From the NCBI GenBank assembly GCA_903813345.2, contig CAIIXF020000003.1, positions 25,063,248-25,127,247 on the forward strand: DNA of 64,000 bases, given 5' to 3'. Positions 1 through 64,000 of the stretch are shown one piece after another; the first letter of the stretch is position 1, and the number at the start of each line of letters is the position of its first letter. A program made the translations under genes and the position numbers. A model generated the notes under the pieces. That model saw only the letters and a list, made by a program, of their open reading frames with translations. It ran no database searches and was not told the origin of the DNA. This DNA is from Owenia fusiformis (lineage: Eukaryota > Annelida > Polychaeta > Sabellida > Oweniidae).

Positions 1-730
1 GGGGTGTCAGTTTAATGTAATTTACAAAACCTATGTAATTATTCAAAATGACTGCAATAAATCAAATTTATTTGAAATCTGATATTTAATTGAAATGAAG
101 TCTATTTCGACATTCAAGGTGACATTCAAACAATCTTGTAACAATTATACCGCAATATAAATTCAGAAAACGGTACTAAATTAGCATGTGAGATGTATAT
201 TGAATGGCTCAGTCAATTGAATATGGGTAGAATGCCATTTTGACTGAAACAGAATGTCAAATATATGGACCCCTAGGAAATACAAAACATGTTCTCCATA
301 ATGAGTATGCCATAATTCTATTACTCCTCGCAAATGATTTCTGATTTCAATTCAAATTCCCGATAATTGGTTTACTTGCTATTAACAAAATGGATTAAAT
401 ACTTAATGAAGACGTTATCTCCAGTATGTGGGAGCATTAAGGTCTCCAGTCCTTTTACCCTTTTGTCTATTCAAATATTGATTACATTTTGTCAGTATTT
501 ACTTCATTTTACTAAAAGCCCATGCGAAACGAATTAAAAATACTTTGGAGTGATGTCCTATGTTTCAGGTTTGTGGGAAATGTCGCCCTTACTATGCAGT
601 ATGCACAATTTCAGTAACGGAAGACCTCGAATAAGCCATACGGCAATATTTGGGAAACAATTCAAAATCCCTAAAACCACTTATCTTTGTTATACAAAAA
701 TGTAATACCTACTACATAGACTACACTGAT
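1..730. other. Non-coding, no feature seen
   Basis: AT-rich sequence with no open reading frame of note, no recognisable repeat and no RNA gene that I can see. Confidence 0.5.
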
Positions 731-731
731 C

Positions 732-1112
732 AGTATCAAGCAAAGGTGACAGCCGTTACCTTCGCATTTAAGATGGCGGTAACTAGACGGTAACTAGACA
801 TCTTAGTTCTCCATTATAAACTCTCATAACGTTACCGCATCAGCAATATATCAGTTACCTTATCATCTGTAAAACCCAAATCCCTTTTACCTTACCTTTA
901 GCGAAGATATCGTTCAACTGTTCAAAAATATGAACAGGTGTTAAACTCCAGAGTTTCCGTGCCATATCAGCCCGATCTAGTTCAAATATCAAAGCATAAT
1001 TTCAAGTATAAAGTACTTTAATTTGGTGAAAACTAAACATATCAAAATCAATTCTTTCCGTCCGCCATCTTAAATGCAACGGTAACGGCCGTTACCTTCG
1101 CTTGGTACCGAC
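732..1112. repeat. MITE-like element with ~50-bp terminal inverted repeats
   Basis: The left end (732-780) and the right end (1062-1112) are imperfect reverse complements over about 50 bases; both carry AGATGGCGG/CCGCCATCT and GCCGTTACC blocks. The interior is AT-rich and has no coding capacity. Weaker complementarity extends about 15 bases further out on each side, so the true ends could be near 718 and 1130. This is the structure expected of a non-autonomous DNA transposon. No transposase is visible, so the superfamily cannot be named. Confidence 0.75.
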
Positions 1113-1820
1113 AAGTGGACTACTGAGTACAATTTCATTTTATTTGCCTAGGATACTAATTTTGTGAGGGATAAGCACATTGAAATGTCGCAAAGTTCTT
1201 ATCGTGCCTTATCTCCGACTAACAGGGTGGTTATACTCGTGGTGGTAATACAAGTTGGAGCAAACTGAACCCTGTGGATAAGGTTGGCTAGTTCCATCCG
1301 TAGAACAAAATACACATCCCTCCATAAGTTTGGCAACCTTAGCTCCCCATTTGATTTCGTTAAGCCTCCTTATGTTTGGATTTTTAGTTACATAACGTGC
1401 AATGAAAATACTTATAACAAAGGTGGATACGTAACTTGACTTTATTTCCCATACCTACAATTTTTCCGATTTTTCCTCGATTCAGTAGGTCGAAAATTGA
1501 TGACAAATTTGATGAATTTTTGAAAATCTATATTCCCATGTAAACCTATGGGAAATGATGGGTTCGGGCAAATCAGATTTCAGGATATCTGTAAAAAATA
1601 GTTTTACATAGAAAATTGAATTGTCTAACTTTTTACAAGCAAATTGCATAGTTTACTTTGTGAACATCAAAGTTACAGGGCTTCCAAGTCATTTTTCACC
1701 CCCTGTGTTATTTCAATGGGAGAGGTTTCTTGAAAATAAGGTTGACTTTGCAGACCAATAACTTTTTTGAAACTGTAGAAACATACCAGGTTCATTGCCA
1801 ATCTCAAACTGCATCAAACA
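1113..1820. other. Non-coding, no feature seen
   Basis: No gene or repeat structure recognised. Confidence 0.45.
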
Positions 1821-1821
1821 G

Positions 1822-2030
1822 CGATGTTTATGAAACAGAGCTGGACAGCGCTGTTAAAACAGTACTATACATTGCTGTTTTTTAAAATAGTGCTGCACAG
1901 CGCTGTAAAACAGTACTGTACTACGCTGTTCAAAACAGATGATGTTAGAATAGCATTGTACATCGCTGTGCAGCGCAGTGCTCGAACTGCACTGTTCAGT
2001 ACTGTTTACAGTGCTGTACAGCGCTGCAAG
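1822..2030. repeat. Degenerate palindromic minisatellite (ACAGCGCTGT-like words)
   Basis: About 200 bases are built from variants of the self-complementary word ACAGCGCTGT and of AAACAGTACTGT, spaced at irregular 15-40 base intervals. Because the word is palindromic, short open frames appear on both strands; these are by-products and not genes. Confidence 0.7.
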
Positions 2031-2220
2031 ATGATGTTGCGGATAGGGGATGTCTTTGTCAAATAAAGTTAGCAAATTCAATTGTATAGTAAACTTATAT
2101 TTTTGCGAGAACTTGGATGGATGGATATTCTGTCATATGACTAGCGGCAATCCTACCCTTCCCCATTGGTTAACATGGGATGTCGAATGCTTATTCTATG
2201 AAACATTAGAACTATAAATT

Positions 2221-2515
2221 TAGTTAAGTTTACTAAATGAAGATACTGATATATGTATGAGAATAGCACGGCGTCTTGATATTGAAAGGTAACTCGTTTG
2301 AATAGTGATGGCGGCGATTGAAATTATCATGTAAAAATAAAACTTCAACGAAATATTTGTGGATTTTTTTGAAAAACCAAGAAATATACATGACATATCG
2401 AATTTTTCAAAACAGAAAAAACATGTATAAATAGTAAGGCCTGTTGGTCCGATTTCCCCTGGTAGCATTAATATTGGTCCCGTGTATGTCATACAATTAA
2501 TATTTGAAACCCAAC
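2221..2515. repeat. Fold-back family F, solo arm
   Basis: This segment matches the left arm of the fold-back element at 2860-3790 in the same orientation and the right arm (about 3357-3650) as a reverse complement. Shared landmarks are TATGAGAATAGCA near its low end and CCCCTGGTAGCA near its high end. It is one arm without its partner, so it is probably a broken or one-ended copy. Confidence 0.75.
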
Positions 2516-2859
2516 TATTTATCTTCTGAATAAATTTTTTCTTGTAAACTAGTAATACTAAATACAGATCTCAAATTATTTTGTATTGCCTAATGGAAGT
2601 TTTTTCTCTTCTGGCCCTTTTTTTGAAGATACTGACACACTAATTGTAAATGGTATTTTTGATTTAACACAATGACACAATTACAATAAATATGAGTAAC
2701 ATAATACATATATTTCTACATTATTTTCATGTTCTATACAATTTTGAGATTATTGATAATATACATCCAGGCTCCAATATACAATATTACCGTACCTTCT
2801 ATTCTACTATAAGCACACATGATATGATATGAACCATATGTCTAATTGAAGTATCTAAC
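2516..2859. other. AT-rich spacer between two family F copies
   Basis: No coding or repeat structure recognised. Confidence 0.4.
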
Positions 2860-3790
2860 CACACCCGATGCAGACAGATCGCCTAAAATTACATTCGTAT
2901 GATGTGAGACTCAAATTCACCAGGAAACTTGAAATAATTTGTCACCCATGGAACAAATTGATTTTTACTGCTTAATAAATGGTGAATGACAGCCAAATTA
3001 ATTTCTATAAGTATGAGAATAGCATGACGTCTTGATATTTCAAGGTTACGTCGTTTGAAAAGTGACGGGGGTGATAGAAATAAAGATGTAAATATAAAAC
3101 GGTATTTTTAGATTTCTTTGAAAAACTAGAAAATATACATCACATATCAAATTATCCGAAACACCAAAAACACGTATAAATAGTACTTGGCCTGTAGATC
3201 CAATTTCCCCTGGTAGCAATAACATTTGTCTCGTATATGTCAGTAACACTAATATTTGAAACGCAAATATTATTCGAACTTATGATCGGACATTAGTATG
3301 ATACTAGTATTACTTTATTACCTTGAAGTACACATAATACTTATGTCCGATCATAAGTTCGAAAAATAGTTGGGTTTCAAATATTAATTGTTACTGTACT
3401 GACATATACGAGACCAATATTAATGCTACCAGGGGAATTAAATCGGACCTACAGGCCTTACTATTTATACATTTTTTCTGTTTTGAAAAATTCGATATGT
3501 GATGTATATTGCTTAGCTTTTCAAAGAAATCCACAAATATTTCGTTGCAGTTTTATCTTTACATCATAATTTCAATCACCGACATCACTATTCAAACGAG
3601 TTACCTCGAAATATCAGGACGCCGTGCTATTCTCATACTTATGGAGCTCAATGTGACTGCCATTCACCATTTATTAAGCAGTAAAAAATTAACTTTGCTT
3701 CATGGGTGGCAAAATGTTTCTAATTTCTTGGTAAATGTAGTCTTGCATCATACGAATGTCGTTTTAAGCAATCTGTCCGCATGGGGTGAA
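2860..3790. mobile_element. Fold-back family F, complete 0.93-kb inverted repeat
   Basis: Two arms of about 430 bases are reverse complements of each other (left 2866-3290, right 3340-3788), separated by a loop of about 50 bases. The inner edges carry TTATGATCGGACAT and its complement, and the outer edges carry ATTCGTATGATG with a CAGACAGATCGCC-like block. The only open frames (for example 3509-3814) are short and have mirror images in the other arm, so they are not genes. Other copies of the family lie at 2221-2515 and 22336-22545. This is the structure of a fold-back transposon or a long-TIR MITE. Confidence 0.8.
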
Positions 3791-5167
3791 CCACCAGTAG
3801 TAGTGAATGCATAAATATTACCCAAGAAGTAGAAAAACACGTCAAGTTTTTAAGGTTAATTGATGTAAAAATGTTTATGGATTTTTTTCTGCTTCATTAT
3901 TCGTATTTTCAGCATGTTCGTTGGTAAATTGACAAATTTGTTTGTTAAATCATCGTTTGTATTCGATTTGTAATTTGGGTTTTCATATTTGTTGTTTGAC
4001 GAGTTTCGCTATCTCTTCCACACTGCTAAAAAGCATTTTAGTGAAACATCATATATTCATATTCAAACAAAGTTGGGTTGTTTTGTATATAAAAGCCCCG
4101 TGTGTTCAAATATATATTAGTCTACATTTACGAAAAGTATATGAAATTAACAAAGAATTTTTTGTAATCACAAAAATATGGTTTTGTCAAAATTGCAATC
4201 AACTGTTTGTGAACATTGTAATTTGTATTCGTTAGTTATATTTCAAGGTTCAATATTCATTGGTTTATAAGATCATCGACGACCATTCGACGAGATTTTA
4301 CACAGGAAAAAATGGTGGTCTCGTTGTTTGCATATTAAGTCTCCTGTCACGTGACCTCGTGACTTGAGACTTGAAGTTTGAATTCGTTAACTTGCATTCA
4401 TGTTCGGTAAGTTTCATTTTTCATTCGCTAAAACAATAATATAGATGTGCTACCTGCAATAAGGCGAAGCTAGATATACAATCTTATTATTCTGAAATAA
4501 ACACTGTACAAGATTACCAGCCACCACTTAGTGGGTGTTACTAACAGCGGGTTTTTAATTTGGAGCTCGCCTCTGCTTTACTGTATGATGTCACTCAATA
4601 CACCGGAGTATTCGTATTAATCAAATATAATCGAACATTCTTCCAAGCTCACAATGTCATATCCCTAGACCATTTGGATTTCTTGGAATAGTGCTATATT
4701 TATGTGGAGTTTAATGACGGCACATATAGTATACATATACGTATGGGATTCCTTTGTTAGTTTATCACACTCTAAAATGAAGTATCCACATTTTATCGAA
4801 GGAATGGGTGGAGGGAGAATTACAAGTTTGAATATGGCACATTGCCATTTGTTTTTTCATTATGCTCGCATTTGATTGTGTACTTTTAACTTTCCTTCTC
4901 TTTCAGAAGAGATTTCAAAAGTGTAAGCTTAACTCCTTTATTAAATCAGCTAGAGGCGATAGACTCGACTACCGCTCTGTTCCCACTTCAGCACTTTTAG
5001 CAATGATAGAATAGTCTAATCATTTGTAACAGATTGTACCAGGTAAATGATAAAACAAATGATTCATTGTATTGTCAATATCTATGCATATTTCACTAAG
5101 AGATATTCCCCGAAGCCCGATAATTTCTCATAAGAAATACAAACAACAGACGAATGCGTTGCTACAT
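3791..5167. other. Non-coding, no feature seen
   Basis: AT-rich; a 97-codon open frame at 3942-4235 has unremarkable composition and no paralogue here, and I do not call it a gene. Confidence 0.4.
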
Positions 5168-5169
5168 TA

Positions 5170-5309
5170 CAATAGGGAGTTTAAGCTTGCATATAAAATC
5201 GAAACGCCAACCTATACGTATGACCAATCGCCCATACAAATATATCGCTAAAATATTTTCCGTTCACGTTTAGGTTGTGAAAAACAATGCAAGCTTAAAC
5301 TCCCTATTG
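5170..5309. mobile_element. 140-bp MITE, family S, with TA target duplication
   Basis: The ends CAATAGGGAGTTTAAGCTTG and its perfect reverse complement bound a 140-base element flanked on both sides by TA (5168-5169 and 5310-5311). A second, more diverged copy lies at 47787-47922. A TA duplication fits Tc1/mariner-type mobilisation. Confidence 0.85.
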
Positions 5310-5311
5310 TA

Positions 5312-8300
5312 TGCAAATGGACAGTGCGCATGAAAAGTGTCTGCTTTTCATTCAATCTGAGAAGAAAAAACGGGCAGTATGAGCTTTCAGCTTACGGTAA
5401 ACCTCGGGGCTGAAAGAACTACTGTAGCCTCATTGTTTCCATGTTTTAAAGGTACAATACAATGTTTTTTTTTATTATTTCATTCTTACGCATAGACGCG
5501 AAATTGAGGCCACTGTCCATTCAATAAGCATTAGATAATTACAATATTTACGAACTTTTCAGAGTCTGGGCCCCTGACTGTTAACTGGAAAGTAATGCTT
5601 TTAACATATGGTTGTTCTAATAAGAATGTTTCATCTTCAGGTTGATCTGCACGGATGATGGTGAATTACTAAGATTAAATCTAAGCTTTCATGTTGGCGA
5701 AACCAATCTGCTGTTTTAGACATACCAATAAGGATCTTTGAGATTTATGGTGGAAGACAATACCCACTAATGAAAGTTATACCATTCTATATTAAATATC
5801 ACGAATCGTGGTCCAAAAAAGAAAAAACATTTCAAAGAAATCGTGCTTTTTAATATGCAATTATATCAGCACAATACTGATATCTGACAGTGAACAAATG
5901 ATAAAAAGCTTCACAATTCAAGATTCCGGAAAACATTCAAGCACGATGTATCATATTCAAGCTCTACGTAGGCAAAGCAAAATTGGGATATTATGGTTTG
6001 GATTGAAAAACATCATTCATAACTGTCATATTTGACCCCGAATTAAAGTTGGATTATGTTAAGTAATTTAAGATCAACATTGTCACATTTCGACCTCACG
6101 TTATTTAACAAGCTGTACTTCTAGAGGGGGTCCTCTTGATCATAACACAGAAAGTTGTAACTAAAATCTCATACTAATTTGTTAGTGTACGACTAAAAGC
6201 TATTTTATACGATACAAAGTGTGAAAGAGATAATCGGGTAAGTCACACTCCCAAGAGATATCTTGAAAGAGCAATGCAAAGACTTAGTCTAAACTCCAAT
6301 CATTGAATGATATGACCTCAAATTACGAGCACCACAGATACAACCCAAGTGGACACGAGGGGTTTAGAATCTATGTAATTGGGACATAGAGAAAATTACC
6401 TAAAATGGAAATATAAGTCCGAATGGAAATCATGCCAAAACAAATTAAAAAACACTAGATAACATTTAGGTAGGCCCAATGTAATGTTGCCTCGAGTTTA
6501 GGTTATGCGTGAGATGATACCATCAACGATCGTTAAAAACACGAACATTCCCATTTAAAAGACTGAAGTAATTGTCACAAGATTTGAATAATTCATGAAA
6601 TGTCTTTTCTGGTTTCCGAGCATCATGCTCCGGTCAACCTAGACTTGCACCACCGGTGTGTAAGCTGACGTCAATCAAATATAATGTGACGGACTACTGA
6701 GAGATTGTCTACTGGGGATATTCCAAATTGTTTCACCAGAATCAAGTTATAAATAGTGCCTTTTGGAAAAGCTGCCCTACTTCAAAACTTGGATGATGCA
6801 GCCTTCTAACTGTGGAATAACTTTCTCGAAAGGTGGAATCTACTTGAATATTCCTCAGACGCAATAATATATATTGCTATAGCATTTGATGAAGCAAACA
6901 CACAAATCCTACAAGATTCCTTGAAATTCAGAAAGTTATTCCTGTAAAATGTTGCAACATAAAAGATATTTCATCAGACCATTTCTGAAAAGTACATCAT
7001 TACGAAAAACTCTAAACAATTAACAAGCATGTGACTTTAAACTTAGTAAAAAATAATGTAGGAACTTTTCCATCTTTTTTCCCTAAATTTACTCAAAAAG
7101 ATGAAAGACGAACATTTAACATGGACAATTGCAATTCAATTTCGATGTGCATCATTTGTGATTGTGTAACGCATTGATTGATCTATAACAAGGCTCATAA
7201 CAACGATCATCATATCATTTCTATTGCTCGATGAATATTGAAGTGCTTTGATGTTCGAACTTTGATACCCACTCTTTTCATGGATTGAATACTGATGCAG
7301 ACTCCGGTTCAGTTGCATTAACAGCAAACAATTGGGCTTGATTTCCGATCGGCGGATATTAACGCTGATATTTCTCTTTCGCCAAATTAGTTTTTAGCAG
7401 TACTAACAATACCCTTAGAGATCTTTATATCTGGCGATAAAATATACTTGGGAAAGCATTTCGAGCAATTGTTAATTCCTAAGAAAGGAATATCACAATA
7501 TAACTTATAAACTATACATTTTGATTGATCCGTTCAATCAGAATCAATTTTTACAAGGATGCGCATGTTTACTAACTAGCAGATACTAATTTGTTTTGTT
7601 ATCCGAAACTCCCCGTACACGATTAAACCCCTATTTAAATACAAAAGAGAATAGTGTGAAGATCTAAGTCGTCATAAATGTCAAGATAGATTTATTTTTC
7701 CCTAAACACTCCATTGTCCTAAATCCATTTATTCATTCGAATCATTAAACTTTTCCTTAGGTCAACTAAGGATATCATCAGAATTAGCAAACGATTGGCT
7801 TTTATAGGATAATAAACCATTCTTGACATTTATACAAGTATTATTACAGATTCGTCCTGTTTTTGGGGTATATTTGAAATATTAAACTATTGTTCTGTAT
7901 TGCAATCGTCTGAGGCTCGTTACTCAATCATAAATATACATGATGAATTGACTACTATTGGAAACATGAATTATCAATGATGAATAAAATTTTAATATGG
8001 TGCAAAGTGTTAATGAGTATTGACTCTTACTTATAATGTAGTATCTTTATCTCGGTTAGAAGGTCTTGAGATTTTCTTCAGGAATATAATTGTTTTATCG
8101 CCATAAAATGAAAAGCATTTTCATTTTTTCTATTTTCAAATGCTTGTGTGATATATATAGAGGTCAGGACGACAGAGATACACAGAAATGCCTATGTTCA
8201 CAATGTTCAAAATGATTTAAAATTAATTTAAAGGTCTTTTAGAATTGATATATTGTTTTTCGTAGTCAACACCATCCAGTGAATACTCTCATGCAAAAGT

Positions 8301-9090
8301 CACTCATTTCATTAACCCTGTAATTTCACAAAAATTAAAACGGTGTATTTGTTAATTCCTCTCGAGATTCCCGGGTACTGTGGTGTTATGCTACTATAAC
8401 AACCATAATTTTGACAGAGCTCCATTAAATGATATCAAACTTTACATTTCCATGTGAAAAACAAAGCAGGATCCGCAAAATATTTAAGCCGTGTTACCTT
8501 TGGGACATATGTACATGATATGCGACATTTCAAATTCATGAGTAATGAACATGAACATAAAATGACTAAACGTGTTCGGGATAACTTTGTGTATTATAAA
8601 TCCAGACTATTTATCATATATCACACTAACAGCTACATGTACCAGATAATACAAACATACCATAATATATATTATATATACACAAATTATATTATTCCAT
8701 ACTGTACTATCGAACACTACTTGGTTGCGACTGACAGAAGAATACTTGGAACCCATTTTGTTCGATTTACACAATAAACGGTGACGCACTTTATGATGTC
8801 ATTCACACCCTTTCCACTAAAAAGTTCACCACTAAAATTGCTCTCTCTAAAACATTTTAATTATTCATCAGGGGTAATATGGATATCCATAGGATGATTT
8901 CTGGTCCATTTGTGTCAAATCATGGATCTTGTTTTCAAATTTTGAAATTCTGAATGAAAACGAAAACGATGTTTGGACCGCCCGTTCAAATCACAACTTC
9001 GTACAGGGCATGGGTGATTCGCCGATTATTTACAATCATTCACCATAAGGTAAAGTATTATTTGCTCTAGTTTGCTTTTCGATAGTTTCA
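5312..9090. other. Long non-coding interval, nothing supported
   Basis: Scattered short open frames (for example 5808-6035, 7136-7327, 8454-8777) have AT-driven amino-acid composition, no motif and no duplicate in the window. I see no gene, RNA or clear repeat here. It contains the 3' flank of the DEG/ENaC gene that ends at 9091. Confidence 0.4.
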
Positions 9091-10866
9091 TTACACAGTT
9101 GTACTTCCATTTCTTCGGTTTAAAGCAGTAATCTCAGCTGGTGTACAATTTCCTTCGCGGATACTCTGTTTCCGCTTCCGTTTTAGACACAAATGGACAA
9201 TATCTGCAATGAGTTCGAAGACCTCAGTTAATGTTATAATAGATATTCCCAACCAGAGGCCAAGTTGTCCACCCACGTCTGATATTAGTTGAATACCAGT
9301 ATAGTCTTTTGTTTCCGTGATTTTCACCACATTTGTGTCATATAAGTATACGTTAAGTCTTGCAAATCTGTCAACTGTTTTTTCTTGTTCAGTAACATTC
9401 AGAGCTTGAGCGTTTTCAGCACCAAAATAATACGTTCTCTGACCTTCTTGGAAGCGCCTTTCGAATCTTCTAGAAATGAATAAGTCCCTGTAAACATCCT
9501 GTTTGTGTTGTTGGCCTGGCCACAACGAATTACTATAAAAGAATTCGTAGGAAAGGTCCTTGCAAGGCGGATGGCAGTTGCAGTTTTCAGTGATTGCAAT
9601 ATGCTCGTGAGAGCCACTAGTCTCGATATCACGCATGCATATCATGCGCTTCAACCATCTGGCCTTCAACTCCTTGCACGATTCATTTCGGCGGGCAAAA
9701 GGCCCAAAAATGCATTTTCGTGGGATGTCATCAAATTTTGCGCAAAAATCAACACCATTGACCTCGGGAAAAGTCGGAAGCACAACGTCCAAGCAACCAC
9801 AACCGTCCTTCACTTCTCGCGAGAGTAGGTTCTGTAAACATTTTTTTCTGCACGATGTCATTGTGTATCTATAACTAGCCTTATCGCTAAAAACTCCCTT
9901 GGTTGTTTCTGTGCAGTTGCCATAGGGACGACCAAGTCGGGTGTTTTCAGTGGTCTTTACGCCAATGGATACGGAGTATCCAGGCATTATATCGAACCCT
10001 TCAGTTGCGGGATGGGGTTGCGTGTCTGGCGGGTGAATAACTACTCTCACACCTCCACTTCCGGCTAGTGGGTCCCGGATGTCATGTTCAACGATACCTG
10101 GTAGTTTTACCTTTGTGCCAATTTTGATTTCGTTGTGCAGTTTTGGTATGTACATGACAATGGACAATGCGTTTTCAATCCCCTCTGCTAAAGTCTTCAG
10201 ACTTCCGGCTATGACTGACGCATTAAATGTGAAGCAGTTAAAGTAATACGGATCAAATACTGTCTTAAAATGTTCAAAGGAGCATTCCTGCCTTGCATAT
10301 CTACAAAACGCAATCAGCTCTGCTGGTTCTACCCCTGGGAATGTGATACTTTTATTCAAATTAGCAGCCAATGTTAATCTCGAGGACAGCGATGGGAAAA
10401 ACTCAGTTTTGAGATCATGTCTATCTATCAGTCCTTCTAAGTAGCTCGGTTCCAGTACATAAGACATAGACTTTTTTAAGAACGTGTCAAAGTACCATTT
10501 TTCAAAATCAGAAACATTTTTTGATATAACCCAAGGTTTACGTCGCATACGATGTTCCATCTGTTCCTGTCGAAGTTTGTAAATTTTATGAATCACAAAA
10601 GGGTCCATGGCATGGACGGAACAAACCGTCACAGAGGGAAACGCAACTGGTTCCTGCACGACCTTCACATCAACGCTTTTCGGATATCCAAAGAATTTTT
10701 GTAGGAGAAGCGCTAATTCAAAAATGAACACCCCTAGAGCAGCTAGGCATATCAAAGACCAGAAAATCTTACCCGGAATGGTTTGCGCTCGTATAAGTTT
10801 TGGCACTCCATGTATTGTAGTTCCTGAAGCAAAGCGCTGAACGACGTCGTGAATTCTCTTGGCCAT
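9091..10866 (-). CDS. DEG/ENaC family sodium channel subunit, copy 1 (intronless ORF)
   Basis: The 591-residue product is a two-transmembrane, amiloride-sensitive-type Na+ channel subunit; family members work as trimers in the plasma membrane and may be gated by protons, peptides or force. Visible landmarks: the gating His-Gly at residues 19-20 (TTIHGVP), TM1 at about 34-57, the post-TM1 motif FPSVTVC at 76-82, a large Cys-rich extracellular domain (for example SCRKKC, CGC, CNCHPPC), and TM2 at about 530-560 with the GLWLGIS signature whose G-I-S at 540-542 is the selectivity filter. The frame is open 12 codons further upstream, but I choose the ATG at 10866 because the paralogue at 14349 starts at the aligned residue and the context (AAATATGG) is good. 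A possible 5'UTR splice acceptor (TTTATTGCAG) ends at 10889. Length is normal for the family. The ligand cannot be deduced. Confidence 0.93.
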   Translation of the reverse strand: MAKRIHDVVQRFASGTTIHGVPKLIRAQTIPGKIFWSLICLAALGVFIFELALLLQKFFGYPKSVDVKVVQEPVAFPSVTVCSVHAMDPFVIHKIYKLRQEQMEHRMRRKPWVISKNVSDFEKWYFDTFLKKSMSYVLEPSYLEGLIDRHDLKTEFFPSLSSRLTLAANLNKSITFPGVEPAELIAFCRYARQECSFEHFKTVFDPYYFNCFTFNASVIAGSLKTLAEGIENALSIVMYIPKLHNEIKIGTKVKLPGIVEHDIRDPLAGSGGVRVVIHPPDTQPHPATEGFDIMPGYSVSIGVKTTENTRLGRPYGNCTETTKGVFSDKASYRYTMTSCRKKCLQNLLSREVKDGCGCLDVVLPTFPEVNGVDFCAKFDDIPRKCIFGPFARRNESCKELKARWLKRMICMRDIETSGSHEHIAITENCNCHPPCKDLSYEFFYSNSLWPGQQHKQDVYRDLFISRRFERRFQEGQRTYYFGAENAQALNVTEQEKTVDRFARLNVYLYDTNVVKITETKDYTGIQLISDVGGQLGLWLGISIITLTEVFELIADIVHLCLKRKRKQSIREGNCTPAEITALNRRNGSTTV

Positions 10867-12716
10867 ATTTAGTTTTATAATACTAGAACTGCAATAAACC
10901 ATAATCTTTCATAACAATATCCTAGTCGCTTTTAAATCACAAACACTATTTTGGAGGCCTAATGTTTTGCATGTATAGCATACATTCTATTCCAGTCAAT
11001 TAAATTATTTAAATCCAAACTGGATACCACCATTTTTGTATCTATGACGCACAAAAATAACATCGTTCCTAAGTTAACGTTCAGTAATTAGTTTTTTCAT
11101 TTCCACACATGCATAAATCCAATAGGGTGAATAGATTAACGTCTCTTTTGTTGAATTTCACCAAACGACTATACCGCCTTTTACATCTAATTTCTTTATT
11201 ATGTGGCACTCGCTGTACATAAAGTTGTGCTCAGCATCCCGCGATGCATTAATCGACTAATATTCTCGCCGCTGGTTTTAGACGAATAACTCGTCGTTCT
11301 TGCATTTACTGTATGTTCAATCTAGATATTTATGACTTATTTTCTTATAATCAAATAAGTTGATCAATAATTAGGTTCCAGAGTCACGGAATTATCAAAA
11401 AGACATCCAATTAGACCTTTGGATCACATACTGCATAAATATGTCAGATTCAGGCGATAATTGTTGAAAAGCAATCACTTTAAATATTTTTACGTAAGCA
11501 GATATTGATGTTAACATTTAATTTTTGATAGTAGCTAAACCTTAAAGGAACATTCCTGACGAGGTTGGATTTTCAGAAATATAGCGGTCAATAATAATTT
11601 GGGAACGATGAAAAAATGTTTATTTAGGGAAAATTAGGTTAGTTCGATCACGATTTTAACGCTCAGCCTCTAAACAATTCTAGACTAAGGAACTCTTTTT
11701 GTAAGATAGATATCAAAAATAAGATGAAATATGAGAAAATATTATATTCCGAGGCTCGACCATGACTTATAGGGAGAAAAAACATATGACCTCATTTTCT
11801 CAGTTTCCATTTCGGTAATTGATTAATATTTTTGGTAATTTTTTGCCGTTGCCGCAACTGCCTTTTTTCTAGCCACGCCAATGCTCTTGAAAAAACAGAA
11901 TAAATATGATTAAATAGGATACCTATACTTTAGAGACATCTTTATAAACAGATCGACCTCATTTCGTTATTGGATAACATGAACAGACTATTAAAGTACT
12001 TGAACAACGCTTCTGTCTTGTTACCGTTTCCGATGCAGGGTTTAGGTTTTACTTCTTTCACAATTTTTCCTAAGATGACAAAATGTTTGTTTGCATGCTT
12101 TCTTTCGATTGGTGAAGTGTAGATATGTTAAATCAGAGGTTCATTTCTATGAACACATGTATACAGTAACAGTCACGCAAATTGTGTTGTACCAGTGCCT
12201 TTAATTTTTCATAATGCACTGACTGAGCAGTGCATTACTCTTTCAAATGAGGGGTGACTGCATATCATCCATTTGTTAATTTCAGTCAATGTTATGATTT
12301 TCCAAATAAGTTCTCATACTTTTTCTCCAAAATTCTGCATCAAAATACTTCTTCTTCCCAATAATATAATGATTTTGATAAATAAATCCTTGAAACATAA
12401 AATCTTAAAAATACTTATTTAACTAGTTGTAAGACTTATTCATTTTTCCGGGAAAGAAATACTTATATAAGTTTTATGAAATACTGTGTTTGGATTGATT
12501 GGAATCGGACACACCTTGCCTAGCTATGTGTGAATGTAACATACACTACAAAAAACATCGGAAAAAATCTACCTTGATCCACGGGAATTTGTTTTTTGGA
12601 ATGCCTGGTCGAGGATAAAAGTTGTGAACATTGAAATTTAAAAGCCTTCGTGCATGTACTTTCAATTCTGAAAATGCACCCAGGCTTCGCCTTCGTGCAA
12701 TATATGAATCGGTTAT
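10867..12716. other. Spacer between divergent DEG/ENaC genes, proximal half
   Basis: This is the upstream side of copy 1. It is AT-rich with no coding feature. If the two channels share control elements they would lie between 10867 and 14348, but I cannot point to one. Confidence 0.35.
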
Positions 12717-12931
12717 TACATACACTCATTTTTTTTTATTATTATTTATTTATTTCATTGATATAGTTTAAAATACAATTACAATAGCATCCCTAAATCG
12801 CCAGAGGGCATTATATAGGAATGGTGATAGGCTGGGGGTGGCAGGCAGACAGGGTCCCGGACCGGAGCAGGTGTGACAGGACAACAGGATATCAGAAAGA
12901 GAGACATGAGGGAGGGAATACATACACTCAT
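12717..12931 (-). mobile_element. 5'-truncated retroposon with 13-bp target-site duplication
   Basis: TACATACACTCAT occurs at 12717-12729 and again at 12919-12931, flanking an insert of about 189 bases. On the plus strand the insert starts with a T-run followed by ATTATTTATTTATTT, so on the minus strand it ends in an A-rich tail. Tail plus long target duplication is the hallmark of target-primed reverse transcription, i.e. a LINE 3' end or a SINE. No reverse transcriptase sequence remains. A 50-base fragment with a similar 3' end is inserted at 42773-42822. Confidence 0.8.
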
Positions 12932-14348
12932 GCTTTAAAAGTCCCAATTAGAATAATACAGGATTCTCTCTTCCTTAAATATACTTTTCAATTATTGATG
13001 AATGGATTAAAGCAACTTCGATGTTTAGTATCCCTCTGTTCGACTCATAATAGGTATTTTATCAGTTTACTATGCTAATGTTCAATAGTTTTAATGCCTA
13101 AAAACTAGTTAATAAACCCGAGAGAATTATTTGAAAATAAAACGAGATGCAAATGAAACAACAAATGTGTTTTGCTATATCACGGTGATCCAGTGGTGTC
13201 ATGCTATGTCAACATGAACAGCTCGGAGGTTTTTTCGAAGGTTCACGGTTGATAAGTTGATAACGTTGAGATCAGAGTGCATTCGTTTTCTCATTTTGTC
13301 TTCTATTTATAGATGCTGTTCATATACTTCTTTGAGAGTAAGGACTGGGTACTGTATTGCAAACCGTTTTTTGGTCAGCTTTATCTAATATAAATTTCAT
13401 TTTTAGTTCATTTTTACATTTAAATATATTTAAATTAAAGTTTAAAGAGAGAGAGAAGTTTCTCTACTTAATTTAGAAAACTAAACATTGTTTAATAGGA
13501 CCATAAAAAGGTCATTTCATGATTGATTTTCAACATGAATTTTATTCCATCGGTAATTATATAATATGACATTGACCTCGGGAAATATGATATTGACCCT
13601 GTAACCAGCTTTCATACGATTTAAGTGTTATTATATTCTGAATACACTGAAAATCACATCGGAAGCATCATCGGCAGACTAAAGGATTGATTCTTATGCA
13701 AGGAGAATGAATTCAATGTTGAGTTTGCATAAACCACTGTATATTTAATAAAAATGTGCCAATGGGGCAGTATTAGATTAGTCGGCCATTAGACGAATGT
13801 TAATTTGAATAAAACGTATCTAACTTACGCTTGAGGGAATTTGTAGTCGAATAAATGGCACTGCAGTATACGGTAATTGAATTGGAAGTGATTGTGTCAA
13901 GTCAGAAATGTCTAACAGACGTTGACTGATCTCAAAGTCACGATAGGAGCAGAAATGACACGAAACAGAAGATTATTTGTGATATAAATGCCAATATGTG
14001 AGGATAACGCGAGTCATGACTTATTGCAGGAATAGATAAATAGTGAGACGAGTGAACATTAAGAGAGATCAAATTGTTTGCAGAAAATTCTAAGTTTGGC
14101 CGTTCGACTCTTCCATTAGAAACAGGATGATAAGCATCTGCGATGCTGCATTATATATTATTAATTCAAAGGGCGAGTATTGCGTCAAAAATAATCAAAT
14201 ACAACTATAAGATTATGCAGATGTTTATTGAATTTTGAGTCCCATGTCGTACGTTTACGATGTACTATACAGCGTGAATGAAATATTGGCTAAAGTAGAA
14301 GAAGTTGAAATATAGAGATAATACAATATATATTTATAGGAACACATA
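12932..14348. other. Spacer upstream of DEG/ENaC copy 2
   Basis: AT-rich and non-coding. A possible 5'UTR splice acceptor (ATATTTATAG) ends at 14339, ten bases before the ATG of the next gene. No other element is evident. Confidence 0.35.
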
Positions 14349-16178
14349 ATGGTACGTATGTTTGATGAAGTTGTTCAACATTTTGCTTCTGGTACGACAA
14401 TACACGGTGTTCCAAAGCTATTGAAAGCACAGACTATACAAGGAAAGATATTTTGGTCAGTGATCTGCCTCTCAGCTTTAGGGGTATTTATATTTGAACT
14501 TGTACTGCTACTGAGCAAATACTTTGAACATCCAAAGAGTGTCGACATAAAGATCGTACAGGAGCCTGTCGCTTTTCCATCTGTCTCAGTGTGTTCTGTG
14601 TATGCAATAGACCCCTTCGTGATACATGAAATATACAAACTCAAAACTGGAACTCAAAAGGATAGCGCTATGGCAACGGATGACGTGGGCTATAGATTTA
14701 CGCGGGATATGTCAGGTGAATTGGATGACACACAGTTTGGTGTTGAGAATGCGTTCATTAAATGGTATCTCGATGATTTTATAGAAAAGTCCAGTGATTT
14801 TATGGGAAAACAAGAGAATAGATTAGCTATTAAACGTATGCTGGGAAGTGAAGCTGAAGAGAAATATCGGACGAAATTCTTGCCTTCATTAGCGTCGAGA
14901 CTTACTCTAACAGCCAATATGTTACACGAGCACATTGCCTTTCCTGGTATTAAGCCTAAAGAATTCATAGCCCTTTGTCGTTACGCTAGGAAAGAGTGTT
15001 CATACAAACATTTCACAACTGTGTTTGACCCGTACTATTATGATTGTTTCACATTTAACGCATCCATCATAGCAGGTGCGCGTAAAACATTGGCTGAAGG
15101 AATTGAAAATGCATTGTCTCTCGTGATGTACCTTCCCGAGCTACACAGAGATTTGAAATTCAACAAGATGAAAACCCACCTCCCTGGTATTTTAGGCCAT
15201 GACCTCCGCGACCCACTGTCCGGAAGTGGAGGAGTTCGCGTAGTGATACACGCTCCTGGTACACATCCGTATCCGGCCACTGACGGATTTGACGTAATGC
15301 CAGGAAGTTCTGTCTCAATAGGAGTAAAAACAACAGAAAACATACGCCTCGGGTGGCCCTACGGTAATTGTCAGAAAGAGGAAGATGATACAATCCAAAT
15401 CCAACAAAAGACGAACACGTACAAATACACAATGACATCGTGTCGGGAAAAATGTATACAAAGTAATCTTTTGATGAATAAGCCCAAAGGTTGCGAATGT
15501 CTCGATGTAAATCTGCCTACGTTTACTGAAGTAGAACACGGTGAATATTGCGCTCGGTTTGATGATGTACCCAAACATTGTCAAAACAAAACTGAATGTG
15601 CGGAACTGAAGGCAAGATGGTTAAAACGTATGAACTGTATGCACGATAAAGAAGCTAATAATAACTCTTTAGTCGGAGAATGTAACTGCCATCCTCCATG
15701 TGAGGATGTGGACTACGATTTTTTCTACAGTAGTACACCGTGGCCGGATGCCAATTACGTCAATGGCGTCTACCGAGATCTCTTCATCTCGCACAAGTTC
15801 CAGGATAATTTTGACAATGCACAGAAAAGGACTGCTTACTTTGGTGATAAGATAGAATCAGATCTAGACAACGAGGGGAGAATTAAGAAAACGGTTGGTA
15901 GACTTGCCCGACTAAATGTATATCTATATGATACGAATGTCGTTAAGATAACGGAGAACGAAGACTACACGGGGATACAGTTGATTTCAGATGTTGGTGG
16001 ACAACTCGGACTCTGGCTAGGGGTCTCTATTATCACCCTCACTGAAGTCTTTGAGCTTATCGCACACATAATACATATAGTGTGCAAAAGAGACGACAAA
16101 AGAGACGTGGATGTTCAACATGAAGAGCTGGATTATCAAAGACTTCCAATTCCTGAAATACCGCACAATAATGAATAA
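14349..16178 (+). CDS. DEG/ENaC family sodium channel subunit, copy 2 (intronless ORF)
   Basis: The 609-residue product is a paralogue of the minus-strand channel at 9091-10866, similar from end to end. Landmarks are the gating His-Gly at 19-20, TM1 at about 34-57, FPSVSVC at 76-82, the Cys-rich ectodomain (SCREKC, CECLD, CNCHPPC), and TM2 at about 548-578 with GLWLGVS, whose G-V-S at 558-560 is the ion selectivity filter. It has an insertion of roughly 20 residues after the FPSVSVC segment relative to copy 1, in the finger region, and the two cytoplasmic C-terminal tails are unrelated. The ATG has A at -3 and G at +4. An AATAAA polyadenylation signal lies at about 16429. Gating stimulus and partners cannot be read from the sequence; the pair could form a heteromeric channel. 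Confidence 0.94.
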   Translation: MVRMFDEVVQHFASGTTIHGVPKLLKAQTIQGKIFWSVICLSALGVFIFELVLLLSKYFEHPKSVDIKIVQEPVAFPSVSVCSVYAIDPFVIHEIYKLKTGTQKDSAMATDDVGYRFTRDMSGELDDTQFGVENAFIKWYLDDFIEKSSDFMGKQENRLAIKRMLGSEAEEKYRTKFLPSLASRLTLTANMLHEHIAFPGIKPKEFIALCRYARKECSYKHFTTVFDPYYYDCFTFNASIIAGARKTLAEGIENALSLVMYLPELHRDLKFNKMKTHLPGILGHDLRDPLSGSGGVRVVIHAPGTHPYPATDGFDVMPGSSVSIGVKTTENIRLGWPYGNCQKEEDDTIQIQQKTNTYKYTMTSCREKCIQSNLLMNKPKGCECLDVNLPTFTEVEHGEYCARFDDVPKHCQNKTECAELKARWLKRMNCMHDKEANNNSLVGECNCHPPCEDVDYDFFYSSTPWPDANYVNGVYRDLFISHKFQDNFDNAQKRTAYFGDKIESDLDNEGRIKKTVGRLARLNVYLYDTNVVKITENEDYTGIQLISDVGGQLGLWLGVSIITLTEVFELIAHIIHIVCKRDDKRDVDVQHEELDYQRLPIPEIPHNNE

Positions 16179-16428
16179 TTTGCACTTAAACCGTTGTTAA
16201 TGATTATGTATTATTGGTCAAATGACTGTTGATTCATCAGATTCTACTAGCTCAGAAATTCTAGTGAATGGAACTTTTTCAAATATTTTTCACAGAACCG
16301 CCAGGCAAAGTAACCTCAAACATATTGCAAGTAATGTATTTCATTTTCAAAAATCAATTAACCATAATTCTTAGAATTCGAACCTCATGTAAAGCAACAT
16401 ATTTTTCAAAGTAAGCAAAGTCTTCTAC

Positions 16429-16434
16429 AATAAA
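16429..16434 (+). terminator. Candidate polyadenylation signal of DEG/ENaC copy 2
   Basis: AATAAA occurs about 250 bases past the stop codon on the coding strand. Confidence 0.4.
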
Positions 16435-16734
16435 TTGTGTCACCCTGTATGCTACAAAAGTGATTTAAGCCAACTTATGTTTAATTATTGAACGCTTTTA
16501 GAAATTGAATAAATCATCAATTATAGTAAGATAGCATCCGATTTTAGAATTTTTAATCTATATGAAGAATTTAATAAAGGGAATGTGTACCTTATGCAGA
16601 GGGGTATATTGACGCCATGATTCAGGTTCCATTTTTGCCCATTTGAAAATACTACTTGGAGGCCATGTGGACAGTTTACAAACACAAATTAGCAAAAATT
16701 GTAATGCATATGTCCGACAAATAGAAAAGACGAA

Positions 16735-16921
16735 TATCTGAACCAACAAGGGGGGGGGGGCAAACTTCTGGTCTGATAAAAAAGTTATGGGCCCCCAAAA
16801 CCAAAAAGTGGGCCCAAATTTTGAAATTTTGAGGCCAATTTTCTTCAAAATTTGCCCTTTTTGGCTCAAAATGTTTTGGGCCCTGCCCCCCCCCCCCCCC
16901 CAGATCCGCCAGTGCCTGCAA
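16735..16921. repeat. G/C-homopolymer-bounded degenerate repeat
   Basis: A run of ten G begins near 16751 and a run of C ends near 16900, enclosing AT-rich text with GGGCCC words, and followed by CAGATCCGCCAGTGCCTGCA. The arrangement resembles the G/C-run-bounded TIR elements at 23737, 56843 and 63683, but the ends differ, so it is a separate family. Overlapping open frames on both strands are composition artefacts. Confidence 0.55.
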
Positions 16922-18368
16922 TTGTTAATCTTTTGTCTGTGTTCGGACAGGCAAAAGTATTTTAAAAATCAAATGTTGACCCACCAAATATGTTTTCCAC
17001 TCATTAAAGCAATGAAAGATGGCGCTTGGAACAAAAAACGTCCGTTATCAATGCTCAGTATCAGAATGAGTATAACCGCAAACTTTTAAGGCGAAAAGAA
17101 AAGAAAAATCAAAACCTTCCATGTATCATTGTGTTTATTATAGAAATATACAGTTGTTGTTATATATCCAATCCGTTGTATTGTTTCTATAAATACGGAT
17201 TATAATATAAGATTTCAGTAAAAAATCATGACACATTCTTTCAAAAATGGAGATTGTGATTCACAGAAAATTCGGAAAGTGATACTAAATGATACTATAA
17301 GAATATGCTCAAGCGAATTTATTTGACTTTGTATATAAAGTAAATATCACACCACTAAAATATCATACCATTTAAATTCCCTATCGTAAAGGGTAATTTT
17401 TTATGACACGTGTGCAGTAAAATCATTAACGACCATACCTCTGTCATGTGAACATTCGGTAAAAAGTAAATAATATTGGAAAAGTTCTCCTAACGATTTT
17501 AACCTCGAAATATTGAAATCGATTTCACATTTTGGCGATATACATAAGGTGATTGACTCCAATACGAATTGGGCCATCCCTACCGTAATATATTTTTTCA
17601 GATGAATATTTGAATCGATTACATAAAATAAGATTTACGTAAATATAGCATGAAGTTCGCTCTTTTACCGAAATACTCTATTTTAATCCGTATTTTATGT
17701 AAGCAAACAATAAACTATAGTTATAGAAATAACCAATTCTTATACTAATACAGCTGTGATACATTTGCTACTTATATAGATTACCACTTTCAAAACAGTT
17801 GCTGAATTGGACGAACTGGGTTTAAAATGTCATGCTTTCAGATTATCGGTTGTAAAACGAGAGATAATATCCCCATTTTTCAAAACGAATTTATCCATCA
17901 CCACAAATTGATTCTATTATCTTATGTATTTAGAAAAAACACGGTTCGAAATAACCAAAATTTAAAAATTGTGATATTGAAATTAGAGTAATATTTTTGG
18001 AGTAAAATCATTATCAAGAATTTATATAAATTATGGCGGCTTTTTAAACTTGCTGGGGATATATCGACCATATGACAATCGGTTATGTTCTCTCTGCTGC
18101 ATAACTTCGAAATTCGAAACGGCGTCTCTGGTATTGTTAATATTGACATTGGACATATGAAATGGTTATATATCTGATTGTTTTTTGTTTAAATTCAATT
18201 GAATAAACGTATACCATACACGTAATCTTGCTTCAAAACAGTGGTCCTCCCCCTACTTCAATTCTCCAACAGATAAGGATTAGTCCAGAGTATTGAAGCA
18301 AAATTAGGTATAACAGTCAAGTGTGTTTATATACACTATAAATGTCGCAGCTCCAATATGTCTCTGGT
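16922..18368. other. Non-coding interval between DEG/ENaC copy 2 and the cGAS-like gene
   Basis: AT-rich sequence with no supported feature; convergent 3' flanks of the two genes. Confidence 0.4.
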
Positions 18369-19607
18369 TCACTTGAGCAAATCTATGTATGCTTTCTTCT
18401 GAATAATTCGATGAAGATATCCCTGCAAGTTTTCCAGTGTTGCGGGATCCTTTTCGGCAAAATGGTTGATGTTAGGGTTGAAATAATTCAAAAGCTTTTT
18501 TTCCCTAAGGCTCCTCTCAAGAAGTTGGATCATCTCTATAAAGCGCTCTGCAATCGCATCGTGACCCCAGCGCGCTCCCCTCGTCGGCATGTGAAGAAGG
18601 ATTGCCTTGAAGAAATATGAGCTGAGACAACGTAGCTGGGTATTGTTCAGCTTGATGACTTTTAAGATCTTTACGACCTTTTTACGGCATCCGTTGTCAT
18701 CATCATCGATTTGACGCATGATTTCTCGCTCTTCTCTACAGTTAGACTGCATCCAAAACTTTTCACGTTGTAATGCTGCTGCTGTGCCTAACTCCCCCTG
18801 GTTCTTTAGGTCAGGATGTGGCTTTGCGATAACCAAATCCTCCCCAATATCATAAGCAGGCGTAAAGTCGATGCCCATCAGTTTCTTGTTTCCTTCAAAG
18901 ACGTTCACAGTCGTCGCCGGACCTCCAGTTTCCATTTGATAACGCAGAGAACCACCGCCGGGAAGGCTGTCGATCCATTGTTGAAAATAGCTTTGAAACA
19001 CGCTACGTACCTTCTGAGGGGATAGATCCTCGTTACCTCTGGCATCAGATACCATACATTTCTGATATGGCTTTGGTTGTTCTAAAGCTCTCATTCCCGC
19101 CTGCGCTTCATTTACCGTTGCCGGTTCTGGCTTTGACAGGTTCCATTGGGGAGGAGGCGCACCCATAGGTCTAGTTGACACAACATATTCTGTATGGACG
19201 AAGACAGGTCCAAACTGAGGCGGTTGCTGTATTTGCCGCGGAGCTTGTGGTCTTGGTAAGACAATAGCGTTATCTAATGGTCGACAGGTCCTTATGGTAC
19301 AAAATCCACGATCATCCTTGTCGATAACTTCCCAATCAACATGGCCTTTAAGAAGCATCAAAAGGTCAAATTCGTCGGCAGATCCAACCTTCAGGCCTTC
19401 ATAGACGCTACCGATGTTTTCTAGTTGCAGGATCTCGACGTTCTTTTTCTTGGACAAATATTCTTTGATATTCTTTTTCACGTTTTCTACGATTTCCTTG
19501 TTTCTTTTCATCTCATCTCGTGGTATAATGACCCTTTGGTCGTAGAATAGGTTTAATTTGTCTTTCAGTAGTCGCAACTCCTGCTGCGTAGGTAAACTGG
19601 ACGCCAT
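18369..19607 (-). CDS. cGAS-like receptor / Mab-21 domain nucleotidyltransferase
   Basis: The 412-residue product covers a full Mab-21/cGAS-like fold. The nucleotidyltransferase core has Gly-Ser at 66-67 followed by acidic E79 and D81 in ADEFDLLMLL, and a third carboxylate D247 in MGIDFTPAYD; these match the GS, E-x-D and D positions that bind metal and catalyse in cGAS and OAS enzymes. The helical Mab-21 C-terminal half follows: KFW at 283-285, CRKKVVKILKVIK at 307-319, LSSYFFKAILLH at 328-339 and YFNPNINHF near 375-383. Active family members sense nucleic acids and make cyclic dinucleotides that signal through STING; others are inactive. No C-terminal zinc-ribbon insertion like that of vertebrate cGAS is obvious. 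A Pro-rich segment lies at about 118-160. The ATG at 19607 has good context, and an AG acceptor (TTTTCATTCCAG) eight bases upstream suggests a 5'UTR intron. Family assignment is firm; enzymatic activity is inference. Confidence 0.92.
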   Translation of the reverse strand: MASSLPTQQELRLLKDKLNLFYDQRVIIPRDEMKRNKEIVENVKKNIKEYLSKKKNVEILQLENIGSVYEGLKVGSADEFDLLMLLKGHVDWEVIDKDDRGFCTIRTCRPLDNAIVLPRPQAPRQIQQPPQFGPVFVHTEYVVSTRPMGAPPPQWNLSKPEPATVNEAQAGMRALEQPKPYQKCMVSDARGNEDLSPQKVRSVFQSYFQQWIDSLPGGGSLRYQMETGGPATTVNVFEGNKKLMGIDFTPAYDIGEDLVIAKPHPDLKNQGELGTAAALQREKFWMQSNCREEREIMRQIDDDDNGCRKKVVKILKVIKLNNTQLRCLSSYFFKAILLHMPTRGARWGHDAIAERFIEMIQLLERSLREKKLLNYFNPNINHFAEKDPATLENLQGYLHRIIQKKAYIDLLK

Positions 19608-19615
19608 GTTTATAT

Positions 19616-19627
19616 CTGGAATGAAAA
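19616..19627 (-). promoter_or_regulatory. Candidate 5'UTR splice acceptor of the cGAS-like gene
   Basis: On the minus strand TTTTCATTCCAG ends eight bases before the ATG. A pyrimidine-rich tract and AG are present, so the start of transcription probably lies further upstream in another exon. Confidence 0.45.
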
Positions 19628-19962
19628 CATTAGAAATGATGTAGCATCTCTGCCCAAACCGGACGATTTTGTCAGCGCATGTGAAGAATGTGACAAATCA
19701 AAAAAACATTTCAGAACGCCGGACATGCCAACACATTTAATCAAATGGGCTAGAGCTAAAAACGCAATGAATACCTATGGAACATAACTTTGATATTTTT
19801 AGCTGAAAACATCTGCAAATGTTTTTTGTAAAATTTTGGCAAGGCTGTCATAAATTAACTCATTTAAGATATTCATTTCATGGCTGACTACAACATTCAT
19901 CAATGTAACATTTAACCCCCTTTATAATATCAAAATGTGCAAGTATATGTTTGGAATTCGAA

Positions 19963-20179
19963 CAAGCCCGTCCGAAGGGGAGGGGGGTTGCGTCCTTTGC
20001 AGACTCTTAGAGATCTATGGCTCTCAGATATTCTCAGAGATTTTTCTGAGACGTCGGCCTATCTTGCGGCGCTCCGCATCGTCGACGATTTGCGTGGGCG
20101 TGTTGGCGGCAAGACTCACCCGAAGGCTACGCAAAAATCAAGTCCCCCTCCCACTTTAGAAATCCTTCGGGCGGGCCTG
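19963..20179. mobile_element. 217-bp MITE, CAAGCCCGTCCGAAGG ends
   Basis: The left end CAAGCCCGTCCGAAGGGG is mirrored at the right by CCTTCGGGCGGGCCTG. The inside is more GC-rich than the surroundings. A 140-codon open frame running through it (19937-20359) continues into unique AT-rich DNA and is not a gene. The ends resemble a variant of the CAGGCCCGTAGCC family found elsewhere in the window. Confidence 0.75.
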
Positions 20180-21748
20180 TGTAATGAAAATCTGTTAAAT
20201 ACCATAAGAATTTTAATGCGGCTATATCATACGTGTATCTATACCAGCCCTGTATACGTATTCATCATTCGAGAACCTGGAGAAATCATTCATCGTCCTT
20301 ACCTGAATGACAACCCTTTTAATAAAGATAGATCCTCAAAGATAGGATTTGCAACATAGTTTTAGAAAAACGACGTAATTAACAATGATTTGACAAAACG
20401 ATAACGATTCTCAGAAGTTTATCAAAATTAAAAGATAATGAGTTCTCAGAAGTAAGATACGTATTAATGAAGTTTTGCAATTCAGTGTCAGTTCGACTTT
20501 CAATCTGGAATCAATAAACGAGTTTCGATTAATAATTCTTAAAATCGCGGATTCGGTAGTATTGAATCTCTAATAAAGATGGCGCGAAAGTTTTTCCTTA
20601 TAAGGTCAAAATATTTCCCATGATGCAGTTCGCGGGGGAACAAAATTTTTCTACCTTGTTTTTCCCCGTTGGTTTAACATGGGGATTTTCATACCCATTT
20701 TTCAAGCGATATTTTCGATCGAATCTCCATGCGATCGGAGAAAACAAACTATCAGAAACAATTAGTCTTTTAATAATCTTTATATAACATATATTTTTTT
20801 TCATTTTATTGGCTCCTAACGGGGTGAAAACAATGATTGAAAATGGGAGTATATTCCGGAAGAGAAGAAGTCACGTGACTAGTCGCCATATTGGAAAAAG
20901 CAATTCCATTCGACTTTCAACACGTTCATGCCAATATTACCGCACTACAAACTGTAACATCGATGCAACAACTGAATAAAAGTACTCATCTTCATATTAC
21001 ATTATAGAGTTACGTTGAAAACCCACAAACAACTGAGCATTTGACCAAAGAAGACACGTCGCTATTATCTAGGTCAAGTTTAGTGGTTCGAAAGCAAATC
21101 TTACATACTCGTTTCCGAATTTTGTTGTTAATTGTATAATCTTTTATTGATTAAATCTGGTATACTGACTATTAATTCAATGACAAAGAAGAAGAATTCC
21201 GATGGTGTCATTTTTTTATTTAGCTTGCGGGTGTAAAAACAAAATTGCGTAATTAATTTGATTTAGAACTTTCGGGTCTCACAAATAGCTACACGAAATG
21301 CATCGTTGAAAAATATTGACCAATCAAATTTTGTCCTTTTTGAGTACATATATGCACCATATATGCGAACGTTCTGATTCAAAGAGCGAACAGCGAAATG
21401 GAGAATTTATTTAATTCGTCAGTGAGTTACTAGAATAGTATATTGATATCTGCCTTTCAGTGTTACCTGCCGACCGTGGTGCTTGAAGACTTCATCGTGG
21501 TTTAATGGTTGCAGGTTGCTGCTGCTCAATCATTCTTGAAGGTCTTTTAACTACCAAGTAAATCTGCCATGGCAATGCCGTCCAGCAGTTCATTTTGTTT
21601 GGAATAATTAAGGTCTATTCACACAATCATGATCAGCAAAATTGTGGTGAAATGTGAAAGAACATTTTCTGCCTTCTTGCTTTGCAGTGTCTTCTACATT
21701 TTTTAAGTTGAGAAATAATTTGTGCTGGATACTATATATTTACTTAAA
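20180..21748. other. Non-coding, no feature supported
   Basis: AT-rich; a CACGTGACTAGTCGCCATATTGG block at about 20872 is GC-richer than its surroundings but I cannot give it a role. Confidence 0.35.
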
Positions 21749-22277
21749 CCACCGGAACACCCTGACAACGGTAAAGTCAGATACCGTTGTCACAACTGGC
21801 GGACGTAACCTTCGCTTCAACTCCTTAATCACTTGGTTCTCATTTCATGGGACCTTATCGTCGCTGATTCTCGCTGATTCTGTTTATAATAAGCTCTTGT
21901 GATGGTGTTTTTATGAAATCTATTTCGATCGAATGTGGTCGTGAGTCGCCACAATATACCGTCTTCCATATAGTCAATGACAACGGAATCTGAATTTCAA
22001 ACCATTCACAGAGAAAGGATAGATCCTAAATACAGTATCCGTTGTCCTGTGTCATATTTTGATAGGTAAAATTAAAGTCAATATTTCGATGATAGAACAT
22101 ATTTAACTATACAATCAGTATTAAGACACTTTGATTGATCGTTCTACCAAACCAAACGAATTTAATCTAGGTGCTCTATTAAACATGCAGTTTATGAAAA
22201 TCGAATCGAAACGAACCCGTGGCCGCCATTTGTGACAACGGTATCTAACTTTACCGTTGTCAGGGTATTCCGGTGTG
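21749..22277. mobile_element. 0.53-kb MITE-like element with ~55-bp TIRs
   Basis: Left end ACCGGAACACCCTGACAACG and right end read on the other strand ACCGGAATACCCTGACAACG match, and the match continues through GGTAAAGTxAGATACCGTTGTCACAA to TGGCGG, about 55 bases. Each arm also contains an inner small palindrome (CAACGGTAAAG against the following ATACCGTTG). The interior is non-coding. Confidence 0.8.
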
Positions 22278-22335
22278 TAAATGAAATATATTATTATACC
22301 ATGATCACTATGATGTTAGCTTTTTTGCTATTAAC

Positions 22336-22545
22336 ACCGTATACATCCCGCATACTCCCCGCAGACAGATCGCCTAAAATTACATTCGTATGATGCGAGA
22401 CTCGACATTCACCAGGAAAGTAGAAACATTTTGTCACCCATGATGGAAATTAATTCTTTACTGCTCAATAAATGATGAATGACAGTCATATTAGTATGAG
22501 AATAGCATGCCGTCTTGATATTTCAAGGTAACTCATTTTATCTAT
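22336..22545. repeat. Fold-back family F, partial copy
   Basis: About 200 bases match the left arm of the element at 2860-3790, from CAGACAGATCGCC through the ATTCGTATGATG and TATGAGAATAGCATG landmarks. The second arm is missing. Confidence 0.75.
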
Positions 22546-23150
22546 TTTATCTACGTTGTAGTTTTTTTTATAAAATATGATACGCCGTGACGCCATCTAG
22601 GTACCATTTCCATTCACACTAAAGCTTCGCTGTTTTTAAAGGATTAAGCCCAGGACTCGTTAGAGTGTAGACTGATTCAATGTATGCATTGTTTCCAGAC
22701 CTTTGCATGAGTGCAAAGCACGAATGCAAAGTCTAAGAAACAATGCATGAGTGGATTAAATCATCAACAATTCATTGGGTCATGCGCTTAAATTCTTTTG
22801 ACACATTGCAAAATATAGTATACAGTATCACTTAAAAGAATGCATTTTTATTAAATAAAGTAACGTTTATTTGTACTACTGTATCCAATTGAGAAGAATA
22901 AACGATGTGTTTTACAATGCATGGTGTTGCATTTGAGGATCTAAAAACTATTTTTTATTTTTAAATATTTCTTGACATTCAAACATTATTTTATAAATCA
23001 AGGACCATTGGTTTTATCAATTCTTGAGGAGTAATAAATGAATGGTTAAATATTTACTTTTTACAGCAAGACTTTTCATGTTTTAGGGATGTAGCATTGT
23101 AATATTAATTTCAACTATCCTAAACTGAAAAAAGTATCGAGCAACTTTAA
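22546..23150. other. Non-coding 3' flank of receptor gene A
   Basis: AT-rich with no supported feature apart from the polyadenylation signal listed separately. Confidence 0.4.
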
Positions 23151-23156
23151 TTTATT
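23151..23156 (-). terminator. Candidate polyadenylation signal of receptor gene A
   Basis: AATAAA on the minus strand lies about 40 bases past the stop codon of gene A. Confidence 0.5.
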
Positions 23157-23196
23157 TGCAGAAATTAGTCCCTGATCAAGAGGAATCTAAATATTC

Positions 23197-23687
23197 CTAT
23201 ACCAACTTATGTTCATTAGCAGCTACTACAGGTAAAAATAATAAAACAACACAAAATATCAACAAAACTACAAGATACACAAATAACAAAAATCTATCTA
23301 GGATTTGTGCAACCGTTTGCCATTCCTTTTTCCACTTTGCATTGTCACTGTCGAATGCACTTTTATCGATGATTTCCTCAGATATTGGAATCTGATTATT
23401 TGCTCCGTGTGTATAGGATCCGCCATAATTTTTTCTTCCGTCCATTTTACTTCCCCTTTTGACTGGAGACACATTATTGGAAGAGTGTTTTGAAACTCTT
23501 ATATATCCCTCCAATGAAAATGATTTGTAATGTCGCAAACACACTACTCTAGCGATCATTTCGAATGCGAAATACCTTAGCCATCTCGGCACAGGGTAAA
23601 TCGCATCGTGGTGATGCATTTGAAGAATGATCACTGTTAGAATTATGGAGCTGGCACTCAACGTCATCACTGCCGCCAAATAAAGTG
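23197..23687 (-). CDS. Gene A exon 7 (M3, cytoplasmic loop, M4)
   Basis: 491 bases including the stop. It encodes M3 (LYLAAVMTLSASSIILTVII), the conserved HHHDAIYPVPRWLRYFAFE start of the cytoplasmic loop, a short variable loop and M4. The acceptor is ATCCGTTCCAG. Confidence 0.9.
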
Positions 23688-26600
23688 CTGGAACGGATGA
23701 ATAAAATATAGAAAACATTGGTCAAAACCTGGATGGTCATGCCCATATACCAGGGGGGAGCTGGGGAGCGGGACCCCCTGGCCAGAAATTCTTTTAAAAT
23801 CAATCAGTTTTCACCATTCTTAGCACTTTTCGCATGCTTTTTAGCCAAAACTGTCAAAAAGCTCCCCTGGAAAATACCCCGTTGGTAAAAGCTGGCAACG
23901 GGCAAGACCTAGTAATTATCTGAGATTTACTATTAAAGACTCTCTTCGTGGATAGTCAGTCGAGCTTCACAATCGTAAAATCAAAGATCAGAGGTAAGGA
24001 CCAAATGTATATTTTACGGTCAAAGTATAGGTCTATGCTCAGTCTACGTTTTTTACCAATCAAAAGCAATGGAGTCTGAAATTAATCACTGTTAAAGATC
24101 AACAGTTTATGTTATGCATTGATAGATGGGAGTAGTGATTGCCTATGCAAATTAATAGACCACTACTGCACCATCTTTCTGTTGACCTGTAACTAAACAT
24201 TATGTCATATCAGGTTCGAGAGTACAGAAACACAGGCTGATATCGAAAAATTTGTCCGCTGTGACGGAGCGTGCTATTTTGCATAGAAGCACTAATAAGA
24301 AACCCACGCAATTTATTTTTTACTCATATGTTTCGCTATACCATAGAAAATAAATTTTTCGATACCAGCCTGTGAGTAAGAGGCAATTGGCAGGGGTACT
24401 AACCTAAAAGTGGCGTGCTATCCGATGTCTTTGGAATCTGTTCGGCAACCATAAGGAGGAAAACAGAGAATGATAAAAGAACCGTGATCCCCATGGACAC
24501 TTTCTCACCAGCTTCCGGCGGAAGTAGAAAAACAAAAGTCACCAGGATTGTCAAGATGATACATGGTACGACAATGTGAACTATATGATATCGTGGCTTT
24601 CTTTTCAGAAAAAGAATGAAATCTGCAGTTGGATAGGGCTTCTTATTTTGAAAATAATCATTGAAGACGACAATATCAGTGCTCACGATATTCCATTCAC
24701 CGTTTTCCGTATATTTTGCCAAGACAACACCTGGAAAGGAATCAAAAACATAATATATAGGAGCTATTTTCTGAGACACATCCAACAATTATCATCTTTA
24801 AAGTCTTTCAATTCTTACTAAATTATAGGTTGACCAATCTTGGGTTCTAAAAGAAATTAATTGACAACATTATTTTAATTACCCGTGTTTACAAGCCTCG
24901 ACGTACATTTTTAAATTTTGGGAATCGATCAATGTGAAAAAGGTGACGTCGGGAACGTAGGCTGATTCAAATGAGCCCCATGCTGGCCAAATGATCTTCG
25001 GGGGAAAAATGCGAAAAACAGCTCTGTTCCTACCAGACTTAGATGACAGGTTTTGGTGAAAACCATGATACATCCAGTTGGCAAACCTCAATGTGCAGAT
25101 TTGAGAGTCAAATGGGAAGAAAGTAACATCGAGGGCGCATGCTGAGTCAAACGAACCACCTGGTGACCACAATACTTCCCCTGTATGAGCTAGGTCCACT
25201 CTAAAGTCTTCGTAGAAAGACGAATCGATTAACTTGTTGGCGCTATGAAACGGATAATGTTTTAAATTATAACACAATAATTCATAAACAATACAAAAAA
25301 TGCAACCAAGACGTTTCAAGTGTGATTTCGTCTTTTCAAATGCATGTACCTTTTCAGAATGTACCTTTTTGAGTACCTTTTGAGAAGGCCGATCGGCTTC
25401 ATAGTCTTTATGTATAGCATAGATTGAAATAAGTGACTGTTCTATAATAGGAAACCATGTTTGGTGTTTGAGAATGAACTAGTTTTGGATGATCTAATAG
25501 TTCTGACGGGGACCTCAGTGTATAATAAAACCCTTGTTAGATAATAAACAAAAGCCTAAGTTCACCTGTTTCCTAAATTCACATCTGGGAGCCAAAGTTC
25601 CTGTGCAGGTAGTATCAGCTCAGTTATGTTAGAAAACTCCTCTGGTTTCCACTGGAGAAACTCATCTATCCATACCTGATTGCAATTCATGAGATTAGCA
25701 TGTAGAAACATTTGCAAATGGAACATGATAACAAATAAATCACTCCTCTCGGTACAATTAACCTTTTTTCGATTTCATCTGGGGTTTGTATACACATGAG
25801 GATGGTATACATTCGTGTTATTTTCACTAAAACCGTATCAAGGACCCGGATCAAAGGTTACAATCAACTACTCGATTTGATCCATCGTCCGTTAATAGAA
25901 ACGAATAAAATCAGTGATTCTGATTTATCGGGCACTCTAGGACTGAAATTCTCGGTTAATTAGAAATACCAATGGATTAACTTGATATGCAATTCAGATT
26001 TGCATACTTTCGATACAGCATTTTAACCCAAAAATGAGTTCTCATAAACCTTTTTTATCAAGTTAAACTGCAGTAAACTTACAAATCTCAGCCAGCCAAA
26101 CGTTTTCAAGATCTGGTTTTTCTCATCCTGAAAATTAGATAAATTGTTACAAATGGAACATTATGATCAAAGATGCAAATGCCGAGTCCTCCAATAAACT
26201 CATACAAAAATAAAAATGCTTTTATTTTTTAATTTCAAACATTTTCTATGAAACTTTCACAAATAGAAAAATGATTTATGTAGTGAGATACAAAAATAAT
26301 TGTGTTGCTATGATCGGTCCAGAGTTCTTGTTTCCATGGTAACTGGTGTTTTTGGTCGTTCGGGCCAATATTTCTTTGCTCCTGGCAATGTGTTCTGCTT
26401 GCAAATCAGGGATAAGCGAAAGATGAGAAAGATTGAACAATTTTTGAAAGTCACTATTGCTATATAATCTAGAAATTCCGATGTTGTGTGTTGACGAGTG
26501 GCCATGTGACACAAATTCTTTATCATAGAATGGTAACTCGTTTTGTCTTTAAAGCGGCTCTAAGGTCTGTGGAGAGAAAAATGGAGAAATTTTACCTTTT

Positions 26601-29600
26601 CTGAGCTATCGAGGTGAAGTTTGGTCCAACATCTTCTTCCTTATTTCTATTTTATAAAAATGTATGCATATGGCAATATTCATCAACCAGTAGAACTGGC
26701 AAATAGTTTAGAATCAGGCCCGTAAGACACTTTTCTCCAAGGGGGGTGCGGTTTTTTGCTTAAGAGAATATAAAATTGTCATTTTTTGCCGCGTAAATCA
26801 AATCGCGTAAGACAGAGGGGGGTTGGGTCAGTTACTCCCTGTATTGGTTTGGAATTAACAAATGCATGCAACTTCCAAATGTTCCAATTGTTTTATGGGG
26901 GGGGGGGTGTGAGGAGTTGTCCACTCACCCTAGACAATTTTATAGTTTTGAGATGCTATTTGGTGCTTTCTGGGCACTTTCAAAGTGTAAGTTTCTAAGT
27001 AGTACGCCACCACCACGGGAATAAGAGTTGAGTGAATAAAAAACTGAGCATTCAAGGGGGTCTGGGGGTTCTCCCCCCAGGAAAATTTTGAAATTTGGTT
27101 GTATTCGGAGCGAATTTGCAACCATCTGGTACGCCTGTGCGTTATGAGTCAATATGAGAAGTGTGAATTTTTTTCAAATTCTTTTGGGGGTGTCAAAGAG
27201 GATGAGAGGATGAAGTGGGGTGGGGTGCCAGTAGGGGAGCAAGGGGTTGTCCCCCAGAAACATTGACCATATCAAGGTGCTATTTGATGATGTCTGGGCA
27301 CTTAAAAAATATCTGAGACAATACATGAAATTCAGAATATTTTCTTTTGTTTTGTGGGGGATGTGAGGGGTGGCTAACTCTCCTAGCAAATTTTACAATT
27401 TAAAGATGATATTTGGTGCTTCTGGGCACTTTTAAAGTGTATTAGTCAATAAAAACATTGAAAAACAATCACATTTTTTTCAAATTTTGGGGTTGTCAAA
27501 GGGGGGAGGGGTGCCAGAGGGGGAGGTGGGGCTGGGGTGCCAGAGGGGGAGCAAGTGTTTGTCCCCCATATCAAAATTTACAATATCAAGGTGCTATTCG
27601 ATGAAGTTTGGGCACTTAAAAAGTGTCTGTGCCTAAAAGTGTCTATTTCCCAAGAAAATTTTACAATTTTAAGATGCTATTTGGTGCTTTCTGGGCACTT
27701 TCAAAGGGTATGAGTCAATAAAAAAATTTGAAAAATCTCAATTTTTTTTTTGGGGGGGGGGGTGTTAATGGAGGGGGCTGCCAGAGGGGGAGGTGGAGTG
27801 GGGATGCCAGAGGGCGAGTAAGTGTTAGTCTTCCAGAATCATTAACTTTATCAAGGAGCTATTTGAATATGTCTGGACAATTTAAAAGTGTCTGAGACAA
27901 TACATAAAACAAATTCAGAACTTTTCCATTGTTTTGTTTGGGGTGTGAGGGTGAACCACTCCCCCTAGAAAATTTTACAATTTTACGACGCTATTTGGTG
28001 CTTTCTGGGCACTTTCAAAGTGTATGTGTCAATTAAAGAATTTGAGAAAATCACAATTTTTTTTTGGGGGGGGGGATCAAGGGGGGGGGGGGGCGCCAGA
28101 GGGGGGGGGGGGTTATGCAAGTGCAAGATGCAAGAGGGGGAGTAAGTCCCCCAGAAACACTAACTATATAAGGAGCCATTTGATGATATCTGGGCACTTT
28201 AAAAGTGTCTGAGACAAAACTCTAAAATAAATTTAGAACTTTTCCATTGTTTTATGGGGGGGGGGGTGAGGGGTGGCCAATACCCCTAGAAAATTTTACA
28301 ATTTTAAGATGCTATTTGGTGCTTTCTGGGTACTTCCAAAGTGTATGAGTCCTGGAGTCAATGAAAAAAAAATTACAAAAAAAAATATTTTTCAAAAAAA
28401 AATTTTTTTCAATTTTTTTTTTCAAATTTATTTTGGGGGGTGACAAAGGGGGGTGCGGTCGCACCCATCGCATCCCCCCATCTGACGGCCATGAGAATCT
28501 ACAATTCCATACAAGGAGTCCCACTCATAGATTTTTCAAATTCTTTCCAAGTCGGCGTCGAAACACCTAGCGGGTGAAATTGAAACTAATTTTTCTGGCT
28601 GCTCGAATCGATAAAATCTCCGATAGTGTGAGTCTTTATATGAAATCTTTCTGATAGAAAACACTTAATTAATATTAGAAAGCACTTAAATGTTGAATCC
28701 GAAGCGTAATCTGAAATAAAAGTGAAAAAACATTGCGCGGACGTCAGAGAACAGACTTCCGGTTTAATAAAAAATGGCGGACGTCGAAGGAGAAATTATG
28801 ACGAAGAATTAGAGGATTTTCCTTTGCCATTATCGATCGTTATAAGGTATGTGCACAAATTCTAGTTGCATACATGGAAAATAGATACATTTTTAAAGGC
28901 AACAACATATTCAAAGCTTTCATTTTACGGTAGGCCCAGGATCATTGGATACGACTCGGCAATCGATATTCCCACTTTAATGCAAAGATGTTTTTTATAG
29001 TTTGACATTGAAACGAAAATTGATTAAACACAATCGAAAAATGCATCGCAATAAAACTTTATGAGCAAACACGTTCAAAATAGTCACACTCTGCGCATGA
29101 TACCCAAGTATTTGATAATCTTACCAGTTCTTTAATTTGCCACAGCCACAGAGACACATCAACATCGACCGTGACTTGTGCATCAGATCTTGGACGAGTT
29201 AACTTATCATAATCCTTCATCAATTGTCTGCGTAATGTGGATTCATCGGTGTTATTGTAATTCTTCAAACGTGACGATATTGCATCGGAGCCTGTTGAGA
29301 AGATATGCGTTACTCACTACTTATTTCATTAATTTGATTGACTTTAATCCCTGGGTTATTTTTTCAACGCTTGGAAGACTACTGTCATGTCAGACAAGAG
29401 AAAACAGTATATATTACAGCAAGAAAGGCAATGAATAATTAATATTATAAACAATGCACCTAACACTACAACTTGTATGCGTTCCTACATTTTCTCTATT
29501 TGAGTTTCGGAGGATAGTCCATTCTAATACTCATACAATCTTTCTGTTTAACCTGACACAACTCAGGGCTGAGAAGAAATGAGATGTCATGGTTTATCAT

Positions 29601-30945
29601 GATGAGGATAGTCTAATATACTTTGATTTATGAGTGATATGATTTTAACCACGGAAGGATATATGATATCTGCAACCATAAACGTAAAATATTTCATGGT
29701 TCAAATTCCTGTTATCGATGGTTCTGTGAACATTACATGGGGATAATTTATATTATTTAGCGCTAGAAAAAATTGGCTGTATCTGACTAATAGGATATTA
29801 TATAACTTGTTCGTGATATCATTTTTATATCACCACCAAAAGTGATCATTTTTATGTCACCACCAAAATGGTGACATATTGTTATGGTCTCCGTTTTTGT
29901 GACCGCGGCTGGCGTCTTAATTGACGGTTGACGTCTGTAAAAACCTCCAATCACTTAACAAATACTGTTTAGACTAAAACATTATGCTTGACTTATCCAA
30001 AATTTCAATATCATACACAGCTACCAAGATGAACGTATTTAATAATAATAGTACAATAACGTCATTTCAAAGAACAATATAGTGGAATATTGGGCCAAGG
30101 GCCGCAGGCCCAAGGTCCAATATTTCACTATAGTGTTATCGTGTCACTATATCGTGCCATTAGAAAGTTAAATAAGAAATGGTACATTTTGAAGTGTGAT
30201 ACCCCGGCGCCATTTTCAATAGCTTTCCATCCCAGCGTAATTGGACTTCAAACAGAAGTGAAAGTTACAAGCAAATGATATATCCATTGCATGGAGTAAG
30301 TAATTTTCTTTGGTATAATGAAACATTTAAGTAAAAAAATAAAAAGTGAAGTATTCTTAGTGTTGTTATGAGAAATAGCATGCTCCGTCACAGCGGACAA
30401 ATATTTCGATACCAGCCTGTATCTCAAGAGGGAAATGTCAAAAAGGTCTTTTTTCAACTTGACTCAAAATTACTTATAAGTTCCCAGAAGTTCAAATCTG
30501 ACTTAAGATTTAACTCATGATATCGAGAGCAACTAGGTCATGTTGTCATGTTAATGCCTAATATCTTTTTGTGTCCACCTCACTCTCTCGCTGCGCTGAC
30601 TCGTAAAGATGGTCGATATCTTTCCATGGATAAAAATTATATCCCTCAAAAATCATAGGATATCCTTTATTCATCCAATGAATACGACTTAAATATATAA
30701 CTTTACACTCTGGTTAGTGAGATTTTTCGTATTTAGTATCATGCAATATAGAAAAACTTAAATTATATAAAAATACATAATAAATACCAAGTTAGTAGGA
30801 ATATTACAATTGTTATTTCAATATAGTAGTAATCCAAATTACCTATCTCAGCAGCGATGTAGGGAACCATGAATATCGAAATGCCCCATAATAACAGCAG
30901 TAGTCGCTGGGTCAAATCCACCGCACTATTTCGCATCTTCCCCAT
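23197..30945 (-). CDS. Nicotinic acetylcholine receptor-like Cys-loop channel subunit, gene A (7 exons)
   Basis: Exons joined by me: 30843-30945, 29125-29291, 26083-26127, 25566-25675, 25034-25242, 24404-24730, 23197-23687; all borders are GT/AG and the phases fit, giving 483 residues. The product is a pentameric ligand-gated cation channel subunit of the plasma membrane. Order: signal peptide (about 1-33), ligand-binding domain with WLPD (loop A), Cys-loop C177 to C191 with 13 residues between and FPFDSQ inside, M1 at about 259-282, M2 at about 287-309 (GEKVSMGITVLLSF, with Glu at -1' and Leu at 9', as in cation-selective members), M3 at about 322-345, a short cytoplasmic loop, and M4 near 454-475. 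No vicinal Cys pair is present in loop C, so it is of non-alpha type and its ligand is uncertain. The start is ambiguous among three in-frame ATGs (30954, 30945, 30936); the last aligns with the start of gene B. The intact frame suggests a functional gene. Confidence 0.88.
23737..23906. mobile_element. Family G element (CAGGCCCGTAGCC-like) in intron 6 of gene A
   Basis: Degenerate ends CATGCCCATATACCAGGGG and CTGGCAACGGGCAAG bound a core that matches the better preserved elements at 56843-57058 and 63683-63885 (GGCCAGAAATTCTTTTAAAA and CAGTTTTCACCATTCT-type blocks). Confidence 0.7.
24233..24372. mobile_element. 140-bp MITE, family C (CAGGCTG ends), in intron 6 of gene A
   Basis: Left end CAGGCTGATATCGAAAAATT and right end AATTTTTCGATACCAGCCTG are inverted repeats. 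A second copy, lacking one end and in the opposite orientation, lies at 30301-30420 in intron 1 of the same gene. Confidence 0.85.
24404..24730 (-). CDS. Gene A exon 6 (loop C, M1, M2)
   Basis: 327 bases encoding the end of the ligand-binding domain and the M1 and M2 helices. The acceptor is TTCCTTTCCAG and the donor TTTTAG|GTTAGT, phase 1, joining to exon 7 as PLLALYLAA. Confidence 0.9.
24888..25009 (-). pseudogene. Exon-5-like relic in intron 5 of gene A
   Basis: The minus strand encodes a stretch (IIWPAWGSFESAYVPDVTFF, then IDSQN) parallel to the WPPGGSFES...DVTYFPFDSQ part of the Cys-loop exon. Both Cys-loop cysteines are lost and FPFD has become a one-residue-longer TLID. Base by base it is closer to gene B exon 5 (shared ATTCAAATGAGCCCC block) than to the adjacent gene A exon 5. 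Splice-like signals remain (acceptor CCCCCGAAG, donor CACGG|GTAATT). I read it as a decayed duplicate; an alternative exon is less likely because the disulphide is missing. Confidence 0.7.
25034..25242 (-). CDS. Gene A exon 5 (Cys-loop)
   Basis: 209 bases encoding the Cys-loop (CALDVTFFPFDSQIC). The acceptor is TTTCATAG and the donor TCTG|GTAGGA. The open frame happens to run on past the donor into intron 5, where an exon-5-like relic lies (24888-25009). Confidence 0.88.
25566..25675 (-). CDS. Gene A exon 4 (loop A region)
   Basis: 110 bases encoding VWIDEFLQW through LWLPDVNLGN; W-x-P-D is the conserved loop A motif. The acceptor is GCAATCAG and the donor AAACAG|GTGAAC. It ends in phase 2 and joins exon 5 through a Ser codon. 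Confidence 0.88.
26083..26127 (-). CDS. Gene A exon 3 (45-nt micro-exon)
   Basis: A 45-base exon (DEKNQILKTFGWLRF) with acceptor AATTTTCAG and donor AGATTT|GTAAGT. A short exon at this place, beginning at DEKNQ, is typical of nicotinic receptor genes. Confidence 0.88.
26715..28492. repeat. G-rich tandem array (~310-bp units) in intron 2 of gene A
   Basis: It opens with CAGGCCCGTAAGACAC and closes near CTGACGGCC, a decayed form of family G ends. Between them about five units repeat, each with TTTGGTGCTTTCTGGGCACT (near 26961, 27413, 27682, 27995, 28316), followed by a related half-unit with GCTATTTGATGATGTCTGGG and long G runs (GGGGTGCCAGAGGGGGAG). The array is about 1.8 kb. Short open frames inside it are compositional. 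Confidence 0.8.
29125..29291 (-). CDS. Gene A exon 2 (N-terminal ligand-binding domain)
   Basis: 167 bases, acceptor CTCAACAG and donor GAACTG|GTAAGA. It encodes the N-terminal helix region (LMKDYDKLTRPRSD) and first strands (DVDVSLWLWQIKEL). Length and phase are identical to gene B exon 2. Confidence 0.88.
29827..29990. repeat. Family Z repeat, left part (intron 1 of gene A)
   Basis: ATGTCACCACCAAAATGGTG and the following GACATATTGTTATGGTCTCC match the element at 44395-44749. The matching right part (CAAATCTGACTTAAGATTTA to GTCATGTTAATGCC) is at about 30476-30560, so roughly 480 bases including a family C MITE separate the two halves. Confidence 0.65.
30301..30420. mobile_element. Family C MITE, one end missing (intron 1 of gene A)
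   Basis: Reverse-complement match to the element at 24233-24372, ending in TTTCGATACCAGCCTG. The other terminal repeat is absent. It sits between the two halves of a family Z repeat. Confidence 0.75.
30476..30560. repeat. Family Z repeat, right part
   Basis: It matches 44570-44749, including GTTCAAATCTGACTTA and GTCATGTTAATGCC. Confidence 0.6.
30843..30945 (-). CDS. Gene A exon 1 (signal peptide)
   Basis: It encodes a hydrophobic leader (LLLLLWGISIFMVPYIAA) and ends at a GT donor (GAGATAG|GTAATT) in phase 1. The gene B counterpart at 40702-40801 has the same organisation. Confidence 0.75.
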
Positions 30946-31045
30946 AGAAAACATATGTAACGAATAAAGATGATTTTCTTGTTTATCTTTACAAGTAAAA
31001 CACCAAAATATCAAACGTCTAATTTATATCATCCAATATACCACT

Positions 31046-33430
31046 CCGTAAACTTCCTTGTATTTTCTGATGCAGAGAACACACGATAGTGAAAAATTGC
31101 AAGGCTGTGCTTGGAAATCAAGCGATTACACTAATTTCCCTTAGTAAGAGCAATTACCATCATGAGGAATCATGGCATCCATTAAACGTTCTCGTTCAGC
31201 GATATGTTTGCTTAACCTTCTGTTGGAAAACCGAAAATTAAATGCGATGAGCATCATATCAGAATGAGTATGACTGTAATAGTATAATTTGCAATTTATG
31301 TTTTTACTTAGAAAATGATATATGGTTGTTTACGATGAGGCATTTAGAACATTTCTTATGCTTTAATTAGCGTTAATACCCCATCAGCCACTAATATCTG
31401 AAATAGCAGGTAATCGGCATATGGCACAAGGTAGTGGGGAGACTGATATCTAGTCCCGTAGTTAATAAACGAGGTCATTCTGTCTCCTAAACAACTTATA
31501 TTATTACATGTTATATGTATAATACATTTGGCTTTTACGCGTTTTTCGTACATGAACATGTAAAGTTATTGCCCTCTGGGGATTCCTTCTCCCCTTCGTA
31601 ATATCCATTTCACCGATTGGGTAGAAAGGTAAATGGAAAGTATTCGTTCCTGAAAAAACAATTGCATGGTGGACATAGATAACGCGTTCCAGCCACGCGT
31701 TCAAAACGAGGCTGTTCAAAACGAGGCTGCAACGCGAAACAGACGCAAATGGAGGCGACTCCAATTTGTCGTCTATTTCCTTGAAACATAGGTAATGTTT
31801 TGAAAACTCATGCTTCACATGGACAACCCACATGGACAACCCCTCAAGGTATGTAAAGCCATAGGAATTTCCGTTAGGGCTTGGCCAGAATAAAAAAATA
31901 GTCATGACAAATATGATTTCCCGATTCTATGTTTCTTGAGCTACCTTCTAATTCCAATTAAGGTGGCATTTCGCGACTCATGATGAGCAAATTTAGCCTT
32001 GGCATTCTATGGCCTGACACATTATAGAATGTACAATACAAATTAAGATTGAAACTTTTGTTTGTTTGCTTACAAAATTGAACTCGCCGGAAACGCGACA
32101 CAGTCATTTTCAGCAATATGGCAACGCATCCACAGCATACATGTAGATTTGATTGTATGGCAACGCGGCAAAGGCACCAACTTTCTCTGTATTGTAAGGC
32201 GCAAAGTAGTTATGAAATGGCGATGACAAAATTTTCCGAAAAAACCTTCAAAATGGCCACCAGAATACAAGATGACCGCCCAAAAATTAATCAGCTCTAG
32301 AATTTACCATACCATGTGTGCGAATTTGGAGAAAATCTGACAAACGGTTTTCCTGAAATAGCGATGACAAAAAATGGGATGATCACGACAACGATAACAA
32401 GAGACTGGCGACTATATCCTACCGATGGTGTGATAAGAAAAATAGTAAGATCTAAATCGTACCTTTGAGATTCAGTCATTGTCGAAGCAAATCTGCTTCG
32501 GTAACTAGGTTATTTTCAATTTGACCATATTTTTAAAAAAAATCATCTACAAGTTCCCAGGAGTTCAAATCTGACCTTTACTTGATCTTTGGTGACCTTC
32601 GAAAGCTCAATTGCAAAAAGCTGATTTTCAATTTGATTTTTTGGATTCAAATTCTGGTTAGCTTAATCACAAAAGACCCAGTGCGCTCTGAAAAGGTAAA
32701 ATGTCAAGTTCATCAAACTAGATCACAAACTGTGCTGTCAATTGCAAAGTTTCTCAAAGTTCGAGTCTCTAGAAATCAATATTTTTGGTTGAAACTCAGG
32801 ATATACATTCCTCTAAAGGTTCTTCACTGTGTCAGCACAGACCGGGTGGGTCCTGCATTAGATTTAAGGGGATCATCTGCCAGGATTTTTGTGCTGAATG
32901 AAGGACAGTGTTATAAAGTACCTACAAACAACCTGCTTTTAGAAATGATTAATGATATTCTTATTATTGATTATATATAATTGACATACGATGAATGTAT
33001 ATAACATTTAAAAATATATAATAAGCACCATAAATGCCCATGTTAAAGTTGCTGCGAAAATTGTCTGGGACATATTTCTAAAGCATTTTCAATACAAAAG
33101 TGATGAATCGACTTTCCTGCTCGGATGTTCATCAATTTGAAAAATTGTATCTTAAGGGGTGTTTTCATGATTTTCTAGAAACGTTATATAATAACATACT
33201 TTGTGATAGCTTGCAATTGGACAATCAATGCACTATCAGAAAACCACTGCACATTTCTCTTGGGATATACAGATTTATGCGACGCAATGTTTTGGAATAA
33301 GTTTTGAATGTTTTGAAATATGTTTATATGATCAATCAAAAATAGCATTTTTCTCAATTACCAAATTCTTCAGGATAACATTTTGCGTAAAAATTAATTT
33401 ACAAGTTTCCTAATCTTCGTAGTTCCTTTT
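31046..33430. other. Spacer between receptor genes A and B, no gene supported
   Basis: It contains short frames (31504-31905 minus, 133 codons; 32582-32980 plus, 132 codons) without motifs. A piece near 32540-32580 (CTACAAGTTCCCAGGAGTTC) matches family Z. I see nothing else. Confidence 0.4.
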
Positions 33431-33439
33431 TGCATATTA

Positions 33440-33471
33440 TTTATTGATAATATTTATTCATTTATTTACGT
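33440..33471 (-). terminator. Candidate polyadenylation signals of receptor gene B
   Basis: AATAAA appears several times on the minus strand, 70-100 bases past the gene B stop codon. Confidence 0.4.
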
Positions 33472-33538
33472 ATTTAAAACATTAGAAAGATTTTTGCAAT
33501 ATAAGTAATTTTGCGTCATATTGTACATTTAAACAATT

Positions 33539-34062
33539 TTAAACGTTCTGATATTTTTGTTGTCTTACATCTGCTATCACAGGTAGCACAAACAAAAATA
33601 CACAAAATATTAACAATATAACAAGATACACAATTAGTAGGAATCTATCTAGGATCTGTGCAACCTTTTGCCATTCCTCTTTCCTCCTTGTTTCATTACA
33701 GTCGATTGCACTGCCATCTATAATTGCAGGATCATCGGACATTTGGATCACGGTGTCATCTTTTCCCGCATCTTTTGTACTGCTTGTTTCCTTATGTCTA
33801 TTACATCTGGCATCTTTACTTTCACCAAAGTCCAATCTTGGTGACACATTGTTTTCTGAATTACTTGAAACTCTACGATATTCGTCCAATGAAAATATCT
33901 TGTAACGTTGCAAACAGACTACTTTTAGGACTATCTCGAATGCGAAATATCTTAGCCATCTCGGCACAGGGTAAATCGCATCGTGGTGATGCATTTGAAG
34001 AATGGTCACCGTTAGAATTATGGAACTGGCACTCAACGTCATCAGTGCCGCCAAATAAAGTG
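33539..34062 (-). CDS. Gene B exon 7 (M3, cytoplasmic loop, M4)
   Basis: 524 bases including the stop, acceptor ACCAATTCCAG. M3 and the first 35 residues of the loop are almost identical to gene A; the variable loop is longer (by 11 residues) and M4 (FLLIVYLVILLIFCVFLFVL) is conserved. Confidence 0.87.
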
Positions 34063-34103
34063 CTGGAATTGGTAGATCAATACATAGAGGACATGTAGCA
34101 GCG

Positions 34104-34192
34104 ATAACTACTAACTCGCTTCCGTAGGCCGTAGCTTCCCAAAATCGATTTTTGAACCTACGGCGGCCGTAAGGAAATTGTGAATGAGGCAG
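34104..34192. repeat. Family W repeat fragment
   Basis: The block GGCCGTAGCTTCCCAAAATC is shared with loci near 37440-37620 and 58335-58470, and the complementary word CTACGGCGGCCGT lies about 45 bases away, so the fragment is itself a small inverted repeat. Confidence 0.6.
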
Positions 34193-34285
34193 TGAGGTTA
34201 AAGTATAAATCTTAATTATACATTGATTATTTCAGCTATAAAACGTAACTTTTCTTCAACTTGAAAAGTAACCCCCCCCCCCCCT

Positions 34286-34688
34286 ATCACACCAAACTAG
34301 TTTTTACCCGTTCTTGCCAGTCCTACGAAAACGTTGTAAGACGGGCTCAATCTGGCTGTGGTCGGGAAATATGTCTAAAATAACTACTTCGTTCATAAAC
34401 AGTCTTCAATACGTCCATCTCATTCGCAGTTCGGTCAGGTCGCACCACGTCGGTGTGCAACGTTGTATAACGCGTCTCTTAGTCTAGAAGGTCATCATGA
34501 CCTGATTACAGAACGGTATGGTCGCCATCGAATTTTGAATCATTTCAAAATTCTAAACTTACCTTCCCGTCTGAGAACGTTCATGAAGTTCGTACATAGT
34601 CCTTAGAAAGTTGCAGCTACGTTCATTCCGTTCGCACACAGTTTAAAACCAGTTTTGAAGAACGCAGTGGCAACTTGTTTGGTGTGAT
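34286..34688. mobile_element. Element X1 (~403 bp, ATCACACCAAACTAG ends) in intron 6 of gene B
   Basis: The left end ATCACACCAAACTAGTTTTT pairs with the right end CTTGTTTGGTGTGAT. The interior is rich in CGTTC/GTTCG words and has no coding frame. A second copy of the same element lies immediately downstream and is split by element Y. Confidence 0.75.
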
Positions 34689-35390
34689 AGCTATATTTTT
34701 GCTAACTCGTTCATTATGGTACGTTCACACCAACGGCGCTTTGATGGCGCTTTAAAGCGGCTTGTAAAGCGGCACCAAAGCGTAACAAAGCTTAATTAAA
34801 GCGTCGGGGTCGTAATAGGTCGTAGAAAAGCTCGGGAGTAAAGCGGGATATTCGGCAAGAGCGCTAAAAAATTTAAACTGTTTAAGCGTTCGCACCAACG
34901 GCGCTTTGATGGCGCTTTAAAGCGGATTGTAAAGCGGCACCAAAGCGTAACAAAGCTTGATTAAAGCGTCGGGATCGTAATAGGTCGTAGAAAAGTTCGG
35001 AGTAAAGCGGGATATTCGGCAAGAGCGCCAAAAATTGTTAAACTGTTTAAAAATTTTGGGCGCTCTGTTACGAATTGATTGAAGCGCCGAGAGCGTATCA
35101 AAGCTTAACAAAACGTAACAAAGCTCAACAAAGCTTGACTCAAAGCGTAGGAAAGCTTAACACAGCTTGGTTCAAAGCGGGGACCCCAGTCTATTCACGG
35201 TCTGTTACCACTTGACACGCTTCGTTAAGATGTCTCAAGATTTGCTACGATCTGGCATGAAGATCTGGCACGAGGTCAGACGCTTTCATCAATATCTGAC
35301 ACTCTTTGTTACACTTTCCTGAGGGACTCTCAAGCTTTCCAGCGAATTGAGACGCTTTAATCAAGGATTGAAAGGCTTTGCTAGGCTTTG

Positions 35391-35504
35391 TTACGCTTGA
35401 AAGTTTTCACACGCTATATCACGCCGTGCGACAAACGTCATGTCTTCTTCAGATAGGTCATGCTCTGGTCCATCTGGAATTTCTGGATCTCGTTGTTCTG
35501 CCAT
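35391..35504 (-). CDS. Short acidic ORF inside element Y, preceded by a TATA box
   Basis: A 37-residue frame (MAEQRDPEIPDGPEHDLSEE and on to a stop) begins about 50 bases downstream of CTATATAAAG on the same strand (35551-35560), a spacing that would leave a short leader. It is flanked by the simple GCTTTGTTACGC-type repeats of element Y, so it looks like an island of non-repetitive sequence. It may be a captured first exon with promoter, or the remnant of a transposon gene. I recognise no domain, and it may not be expressed. Confidence 0.35.
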   Translation of the reverse strand: MAEQRDPEIPDGPEHDLSEEDMTFVARRDIACENFQA

Positions 35505-35550
35505 CGTGTTCTCGAGTCAAAGATGCAATGGTTTTATGAATCTACTGCAT

Positions 35551-35560
35551 CTTTATATAG
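35551..35560 (-). promoter_or_regulatory. TATA-box candidate in element Y
   Basis: CTATATAAAG on the minus strand, placed correctly for transcription start just ahead of the ATG at 35504. Confidence 0.35.
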
Positions 35561-36612
35561 TCATTGGATCAAAAGCGGCATGGAATCGGCGATCTCGACA
35601 TTTTCCAATGCGTGACAGAGCCTAACAGAGCGTAACAATGCACAACAGAGTTTTGCAATCGTATCAGAGCCTGATTTAAAGCGTCATAATCGCATCAAAG
35701 CGTAATAATGCTTATCAAAGCTTTTCAAAGCGTGATTTCAAGCGTAACAAAGCCTGATCAAAGCGGGATCAAAGCATGAGGAACCTTTTAGAGCTATGTT
35801 AAGCTTTCCTACGCTTTGGATCAAGTTTTTCTGAGCTTTGTTACGGTTTGTTAAGCTTTGATACGCTCTCGGCGCTTAATCGATTCGTAACAGAGCGCCC
35901 AAAATTTTTTAAGAGTTTAAAATTTTTTGGCGCTCTTGCCGAATATCCCGTTTTACTCTGAGCTTTTCTACGACCTATTACGACCCCGACGCTTTAATCA
36001 AACTTTGTTACGCTTTGGTGCCGCTTTACAAGCCGCTTTAAAGCGCCATCAAAGCGCCGTTGGTATGAAGAAAAATGACAAAAATGACGGCGCTTTGCTC
36101 GCCGATTTAAAGCGTGGCATTCGCCGTTGGTGTGAACGTACCTTAAGCAGTCTTTAATACGTTCTTAATCAGTTTAAACCTGTTTGCAATTAGTTCTACC
36201 TCGTTCTCAATACGCCCTCAGACAGTTCAACTCGTTGTAAAACAACCCTAGTAGGATTGAAGTACGACGGTTCCGTTCGTAACGTACAGCTCGTCGTTAG
36301 TACGTTGTCACTCGTTCTTATTGTAGAACGTGACGACCACGAGAGGATTTTGAGCATGTTCTAAGTTCTAGAGGACCTACCCGTTCAAGTACGTTCGTTG
36401 AAGTCTATAAATAGACCCCAAACGGTTCTAATTACGTCCAGTCCGTTCGTACACAGTTGAAGCCAGTTTTCGAGAACGTAGTGAGAACTAGTTTGGTGTG
36501 ATGGAAGGGTAAGTTTTGATTTCGATATATTGTACCGTGCCGCACCACTGCCGTGTCGTATTGTAATGTATGACATGGCATGGTTTTTATCACCGGATGA
36601 ACTCTTACTTAC

Positions 36613-36938
36613 CTATAAACGGAATGCTGTCGGATTTCTTCGGGATCTGTCCGGCAACCAATAGAAGAAAAACATCTAGAATGATAAAAATACCGTGATC
36701 CCCATCGAGATTTTCTCGCCAGCTTCCGGCGGAAGTAGAAAAAGAAACATCACCAAGAAAGTCAAAATAACACATGGTACGATCACATTCACGATATGGT
36801 ACAGAGACTTCCTTTTTAGGAAAATAATGAAATCTATAGTTGGGTATGGTTTCATGTCAAAGAAATCATTGAAGATCCTAACATCAGTTTTCACGACATT
36901 CCATTCACCATTTTCTGTATATTTTTCCATGATAACCC
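36613..36938 (-). pseudogene. Gene B exon 6 (loop C, M1, frameshifted M2)
   Basis: 326 bases against 327 in gene A: one codon fewer in the loop C region and two bases more in M2 (around 36673-36680). The reading frame meets TAG at 36676-36678. The donor (TTTATAG|GTAAGT) and the acceptor (ACTTTTTCCAG) are good. Confidence 0.85.
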
Positions 36939-37107
36939 CTGGAAAAAGTAATTCAGTTGATCAAATTATTTTAAGCATACAAAAAATCATTGTAGTTTAG
37001 AAGTAATTCTAGACTACACAATATCACATGAAAATCATTAAAGTGGTTTGTAATTATTCAATCGTTGCGAAACAAAAATTGCTCTGATACACATCCAGGC
37101 TACTTAC

Positions 37108-37316
37108 CGGCCTTAGAAGATATGTTTTGGTGGAAACCATGATACATCGCGTTTGCAAAACTCAATGTGCACTTTTGGGAATCAAATGGAAAATATGTGA
37201 CGTCCAGAGAGCATGTTGATTCAAATGAGCCCCCTGGTGGCCAAAGAATATTTCCGGTATAGGATATATCCACTCTAAAGTCTTCGTAGAAGGAGGAATC
37301 GATCAATTTGTTGGCA
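37108..37316 (-). CDS. Gene B exon 5 (Cys-loop)
   Basis: 209 bases with an intact Cys-loop (CSLDVTYFPFDSQKC); acceptor TATATAG, donor GGCCG|GTAAGT. Confidence 0.87.
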
Positions 37317-37434
37317 CTATATAATAAAATAAGTATTTTTAAAAATAATATAATCAATATATTAGATCGACAAATAGTAAAACATTTAATTTCAGGCCTA
37401 AAATCTTACTCGATGACCTCACGGAAATTATTAC

Positions 37435-37620
37435 AGGAGAGGCTGCGTTTAAAGCGTTGGACATTTGCTCTACGCCAGCCGCACGACGGCCGTAGCTTCA
37501 CAAAGTCGATATAGAAAATCCACATCGTACTGCTTATCCCTATATTTTGTGCTGCATATTTCTCTCGGTTTTGGGAAGCTACGACCGCCGTGGTTGCCGT
37601 AGATTAGATGTGTCTGAGGC
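37435..37620. repeat. Family W repeat in intron 4 of gene B
   Basis: An inverted-repeat element: CGACGGCCGTAGCTTCACAA near the left and GGGAAGCTACGACCGCCGTG near the right. The same words occur at 34104-34192 and 58335-58470. Confidence 0.6.
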
Positions 37621-37667
37621 ATTACTTTTATTTCTGTCGTTGCAAATCAAACTACAATTTGGTGTAC

Positions 37668-37777
37668 CTATTTTCTAGAAAGATATCTGGAAGCCAAATT
37701 TTCTCTGCAGGAACAACTAATTCGGTTACGTTTGAAAATTCTTCTGGGACCCATTGTAGAAATTCGTCTGTCCATAC
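37668..37777 (-). CDS. Gene B exon 4 (loop A region)
   Basis: 110 bases encoding VWTDEFLQWVPEEFSNVTEL and IWLPDIFLEN; splice sites CCTTTAG and AAATAG|GTACAC. Confidence 0.85.
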
Positions 37778-37877
37778 CTAAAGGTTCAGTTGATGATATA
37801 ATGTAAACACACAAAAACAAAAGTTTTGATAAGTAATCATCAAGCCCGGTCATCAAGTTCATTTTACAGTTACTTAC

Positions 37878-37922
37878 ACATCTGATGAAGCATATTGTTT
37901 TCAACATCTCGTGTGTCTCATC
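37878..37922 (-). CDS. Gene B exon 3 (45-nt micro-exon)
   Basis: 45 bases encoding DETHEMLKTICFIRC, much diverged from the DEKNQ-type sequence of gene A. Splice sites are CATTTTCAG and AGATGT|GTAAGT. Confidence 0.82.
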
Positions 37923-38122
37923 CTGAAAATGATAGAATAATATATATATGGTACAGATTTTGAATCATTGCATTCATTGATCGTGATTTTTATTTACGTT
38001 TTGCAACCGAAGTCCAGTTTTAATGTTTATGAATTCGCTTTAATTGGCATAACATAAACCGGCTGGCAGACTCAGGCTTAAAGGAAGATTTCATTTTTTG
38101 ATAATCAATTTCCAGGTCTCAC

Positions 38123-38289
38123 CAGTTCTTTAATCTGCCACAACCACAGGGATACATCAACATCTACAGTGTCTCGTGCATCAGATCTTGGGCGAGTTAA
38201 CTTATCATAATCCTTCAACAGTGCTCTGTGTAATTTGGATTCGTCGGAGTTCTTTGAATTAGGTAGGCGCGGTGCTGTTGTTCCAAGGC
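38123..38289 (-). CDS. Gene B exon 2
   Basis: 167 bases, acceptor TCCCAACAG and donor GAACTG|GTGAGA; encodes LLKDYDKLTRPRSD and DVDVSLWLWQIKEL, nearly identical to gene A exon 2 in its second half. Confidence 0.85.
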
Positions 38290-39436
38290 CTGTTGGGAGT
38301 CGGGGTAGTTGTTAACTAATTGGTTTTATACAATATGGGATGAGTTTTGTATAGCTTCGAATTCTCACTAATTCTCGTTTTTGTAAGATTTAAAGAGGTT
38401 TGCACATTAAATCTCGAATGACTTACATTTCCTTTTTAATAGCATATTTGAATTTGAATTCAACTTTTCTTAAAAGTGTGGGCCAAATATCCATGGATAC
38501 AACGTACCAAAAGTTGCGATTGGGGAATTATGCACGTTGATCCAAAAAGTCTCACTTGAATTGATCTAATGTTATTAAAGACGTACGATCCACTTTCCAA
38601 TTATTACTTTGTTTCTCTATGGCTTAAAAATCATGGTTTGATCATAATATTCTTTGATACAGCTTTTCCCTTTGGAGAAACTAGAACTAACATATCTCAT
38701 TTGATATTGGCTTTAAGAGAAAACAGGTAACAAATTCGAATTTGCTGGCCAGCATATCAACGAAACACTTGGGGCCGCATAAATAGAGGAATTCAGGCCG
38801 AAAACGACAAATTCATTTCAAAAACTGATAAGGACCAATTTTAACATTAATCAATTATTTTCCTAAACATACGTCTTACAGTTACCTGAGGTTTGCATTT
38901 TTATAAAACCTCGGCAGAAGTCTTGGCAGATTTAAAGATGAAATGTCTCTTTAATTAGGTTTCTCGCCCGATCAAGCAGTGATGTCCCATTGTAATTGCT
39001 TATATAATTCTTACATACTGTACATGTACCTTACAATTATGTATCAATCTCATGATCAACGTATGGGCATAGTATTGCCGCTATACATTGAGAAAATCAA
39101 CATAACAACCCACTGTCAGAATTGAACCCAATTTGAGCTTTCCGCCATCGAAAGGAATATTTTCGTGACACGAGTTTCTGAATCAGAGCGTTTTTTCGAT
39201 TTATCTCCGAATTTTCGACCGTCTAGTTAATAATTCATTTCTGCGTCATTTCACGGGGTACTCAAATTGTGCACCTATCAGGACGCTGCCTTTTTAATTG
39301 CCTAACGTGATAATCCACAACCCGATGTTTGTCATCCATTTTGATACCAATGAGAGCATCAATTCCTTCACGGAGAAGACCGACTGTACGATATATAGGG
39401 TGCCAAAAAACCAATACCAAAGTTAAAAGATTAAAG

Positions 39437-40198
39437 ATTAATATCATATGGTATATGTTAACTCATACCATGTTTTATCTATCATTTTAAAGATAAATCA
39501 TTTTCTAACAATATGATACCATCCGATTGAAAACCCATTGCTTTATTGAAGAGTTAGATGCTAAAAATGACACCAGGGGTGTCATGAGCGACCAAAAATT
39601 ATTCACTGCGGATTTTCAAATTGTGGAATATGGAGGGAAATTTGAACTTTGGCACCTTTAAAAGAGGTACATTTATACAAGAACAGTTCAAAGTTGACCA
39701 ATAATAATCGTCATAACGATGGATCGTAGTAATGGCGGACCATATTCGAAACATTTTGGTGAGTTTTCATGTTCGAATCGTAATATAGACCTCAGAGCAG
39801 GGGTAATATCGTCGAATACACTCCTTAGGACTAGGCACAAAAACTTTCGAACCCCTCACTCCCTTCGGTCGTTCGGGGTACAGAAAATGTTTGTGCCAAG
39901 CCCTGCGGGGTGTATTCGACAATATTACCCCTGCTCGTTTTCGGTCTATATTTCTTAAATAAATTCATAATGATTCGGTCAAGATTGAGTGCAGCTGGGA
40001 CTGCAATATGGGTGTACATTTTTTAATTTTCCTTTTCTGATTTTTGGTCGCTCATGACACCCCTGGTGTCAATTTTAACCTCTAACTTCACGAGAAAACA
40101 AAATCTTTTCAATCGGATGGTGTCATATTGTTAGGGAATGATTTATCTTTAAAATGATATATAATACATGGCATGGTTTAAGATATATCATATGAATC
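39437..40198. mobile_element. 0.76-kb long-TIR element in intron 1 of gene B
   Basis: Arms of about 150 bases are complementary: AAAGATAAATCATTTTCTAA, CCATCCGATTGAAAA and GACACCAGGGGTGTCATGAG on the left are mirrored on the right. A smaller hairpin element (about 39787-39953, with GCAGGGGTAATATCGTCGAA against TTCGACAATATTACCCCTGC) sits inside, so it is nested. Confidence 0.8.
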
Positions 40199-40208
40199 AT
40201 TCATCTTT

Positions 40209-40603
40209 AAAGGACGATTCTCGGTTTGGAGAACAGCCTCCTGGGCTAAAAAAAAATTCATGAAAAATATAGAAATATTACCCAAATTAAACTATGAATA
40301 TTCAAAAGAGGACAATTAAATCTACAAGATGTAAAAATAACAAATTGGTCTGAAGCAGGGATAATGCTCAAATAGACCAATTCAATAAAAACAAGTCTCG
40401 ATTTGGGGAAAGAAGTTCATTAGTGTACTGCGCTAATATTTTTTTGCGAAAAATGTAGAAATATTACCCAAATTAAACTATGTCTATTCAAAAGAAGACA
40501 TTCAAATCTATGTTATGTAAAAAAAATCAAATTTGTCCGAAGCAGGGATAATGCTCATTTAGATTGATGAACTTCGTTCTCCAAACCGAGAATCGTCCTT
40601 TGA
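40209..40603. mobile_element. 395-bp MITE with perfect AAAGGACGATTCTCGGTTTGG ends
   Basis: The ends AAAGGACGATTCTCGGTTTG and the exact complement CAAACCGAGAATCGTCCTTT bound an interior made of two tandem half-copies, each with ATATTACCCAAATTAAACTA and GAAGCAGGGATAATGCTCA. It abuts the long-TIR element at 39437-40198. Confidence 0.85.
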
Positions 40604-40701
40604 ATATTGTTTTCTGGCCCACCCTGTATATGTTAATCGTATATTAATCATTTTATAATTTCTATTTTGTTTATCTGTAGAAACAAAACAGTCCGACCTA
40701 C

Positions 40702-40801
40702 CTCTCTCTAGATCTGCAGTGGTGTAGTAAACCATAAACATCCAGTTGGTAACCCATAGTAACAGCAGTTGCTGAGTTAAATCTCTCACGCCAGTTCGCA
40801 T
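40702..40801 (-). CDS. Gene B exon 1 (signal peptide)
   Basis: It starts at an ATG aligned with the innermost ATG of gene A and encodes a hydrophobic leader (LTQQLLLLWVTNWMFMVYY). The donor is GAGAGAG|GTAGGT, phase 1. Confidence 0.78.
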
Positions 40802-42608
40802 TTCAGAAGAACTTCCAAAAACTGCAAGAGTCTAGAATTCCACGTTTGACGGTATGACACTTTGGATTGCCATCATCCAATATTTTCAGCCTATATATAA
40901 CAATAAATAAAGTCACCGTGCGAATCGATAGCAAGATTCCCAAATGGACCATAGTTTTAATAAGCTAAATGCCAGGCAGAAATTGATCAATAAATAATTA
41001 ATGGACGTTTTTCAATTCCTCCATATATTTCTGAAATATTCTATTTTAAAGAACAACTTTTTCCACCGGATATTTTAGAACCGTCAATTTGCGTACTTTC
41101 GAATTCATAGTTACGAAAGTGTGCTTTTTGTAAAATGCCCATGTGAGCAACCGTGTACTACTGTACCAGCACTTAATGATATCCCTATACAGTCAATCTT
41201 ACTCAGATAAAATTAATTCAAATGTAAAATTATGAATTTACTTGATAAATAAAGTTCCATAAGTTTGTCAATCGGAAGTTTTCATCGGATGGCATTTCAA
41301 AGCCTGAATCTTAACTCTATCCCATTACTACAATAGCTCGGAATATTATGATTTCACCTGTACTTTGTCAGGTGTTATGAGTAGAGCGTGCAGTGCACCC
41401 GTGTGATACGGCAAAACAGCCATAATTCACGTCACCATACTAGTCAATGGGCAAAAGGGCAAACGCCTGACTTTTTATCTCGAGTTATGGATTTATGTGG
41501 CCTCGCTGGCCTATCTGAGGTTTTAAAGCTATGTCTAAGCTACATTTTGACACTAAACTCAATGGGGACTAAACATCTACTTTTTGAAATAATTTGTCAA
41601 TTGTGACACTACCCCCTCTCTGCCGACAGAAATTGAAATTCACAAAAATGAAGGCAAAATTAATACGCAACTTGACTCGAAATTTTCCTTCAGATAACCC
41701 ATATAAACGCATTTAAGAAATGGCGTCATTGCAAAAAGATGACAACTGTACAGTACCTACAGTACACTAGCTTAGGATATAGTGATTTGGTTTTCTGTAT
41801 AAAAGGTCATTTTTCTCCTTTCCTACCCCATTGAAGCGCCATCTGGGAAGTGAATTGGGACTAAATATTTATAAGGTAGGTCCTGATTTATCTGAAAACA
41901 TGTCAAAGTTCAGTGGGAAATCACATTTTTAGCTAGCGGCGGACTGATTTTGACCTTGGTGATTTTACCAGAATTCTCTGAGAAATCTGACGATAGAGGG
42001 GGTTAGTGTCTTCAAGTTTATTTATCTCAAAAATTCGGTGGACAACCCATGGTAAGATTGTTATAGCAGGCTAGGCGAGTCTCTCCCGAACACTGTGGTA
42101 TGTTGCACGAGGCTTGGATACTAGTCGTTAATAAGATACAGGGTAAAATGTTATAATGGCCATCTATGGGAAACTCTACTGTGGTCTTCAACCTTACTGA
42201 CTCGTGTCTGGGAAAACTGTATGTCAAAGAAACTATTCTGCCAGATGGGCACGGGTTTGGCTGAATCAATATTTTTTCTCTTCGGTTGACAAGGAATCGA
42301 TGCGCAATATATTTCAATGAAAAGGGTTGGAGTGAGAGACAAAAATTGCGAAAGAATTCCTGGAAAAAAGTTCAGTAAACAATGTCATCAAAAAAGTTGA
42401 AAGAACGGGTTCTGTAGAAAGAAATTTAATGCAGTGGACAACCAGAAACTGTTTGCCATTCTTGTTAAGATTCACCTGCTGGAGAAAATTTACTCTTAAA
42501 TGGTGACGCTTAACGTTTAGCAAATCGAACGCTCGTTTTTAAAAAGCGCGATCAAGGAATAATCTCAAGGAAGTCACTGCGTAAATACCTCTGCCTGTTT
42601 ATGTAGGA
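40802..42608. other. Upstream flank of gene B, no feature supported
   Basis: Open frames such as 41388-41606 and 42027-42317 lack motifs; no repeat is obvious. Confidence 0.35.
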
Positions 42609-43240
42609 CTAGTATAGTCACTGCTACCCACCTAATTACACAGACGTATCGTCGGTGTATCATGGCGGAACTTCCTCCGGGACTAGGTTTCGGTAAGATT
42701 TTTTTATTTCCCGATTTACACCTACTTATAAGTCACGTTGTGGATGATAATTTGGCTCGAAGTTAAGGAAGATTTTTTTTTTCATTTCTCATTTATTCCA
42801 AATATAACATAAAATACATTACAAGGAAGATAGTCTAGTTTGAGAATGTGTCGATGGTTTTAGGTTTTATATGTTAACAAAGACACAATTCACGTATTTA
42901 GTCTCTCGCTTTTCTTACACTGACCCCGGGACACTGACGAACGACCAATATCAGTGTAATATTGGCAATATTAATGCCGATCGTCAGTGTAAGAAAAGCG
43001 AGGGGCTAAATACGTGAATTGTGTCTTTGTTAACATGTAAAACCTAAAACCATCGACACATTCTCAAACTAGACTATCTTCCTTAACTTCGAGCCAAATT
43101 ATTATCCACAACGTGACTTATAAGTAGGTGTAAATCGGGAAATAAAAAAATCTTACCGAAACCTAATCCCGGAGGAAGTTCCGCCATGATACACCAACGA
43201 TACGTCTGTGTAATTAGGTGGGTAGCAGTGATAGTATAGA
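42609..43240. mobile_element. 0.63-kb near-perfect palindrome (fold-back element)
   Basis: The two arms, about 42609-42940 and 42965-43240, are close reverse complements; shared landmarks are ACTGCTACCCACCTAATTAC, CATGGCGGAACTTCCTCC, AAGTCACGTTGTGGAT and AAAACCATCGACACATTCTC. The left arm is longer because a retroposon piece has been inserted in it. Nothing in it codes. Confidence 0.85.
42765..42830 (-). mobile_element. Extremely truncated retroposon with 8-bp target duplication
   Basis: AAGGAAGA at 42765-42772 and 42823-42830 flank a 50-base insert that starts with a T-run and ends AAATACATTACA on the plus strand. The insert is missing from the mirror arm of the palindrome, which marks the empty site. 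It resembles the tail of the retroposon at 12730-12918. Confidence 0.75.
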
Positions 43241-43434
43241 TCGTCACACATTTATAAAAGGGTGATTTTTATTTGGACAAATCAATTTCGCATTTATGGG
43301 TGAAGTTTTAAGATCTTCTTTTTGTGTTTAGTAGGAAAAAATGACATCTAGTTTTACCCATCACGTATTAATAGCACATAGCATGGTCTTAATGCAATGT
43401 CCTGTAAATGAAACAAGGCAGTTTTGGATTAGTA

Positions 43435-44007
43435 CAGGGTGGTCAAAAAATGGAAACCCTGCATTTTCCTTATATCTTTGTCACTTTAAGGAATTACTCC
43501 CTGATATTTCACACATTTGTACATCATTCAATTTCCTACCACCCTACCATATTTCATGACCATCAGACTGATAGTCACAATTTTACAGCACTTTGAATAA
43601 CATGCTTCAGATTTGACCATTATCGCGCTGTAGGCAAAACAGCACAGTTGGCAATGAACCAAATGCATTCCTCAGCAGTTATGGCCTGAATGAAACAGAT
43701 GATCTCACTTTTGAGGTTCGCAATTGTCCTGAGGTCATTCTCATATACTCTATCTCTGCCATATCCCCAAAGGTAGGGACATTTTAGACGATGAGTACAG
43801 GTTTCCCCACAACGCAATAGTGGCCACTGGGCATGTTCTTTCAAGTACTGTAACATTGTGACTATCAATCTGATGGTCATGAAATAAAGTAGGCTGGTAG
43901 CAAATTGAATGATGTACAAAAGTGTAAAATATCAGGGAGTTATTTTTTAAAATGACAAAGATATGAGGAAAATAGTAATAGGGTTTCAATTTTTTTCGAC
44001 CACCCTG
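43435..44007 (-). mobile_element. Mariner/IS630-like element, internally deleted, with transposase remnant
   Basis: The terminal CAGGGTGGTC-type repeats (TACAGGGTGGTCAAAAA against GACCACCCTGTA) are flanked by TA, and the inverted arms extend about 150 bases. On the minus strand between about 43620 and 43860 lies a frame with CPYLWGYGRDRVYEN followed by LRTIANLKSEI; this resembles the FLWGYLKDRVY...LxxLKxxI C-terminal end of mariner/IS630 transposases. The catalytic DDE/D core is missing, so this is a dead deletion derivative. Confidence 0.75.
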
Positions 44008-44098
44008 TACAAGGATTTAAATTGGATAATGCACGTGCATCCTTTGGATAATTCACTCTCCCGATGTTTACAGAATCATTGTAAACAGATTATTTTAT

Positions 44099-44176
44099 CT
44101 TCAAGACGATTTCAATAAACTGGAATTTACAAACCTCATTCAAGACGATTTCAATAAACTGGAATTTACAAAACTC
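44099..44176. repeat. Two-copy 38-bp tandem duplication
   Basis: TCAAGACGATTTCAATAAAC followed by TGGAATTTACAAA is present twice in direct succession with one or two differences. Confidence 0.8.
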
Positions 44177-44394
44177 ACCTAATTTCTTAAAAATAGACTT
44201 GCCTTGAGCCGCCATTTTGTTTTTATACGGGAAGCTTATCGTAACCTTTTGAAGAGATTCAGGACTCGATTCATGGGAAAACGTCTGCGCACCATCTACC
44301 GAGAAGATCGAGGACCAATTGACCACATTTTCAAGTGAAACTTGGAAAGATGCCATTTTGAAATGTCAGGAACATGCCTTTTCAACTCATTTTT

Positions 44395-44749
44395 ATGTCA
44401 CCACCAAAAAGTGGTGACATATTATTATGGTCTCCGTTTTTTGTGGCGGCGGTTGGCGTCTGTAACAAAACTTGGCGTCTGTAGCAAATTCTTAAAACTT
44501 CAAATAACTTAACAAATACTGTTTAGACTGACTTCAGTTTTTTCAAAATGATCTACAAGTTTTCAGAAGTTCAAATCTGACTTTAGATTTGACCTACATT
44601 GACATTTTCAACTTGCTTCAAAATGACCAATTTTTATTTCAAAATTATCTACAAGTTATCAGAAGATCAAATCTGACTTAGGATTGAACTGATAATATCG
44701 TGAGCAACTAGCTACATGTAGGTGGTGACATTTTGTCATGTTAATGCCT
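44395..44749. mobile_element. Family Z element, complete copy
   Basis: The left end ATGTCACCACC is mirrored by GGTGGTGACAT at 44720-44730. The interior contains GTTATGGTCTCCG-type and GTTCAAATCTGACTTT words also found at 29827-29990, 30476-30560 and near 32540. Confidence 0.65.
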
Positions 44750-45648
44750 TGTATTGATTTTGGTCCCATTAACAGAATCTTAAAGGATTTATCTGAGATT
44801 TGGTAGGGATATTTAAGGACATGATGGCGTTTGATTGTGTAAAATTTTAGACGCGGACAGAGTTCACATGTTGTAAAGTATGCCCACCCGATAAATTCAT
44901 TAGTTGATTGGTCTTCTAATTGGTGTCCTAAAAATTGTTCTTATTTCAGGAAGCTGCCCATCAGATTGATTCAAAATGGCTGAGTCCCGTCTCTCAGCCC
45001 TTAACTAAGTATTCATAGAAATAGAAATACAAGTATTTGAAAGAGGACGCCACTTTGGTTGTACATTTTAAATGGAACGAAATCTTTAATATAGATGGCA
45101 TTTTCACTAAATAAAACACATTGACCAAGACTATGGATTTTTGCTTATTTGTCATTATTCGTCAATTTGTAAATGGAACATTTGTGTTCGTTACTTGTTT
45201 TTTCAATTTTGTTCAAATATTATTTCTCGTAGTTACCTGTATCATACTGAGATATATTTCAAAGTCACCATTAAATGTATATAAGAGACAATTAAACTAA
45301 ATGAGGGCTGTTGCTTTATCACGCCTATCCATCGACAACGTACAGCGACAAAATATATGGATGTACACTTTAGCTGCGCGTTGTCATGTTTGAAGCAAAA
45401 GTTGTGATTTAGGTTTTAAAAGATTTATCTTATGAATATGATGAAGTAGTTCATGTTTAATTCCATGTACATGCTCTTGGCAACACTTTTAACTTCCTAA
45501 TTTCGTTAACATAAATAAACATATTAATATCGTTTTGTATTTTACTTGCGATTTGGAAATTGATTTCATTGCATTGATTTTAATTACATAATCAAAATAA
45601 TATATACGTTGTTAGAAATTTATCCAATACCCGTACGTGTTACACTAC
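44750..45648. other. Non-coding, no feature seen
   Basis: AT-rich sequence between two transposable elements. Confidence 0.4.
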
Positions 45649-47669
45649 ACATCGTCGCATGAGAATAACTTTGTACTATCTCACATTTTTACGGAACTGA
45701 GAAATCAAGGTTTGAAAGCCGGTTTAGAGCTCTGTATCTTACTTAGTATTGCTATGTGAAACTTGATTTTTTGTATGTCACCTGGTCTCACCCTAGAGAT
45801 ATCTTATATGAAATATCATACCTTGAAACAATTTACAAGATCCTTTTTTAAAACTATGGAAATGGAGTTGATACAATTTCCCACCGGAATAACAGCTTAT
45901 TTCTAATTTCAAATTGTCATATCTGATATCAACTGTTTCAACCAATCAACTCTCTAAGAATTGGTCATGTGACTTGCAAAACTTGGAGTTATAACAATCT
46001 TATATTAAAACAAAGTATGCCAATATGCATGTTATTGTATCTAGAATGAAAAATAATGTTTTGCTTTGTAAAAAAGTCTTCAAAAACTAAAGAATATTAT
46101 TTAATAAAATAAAGAAAATTCAATTTATAAAACTTTAAAATCAATTTCTCAAATAAGTACAATTATTTCTTAATTTTGGAATCCCAGGACACCCTTCAAA
46201 AAGAATTTATTGCCTTTGAAACTAAGGCAGAAGTACAATGCATTGAAACCAATGATGCCAATACGGTCCCCCACATATTTCCCTCGGTATAAACCCTGTA
46301 GCCTAAACCTCCCAGCACATTACAATGTAGCCCCTAAGGGCCTGTCCGCTGGTCATTATCAGGTTATTTTTGATACAGACCAGTTGATTTTTTCACTGGG
46401 TATAGGAGAATAACATTGCAACCGGTCCGTAATTCCATTTTGACCAGCAGGTTTCAGATCCTTAGGGCCTAAGACATAACCAATTTTTATTACATGCACA
46501 TGGAAGAAATTTGAAAATAGAAAAATAAATTCTAATTCATTTTAGATTAATGAAAGTGATGAAACCTCGATTTAGGTAATCACATTTTGTTCATTGGGAT
46601 GCAGCTATCATTATCCATTCATTTTCTGTTGTTTGCTACTCTGTGGAGTACAATTGGGAATTGAAGCAATTGTAGAAGTGGAGACTAAGAGTGGCTCTTT
46701 GTAAAGAAATTGAACCAATTTGTTACTTTTCCAAAATAAAATGTAGATGATCTAAAAACAATGATCCCAAAAATGCAAAAGAAAGGACAAATCTGAAAAA
46801 CATACTAGTAATAAAATAATTAAAAAGATCCCAGATGTTCAGTGAAAAGCGCATTTAGTAAATCATAGATGAAGATAAAATAAAATAAGTGTTTTAAGGG
46901 ACTATACTCACATAAAGATAACTCCTTATTGATATAGTGTATGGTCAATAAAAGTTAAAGCTAGGTTAAATAGATTTAGCTTTTTTCCACAAACTATAAA
47001 ACATCATTTTGAAAGAGATTTCAATAGTATACAGACAGTGATTGCCTTTGAGCAATGTAGTGCAAAATATGACAGTTACTATTTGTTTTGATTACTATAT
47101 CTAGTATATAACCTATTATTATGTACTCTATTTGAAGAAACAAATAAGTAGTCTTTCATTTTCAACATTTAATGATGACAGCTTCGTATATGCATTTCTA
47201 TTGCATTTGGCCATTCAAACCCCTATAAGACCTGGTAGCAGGGAAGATAAAGGGTACTTTTGACTGCTCACATGATCTAATTAACTGGTCATTTGTACAG
47301 GCATGCAAACTGGCATGGTATTGTGTTACAAAACATTATTTCATTCTAGATACAAGAACATGCATATTGGCATACTTCGTTTTAATATAAGATTGTTATA
47401 ACTCCAAGTTTTGCAAGTCACATGACCAATTCTTAGACAGTTGATTGGTTGAAACAGTTGATATCAGATATGACAATTTGAAATTAGAAATAAGCTGTTT
47501 GTCTGGAGATGGTACAATTTCACACTGAATTCTAGCTTAATGAGAGGGAATTGAGATGGGGCATGTATCTGAGATGAAAGCCTGTGTTTCAAATAGTAAA
47601 ATTCCATGTCTATCTCAATTTTTTTGAAAATGGCAGTTAGAACAAAGTTATTCTCACGCGACGACATGT
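45649..47669. mobile_element. 2.0-kb long-TIR DNA element, non-autonomous
   Basis: The ends ACATCGTCGCATGAGAATAA and (complement of the right end) ACATGTCGTCGCGTGAGAAT open an inverted repeat that is interrupted and then very strong between 45900-46065 and 47330-47487 (TGGTCATGTGACTTGCAAAA, CATATTGGCATACTT and ATGCATGTT-type blocks). The interior has no convincing reading frame; the 67-codon frame at 46210-46413 lacks motifs. Confidence 0.75.
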
Positions 47670-47786
47670 AGCTATATCTGATACGCAGAAGCAATGATAT
47701 ATCATGAAATGCGTAAGCTTGTATCTTGCAATTAATTCTTACTAACATTCAGAAATGCCTTGCATATACAATATTCCATTTCAGAT

Positions 47787-47922
47787 AATAGAGAGTTTAA
47801 GCTTGCATAAAATCGAAACGCCAACCTGTACGTATGACCATTCGCCCATACAAATGCATCACTTAAATATTTTCCGTTCGCGTTTAGGTTGTGAAAACAT
47901 TGCAAGCTTAAATTCCCTAATG
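47787..47922. mobile_element. Family S MITE, second copy
   Basis: About 136 bases match the element at 5170-5309 (GAGAGTTTAAGCTTGCATAA, AAATCGAAACGCCAACCTGT, CGTTTAGGTTGTGAAAA). The terminal repeats are less perfect than in the first copy. Confidence 0.85.
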
Positions 47923-47929
47923 CTAGCAT

Positions 47930-48345
47930 ATATGCGTGTACAAGAAAATATATATAGTTATATACGTATGCAATTCAAATCATTTAAAGAAACGTTTATA
48001 CGTGTCTATATTAACACGTTGAGTTTAGGCATACACTATATTCGTATACAATTCACGAATCACGTCAAGCAAAGAAGCGTCTATACCTGTATACATGTAC
48101 AGAATAACACGTGAAGGGCAAGTATATAAGTATATATGCAGTACGTGTACAATTCAAATCATGTGAAGAAACGTTTATACGTGCATGTGAGTACTTCTAC
48201 AGAATAACACTTGCAGTGTACGCATATCACGCACGTATTCAATTGAAGTCATGTACAAAATCAAAAAAGTCTATACGAGTATACGTGTACGTAATTACAC
48301 ACGAAGTGTACGCATACTTCATACGTATGTTATTCTAGTCATGCA
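47930..48345. repeat. ~95-bp minisatellite downstream of the WW-motif gene
   Basis: Four or more diverged units repeat the order ACGTGTACAATTCAAATCAT, GAAGAAACGTTTATACGTG, ACAGAATAACAC, GTACGCATA. It ends 60 bases past the stop codon of the next gene, so it may overlap its 3'UTR. Confidence 0.75.
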
Positions 48346-48406
48346 ACTGCCACTGCATATTCATTAATCATCGCTTTTCAGAATACTTATCCGTAACTGC
48401 TATACG

Positions 48407-50119
48407 TTATCGTCGTTTACCGCTCTTTCTTCCTCCGGTTGCTGCACCCTTTGATCCCATATATGACTTTTCTTTGCGGGACAACCCACCAAATGGGCTC
48501 ATGCCTTTTGCCGATTTGCGTTCCCCGTACATTTGATACCCACTGACATTCGGTCTCTCGGTTCCTTGACCTGGGCGTTCTCCGAAACCATGGTTGTTAT
48601 AGTAATAGTCTCTCTCGTATCGATTCAGTTGGTACAGTTTTCCAGGCTTGTCTCTCATCCTATGAGAACGTCTCATCATCGCTGTTGATGAACCTGTCAA
48701 ACCAAATCCCACCTTGGAACTGGTAGAATGGCGTCTCCCCACGTGCTTTTCACTGCCGTTAGACGAACCACTCTCTCTGCTATCAGTACTCTTTGAGTCG
48801 TCATCGTCATCGTCCCACCAGTTGAAGACTGCCTTTCCTCCGTTTGCGACAGTTCGTTCTTTAGTTTCTTGGAGTTCCTTGAATAATTTGGACTCCGATT
48901 CATCTGATTCCATAGGGTCTTTCTTGGTAATTTCAGCTTTTTGTTTTTCCTTGGTTTTCGTATCAGTTACGCTATTATCCGAATCGGAGTTGGAATGTGG
49001 CATGCCGCTGTCTTCGCTCTCTCTCGCAGTGTCCTTGGGTGTCGCTCTTAGATTTTCTACCGTAACTGCAGTATCTTTCGGTTGAATCGGAACTTCTGGT
49101 TGGCGTTTATTTTTAGATTTCTTCAGTCGATTCCTAAACTTTAAGATCGAGAGACAGTTAATTGTAGGAGATGGTGACCTTGACCGTTGATCACGTACTG
49201 ATCGAATGACTGGGATATGTCTGTGGTTCAATGGAGGTGGGCTATTCTTTTTGGTCTTAGTTTCATTCGGAGCATTATCATTTGTTATAGCAACCTTCCC
49301 TAGACGAGTATTTAACTCATCGGCCGCCGCCGGTGACCTTGACCTTCGAGCTTTTGGAGTTGCCTCTCCTTCAGAGTCAGTGTTTTCCCACCATCTAAAC
49401 TCACCTTTGCCACCTTGGGCGATACTTTTATAGTCTCTCCAAGACGCACCGGGTGGCATAGGCGCCGTTGGTTTCAATGGTTTCTTGGCCTTGCTTTTAT
49501 TCATCGATTCTTTTTTGTGTTTTTTCTCCATGCCTGATTTCTTTGTATTGACTGGATCAGTATATAATGTATTTATTTTGTTTGTATCCACAATCGTTTG
49601 TTTCCCTTTGTCCTCACTGTGTCCTAGGCACGGTGATGTTCCAGTATCAACGAGAGTTTTACGTGGTTTCTCCTTTACAGCGTTTTCTTGGTCGTTTGTG
49701 TTACTAGGCGCATCGACAAATACATCGTCTGTATTACTTTGTCCTTCGATGCTTTGTGAGTTTAAACACGTCGGCTCAGAAGAGCTTTCCTCGGGGATTT
49801 TAGGCAGATTACCGCTTGAGCAAGACGCAGAGCTCTTACGTAATGGCGCTTGGTTTACAGGTGAATCAGAGGGTACATTTGGTTCAGACTCTGAGCCCGA
49901 CCCTGATAGTTCGTCCGCACTGGTGGTACTAGATACCGAGCCTCTATTCAGTTTATTATCGTCTCCAAACCCACTATCCTGGGAAATTGTTCTTTCGAAT
50001 TTCGTATCTCGCACCGCTTCTTCTCGGAGGCGTTCGAGATTCAGCGTTCCCGCCGTATGTGCCTTCTCCTTGCCAGTCCCGGAGTAATTGTTAGCGTCCA
50101 CCTCGTCTGACATCTCCAT
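48407..50119 (-). CDS. Unrecognised low-complexity protein with duplicated GGK-F-WW-acidic motif
   Basis: The 570-residue product is mostly Ser, Lys, Glu, Asp and Pro and should be largely disordered; no signal peptide, membrane segment or known domain is seen. Two short related motifs stand out: AQGGKGEFRWWENTDSE at 235-251 and ANGGKAVFNWWDDDDDDS at 425-442, each followed by acidic/Ser residues, preceded in the first case by GASWRDYKSI. RS-like pieces (RRSRSPAAADE, QRSRSPSPT), a KKHKKESMNKSKAKK basic cluster and a Gly/Arg/Tyr-rich C-terminus (RYERDYYYNNHGFGE, ending GGRKSGKRR) suggest a nuclear or RNA/cytoskeleton-associated role, which is a guess. The ATG at 50119 has an ideal CACCATGG context. 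A splice-acceptor-like TATGATTCCAG ends 20 bases upstream of the ATG, so an upstream non-coding exon is likely. The unbroken 1.7-kb frame and its amino-acid organisation support a real gene. Confidence 0.85.
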   Translation of the reverse strand: MEMSDEVDANNYSGTGKEKAHTAGTLNLERLREEAVRDTKFERTISQDSGFGDDNKLNRGSVSSTTSADELSGSGSESEPNVPSDSPVNQAPLRKSSASCSSGNLPKIPEESSSEPTCLNSQSIEGQSNTDDVFVDAPSNTNDQENAVKEKPRKTLVDTGTSPCLGHSEDKGKQTIVDTNKINTLYTDPVNTKKSGMEKKHKKESMNKSKAKKPLKPTAPMPPGASWRDYKSIAQGGKGEFRWWENTDSEGEATPKARRSRSPAAADELNTRLGKVAITNDNAPNETKTKKNSPPPLNHRHIPVIRSVRDQRSRSPSPTINCLSILKFRNRLKKSKNKRQPEVPIQPKDTAVTVENLRATPKDTARESEDSGMPHSNSDSDNSVTDTKTKEKQKAEITKKDPMESDESESKLFKELQETKERTVANGGKAVFNWWDDDDDDSKSTDSRESGSSNGSEKHVGRRHSTSSKVGFGLTGSSTAMMRRSHRMRDKPGKLYQLNRYERDYYYNNHGFGERPGQGTERPNVSGYQMYGERKSAKGMSPFGGLSRKEKSYMGSKGAATGGRKSGKRR

Positions 50120-50138
50120 GGTGAATTAACACGCCCCC

Positions 50139-50149
50139 CTGGAATCATA
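50139..50149 (-). promoter_or_regulatory. Candidate 5'UTR splice acceptor of the WW-motif gene
   Basis: TATGATTCCAG on the minus strand precedes the ATG by 20 bases; the same arrangement is seen at the cGAS-like gene. Confidence 0.4.
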
Positions 50150-50643
50150 ACCACAACAAATAATTTAATAATATAAAATAAGACAGTGCCAACAAAAATA
50201 TAGACATCCATGACCCTCAGTTTAAGAACCATGATGGGGTTAAAGTGTATTGAAATAGTTTCCTCAAAACACAAACTGTGAATAATATAAATCAGTCACA
50301 TGTCCTGACAACGAAAGGTATTTTTCAAGAAATCACACATGGCATGGGATGATTTATAATCATAATTATCAGATTTCGACTAATATATGATGGTTTTTAA
50401 TGTAAGGGATGAACAAAACTGGATTATATAAACAATTGTCAATCAATCCAAATAGCACATTCTCTCTTTCAAAACTTAAAAGGTGTTCGCTGAATCGTAT
50501 AATTATATGAACCGATTATATTATTATATGATTAGACCAATATACATAGTGTCGTGAGATAATTCAATCACGTATATGAGTAATCCTCTTTAATACATAA
50601 CAGATAGACCTATCATCTACTACATTTGGCATCGGATACTTTA

Positions 50644-50915
50644 TAATTAAAGGTGTACAATTTATATGTTTTTATTGTGAAACAACGTGACTTCACATTG
50701 ACATTGAGGATCCCTTTTATCTGCTTCTACTCAGGATAAATCATTCGTACTTTATGTAGATCCTAATTAAAGGTGTATATCCTGTTTATTTATTGTGGAA
50801 CAACTTGATGTCGAATTGATTTTGCCATATCAAAATATGGGATCCCTTTGTCTCCTAAAGGAGAAATCATTCGCACTATGTAGATTATAATTAAAGGTGT
50901 ACAATCTGGTTTTAC
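50644..50915. repeat. ~120-bp tandem repeat, 2.3 copies
   Basis: TAATTAAAGGTGTA occurs at 50644, 50764 and 50888, each followed by matching text (TATTGTGGAACAACTTGATG-like, AAATCATTCGCACT-like). Confidence 0.75.
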
Positions 50916-51344
50916 TAATTAAGATGCCATTTAATGAGGTTCAATCAACAAAACACCAACTTCGTCACTATTCTTTCGGGGGAGGGGTATGGGAGTTCCA
51001 AATTAGGTTTGTGTAACTTTCAATTAATTTGATTATAAGTAATCGCAAAATGACGAGAAATACTTTCATATGATTTTTACATGACGCACCAGCATAGCCC
51101 ATATGGTTACTAATTATGTTATATAACTCTTCGAACTATGTATATATCAGGCCGACATATTTTTGACATCCGTCGCATTATACATACAGTCGGTTTAGAC
51201 GTTAGTCCCCTTTCAAATTTTGGAGTAGAACCGCGGCGCAGGGAGGGCGCAGGTCAGAAAATCGGCAAAACCAAAACCACTCTTAGAATCACATCTACTT
51301 TTGTTACGCGGTAAACACGATACAAAAATATGTCATATTCCGCA

Positions 51345-51930
51345 ACGAATATAGCATATTCACTTGCGGTGTATGACAGATTCACCTGCGGTATATGGCC
51401 AACATACTAACCAATGAGAACGCGATACGGAAGTACGCAATTATCAATTACATCGATTGAACGAACAAGTAAAACGTTATAAATTATCATAATGATTACT
51501 GAATCAACAGTACTGTGTATCGAATATATTAACTTAGCAGAAGTATCAGTCACCAATCTCGCGTAATAAACTTTCTCAATCAAACCAGGATTCATGTATT
51601 AGTACTCGACGCACTGACTATATTGGTAATCCAGCGTAGTTTTACATTTAGAGTCGATTTTCGCAACCAATCAAATCAAGGCTTTCTGTATCACGTTTTC
51701 ACCTGCGGTATATGTCATATTCACCTGCGGTATATGGCATATTCCGCAAGTGAGTATGACATATTCTGCAGGTGAGTATCGGGTATTCACTGAAATCAAT
51801 GTATCGCATATTCACTGCGGAATATCGCATACTCACCTGCGGAATATGCCATATACCGCAGGTGAGTATGGCATATTCACCCGTATCACGAATACCGCGC
51901 AACCATGAATGTATGCCATATACCGCGTAA
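51345..51930. repeat. Dispersed array of CACCTGCGGTATATG-type inverted words
   Basis: Two clusters (51345-51400 and 51700-51930) are made of CACCTGCGG, TATATGxCATATTC and their complements, alternating in orientation at 20-30 base spacing. Between the clusters lie about 300 bases without the motif. A minus-strand open frame over the second cluster (51699-51902) simply translates the repeats. Confidence 0.75.
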
Positions 51931-52319
51931 CAACTTTCATAATCTAGGTGTTTGTCAGAAGAAACTACAAGGTTGGTCTAGCTACAAGACCTTGCATACA
52001 CACACACCGTACCTGTGTGAGAAGGTTTTGAGTCAATTGTGCAAGTAGAGGGGGGCCACAGAGGCTTGTAGCTGTACAGTAGACAACTACATATACAAGG
52101 TCATATACCTGACAGATGAGTAGTTATATGTTTAAATTGATTTGGTCCATTCTATTAATTATCTATAAGTAATTATAGTACTGGATGCTATGAATCTCAG
52201 TTCATGAGTGATTCATATGGAGATTGATTGTTTATGAACGCTGCCCCTTGTGAACAGAAATAAAACAGATGAAATTTTCTGCAGAATAAGGGAACTTGGG
52301 CAAGATTGATCCCAAAACA

Positions 52320-52460
52320 GCCAATCCTGCTTAATTTCTTACAAACAATTTGGCACCAGTTGTTCGGGAGGTTCGGGGCCCTACCTCCCTCCCCACCACC
52401 ACCATTCTGTGCACTTTTCGAGTGATTTGGGGCCAGAGTTGTCAAAAGTGAACTCCATCT
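52320..52460. repeat. Degenerate family G-like fragment
   Basis: GGTTCGGGGCCCTACCTCCC, CACTTTTCGAGTGATTTGGG and TTGTCAAAAGTGAACTCC echo the core of the elements at 56843 and 63683, but no clear ends remain. Confidence 0.5.
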
Positions 52461-55400
52461 CCATTGGATTTTTTTGGAAAAATACAAGTACAAAAATATA
52501 CTTACACTATACTTAACTACCTTAATTTCAATATTTTGAGTTCGCTTCATTAAAGAGAGGTTTGTCACATTACTACTATAACTTGGCTCAGTGTTACACT
52601 GAATGAAAATGGAGATAAGATATGAAAAGGTTCCAGGAATCTAAGTGACCCATCCGTTATATGCTAACTGGCCGACTTATTTATGGGCACAAATTTCAAT
52701 CATCCGAAGGGCAAGATACAGACGATAAGAAAAAAAATTAACGTCGGCTTATACTAGAGAGATTTTCAAGGGATTAAAAGAATACAAAATGTCAAATAAA
52801 AGTCAGCTCGACAGATATATATAGTAACCTCAGGCGTGTCAGGTGTGTATGTAATATAGATATGATGTGATAAAACAAATCATCGGAATATATTTGTTAT
52901 AACATATCAAATGTCAGCGTAACCCCGTGGTGTAAAATAATAACCTTTCCCATCCATCCATCAACTACCACATTTCCGCTTTTATCATTCATGCTGCTAC
53001 TTTGACACAAGCTTCAGGAAAGTGTGGCGATTTGCATGCTACTATTTCACTTATACTTGTAAATAGACCATGTGTTATCTCGTATTTTGTTAATTACTTT
53101 ATACCCAAATGTAAGCTGTGGTTTTTAGAATTCATATTATCGTACGTTTCACTTTTCCGAAACAACTATTTGGCCTGTGTCTTAATATCACATCACTCTC
53201 ACACATAGTTTTTTGCAAGACTCGCTGGACGCTCCATTTTAGTGCCATTCTCTTCAAAATCGAATAGTACTACAATCCTTGAATACATTTTCATTGTTGG
53301 ATCCTTCAACTCATTTCTGCACTTTATCATGTATCATCTACTTTCTCTGAACCATGTGATTCTACAGTACTCCTTCTTAATCAACGTTCACAAGGTTTCT
53401 CAAACTATACAGATCTTTTCAATCGGTCTACAAACGGATACCCTACAAACTATGTGATATCTGTATCGAGAGGTAAGAATTGAATCTTGTTTGTTAATAA
53501 AGACTTCGGTATCGTTGAACAATGTATTCAACAATATATAGGCATGCATTATTACCAAAACTATCAATTCTAAATCGTTTTTCACATAATTAATAATGAT
53601 TTGGAAATATTCTAACCGCCAGTTTTGATCGTCGTTAATTAATAAGAAATACACTTACTTAGGCGCCTACGTCTTTTGTTTTGAATATCACATTGGGCTT
53701 ACAAATCATAGAATAGAAAATAACTAAAACTAAAGTCCTGTTGACTTGGAGCAGGAACATTATATTGCATGAAAAAGGTCGTTAGCTAAAAGAAATCAAT
53801 TGTAACTCTTTCAATACAACAACTTTGAATCCATTCATGAACTAATTGGCGACGTGTGTTTAAGTGTTACTTACCATGTTTTAAGTAATACCATGAAGTG
53901 ATTGTAACTGCTTTGTCCTGATGTTCAGTTTTATGTGATTTCTCTGTTTGATCTTATTTAATCTAGTTATCGTTAGATTAGAATCTAATCTGTAATCCCC
54001 GTCGAGCTCAACTCCGTTTCTTTGGCTGTATAATCTGGATTTGTGTTTTATAAGATTCTTTCTTACTTAATGTTCAGTTTGTTTGTGAATGTTTCATGAA
54101 TCCTAACAACAGAAGTTCTGAGGATTGTATTGATTTTAACAGCGACTCTTTTATGATCTTTCTGAAATTCTCAACTCTATGTTTGCTTAATCTAAAGTTT
54201 GCAAACTTGTCTTTCAACTGAAGTTCAATGCTGGTGTGTCCTGACTGAATAGTTCAAATGACTCTAAATCGAACTCAATGTGTACCTAATCGATCTGTGA
54301 TATTTTAAGTCCTCGTAATTTTAAATATTTCGGTGTTTCTTACACATGTACTTTGACGTAACCGAGCATAATTTTGCTCAAATTTACCCCTGCTAGGAAA
54401 CGTTTGACATCTGTAGTTTTCGATCAAGTTTTAGGTCACAAGTACGCTTATTTACGACCACTTCGGGCTCACCCGGTAAGCATCTGAGAATAACCCCTCT
54501 AAACGGTTCCTAACAATACTAAGTGACTAATTCTACTTCTGAAGGAACACCTTTAGAATTGTCATCATAATAAAAGTCGTGAGTAATGAAATACATACCT
54601 GTCGATATTTGAATGATCACAAATTAGCTCGCCTAATTACCACAAGATGACAATTTCAACAAAGTGGTCGTAAAACTTTTGTTTTAGATCTTAATTGAAG
54701 TGTTTCTAAATTGAATGACAACGTACTCGAACTTACTTTAAATGATCGATGAATAAGATAAGAATTTAAACTTACCTAGAAATTCTGTATTTTGCTGATC
54801 TAACAAAATATTATGATTATTCTGATCTAATTCGGAATCTAAATTCGAAATGGCGATTAAAATAAATATTTTTCTTTTATATGGCTCCTACTTTGCTGCA
54901 TCCTCCTAGAGGCTCTCGATATTTATCAATAAATCGTTTTTATTAAGTACATATGTATTCAAGACTAAATATTCAAAACATAACCTTTAAACTTCCCCTT
55001 AGTAATTACATTTGAGACCTTTATGTTTGAGTTTAATAACGGGTGTGTAACTGAAATATATTCATTAGGAACGTGATCCCTTTATTAAGCTATTATATAA
55101 ATGACATCACTTACCGACTGTTTAACACCTGTACAGATCTATTGTAAAAACCCGGGTGTAAAAAACAACGTGAAATTTGTGTGGAACTTCATGTAAAGAA
55201 TGGAACAAACATTTATCTCCCCATTCATTGAGAATGAGGCATTTGTGATAAGTAAAAATGTGTTCATGACACTTGCATGTCTACAGGGTACATAACCACT
55301 TAGGCCATAAGAAGTAGATTCTTTTTGAGTAAATCAGGAAAAACAAACACATCCAAATAACAATTACAAAGGTCTGAAAGCTAATACCATCGCATTTCGT

Positions 55401-56842
55401 TCAATCAGAATCAGACGAAATGGCGGATAATTTGATGTGCGTCAAAATTGACAGTGTTTCTTATTTTTTACCCTTGAATATTAGCTATGCTAGGCAGAAT
55501 CAGATCTATAGGGGTGACAAAATTACAAGCAACTTTTATAATTGACCTACCAATCTATTCCTTACAATATCAAATACAATATCTCCCAATAGATTCACAA
55601 TATGTTATAAATTGGTGAAGTTATTAATGACGCAAAGTGCAAAAATGGGTGGAAAATGTTTAAATTCTCCCAAATAATAAGAATGGTAACCATTCTTATA
55701 GAAAAATAATACATTATTGTAAAAATCTTTAGTTATCCGTGAATAAAGTATGCAATTTTGTGATTTTTAGAAAATAGACATGACAAGGAATGATATGAGC
55801 CAAAAATATTCTAAAATTGAGACAATTTTTTGTTTAGCCTGCTTGCTATATCTGATTCTCTCTTTAAATATAATGGATAAAATGTATAGATATGTATTTG
55901 TAATCACTGCAAATGGGTATGTCATCCCTTTTACGCCAATTAAATGTATACATTTCCCAGCAAACAAGTCTGTGTTTTTTCGTGAGTTTCTGTTTGTTTT
56001 CCTTGTACCCTTGCATGATTTGGATTTTGCCAGGACGCAAAACAAAGAATCTACTTCTTATGGCCTTATTTTTATTCACGCATTTTAGCAATCAAGTAAA
56101 TACAAAAAATGATGAAGCTGTGAAATTCAATTTAACTTATTTAATTATAAAAAAGGTATTTGCATTAGAAAATAACTTTATTTCATAGAGGATTGAGTTT
56201 TAATAAAAAGCACAAATAAGCGTAAATTTTTCAATTAAACAGTATGATATTCCTTTGTCGAATAAGTCAACGATGTATTTAATGTGTATCCACTTATATA
56301 CGTTTTCCACTTATTGTAAAAACAACCAAAGGGATATCATTTTCTTCTACCGAATACGATTTTTTATTCAAAAAGTATATTTATTCCATTTAGTCACATT
56401 ACAAAAAATGTTGATTTGGATTTCTACCTCATACAGATTTTTAAATACATAACATACTTTTGTAGGTTATGAAGTAGAAAATGCCCAAACCGCATCAAAG
56501 TGTTTATATATTTGAACAATCACCGAAAAGATAAGTTAAGTATAGGAAGAAGATTATAAAAATATCTTATATTTTGATTTATACACGTATCCCAACCACA
56601 TATAAGCACAGATTTTAGAAATCCTGAGTGCTATTGTTTTTATTCTCCATATTTTGAGATATTTTCTCAGTTATTATTTAATTAACATTAAAGCATGCCT
56701 TCATTTTGCTGTTTATACCAAATCATATACGTCAGGACGGTGAGAATCAGGCCAAAAACATCATTAAATCAAGATCAATATTTTCACATATCTAAAAATG
56801 ATTTTTTAAATGTTAATATGAAAATCATAACTTTGGGGGACC
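52461..56842. other. Long non-coding interval, nothing supported
   Basis: Overlapping short frames at 55767-56188 on both strands are AT-driven. No homology, RNA or repeat structure recognised. Confidence 0.4.
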
Positions 56843-57058
56843 CAGGCCCGTAGCCAGGGGGGGTTCGCAGGGTTCGGGCGAACCCCCCCCCCCTGGCCAA
56901 AAATTCTTTCAAAATCATGCAGTTTTTCACCATTTTGAGCACTTCTCTTGTGATTTTAGCCATATTTGGGCCAAAATTGTCAAATGTGAACCCCCCCCCT
57001 GGAAATTTTTGAAAACTGAACCCCCCCCCCCACTTGGCAAATCCTGGCTACGGGCCTG
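56843..57058. mobile_element. Family G MITE, best preserved copy (CAGGCCCGTAGCCAGG ends)
   Basis: The 216-base element begins CAGGCCCGTAGCCAGGGGGG and ends with the exact complement CCTGGCTACGGGCCTG. The interior has GAACCCCCCC runs and the AAAATCATGCAGTTTTTCAC core. Copies are at 63683-63885, 23737-23906 and, more weakly, at 52320-52460; the array at 26715 uses a related end. Confidence 0.9.
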
Positions 57059-58334
57059 GGACCATTAACCATATTGAACAATTAACTCTAATAGATCAAA
57101 CGCAATAATAGCTAATTGTTTGCTTTTTAACTGACAATGGTTGTTTTTGAATTCTTTCGTTGCCAAATTGAATTTATTTTAGATAAAGAAATGAACTCAA
57201 TTTTGAAGTAGCACGGGTCAAAGTGTCGAACGATCTTCAAAGATGATGCATAGAAGAACCTCTACTTGAAAAATAAAAGGAATATATATGAGCCTATTTT
57301 GTGTTATCTCGTTAATTAGAATACTATCTTATTAATAAGAATTATAAATTCTAATAAAACATAGCACCTGTTGCGCTAATTGGATATTTTTATTATTAAA
57401 AATATAGAGGTTAAGGGCGCCATCCGTTCACACAGAATTTATCAGAGTGGGCTCTCCTATTCTCTTGGTGATAATATTACTGGTCAAGTGGTAATAGAAA
57501 TGACCCCTTACGTGCTAAGTACTGTATCTCGCCACCCCTAAACTTGAGAGACGTCGGAGTAGAAAACATCTCTCCGATTTAGATATAGATTAAGCTAAAG
57601 TTCAACCCACTCAAATTCTTCACCGATAAAACCATTTAAGCCCAAACACTTTTTTTATGAAAACGATATTTATTTTGTTAAATGTTTACAATAAATTGAT
57701 ATTCTCTGAACAACGAGTCTTTGTTTTTGGGGGATTTTATCGTAGTTAAATTAAGTTTAAGGTTGAAAAAGTAAAATAAACGTACATCTCATAAAGTTGA
57801 TTCTTTCAACATTTCGGCACGTCTCGGCATCGAGTATGCAAGTGAATTGATTAAACTTACGATATGTATTGTCTTTAGTTTACTAGATTACTAACAAAAC
57901 ATTTCTTTCATTTTCTTCTTGTTCCTAGCAAAGAAAGTCTCAAGATCAAGCCAAAGACATAAAAGATATCAGAAAGTCCTTCAATGGATTTACTTTTCAA
58001 TGACAACAGAAAGTACATGTAGGTCAAACAGACATAAAATGAAGGTCAATTTCAAGATTATTTCCATTTTGCATCAAATCTATTTTGCTACTGAGTGGCC
58101 ATTTTGAAAAATGATAGCCATGGTTGTTTAATGGGATTTACTAAACCTTGGCATTGCTGTTATGTAGTTATTTTTATCATGAAACATTAAAATATGTTGA
58201 GCAATTTGAAAAAAAACAATATGAAAAAGTAAACCAAGGTCAGCCTTCAGATCAGATTATGAATGAGAAACAGAAAGAATTTGGACGAGATATGATTTTT
58301 TGACATGGCAATATTGCATTGATGTTCTCTCTTA
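57059..58334. other. Non-coding, no feature seen
   Basis: AT-rich; no supported feature. Confidence 0.4.
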
Positions 58335-58470
58335 CGTATCAGTCACATTTGCAAGCAACCACACGGCGGCCGTAGCTTCCCAAAATCGAGAGAAATGGGC
58401 AGCGATTTGTGAAAATAAAACTGTCGTACGCCCGCCTTAGAGCAAAAGTGACTGAGGCTTGGGCATCTAG
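58335..58470. repeat. Family W repeat, third locus
   Basis: It contains CGGCGGCCGTAGCTTCCCAA as at 34104 and 37435; CAGTCACATTTGC near the left and GTGACTG near the right may be decayed ends. Confidence 0.55.
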
Positions 58471-60407
58471 TGTATATTATGCACATTGTAAAATTATAGT
58501 AATCATAACAAATAAATAGACGGGGGAAGAGTCAATATTTAATAAAGTCACTCAATCTCAAGGTCATTCCCAAATGAGAGCAATTAAAAATGTAGTGTAG
58601 AAACTTTGTTCCTTTATATTTTATACATTTCTGAGCTCATATAAAATGCAATTCCAACCGAATCGAGCCACAAACTAGCCTTTGCATTCGTTCTACTCCA
58701 CTTCTTAAAAGAGAGCTTCGTCTTCGTTTATAACTAGACTCTGCGCGCAGGGTAGCCACAGTGGTGCCAATTTCAAGGTTTTGTATTAATAATCCTGAAT
58801 TTTAAAATTCAATGTCAACGTCAAAATGTGGTTACATGGCTAACCAACAAAACCGAATTTAACACCACATTCCTCACTTGAATTAATTAAGGTATTGAAT
58901 ACGATGTGGTTTCTCACCACCATCTGCTTAAATATTTACCCTCACACGAGTTCGATTCAACAAAGTATAGAGACAATCTTTGTTCTGATATTCATGGATG
59001 TGAAAACATATCTTCACATCCATGATATATCGAATTGAAACACAACACATTCATACACATATATCCCCCAGGCATGCATTTATCATTTTAAAAGCTACAT
59101 TTTGGAAAGTAAGACTTTTATCAGCATCAAAAGTAAAATCATCTTAATAGTAAGAGTGTAAAGAGTGTAATATGATTAGCCTATACTCAGGGTATTTGTT
59201 TTTATTTTGGAAAATTGATTGGATTTGAATTGACGTTCGTTGACCACATGCAGTTGCATCTCAAACCGCATCACTTTAGGTTTACATGGAACACGATGGA
59301 TCTGTTTTATGTGTTTAGGGTTTATGTATTGGATTCATAGCTCGGGAAACGGCATGAGAGTTGATATGTATTTTCATTTTGAATTTTTGCTATTGGTCTC
59401 GAGTATTAAGTGCAAAGTAATGAGTTGTCAAGCTGTCATATACCGGTTTTAGGATGAAATAATATTGTCACAACATCATCATTTGAGATATTTTGATTAA
59501 AATGAGAAGGCTTTCCAGTGCAAAAGTCTCCTGATCTTTATGATCTAGGCCTAGTGTTATTTGGACACTTAACGCCAAGTGTTTAATTGTGTGTTTAACG
59601 GTATACTGAATGAGTTTTGAAAAAGACGTGAACAGACATTTTCATTCCTTGTTTTGTTTTATAACTCCAATAATTGCGTGTACTGTTCGGACCTAAGAAA
59701 GACCTTCTATTCTATAATGAAAAAGGCAAAGAAGGTTTGACCAACGAGATTATGAAATAGCAAGTACAGACACCGCTTAACAGATATTAATTTGCGCTGG
59801 CCTTAAATAATCAACACCCGGTTATTTGCGTCCGTGAGTCCTCGGTAAATCCCGGGAGGTAAGTCCAAATAGCATCGGAATTGACAGTTGATGATATCAA
59901 AGATCTGACGAAAAACTCCATTTTACCACATCCTAGACAAGTCTGAATGGGCTATGTTTATATTTGATAATATTTACCGGTTGTATGTTGTTATTGTGCC
60001 AAGGATTTAATAATTGCCGGATTGATATACTTTATCGAGTTAACAATCCTTTTGATAGCCACTCTGAAAGAAGCTAAATTACATATTCTATTTCATTCAA
60101 TTTTACATGAGATAACACAAAACGTTTCATCTTAAAAATGTTTATGTGATTAAAAAAATCTTCGAATAACGGTTATTATCACGGGTCCTTTTCAACTCCC
60201 GGATCCTATTATATTTTGGAACCACAAGAATTTTACATGTTGCCTTTAATTAAGGCCCATTCAAAAATATAACATCATGCGAGTGAACAGATGTGATATA
60301 TTTGCAAAGGTAAATTCAAAAGTATCACGATTAAAAATATGACATTTGTGATGTACAAATAAATATTCAAAACAACAATAAATGGTAAAAAGTTGGTGGT
60401 CATATTG
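58471..60407. other. Non-coding, one small hairpin
   Basis: Nothing coding is seen. A 13-bp-stem hairpin (TCATGGATGTGAA ... TTCACATCCATGA, about 58992-59023) is the only structured item. Confidence 0.4.
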
Positions 60408-60737
60408 GTGACCCGGTGAGAAAGAAATGATGGTCCTCCAGGGATTATGGTCCCCTTTCTTAACGGCCCTTACTGGCCCTGATTGCGTAAAATAATGAGA
60501 GAAAGAGTTGTATTGAGGTCACCATATAAATCAATGGAGAGTAGGGCCATAATTTGATGGGACCTCCTACCCTTTACACCGGTGTAAAAGGGTAGGAGCT
60601 CCCATTAATTTATGGTCCTACTCTCCATTGATTTATATGGTGACCTCTTTGTGCTCTTTTCCTTATTATCTTATACACAATCAGGGCCAGTAAGGGCCTT
60701 TAAAAGGGGGACAATAATTTCTTTCACATCGGGGTTA
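60408..60737. mobile_element. 330-bp hairpin (fold-back) element
   Basis: The arms of about 160 bases pair across a centre at about 60580 (CTACCCTTTACACCGGTGTA and its mirror). Blocks AGGTCACCATATAAATCAAT, GGCCCTTACTGGCCCTGATT and GAAAGAAAT are found in both orientations. The left arm has a small extra duplication of GATTATGGTC-type text. Confidence 0.85.
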
Positions 60738-60942
60738 TGTCCAATGGAAGATTTTAGGTGACTGGCATGATCCTTCTCTCTGGGAGATCAAAGCCGATGG
60801 CCTGTACTAACCACAACCAAACAACATATTTAGTTCGTAAATATATTATTTCAACATCACATTTCTAATAATTTGATCGGTTATATTGAAAAATGAGGAG
60901 GTGAAATGAGAAGATGTTAAAGGTTTGGCATTTTATCTAATG

Positions 60943-61262
60943 CGACGAAATGAACCATGAAAATGTGCATATAAACGAGTAACATACAATACAAGAATGA
61001 CCACACGGAACTGAAAGTGGACTGCATGAACACAAACAGACAATGATGGCACTTTCGTTTCTAACATCAAATGTTCAATGATAATGCCATCTATATTTTA
61101 AAATATACGACGAAATGAACCATGAAAATGTTCATATAAACGAGGAACATACAAGAGTGACCACACGAAGCTGAAAATGGACTGCATGAACACAAACGGG
61201 TGATTATGGCACTGCCGTTTCTAACATCAAATGTTCAATGATAATGCCATCTTTATTTTAAT
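60943..61262. repeat. Tandem duplication, two ~160-bp units
   Basis: GACGAAATGAACCATGAAAA starts unit 1 at 60943 and unit 2 at 61109, and both units end with AACATCAAATGTTCAATGAT followed by AATGCCATCT. Divergence is modest, so the duplication is fairly recent. Confidence 0.85.
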
Positions 61263-62140
61263 AGATGTATTGTAAAACATAATGTCGGTATGTCAGGGAG
61301 CAGAAAATGTCTTTGTCAGGTTAAGAATATTATCTATTTTCAAAAGTCTCCATAATTATTTAATGAAAATACAGAATGAAATTCTGCGCGTGCTGAATTT
61401 GAAATTTCATTCTTTGTTTCCATAAATAAATTATATTACTAGTACGTGAAATCAACGCCAGACTTATAAGTCAAGGTATCGCATGCTGTAAAATGTTGCC
61501 TGTTATGATAAAAACAGATGCTTTAATTTTTCCTGATTAAAAATGCACGGGTTGGAAATGGAATAGCCTTTTGAAAAGCCAGGTATTTATATTGTTTGTT
61601 TGCGATTGTCATGGGGCATCCTCCCTCTTATATTCTGTAGCCTATTTTAATAGAGAGAATATTAGTTAGGGGGGTGACTTATCCCTCGAGGCACGATTGT
61701 TTCATATGCTAACCATTTTTAGCATGCCAACACTTACTTTATTTTTTGAAAAAAGTTACCTGATAAAATAAAATTGTTCAAATTCCTGAAATAAACGCAG
61801 AATTGTTGTACCCTTTTTGTAGTCATGACATGGAATGTTATATCTTTCGAACATACATGTAATTCTCCACTCGTCGTATATCTCATTCCTTCAAGTCCTT
61901 TTAAGAAGTAGTTTTAAACAGAAGCTCATAGAAGAGCTGAACATATATCATTATAGAATATTATTTCTAACTTTACAGATACTACCACAAACAGAACCAA
62001 AATAAATGTTTCCTACTTATTTTATATATTGTGTCATTTAAATACATGTACATGTATATGTATACATACTAGATACAGTACAAATACATATTCACCACTT
62101 CAAAGAAATCACATTAATATATTATATCATCTATATCAAG
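61263..62140. other. Non-coding, no feature seen
   Basis: No supported feature. Confidence 0.4.
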
Positions 62141-62400
62141 AAACATGCCCTCATTATATCATAAACATGCCCCTATCATATCATAAACATGCCCCTATCA
62201 TATCATAAACATGCCCTCATCATATCATAAACATACCCACATCATATCATATAGTTCTATGATATCAGAGTCACACCATATGATATCACAATCATAACAT
62301 ATGATATCACAATCATACCACACAAAATCATAGTGATACCATATGATATGATCGTCACACCATTCATATGCCATTATCATACCATAATGGCATATGAAAC
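62141..62400. repeat. 22-bp minisatellite followed by CATATGATATCACAATCATA repeats
   Basis: Five head-to-tail 22-base units (AAACATGCCCCTATCATATC plus AT) start at 62141, 62163, 62185, 62207 and 62229. They pass into shorter palindromic CATATGATATCA-type repeats up to about 62400. Confidence 0.85.
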
Positions 62401-62749
62401 CCAATTGAACAATGATGTTGAGTTAGTCCACAAAACATCAATCAATCTAATACGAATAAAACTACAAAACAACAGCTGACAACTTTACACTTGATTCCCC
62501 AAATATATGCTTGCTTTTCTGGCCCTGACCATGACAATATCACGCTCGAAAGAAAACATCTCAGTTATAGAGACAGAACACATAATGGTGGTTGCAAAAA
62601 TATACTCGTATTGGATTTCACAATCAAATGCATCACAGGCAACCGGTGGTCATTTTTCAGTTAATGGCCAACAAATGACCTTCGATGTTTAATTTACTTT
62701 TACAGTGTCACACTTGTGTGTCATATGAAAATAATATGTCATATGATCA

Positions 62750-63070
62750 TATTATTTATCATATCAAATCATTATAGGATGTTCTTATTATCCTACACTT
62801 ACAAGGAGTGTACTGAATGTATAATATCATTGTAAAATGAATTTCATGCCAAATAGAGTCCATTTGGCGGGAAATCAACAAGCGGAGTATATCGTCACAA
62901 TATCCTCCGCATATTGGGTTTTCCGGAGTATATCGTCACGATATCCTCCGCCCGGAGTATATCGTTACAATATCCTCCGGATATTCATTTTGCCAATAAA
63001 TATCAAATTTATTTTTTCATGTTATTATACATTTGGTACACTAAGTGTAGGATAATGTGATTTATCATAT
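62750..63070. repeat. Inverted-repeat element enclosing a palindromic triplet array
   Basis: TATCCTACACTTA near 62800 pairs with TAAGTGTAGGATA near 63045, and neighbouring ATGTATAATATCA-like text also pairs. The loop holds three 27-base imperfect palindromes, described separately. Confidence 0.6.
62883..62979. repeat. Three 27-bp palindromic repeats
   Basis: CGGAGTATATCGTCACAATA followed by TCCTCCG occurs at 62883-62909, 62924-62950 and 62953-62979 with one or two substitutions. Each unit is nearly self-complementary. Confidence 0.85.
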
Positions 63071-63682
63071 GATGATATTACTTTCTGATGTGATAATGGT
63101 CATTATCATAACAATCTATATAAACATGCTGAGAAACTTTAGTGTCATGGATTTCTATATCACATAGAATGATAAAAATTTCCCTGCAGATCACTGAACT
63201 TTTCTTTGCAGCCATTCAAGAGACTGATCTCTTCAACAATTAAAGTACAGAAAAATCACACCTTTGAAAGTGAGGAGCATCTCCCATACCCCCCCCCCCT
63301 CTTCACAACTAGGTTATGTGGTGCAAAGATTTGATGTAAGAACTGTAACATTTAATTTCAAGTGATACAAATTAGCAGTTGACCTAACATGCAGTCTTCA
63401 TCAAGGTTATCAATATACATTAACACTTTAGATAAAAGTAAATAAAACTAAAAAAGGAGTCCCTTTCCCATGATGCCTTGGGGTTTATCTTATGAATTCG
63501 AAAATGTCACTTTCTAAACCTCAATTCTGTAAACAACTATACTATACTGAACAAATATTCAAAAAACAACATAAAAACAATTGTGAAATGTATGTTCCTT
63601 CATGCCCCTCCCCCTCCTTTAACCTTACAGTATATCTCCACAACTCTCAACATACATGGAGAAGAATTATTTGATAAGTAAC

Positions 63683-63885
63683 CAGGCCAGTAGCCAGGGA
63701 AGGGGGGAGGGGCTAGGGATGCTCAAACCCATCGAACCCCCCCCCCCCCCCCGGCCAAAACAATCTTTCGAAATCATGCAGTTTTTACCATTCTGAGCAC
63801 ATAGGACCAAAATTGTCACAAGTGAACCCCCCCTGGAATTTTTCAAAAAGTGAACCCCCCTTGGCAAATCCTGGCTACGGGCCTG
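63683..63885. mobile_element. Family G MITE, second clear copy
   Basis: The left end CAGGCCAGTAGCCAGG and right end CCTGGCTACGGGCCTG enclose C-runs and the GAAATCATGCAGTTTTTACC core. Compare 56843-57058. Confidence 0.85.
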
Positions 63886-64000
63886 AATAACTGTTTCACA
63901 TGAGCCACCAAGGAACTCTTGGATATGAGTACCTTCTTTACTATCATCTACTATCAATAGATATATGAGTCAAGTATATATTGCATATTTGCACACTGAT

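Follow-up and report, generated by a model that had tools for sequence, protein, structure and literature searches.

In this work we identified an intact open frame of 412 amino acids (AA) plus stop, on the minus strand at positions 18369–19607 of the window (the whole 64,000-nucleotide stretch of Owenia fusiformis DNA that was analysed), which encodes a nucleotidyltransferase-fold protein of the cGLR/Mab-21 superfamily. Our preferred reading is that it is a deep-branching animal member of this superfamily and probably an active nucleotidyltransferase; we give this reading about one chance in two, and estimate the chance that the protein is catalytic, taken separately, to be roughly between one half and two thirds. 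Animal cGAS-like enzymes are described as a numerous family whose members are likely to be immune sensors, and 140 of them were tested in one screen (PMC9980059). Judged by its sequence, the protein reported here belongs to a known superfamily and combines features, a complete triad among them, that are not commonly found together.

The assignment to the Mab-21/cGAS superfamily is far beyond chance. The 412-AA protein matches Pfam Mab-21 (PF03281, E 6.4e-12) and Mab-21_C (PF20266, E 9.9e-14), both above the curated cut-offs, and a phmmer search of the PDB places MID51 first (5.9e-22), followed by the cGAS-like receptor cGLR1 of entry 8gjy (1.7e-20), MID49 (7.1e-12) and the Mab-21 domain protein 7lt2 (5.1e-9), with weaker matches to MAB21L1 (4.3e-6) and cGAS (1.1e-5). 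These matches bear out a preliminary description, made from the letters alone, that had called the protein cGAS-like or Mab-21. cGAS, Mid51, Mab21, MB21D2 and ITPRI are presented as paralogues in one cGLR superfamily (PMC10732462). MID51 and 8gjy are near-tied as best solved matches and neither is close: identity is 29% over 308 columns with MID51 (MIEF1; PDB 4nxt and others), 27% with 8gjy and 24% with human cGAS, and with only the last 129 residues as query the order is reversed, 8gjy (8.7e-14) standing ahead of MID51 (1.4e-11). The protein scores 13.3 bits with Pfam MID51-like_C, below the cut-off of 27, whereas MID51 scores 305 bits; in both this protein and MID51 (in the latter below cut-off) the best match to the Pfam Mab-21 profile goes no further than position 134 of 197, compared with 195 in 8gjy. 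No second copy came up when the window was searched by tblastn (E up to 1), the gene itself being the sole match. Relatives were not confirmed among viral contigs, with the single protein, the N-block or the C-block as query, nor among genome contigs with the N-block; none were found in phages and plasmids by tblastn (E up to 1), and 8gjy had no match in 299 bacterial genomes.

The residues that the preliminary description had singled out for metal binding and catalysis are all present at the positions it gave, and in a MAFFT alignment they fall on those of cGAS: G66-S67, the activation-loop motif (19407–19412, minus strand), on G212-S213; E79 and D81, the first two carboxylates, in E79-F80-D81 (19365–19373, minus strand), on E225 and D227; and D247, the third carboxylate (18867–18869, minus strand), on D319, with T249 opposite T321. 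S67 and E79 are separated by 11 residues in all five proteins compared. Residues 241–251 around D247 form a predicted strand in both models built from the single sequence, whose confidence is poor (pLDDT 37 for the full length, 46 for residues 180–412). Two relatives reported to be without catalytic residues or activity both miss residues of the triad, as MID51 has H and Q in place of E79 and D81, and MAB21L1 has Q in place of D247. The donor site is also conserved. S329-S330-Y331 (18615–18623, minus strand) aligns with cGAS S434-S435-Y436, and E293, K316 and Y331 correspond to cGAS E383, K414 and Y436, which position the donor ATP, Y436 stacking on the donor base (PMC4897736); K334 lies opposite cGAS K439. 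The full triad and the equivalents of S288 and Y331 are shared with 8gjy, and the triad, the GS motif and the donor residues with human cGAS, unlike MID51, which has S at the place of Y436. By contrast with human cGAS, the acceptor site has changed: among the four residues that recognize guanine in cGAS, T211, R376, S378 and S380 (PMC4897736), only S378 is kept, as S288, while T211, R376 and S380 are replaced by I65, M286 and C290.

The Zn ribbon of cGAS is absent, as had been proposed from the sequence at the outset: the interval from W285 to C307 is 21 residues compared with 29 in cGAS, and contains neither a CC nor an H-CC-C pattern. Just after the place where the ribbon would stand, G306-C307-R308-K309 and the residues up to K316 (18660–18692, minus strand) carry basic positions that align with cGAS K407, K411 and K414. 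More broadly, R30, R294, K309 and K313 align with R176, K384, K407 and K411, which we take to be DNA contacts of cGAS. Because the triad is complete and the Zn ribbon missing, the 412-AA protein can plausibly be taken for a nucleotidyltransferase, but not for a DNA sensor of the cGAS type. The conserved triad, donor site and basic positions, together with a calculated pI of 8.9, would also suit what the preliminary description suggested in its most far-reaching version, a canonical cGAS-like immune sensor that makes 2'3'-cGAMP for STING, yet we regard this as improbable, given the changes at the equivalents of T211, R376 and S380, the missing Zn ribbon and an unrooted tree (below) that rejects joining the protein to 8gjy, MAB21L1 or cGAS. 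Nucleic-acid-sensing cGLRs are reported to have a pI above 8.5, and one auto-active cGLR a pI as low as 5.0 (PMC9980059). By our calculation the human cGAS core has a pI of 9.07, 8gjy of 7.72 and MID51 of 5.37, and MAB21L1 reaches 8.94, so that sensors cannot be told from other members by their pI.

The protein departs from the motif filter that Li et al. describe for cGLRs, namely h[QT]GS, [DE]h[DE]h and a spacing of X50-90 before the third acidic residue (PMC9980059). The two acidic elements are there (E79-F-D81 and I-D247-F), and so is the looser G[S/G] motif given in the same source (PMC9980059), but the activation loop reads I65-G66-S67, so that a regular expression for h[QT]GS found nothing, and 165 residues separate D81 from D247. 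This distance is 104 residues in 8gjy and 91 in human cGAS. The 8gjy protein, deposited as a cGLR, has KGS at the motif place and thus also falls outside the filter on both counts, which indicates that the filter does not define the family strictly. Filters of this kind could miss a triad-complete member that stands on the MID51 side or close to it and whose insertion takes it outside the published motifs as they are written.

The excess length comes from a Pro-rich insertion. That such an insertion lies between the E-x-D strand and the third carboxylate was correctly seen in the preliminary description, but the extent given there, about 118–160, was too narrow: residue spacing puts it at about 108–180 (19068–19286, minus strand). 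Between D81 and L195 there are 113 residues, compared with 53 in MID51, 52 in 8gjy, 47 in MAB21L1 and 43 in cGAS, a loop 60–70 residues longer than in these four relatives, while the spacing from L195 to D247 is normal (51 residues versus 45–53 in relatives). Neither Pfam nor, at E up to 10, the PDB contains a match to the inserted segment. It might be an unspliced intron, a gene-model artefact behind which a cGLR of ordinary length would be hidden. Its GC3 would suit that reading (0.36 for residues 111–185 versus 0.49), as would the frequency at which G+C-matched background stretches of the same length are also open (31 of 474); the corresponding figures are 81 of 2000 for shuffles of its own composition and 134 of 8378 for unmatched background. 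Of 1000 background stretches 0.1% attain the insertion's codon score of 0.116, which stands close to that of the core (0.135–0.139); this is weak evidence, because the core was in the training set and because the score is not frame-specific, another frame giving 0.106, which the intron reading can count in its favour. Against an intron, the insertion runs over 73 codons with no in-frame stop, and in a scan of codons 96–200 no donor scoring at least 6/9 was found between codons 96 and 165. The sequence thus makes an intron unlikely, and we give it only a slim chance. The single in-phase donor/acceptor pair spans codons 165–199; splicing there would take out the segment around L195, which is conserved, whereas the Pro-rich part would stay.

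The position of the insertion suggests what it may do. In the alignment it falls at the place of MID51 R234-R243, in the beta4-alpha4 loop, which binds Drp1 (PMC6355003), and the gap opens beside cGAS K254, next to DNA site B; site B of mouse cGAS includes K240 (PMC9675814), whose human equivalent is K254 by our numbering. Because the MID51 loop at the same place docks Drp1, the likeliest role of the Pro-rich loop is, by analogy, to hold a partner. We doubt that this partner is Drp1. Seven of the eight Drp1-binding residues of MID51 could be mapped, Y451 lying outside the string used, and the set is not matched overall: R234 corresponds to R106, E420 to R368 and D444 to E392; Y240, F241 and R243 fall within the insertion, where the alignment is unreliable, and Y448 faces a gap in one alignment and Y397 in another. 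The E420R mutation abolishes Drp1 binding by MID51 (PMC6355003), and since R368 stands at this position here, Drp1 would not be expected to bind.

MID51 is described as a catalytically dead mitochondrial receptor that binds ADP and recruits Drp1 (PMC6355003), and a second way of reading our protein follows its example, or that of shrimp Mab21: a nucleotide-binding scaffold that would bind NTP or ADP and recruit a partner through the Pro-rich loop, catalysis being vestigial. We consider this possible, though on the unlikely side. It would account for MID51 being the top solved match, for the place of the protein on the MID51/MID49 side of the unrooted tree, for an insertion on a partner-binding loop and for the changed acceptor residues, and it has a precedent in three shrimp Mab21 proteins, which are reported to act on IKK-epsilon without making cGAMP (PMC12928593). 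In the same way, human MB21D2, whose site looks complete, reportedly formed no product with the ligands offered to it (PMC8410604); these two cases show that a complete-looking site is no guarantee of activity. Speaking against a scaffold are the retention of E79, D81, D247, the GS motif and Y331, at positions where in MID51 two residues of the triad are gone and Y436 is replaced by S, and the mismatch at R368, which makes Drp1 an unlikely partner. The absence of an anchor from the sequence scanned may point the same way. MID51 and MID49 carry an N-terminal membrane anchor. No transmembrane anchor is found in the 412-AA frame, where the best 19-residue hydropathy is 0.8, and a simple scan of the 3.6 kb upstream of the gene found no anchor exon, an unseen exon being possible, so that nothing found supports mitochondrial anchoring. 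A pyrimidine-rich, splice-acceptor-like site (19616–19630, minus strand), recognized from sequence context only, lies 8 nt before the ATG and suggests an upstream exon, perhaps 5'UTR; a 5' exon upstream of the open frame is likely.

On the preferred reading, that of an active nucleotidyltransferase, the GS loop would be ordered by an activating ligand, perhaps nucleic acid in view of the pI and of the basic positions, or alternatively by a protein bound on the Pro-rich loop. With metals bound at E79, D81 and D247 to drive the reaction, transfer would then take place from the donor NTP, which stacks on Y331, to an acceptor that is not necessarily GTP, and what is formed may be a second messenger of nucleotide type or some other nucleotidylated product.

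Where the protein branches within the superfamily was addressed with unrooted and rooted trees. In an unrooted tree of eight animal sequences, this protein together with MID51 and MID49 is split from 8gjy, MAB21L1 and cGAS with support of 99/98; the split is kept in all four leave-out trees, and AU tests reject joining the protein to 8gjy (p 0.011), cGAS (p 0.015) or MAB21L1 (p 0.025). When the tree is rooted on five bacterial cyclases, the grouping with MID proteins drops to 79/75 and two alternative placements are not rejected (AU p 0.23 each). The tree program flagged long branches in both trees and an odd composition in MID49, and the trees were made without MB21D2, 7lt2, 8gjw, the Drosophila cGLRs and ITPRIP. 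The safe statement is that, in the unrooted tree, the protein lies outside the cGAS/cGLR1/MAB21L1 group, on or near the MID51 side. Membership of a catalytically dead clade, which the preliminary description had seen as speaking against an enzyme, is thus answered in part: the protein branches outside the MID51/MID49 clade, which forms a group of its own at 100/100, and keeps the residues lost there, and a position as sister to that clade is possible. The tree also bears on a role as a MAB21-type developmental factor, for which the shared Mab-21 domain architecture could be invoked. We hold this to be very improbable, as MAB21L1 is not only rejected as a neighbour by the AU test but is also a weaker match than MID51 or 8gjy and has, unlike this protein, DN for GS in addition to Q at the place of cGAS D319.

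Likeness to bacterial enzymes was found at two levels. Seven PADLOC oligonucleotide-cyclase models match the protein (E 5.1e-5 to 0.016), and among four controls 8gjy matches two models and MID51, MAB21L1 and human cGAS none, which suggests a less altered enzyme core; since human cGAS is active without any PADLOC match, such a match proves no activity. Bacterial CD-NTases thus resemble the protein by weak profile matches and by a short segment after the third acidic residue, and differ from it in that this is an animal gene with a Mab-21_C domain. The stretch from the third carboxylate to the conserved W is 37 residues here and 25 in MID51, compared with 59 in 8gjy, 60 in MAB21L1 and 55 in human cGAS. 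Measured from the third acidic residue to a helix residue, the segment has 68 residues in this protein and 53–56 in five of eight bacterial ORFs, two of these five being near-identical and the anchor residues being chosen by eye, with 61, 83 and 110 in the others. The bacterial set comprised 12 loci, of which nine were taken and seven gave a motif-bearing ORF (eight ORFs in total, five of them in the tree); the three ORFs of L088 and L090 were measured for the segment and left out of the tree. That the short segment is a derived deletion shared with MID51 was considered and rejected, five of the eight bacterial ORFs being short as well. As the bacterial ORFs are mostly short there, a short segment is probably the ancestral condition and cannot be used to prove kinship with MID51.

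If the protein does belong on the MID51 side, it may be a living enzymatic sister of MID51/MID49: the MID proteins would descend from an active synthase of a nucleotide signal that lost its carboxylates, and here the enzyme would have survived, with the Drp1-docking loop expanded into a Pro-rich arm. We offer this as a speculative scenario against which the odds are fairly long. The protein makes testable the question of whether the dead mitochondrial MID receptors came from an active nucleotide-signalling enzyme. Among the literature matches listed, no title or abstract dealt with an enzymatic protein of the MID51 side, which is no proof of absence, and there was no match for 8GJY or for MID51-like together with cGLR. 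'MID51-like' names exist in public databases, and invertebrate orthologues of the protein may already be annotated.

The rest of the window is animal-like, with two genes for amiloride-sensitive channels and fragments of neurotransmitter-gated ones. The two former are long ASC-domain frames in opposite orientation (9094–10908, minus strand, and 14340–16178, plus strand), with 57.8% identity across 600 aligned positions. The fragments of neurotransmitter-gated ion channels lie at 23200–25478 and 33542–34231 (both minus strand), and two transmembrane pieces among them are 61% identical over 166 positions, which points to duplication. A 572-AA open frame at 48410–50125 (minus strand) has no Pfam match at E up to 0.01. 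Two-copy tandem repeats are present at 34722–35050 (165-base units) and 60943–61261 (160-base units), and two adjoining tandem arrays with units of 22 and 21 bases at 62127–62363. Gly-rich or Pro-rich open frames at 16561–17086 and 52200–52640 look alike by eye and are possibly a dispersed repeat.
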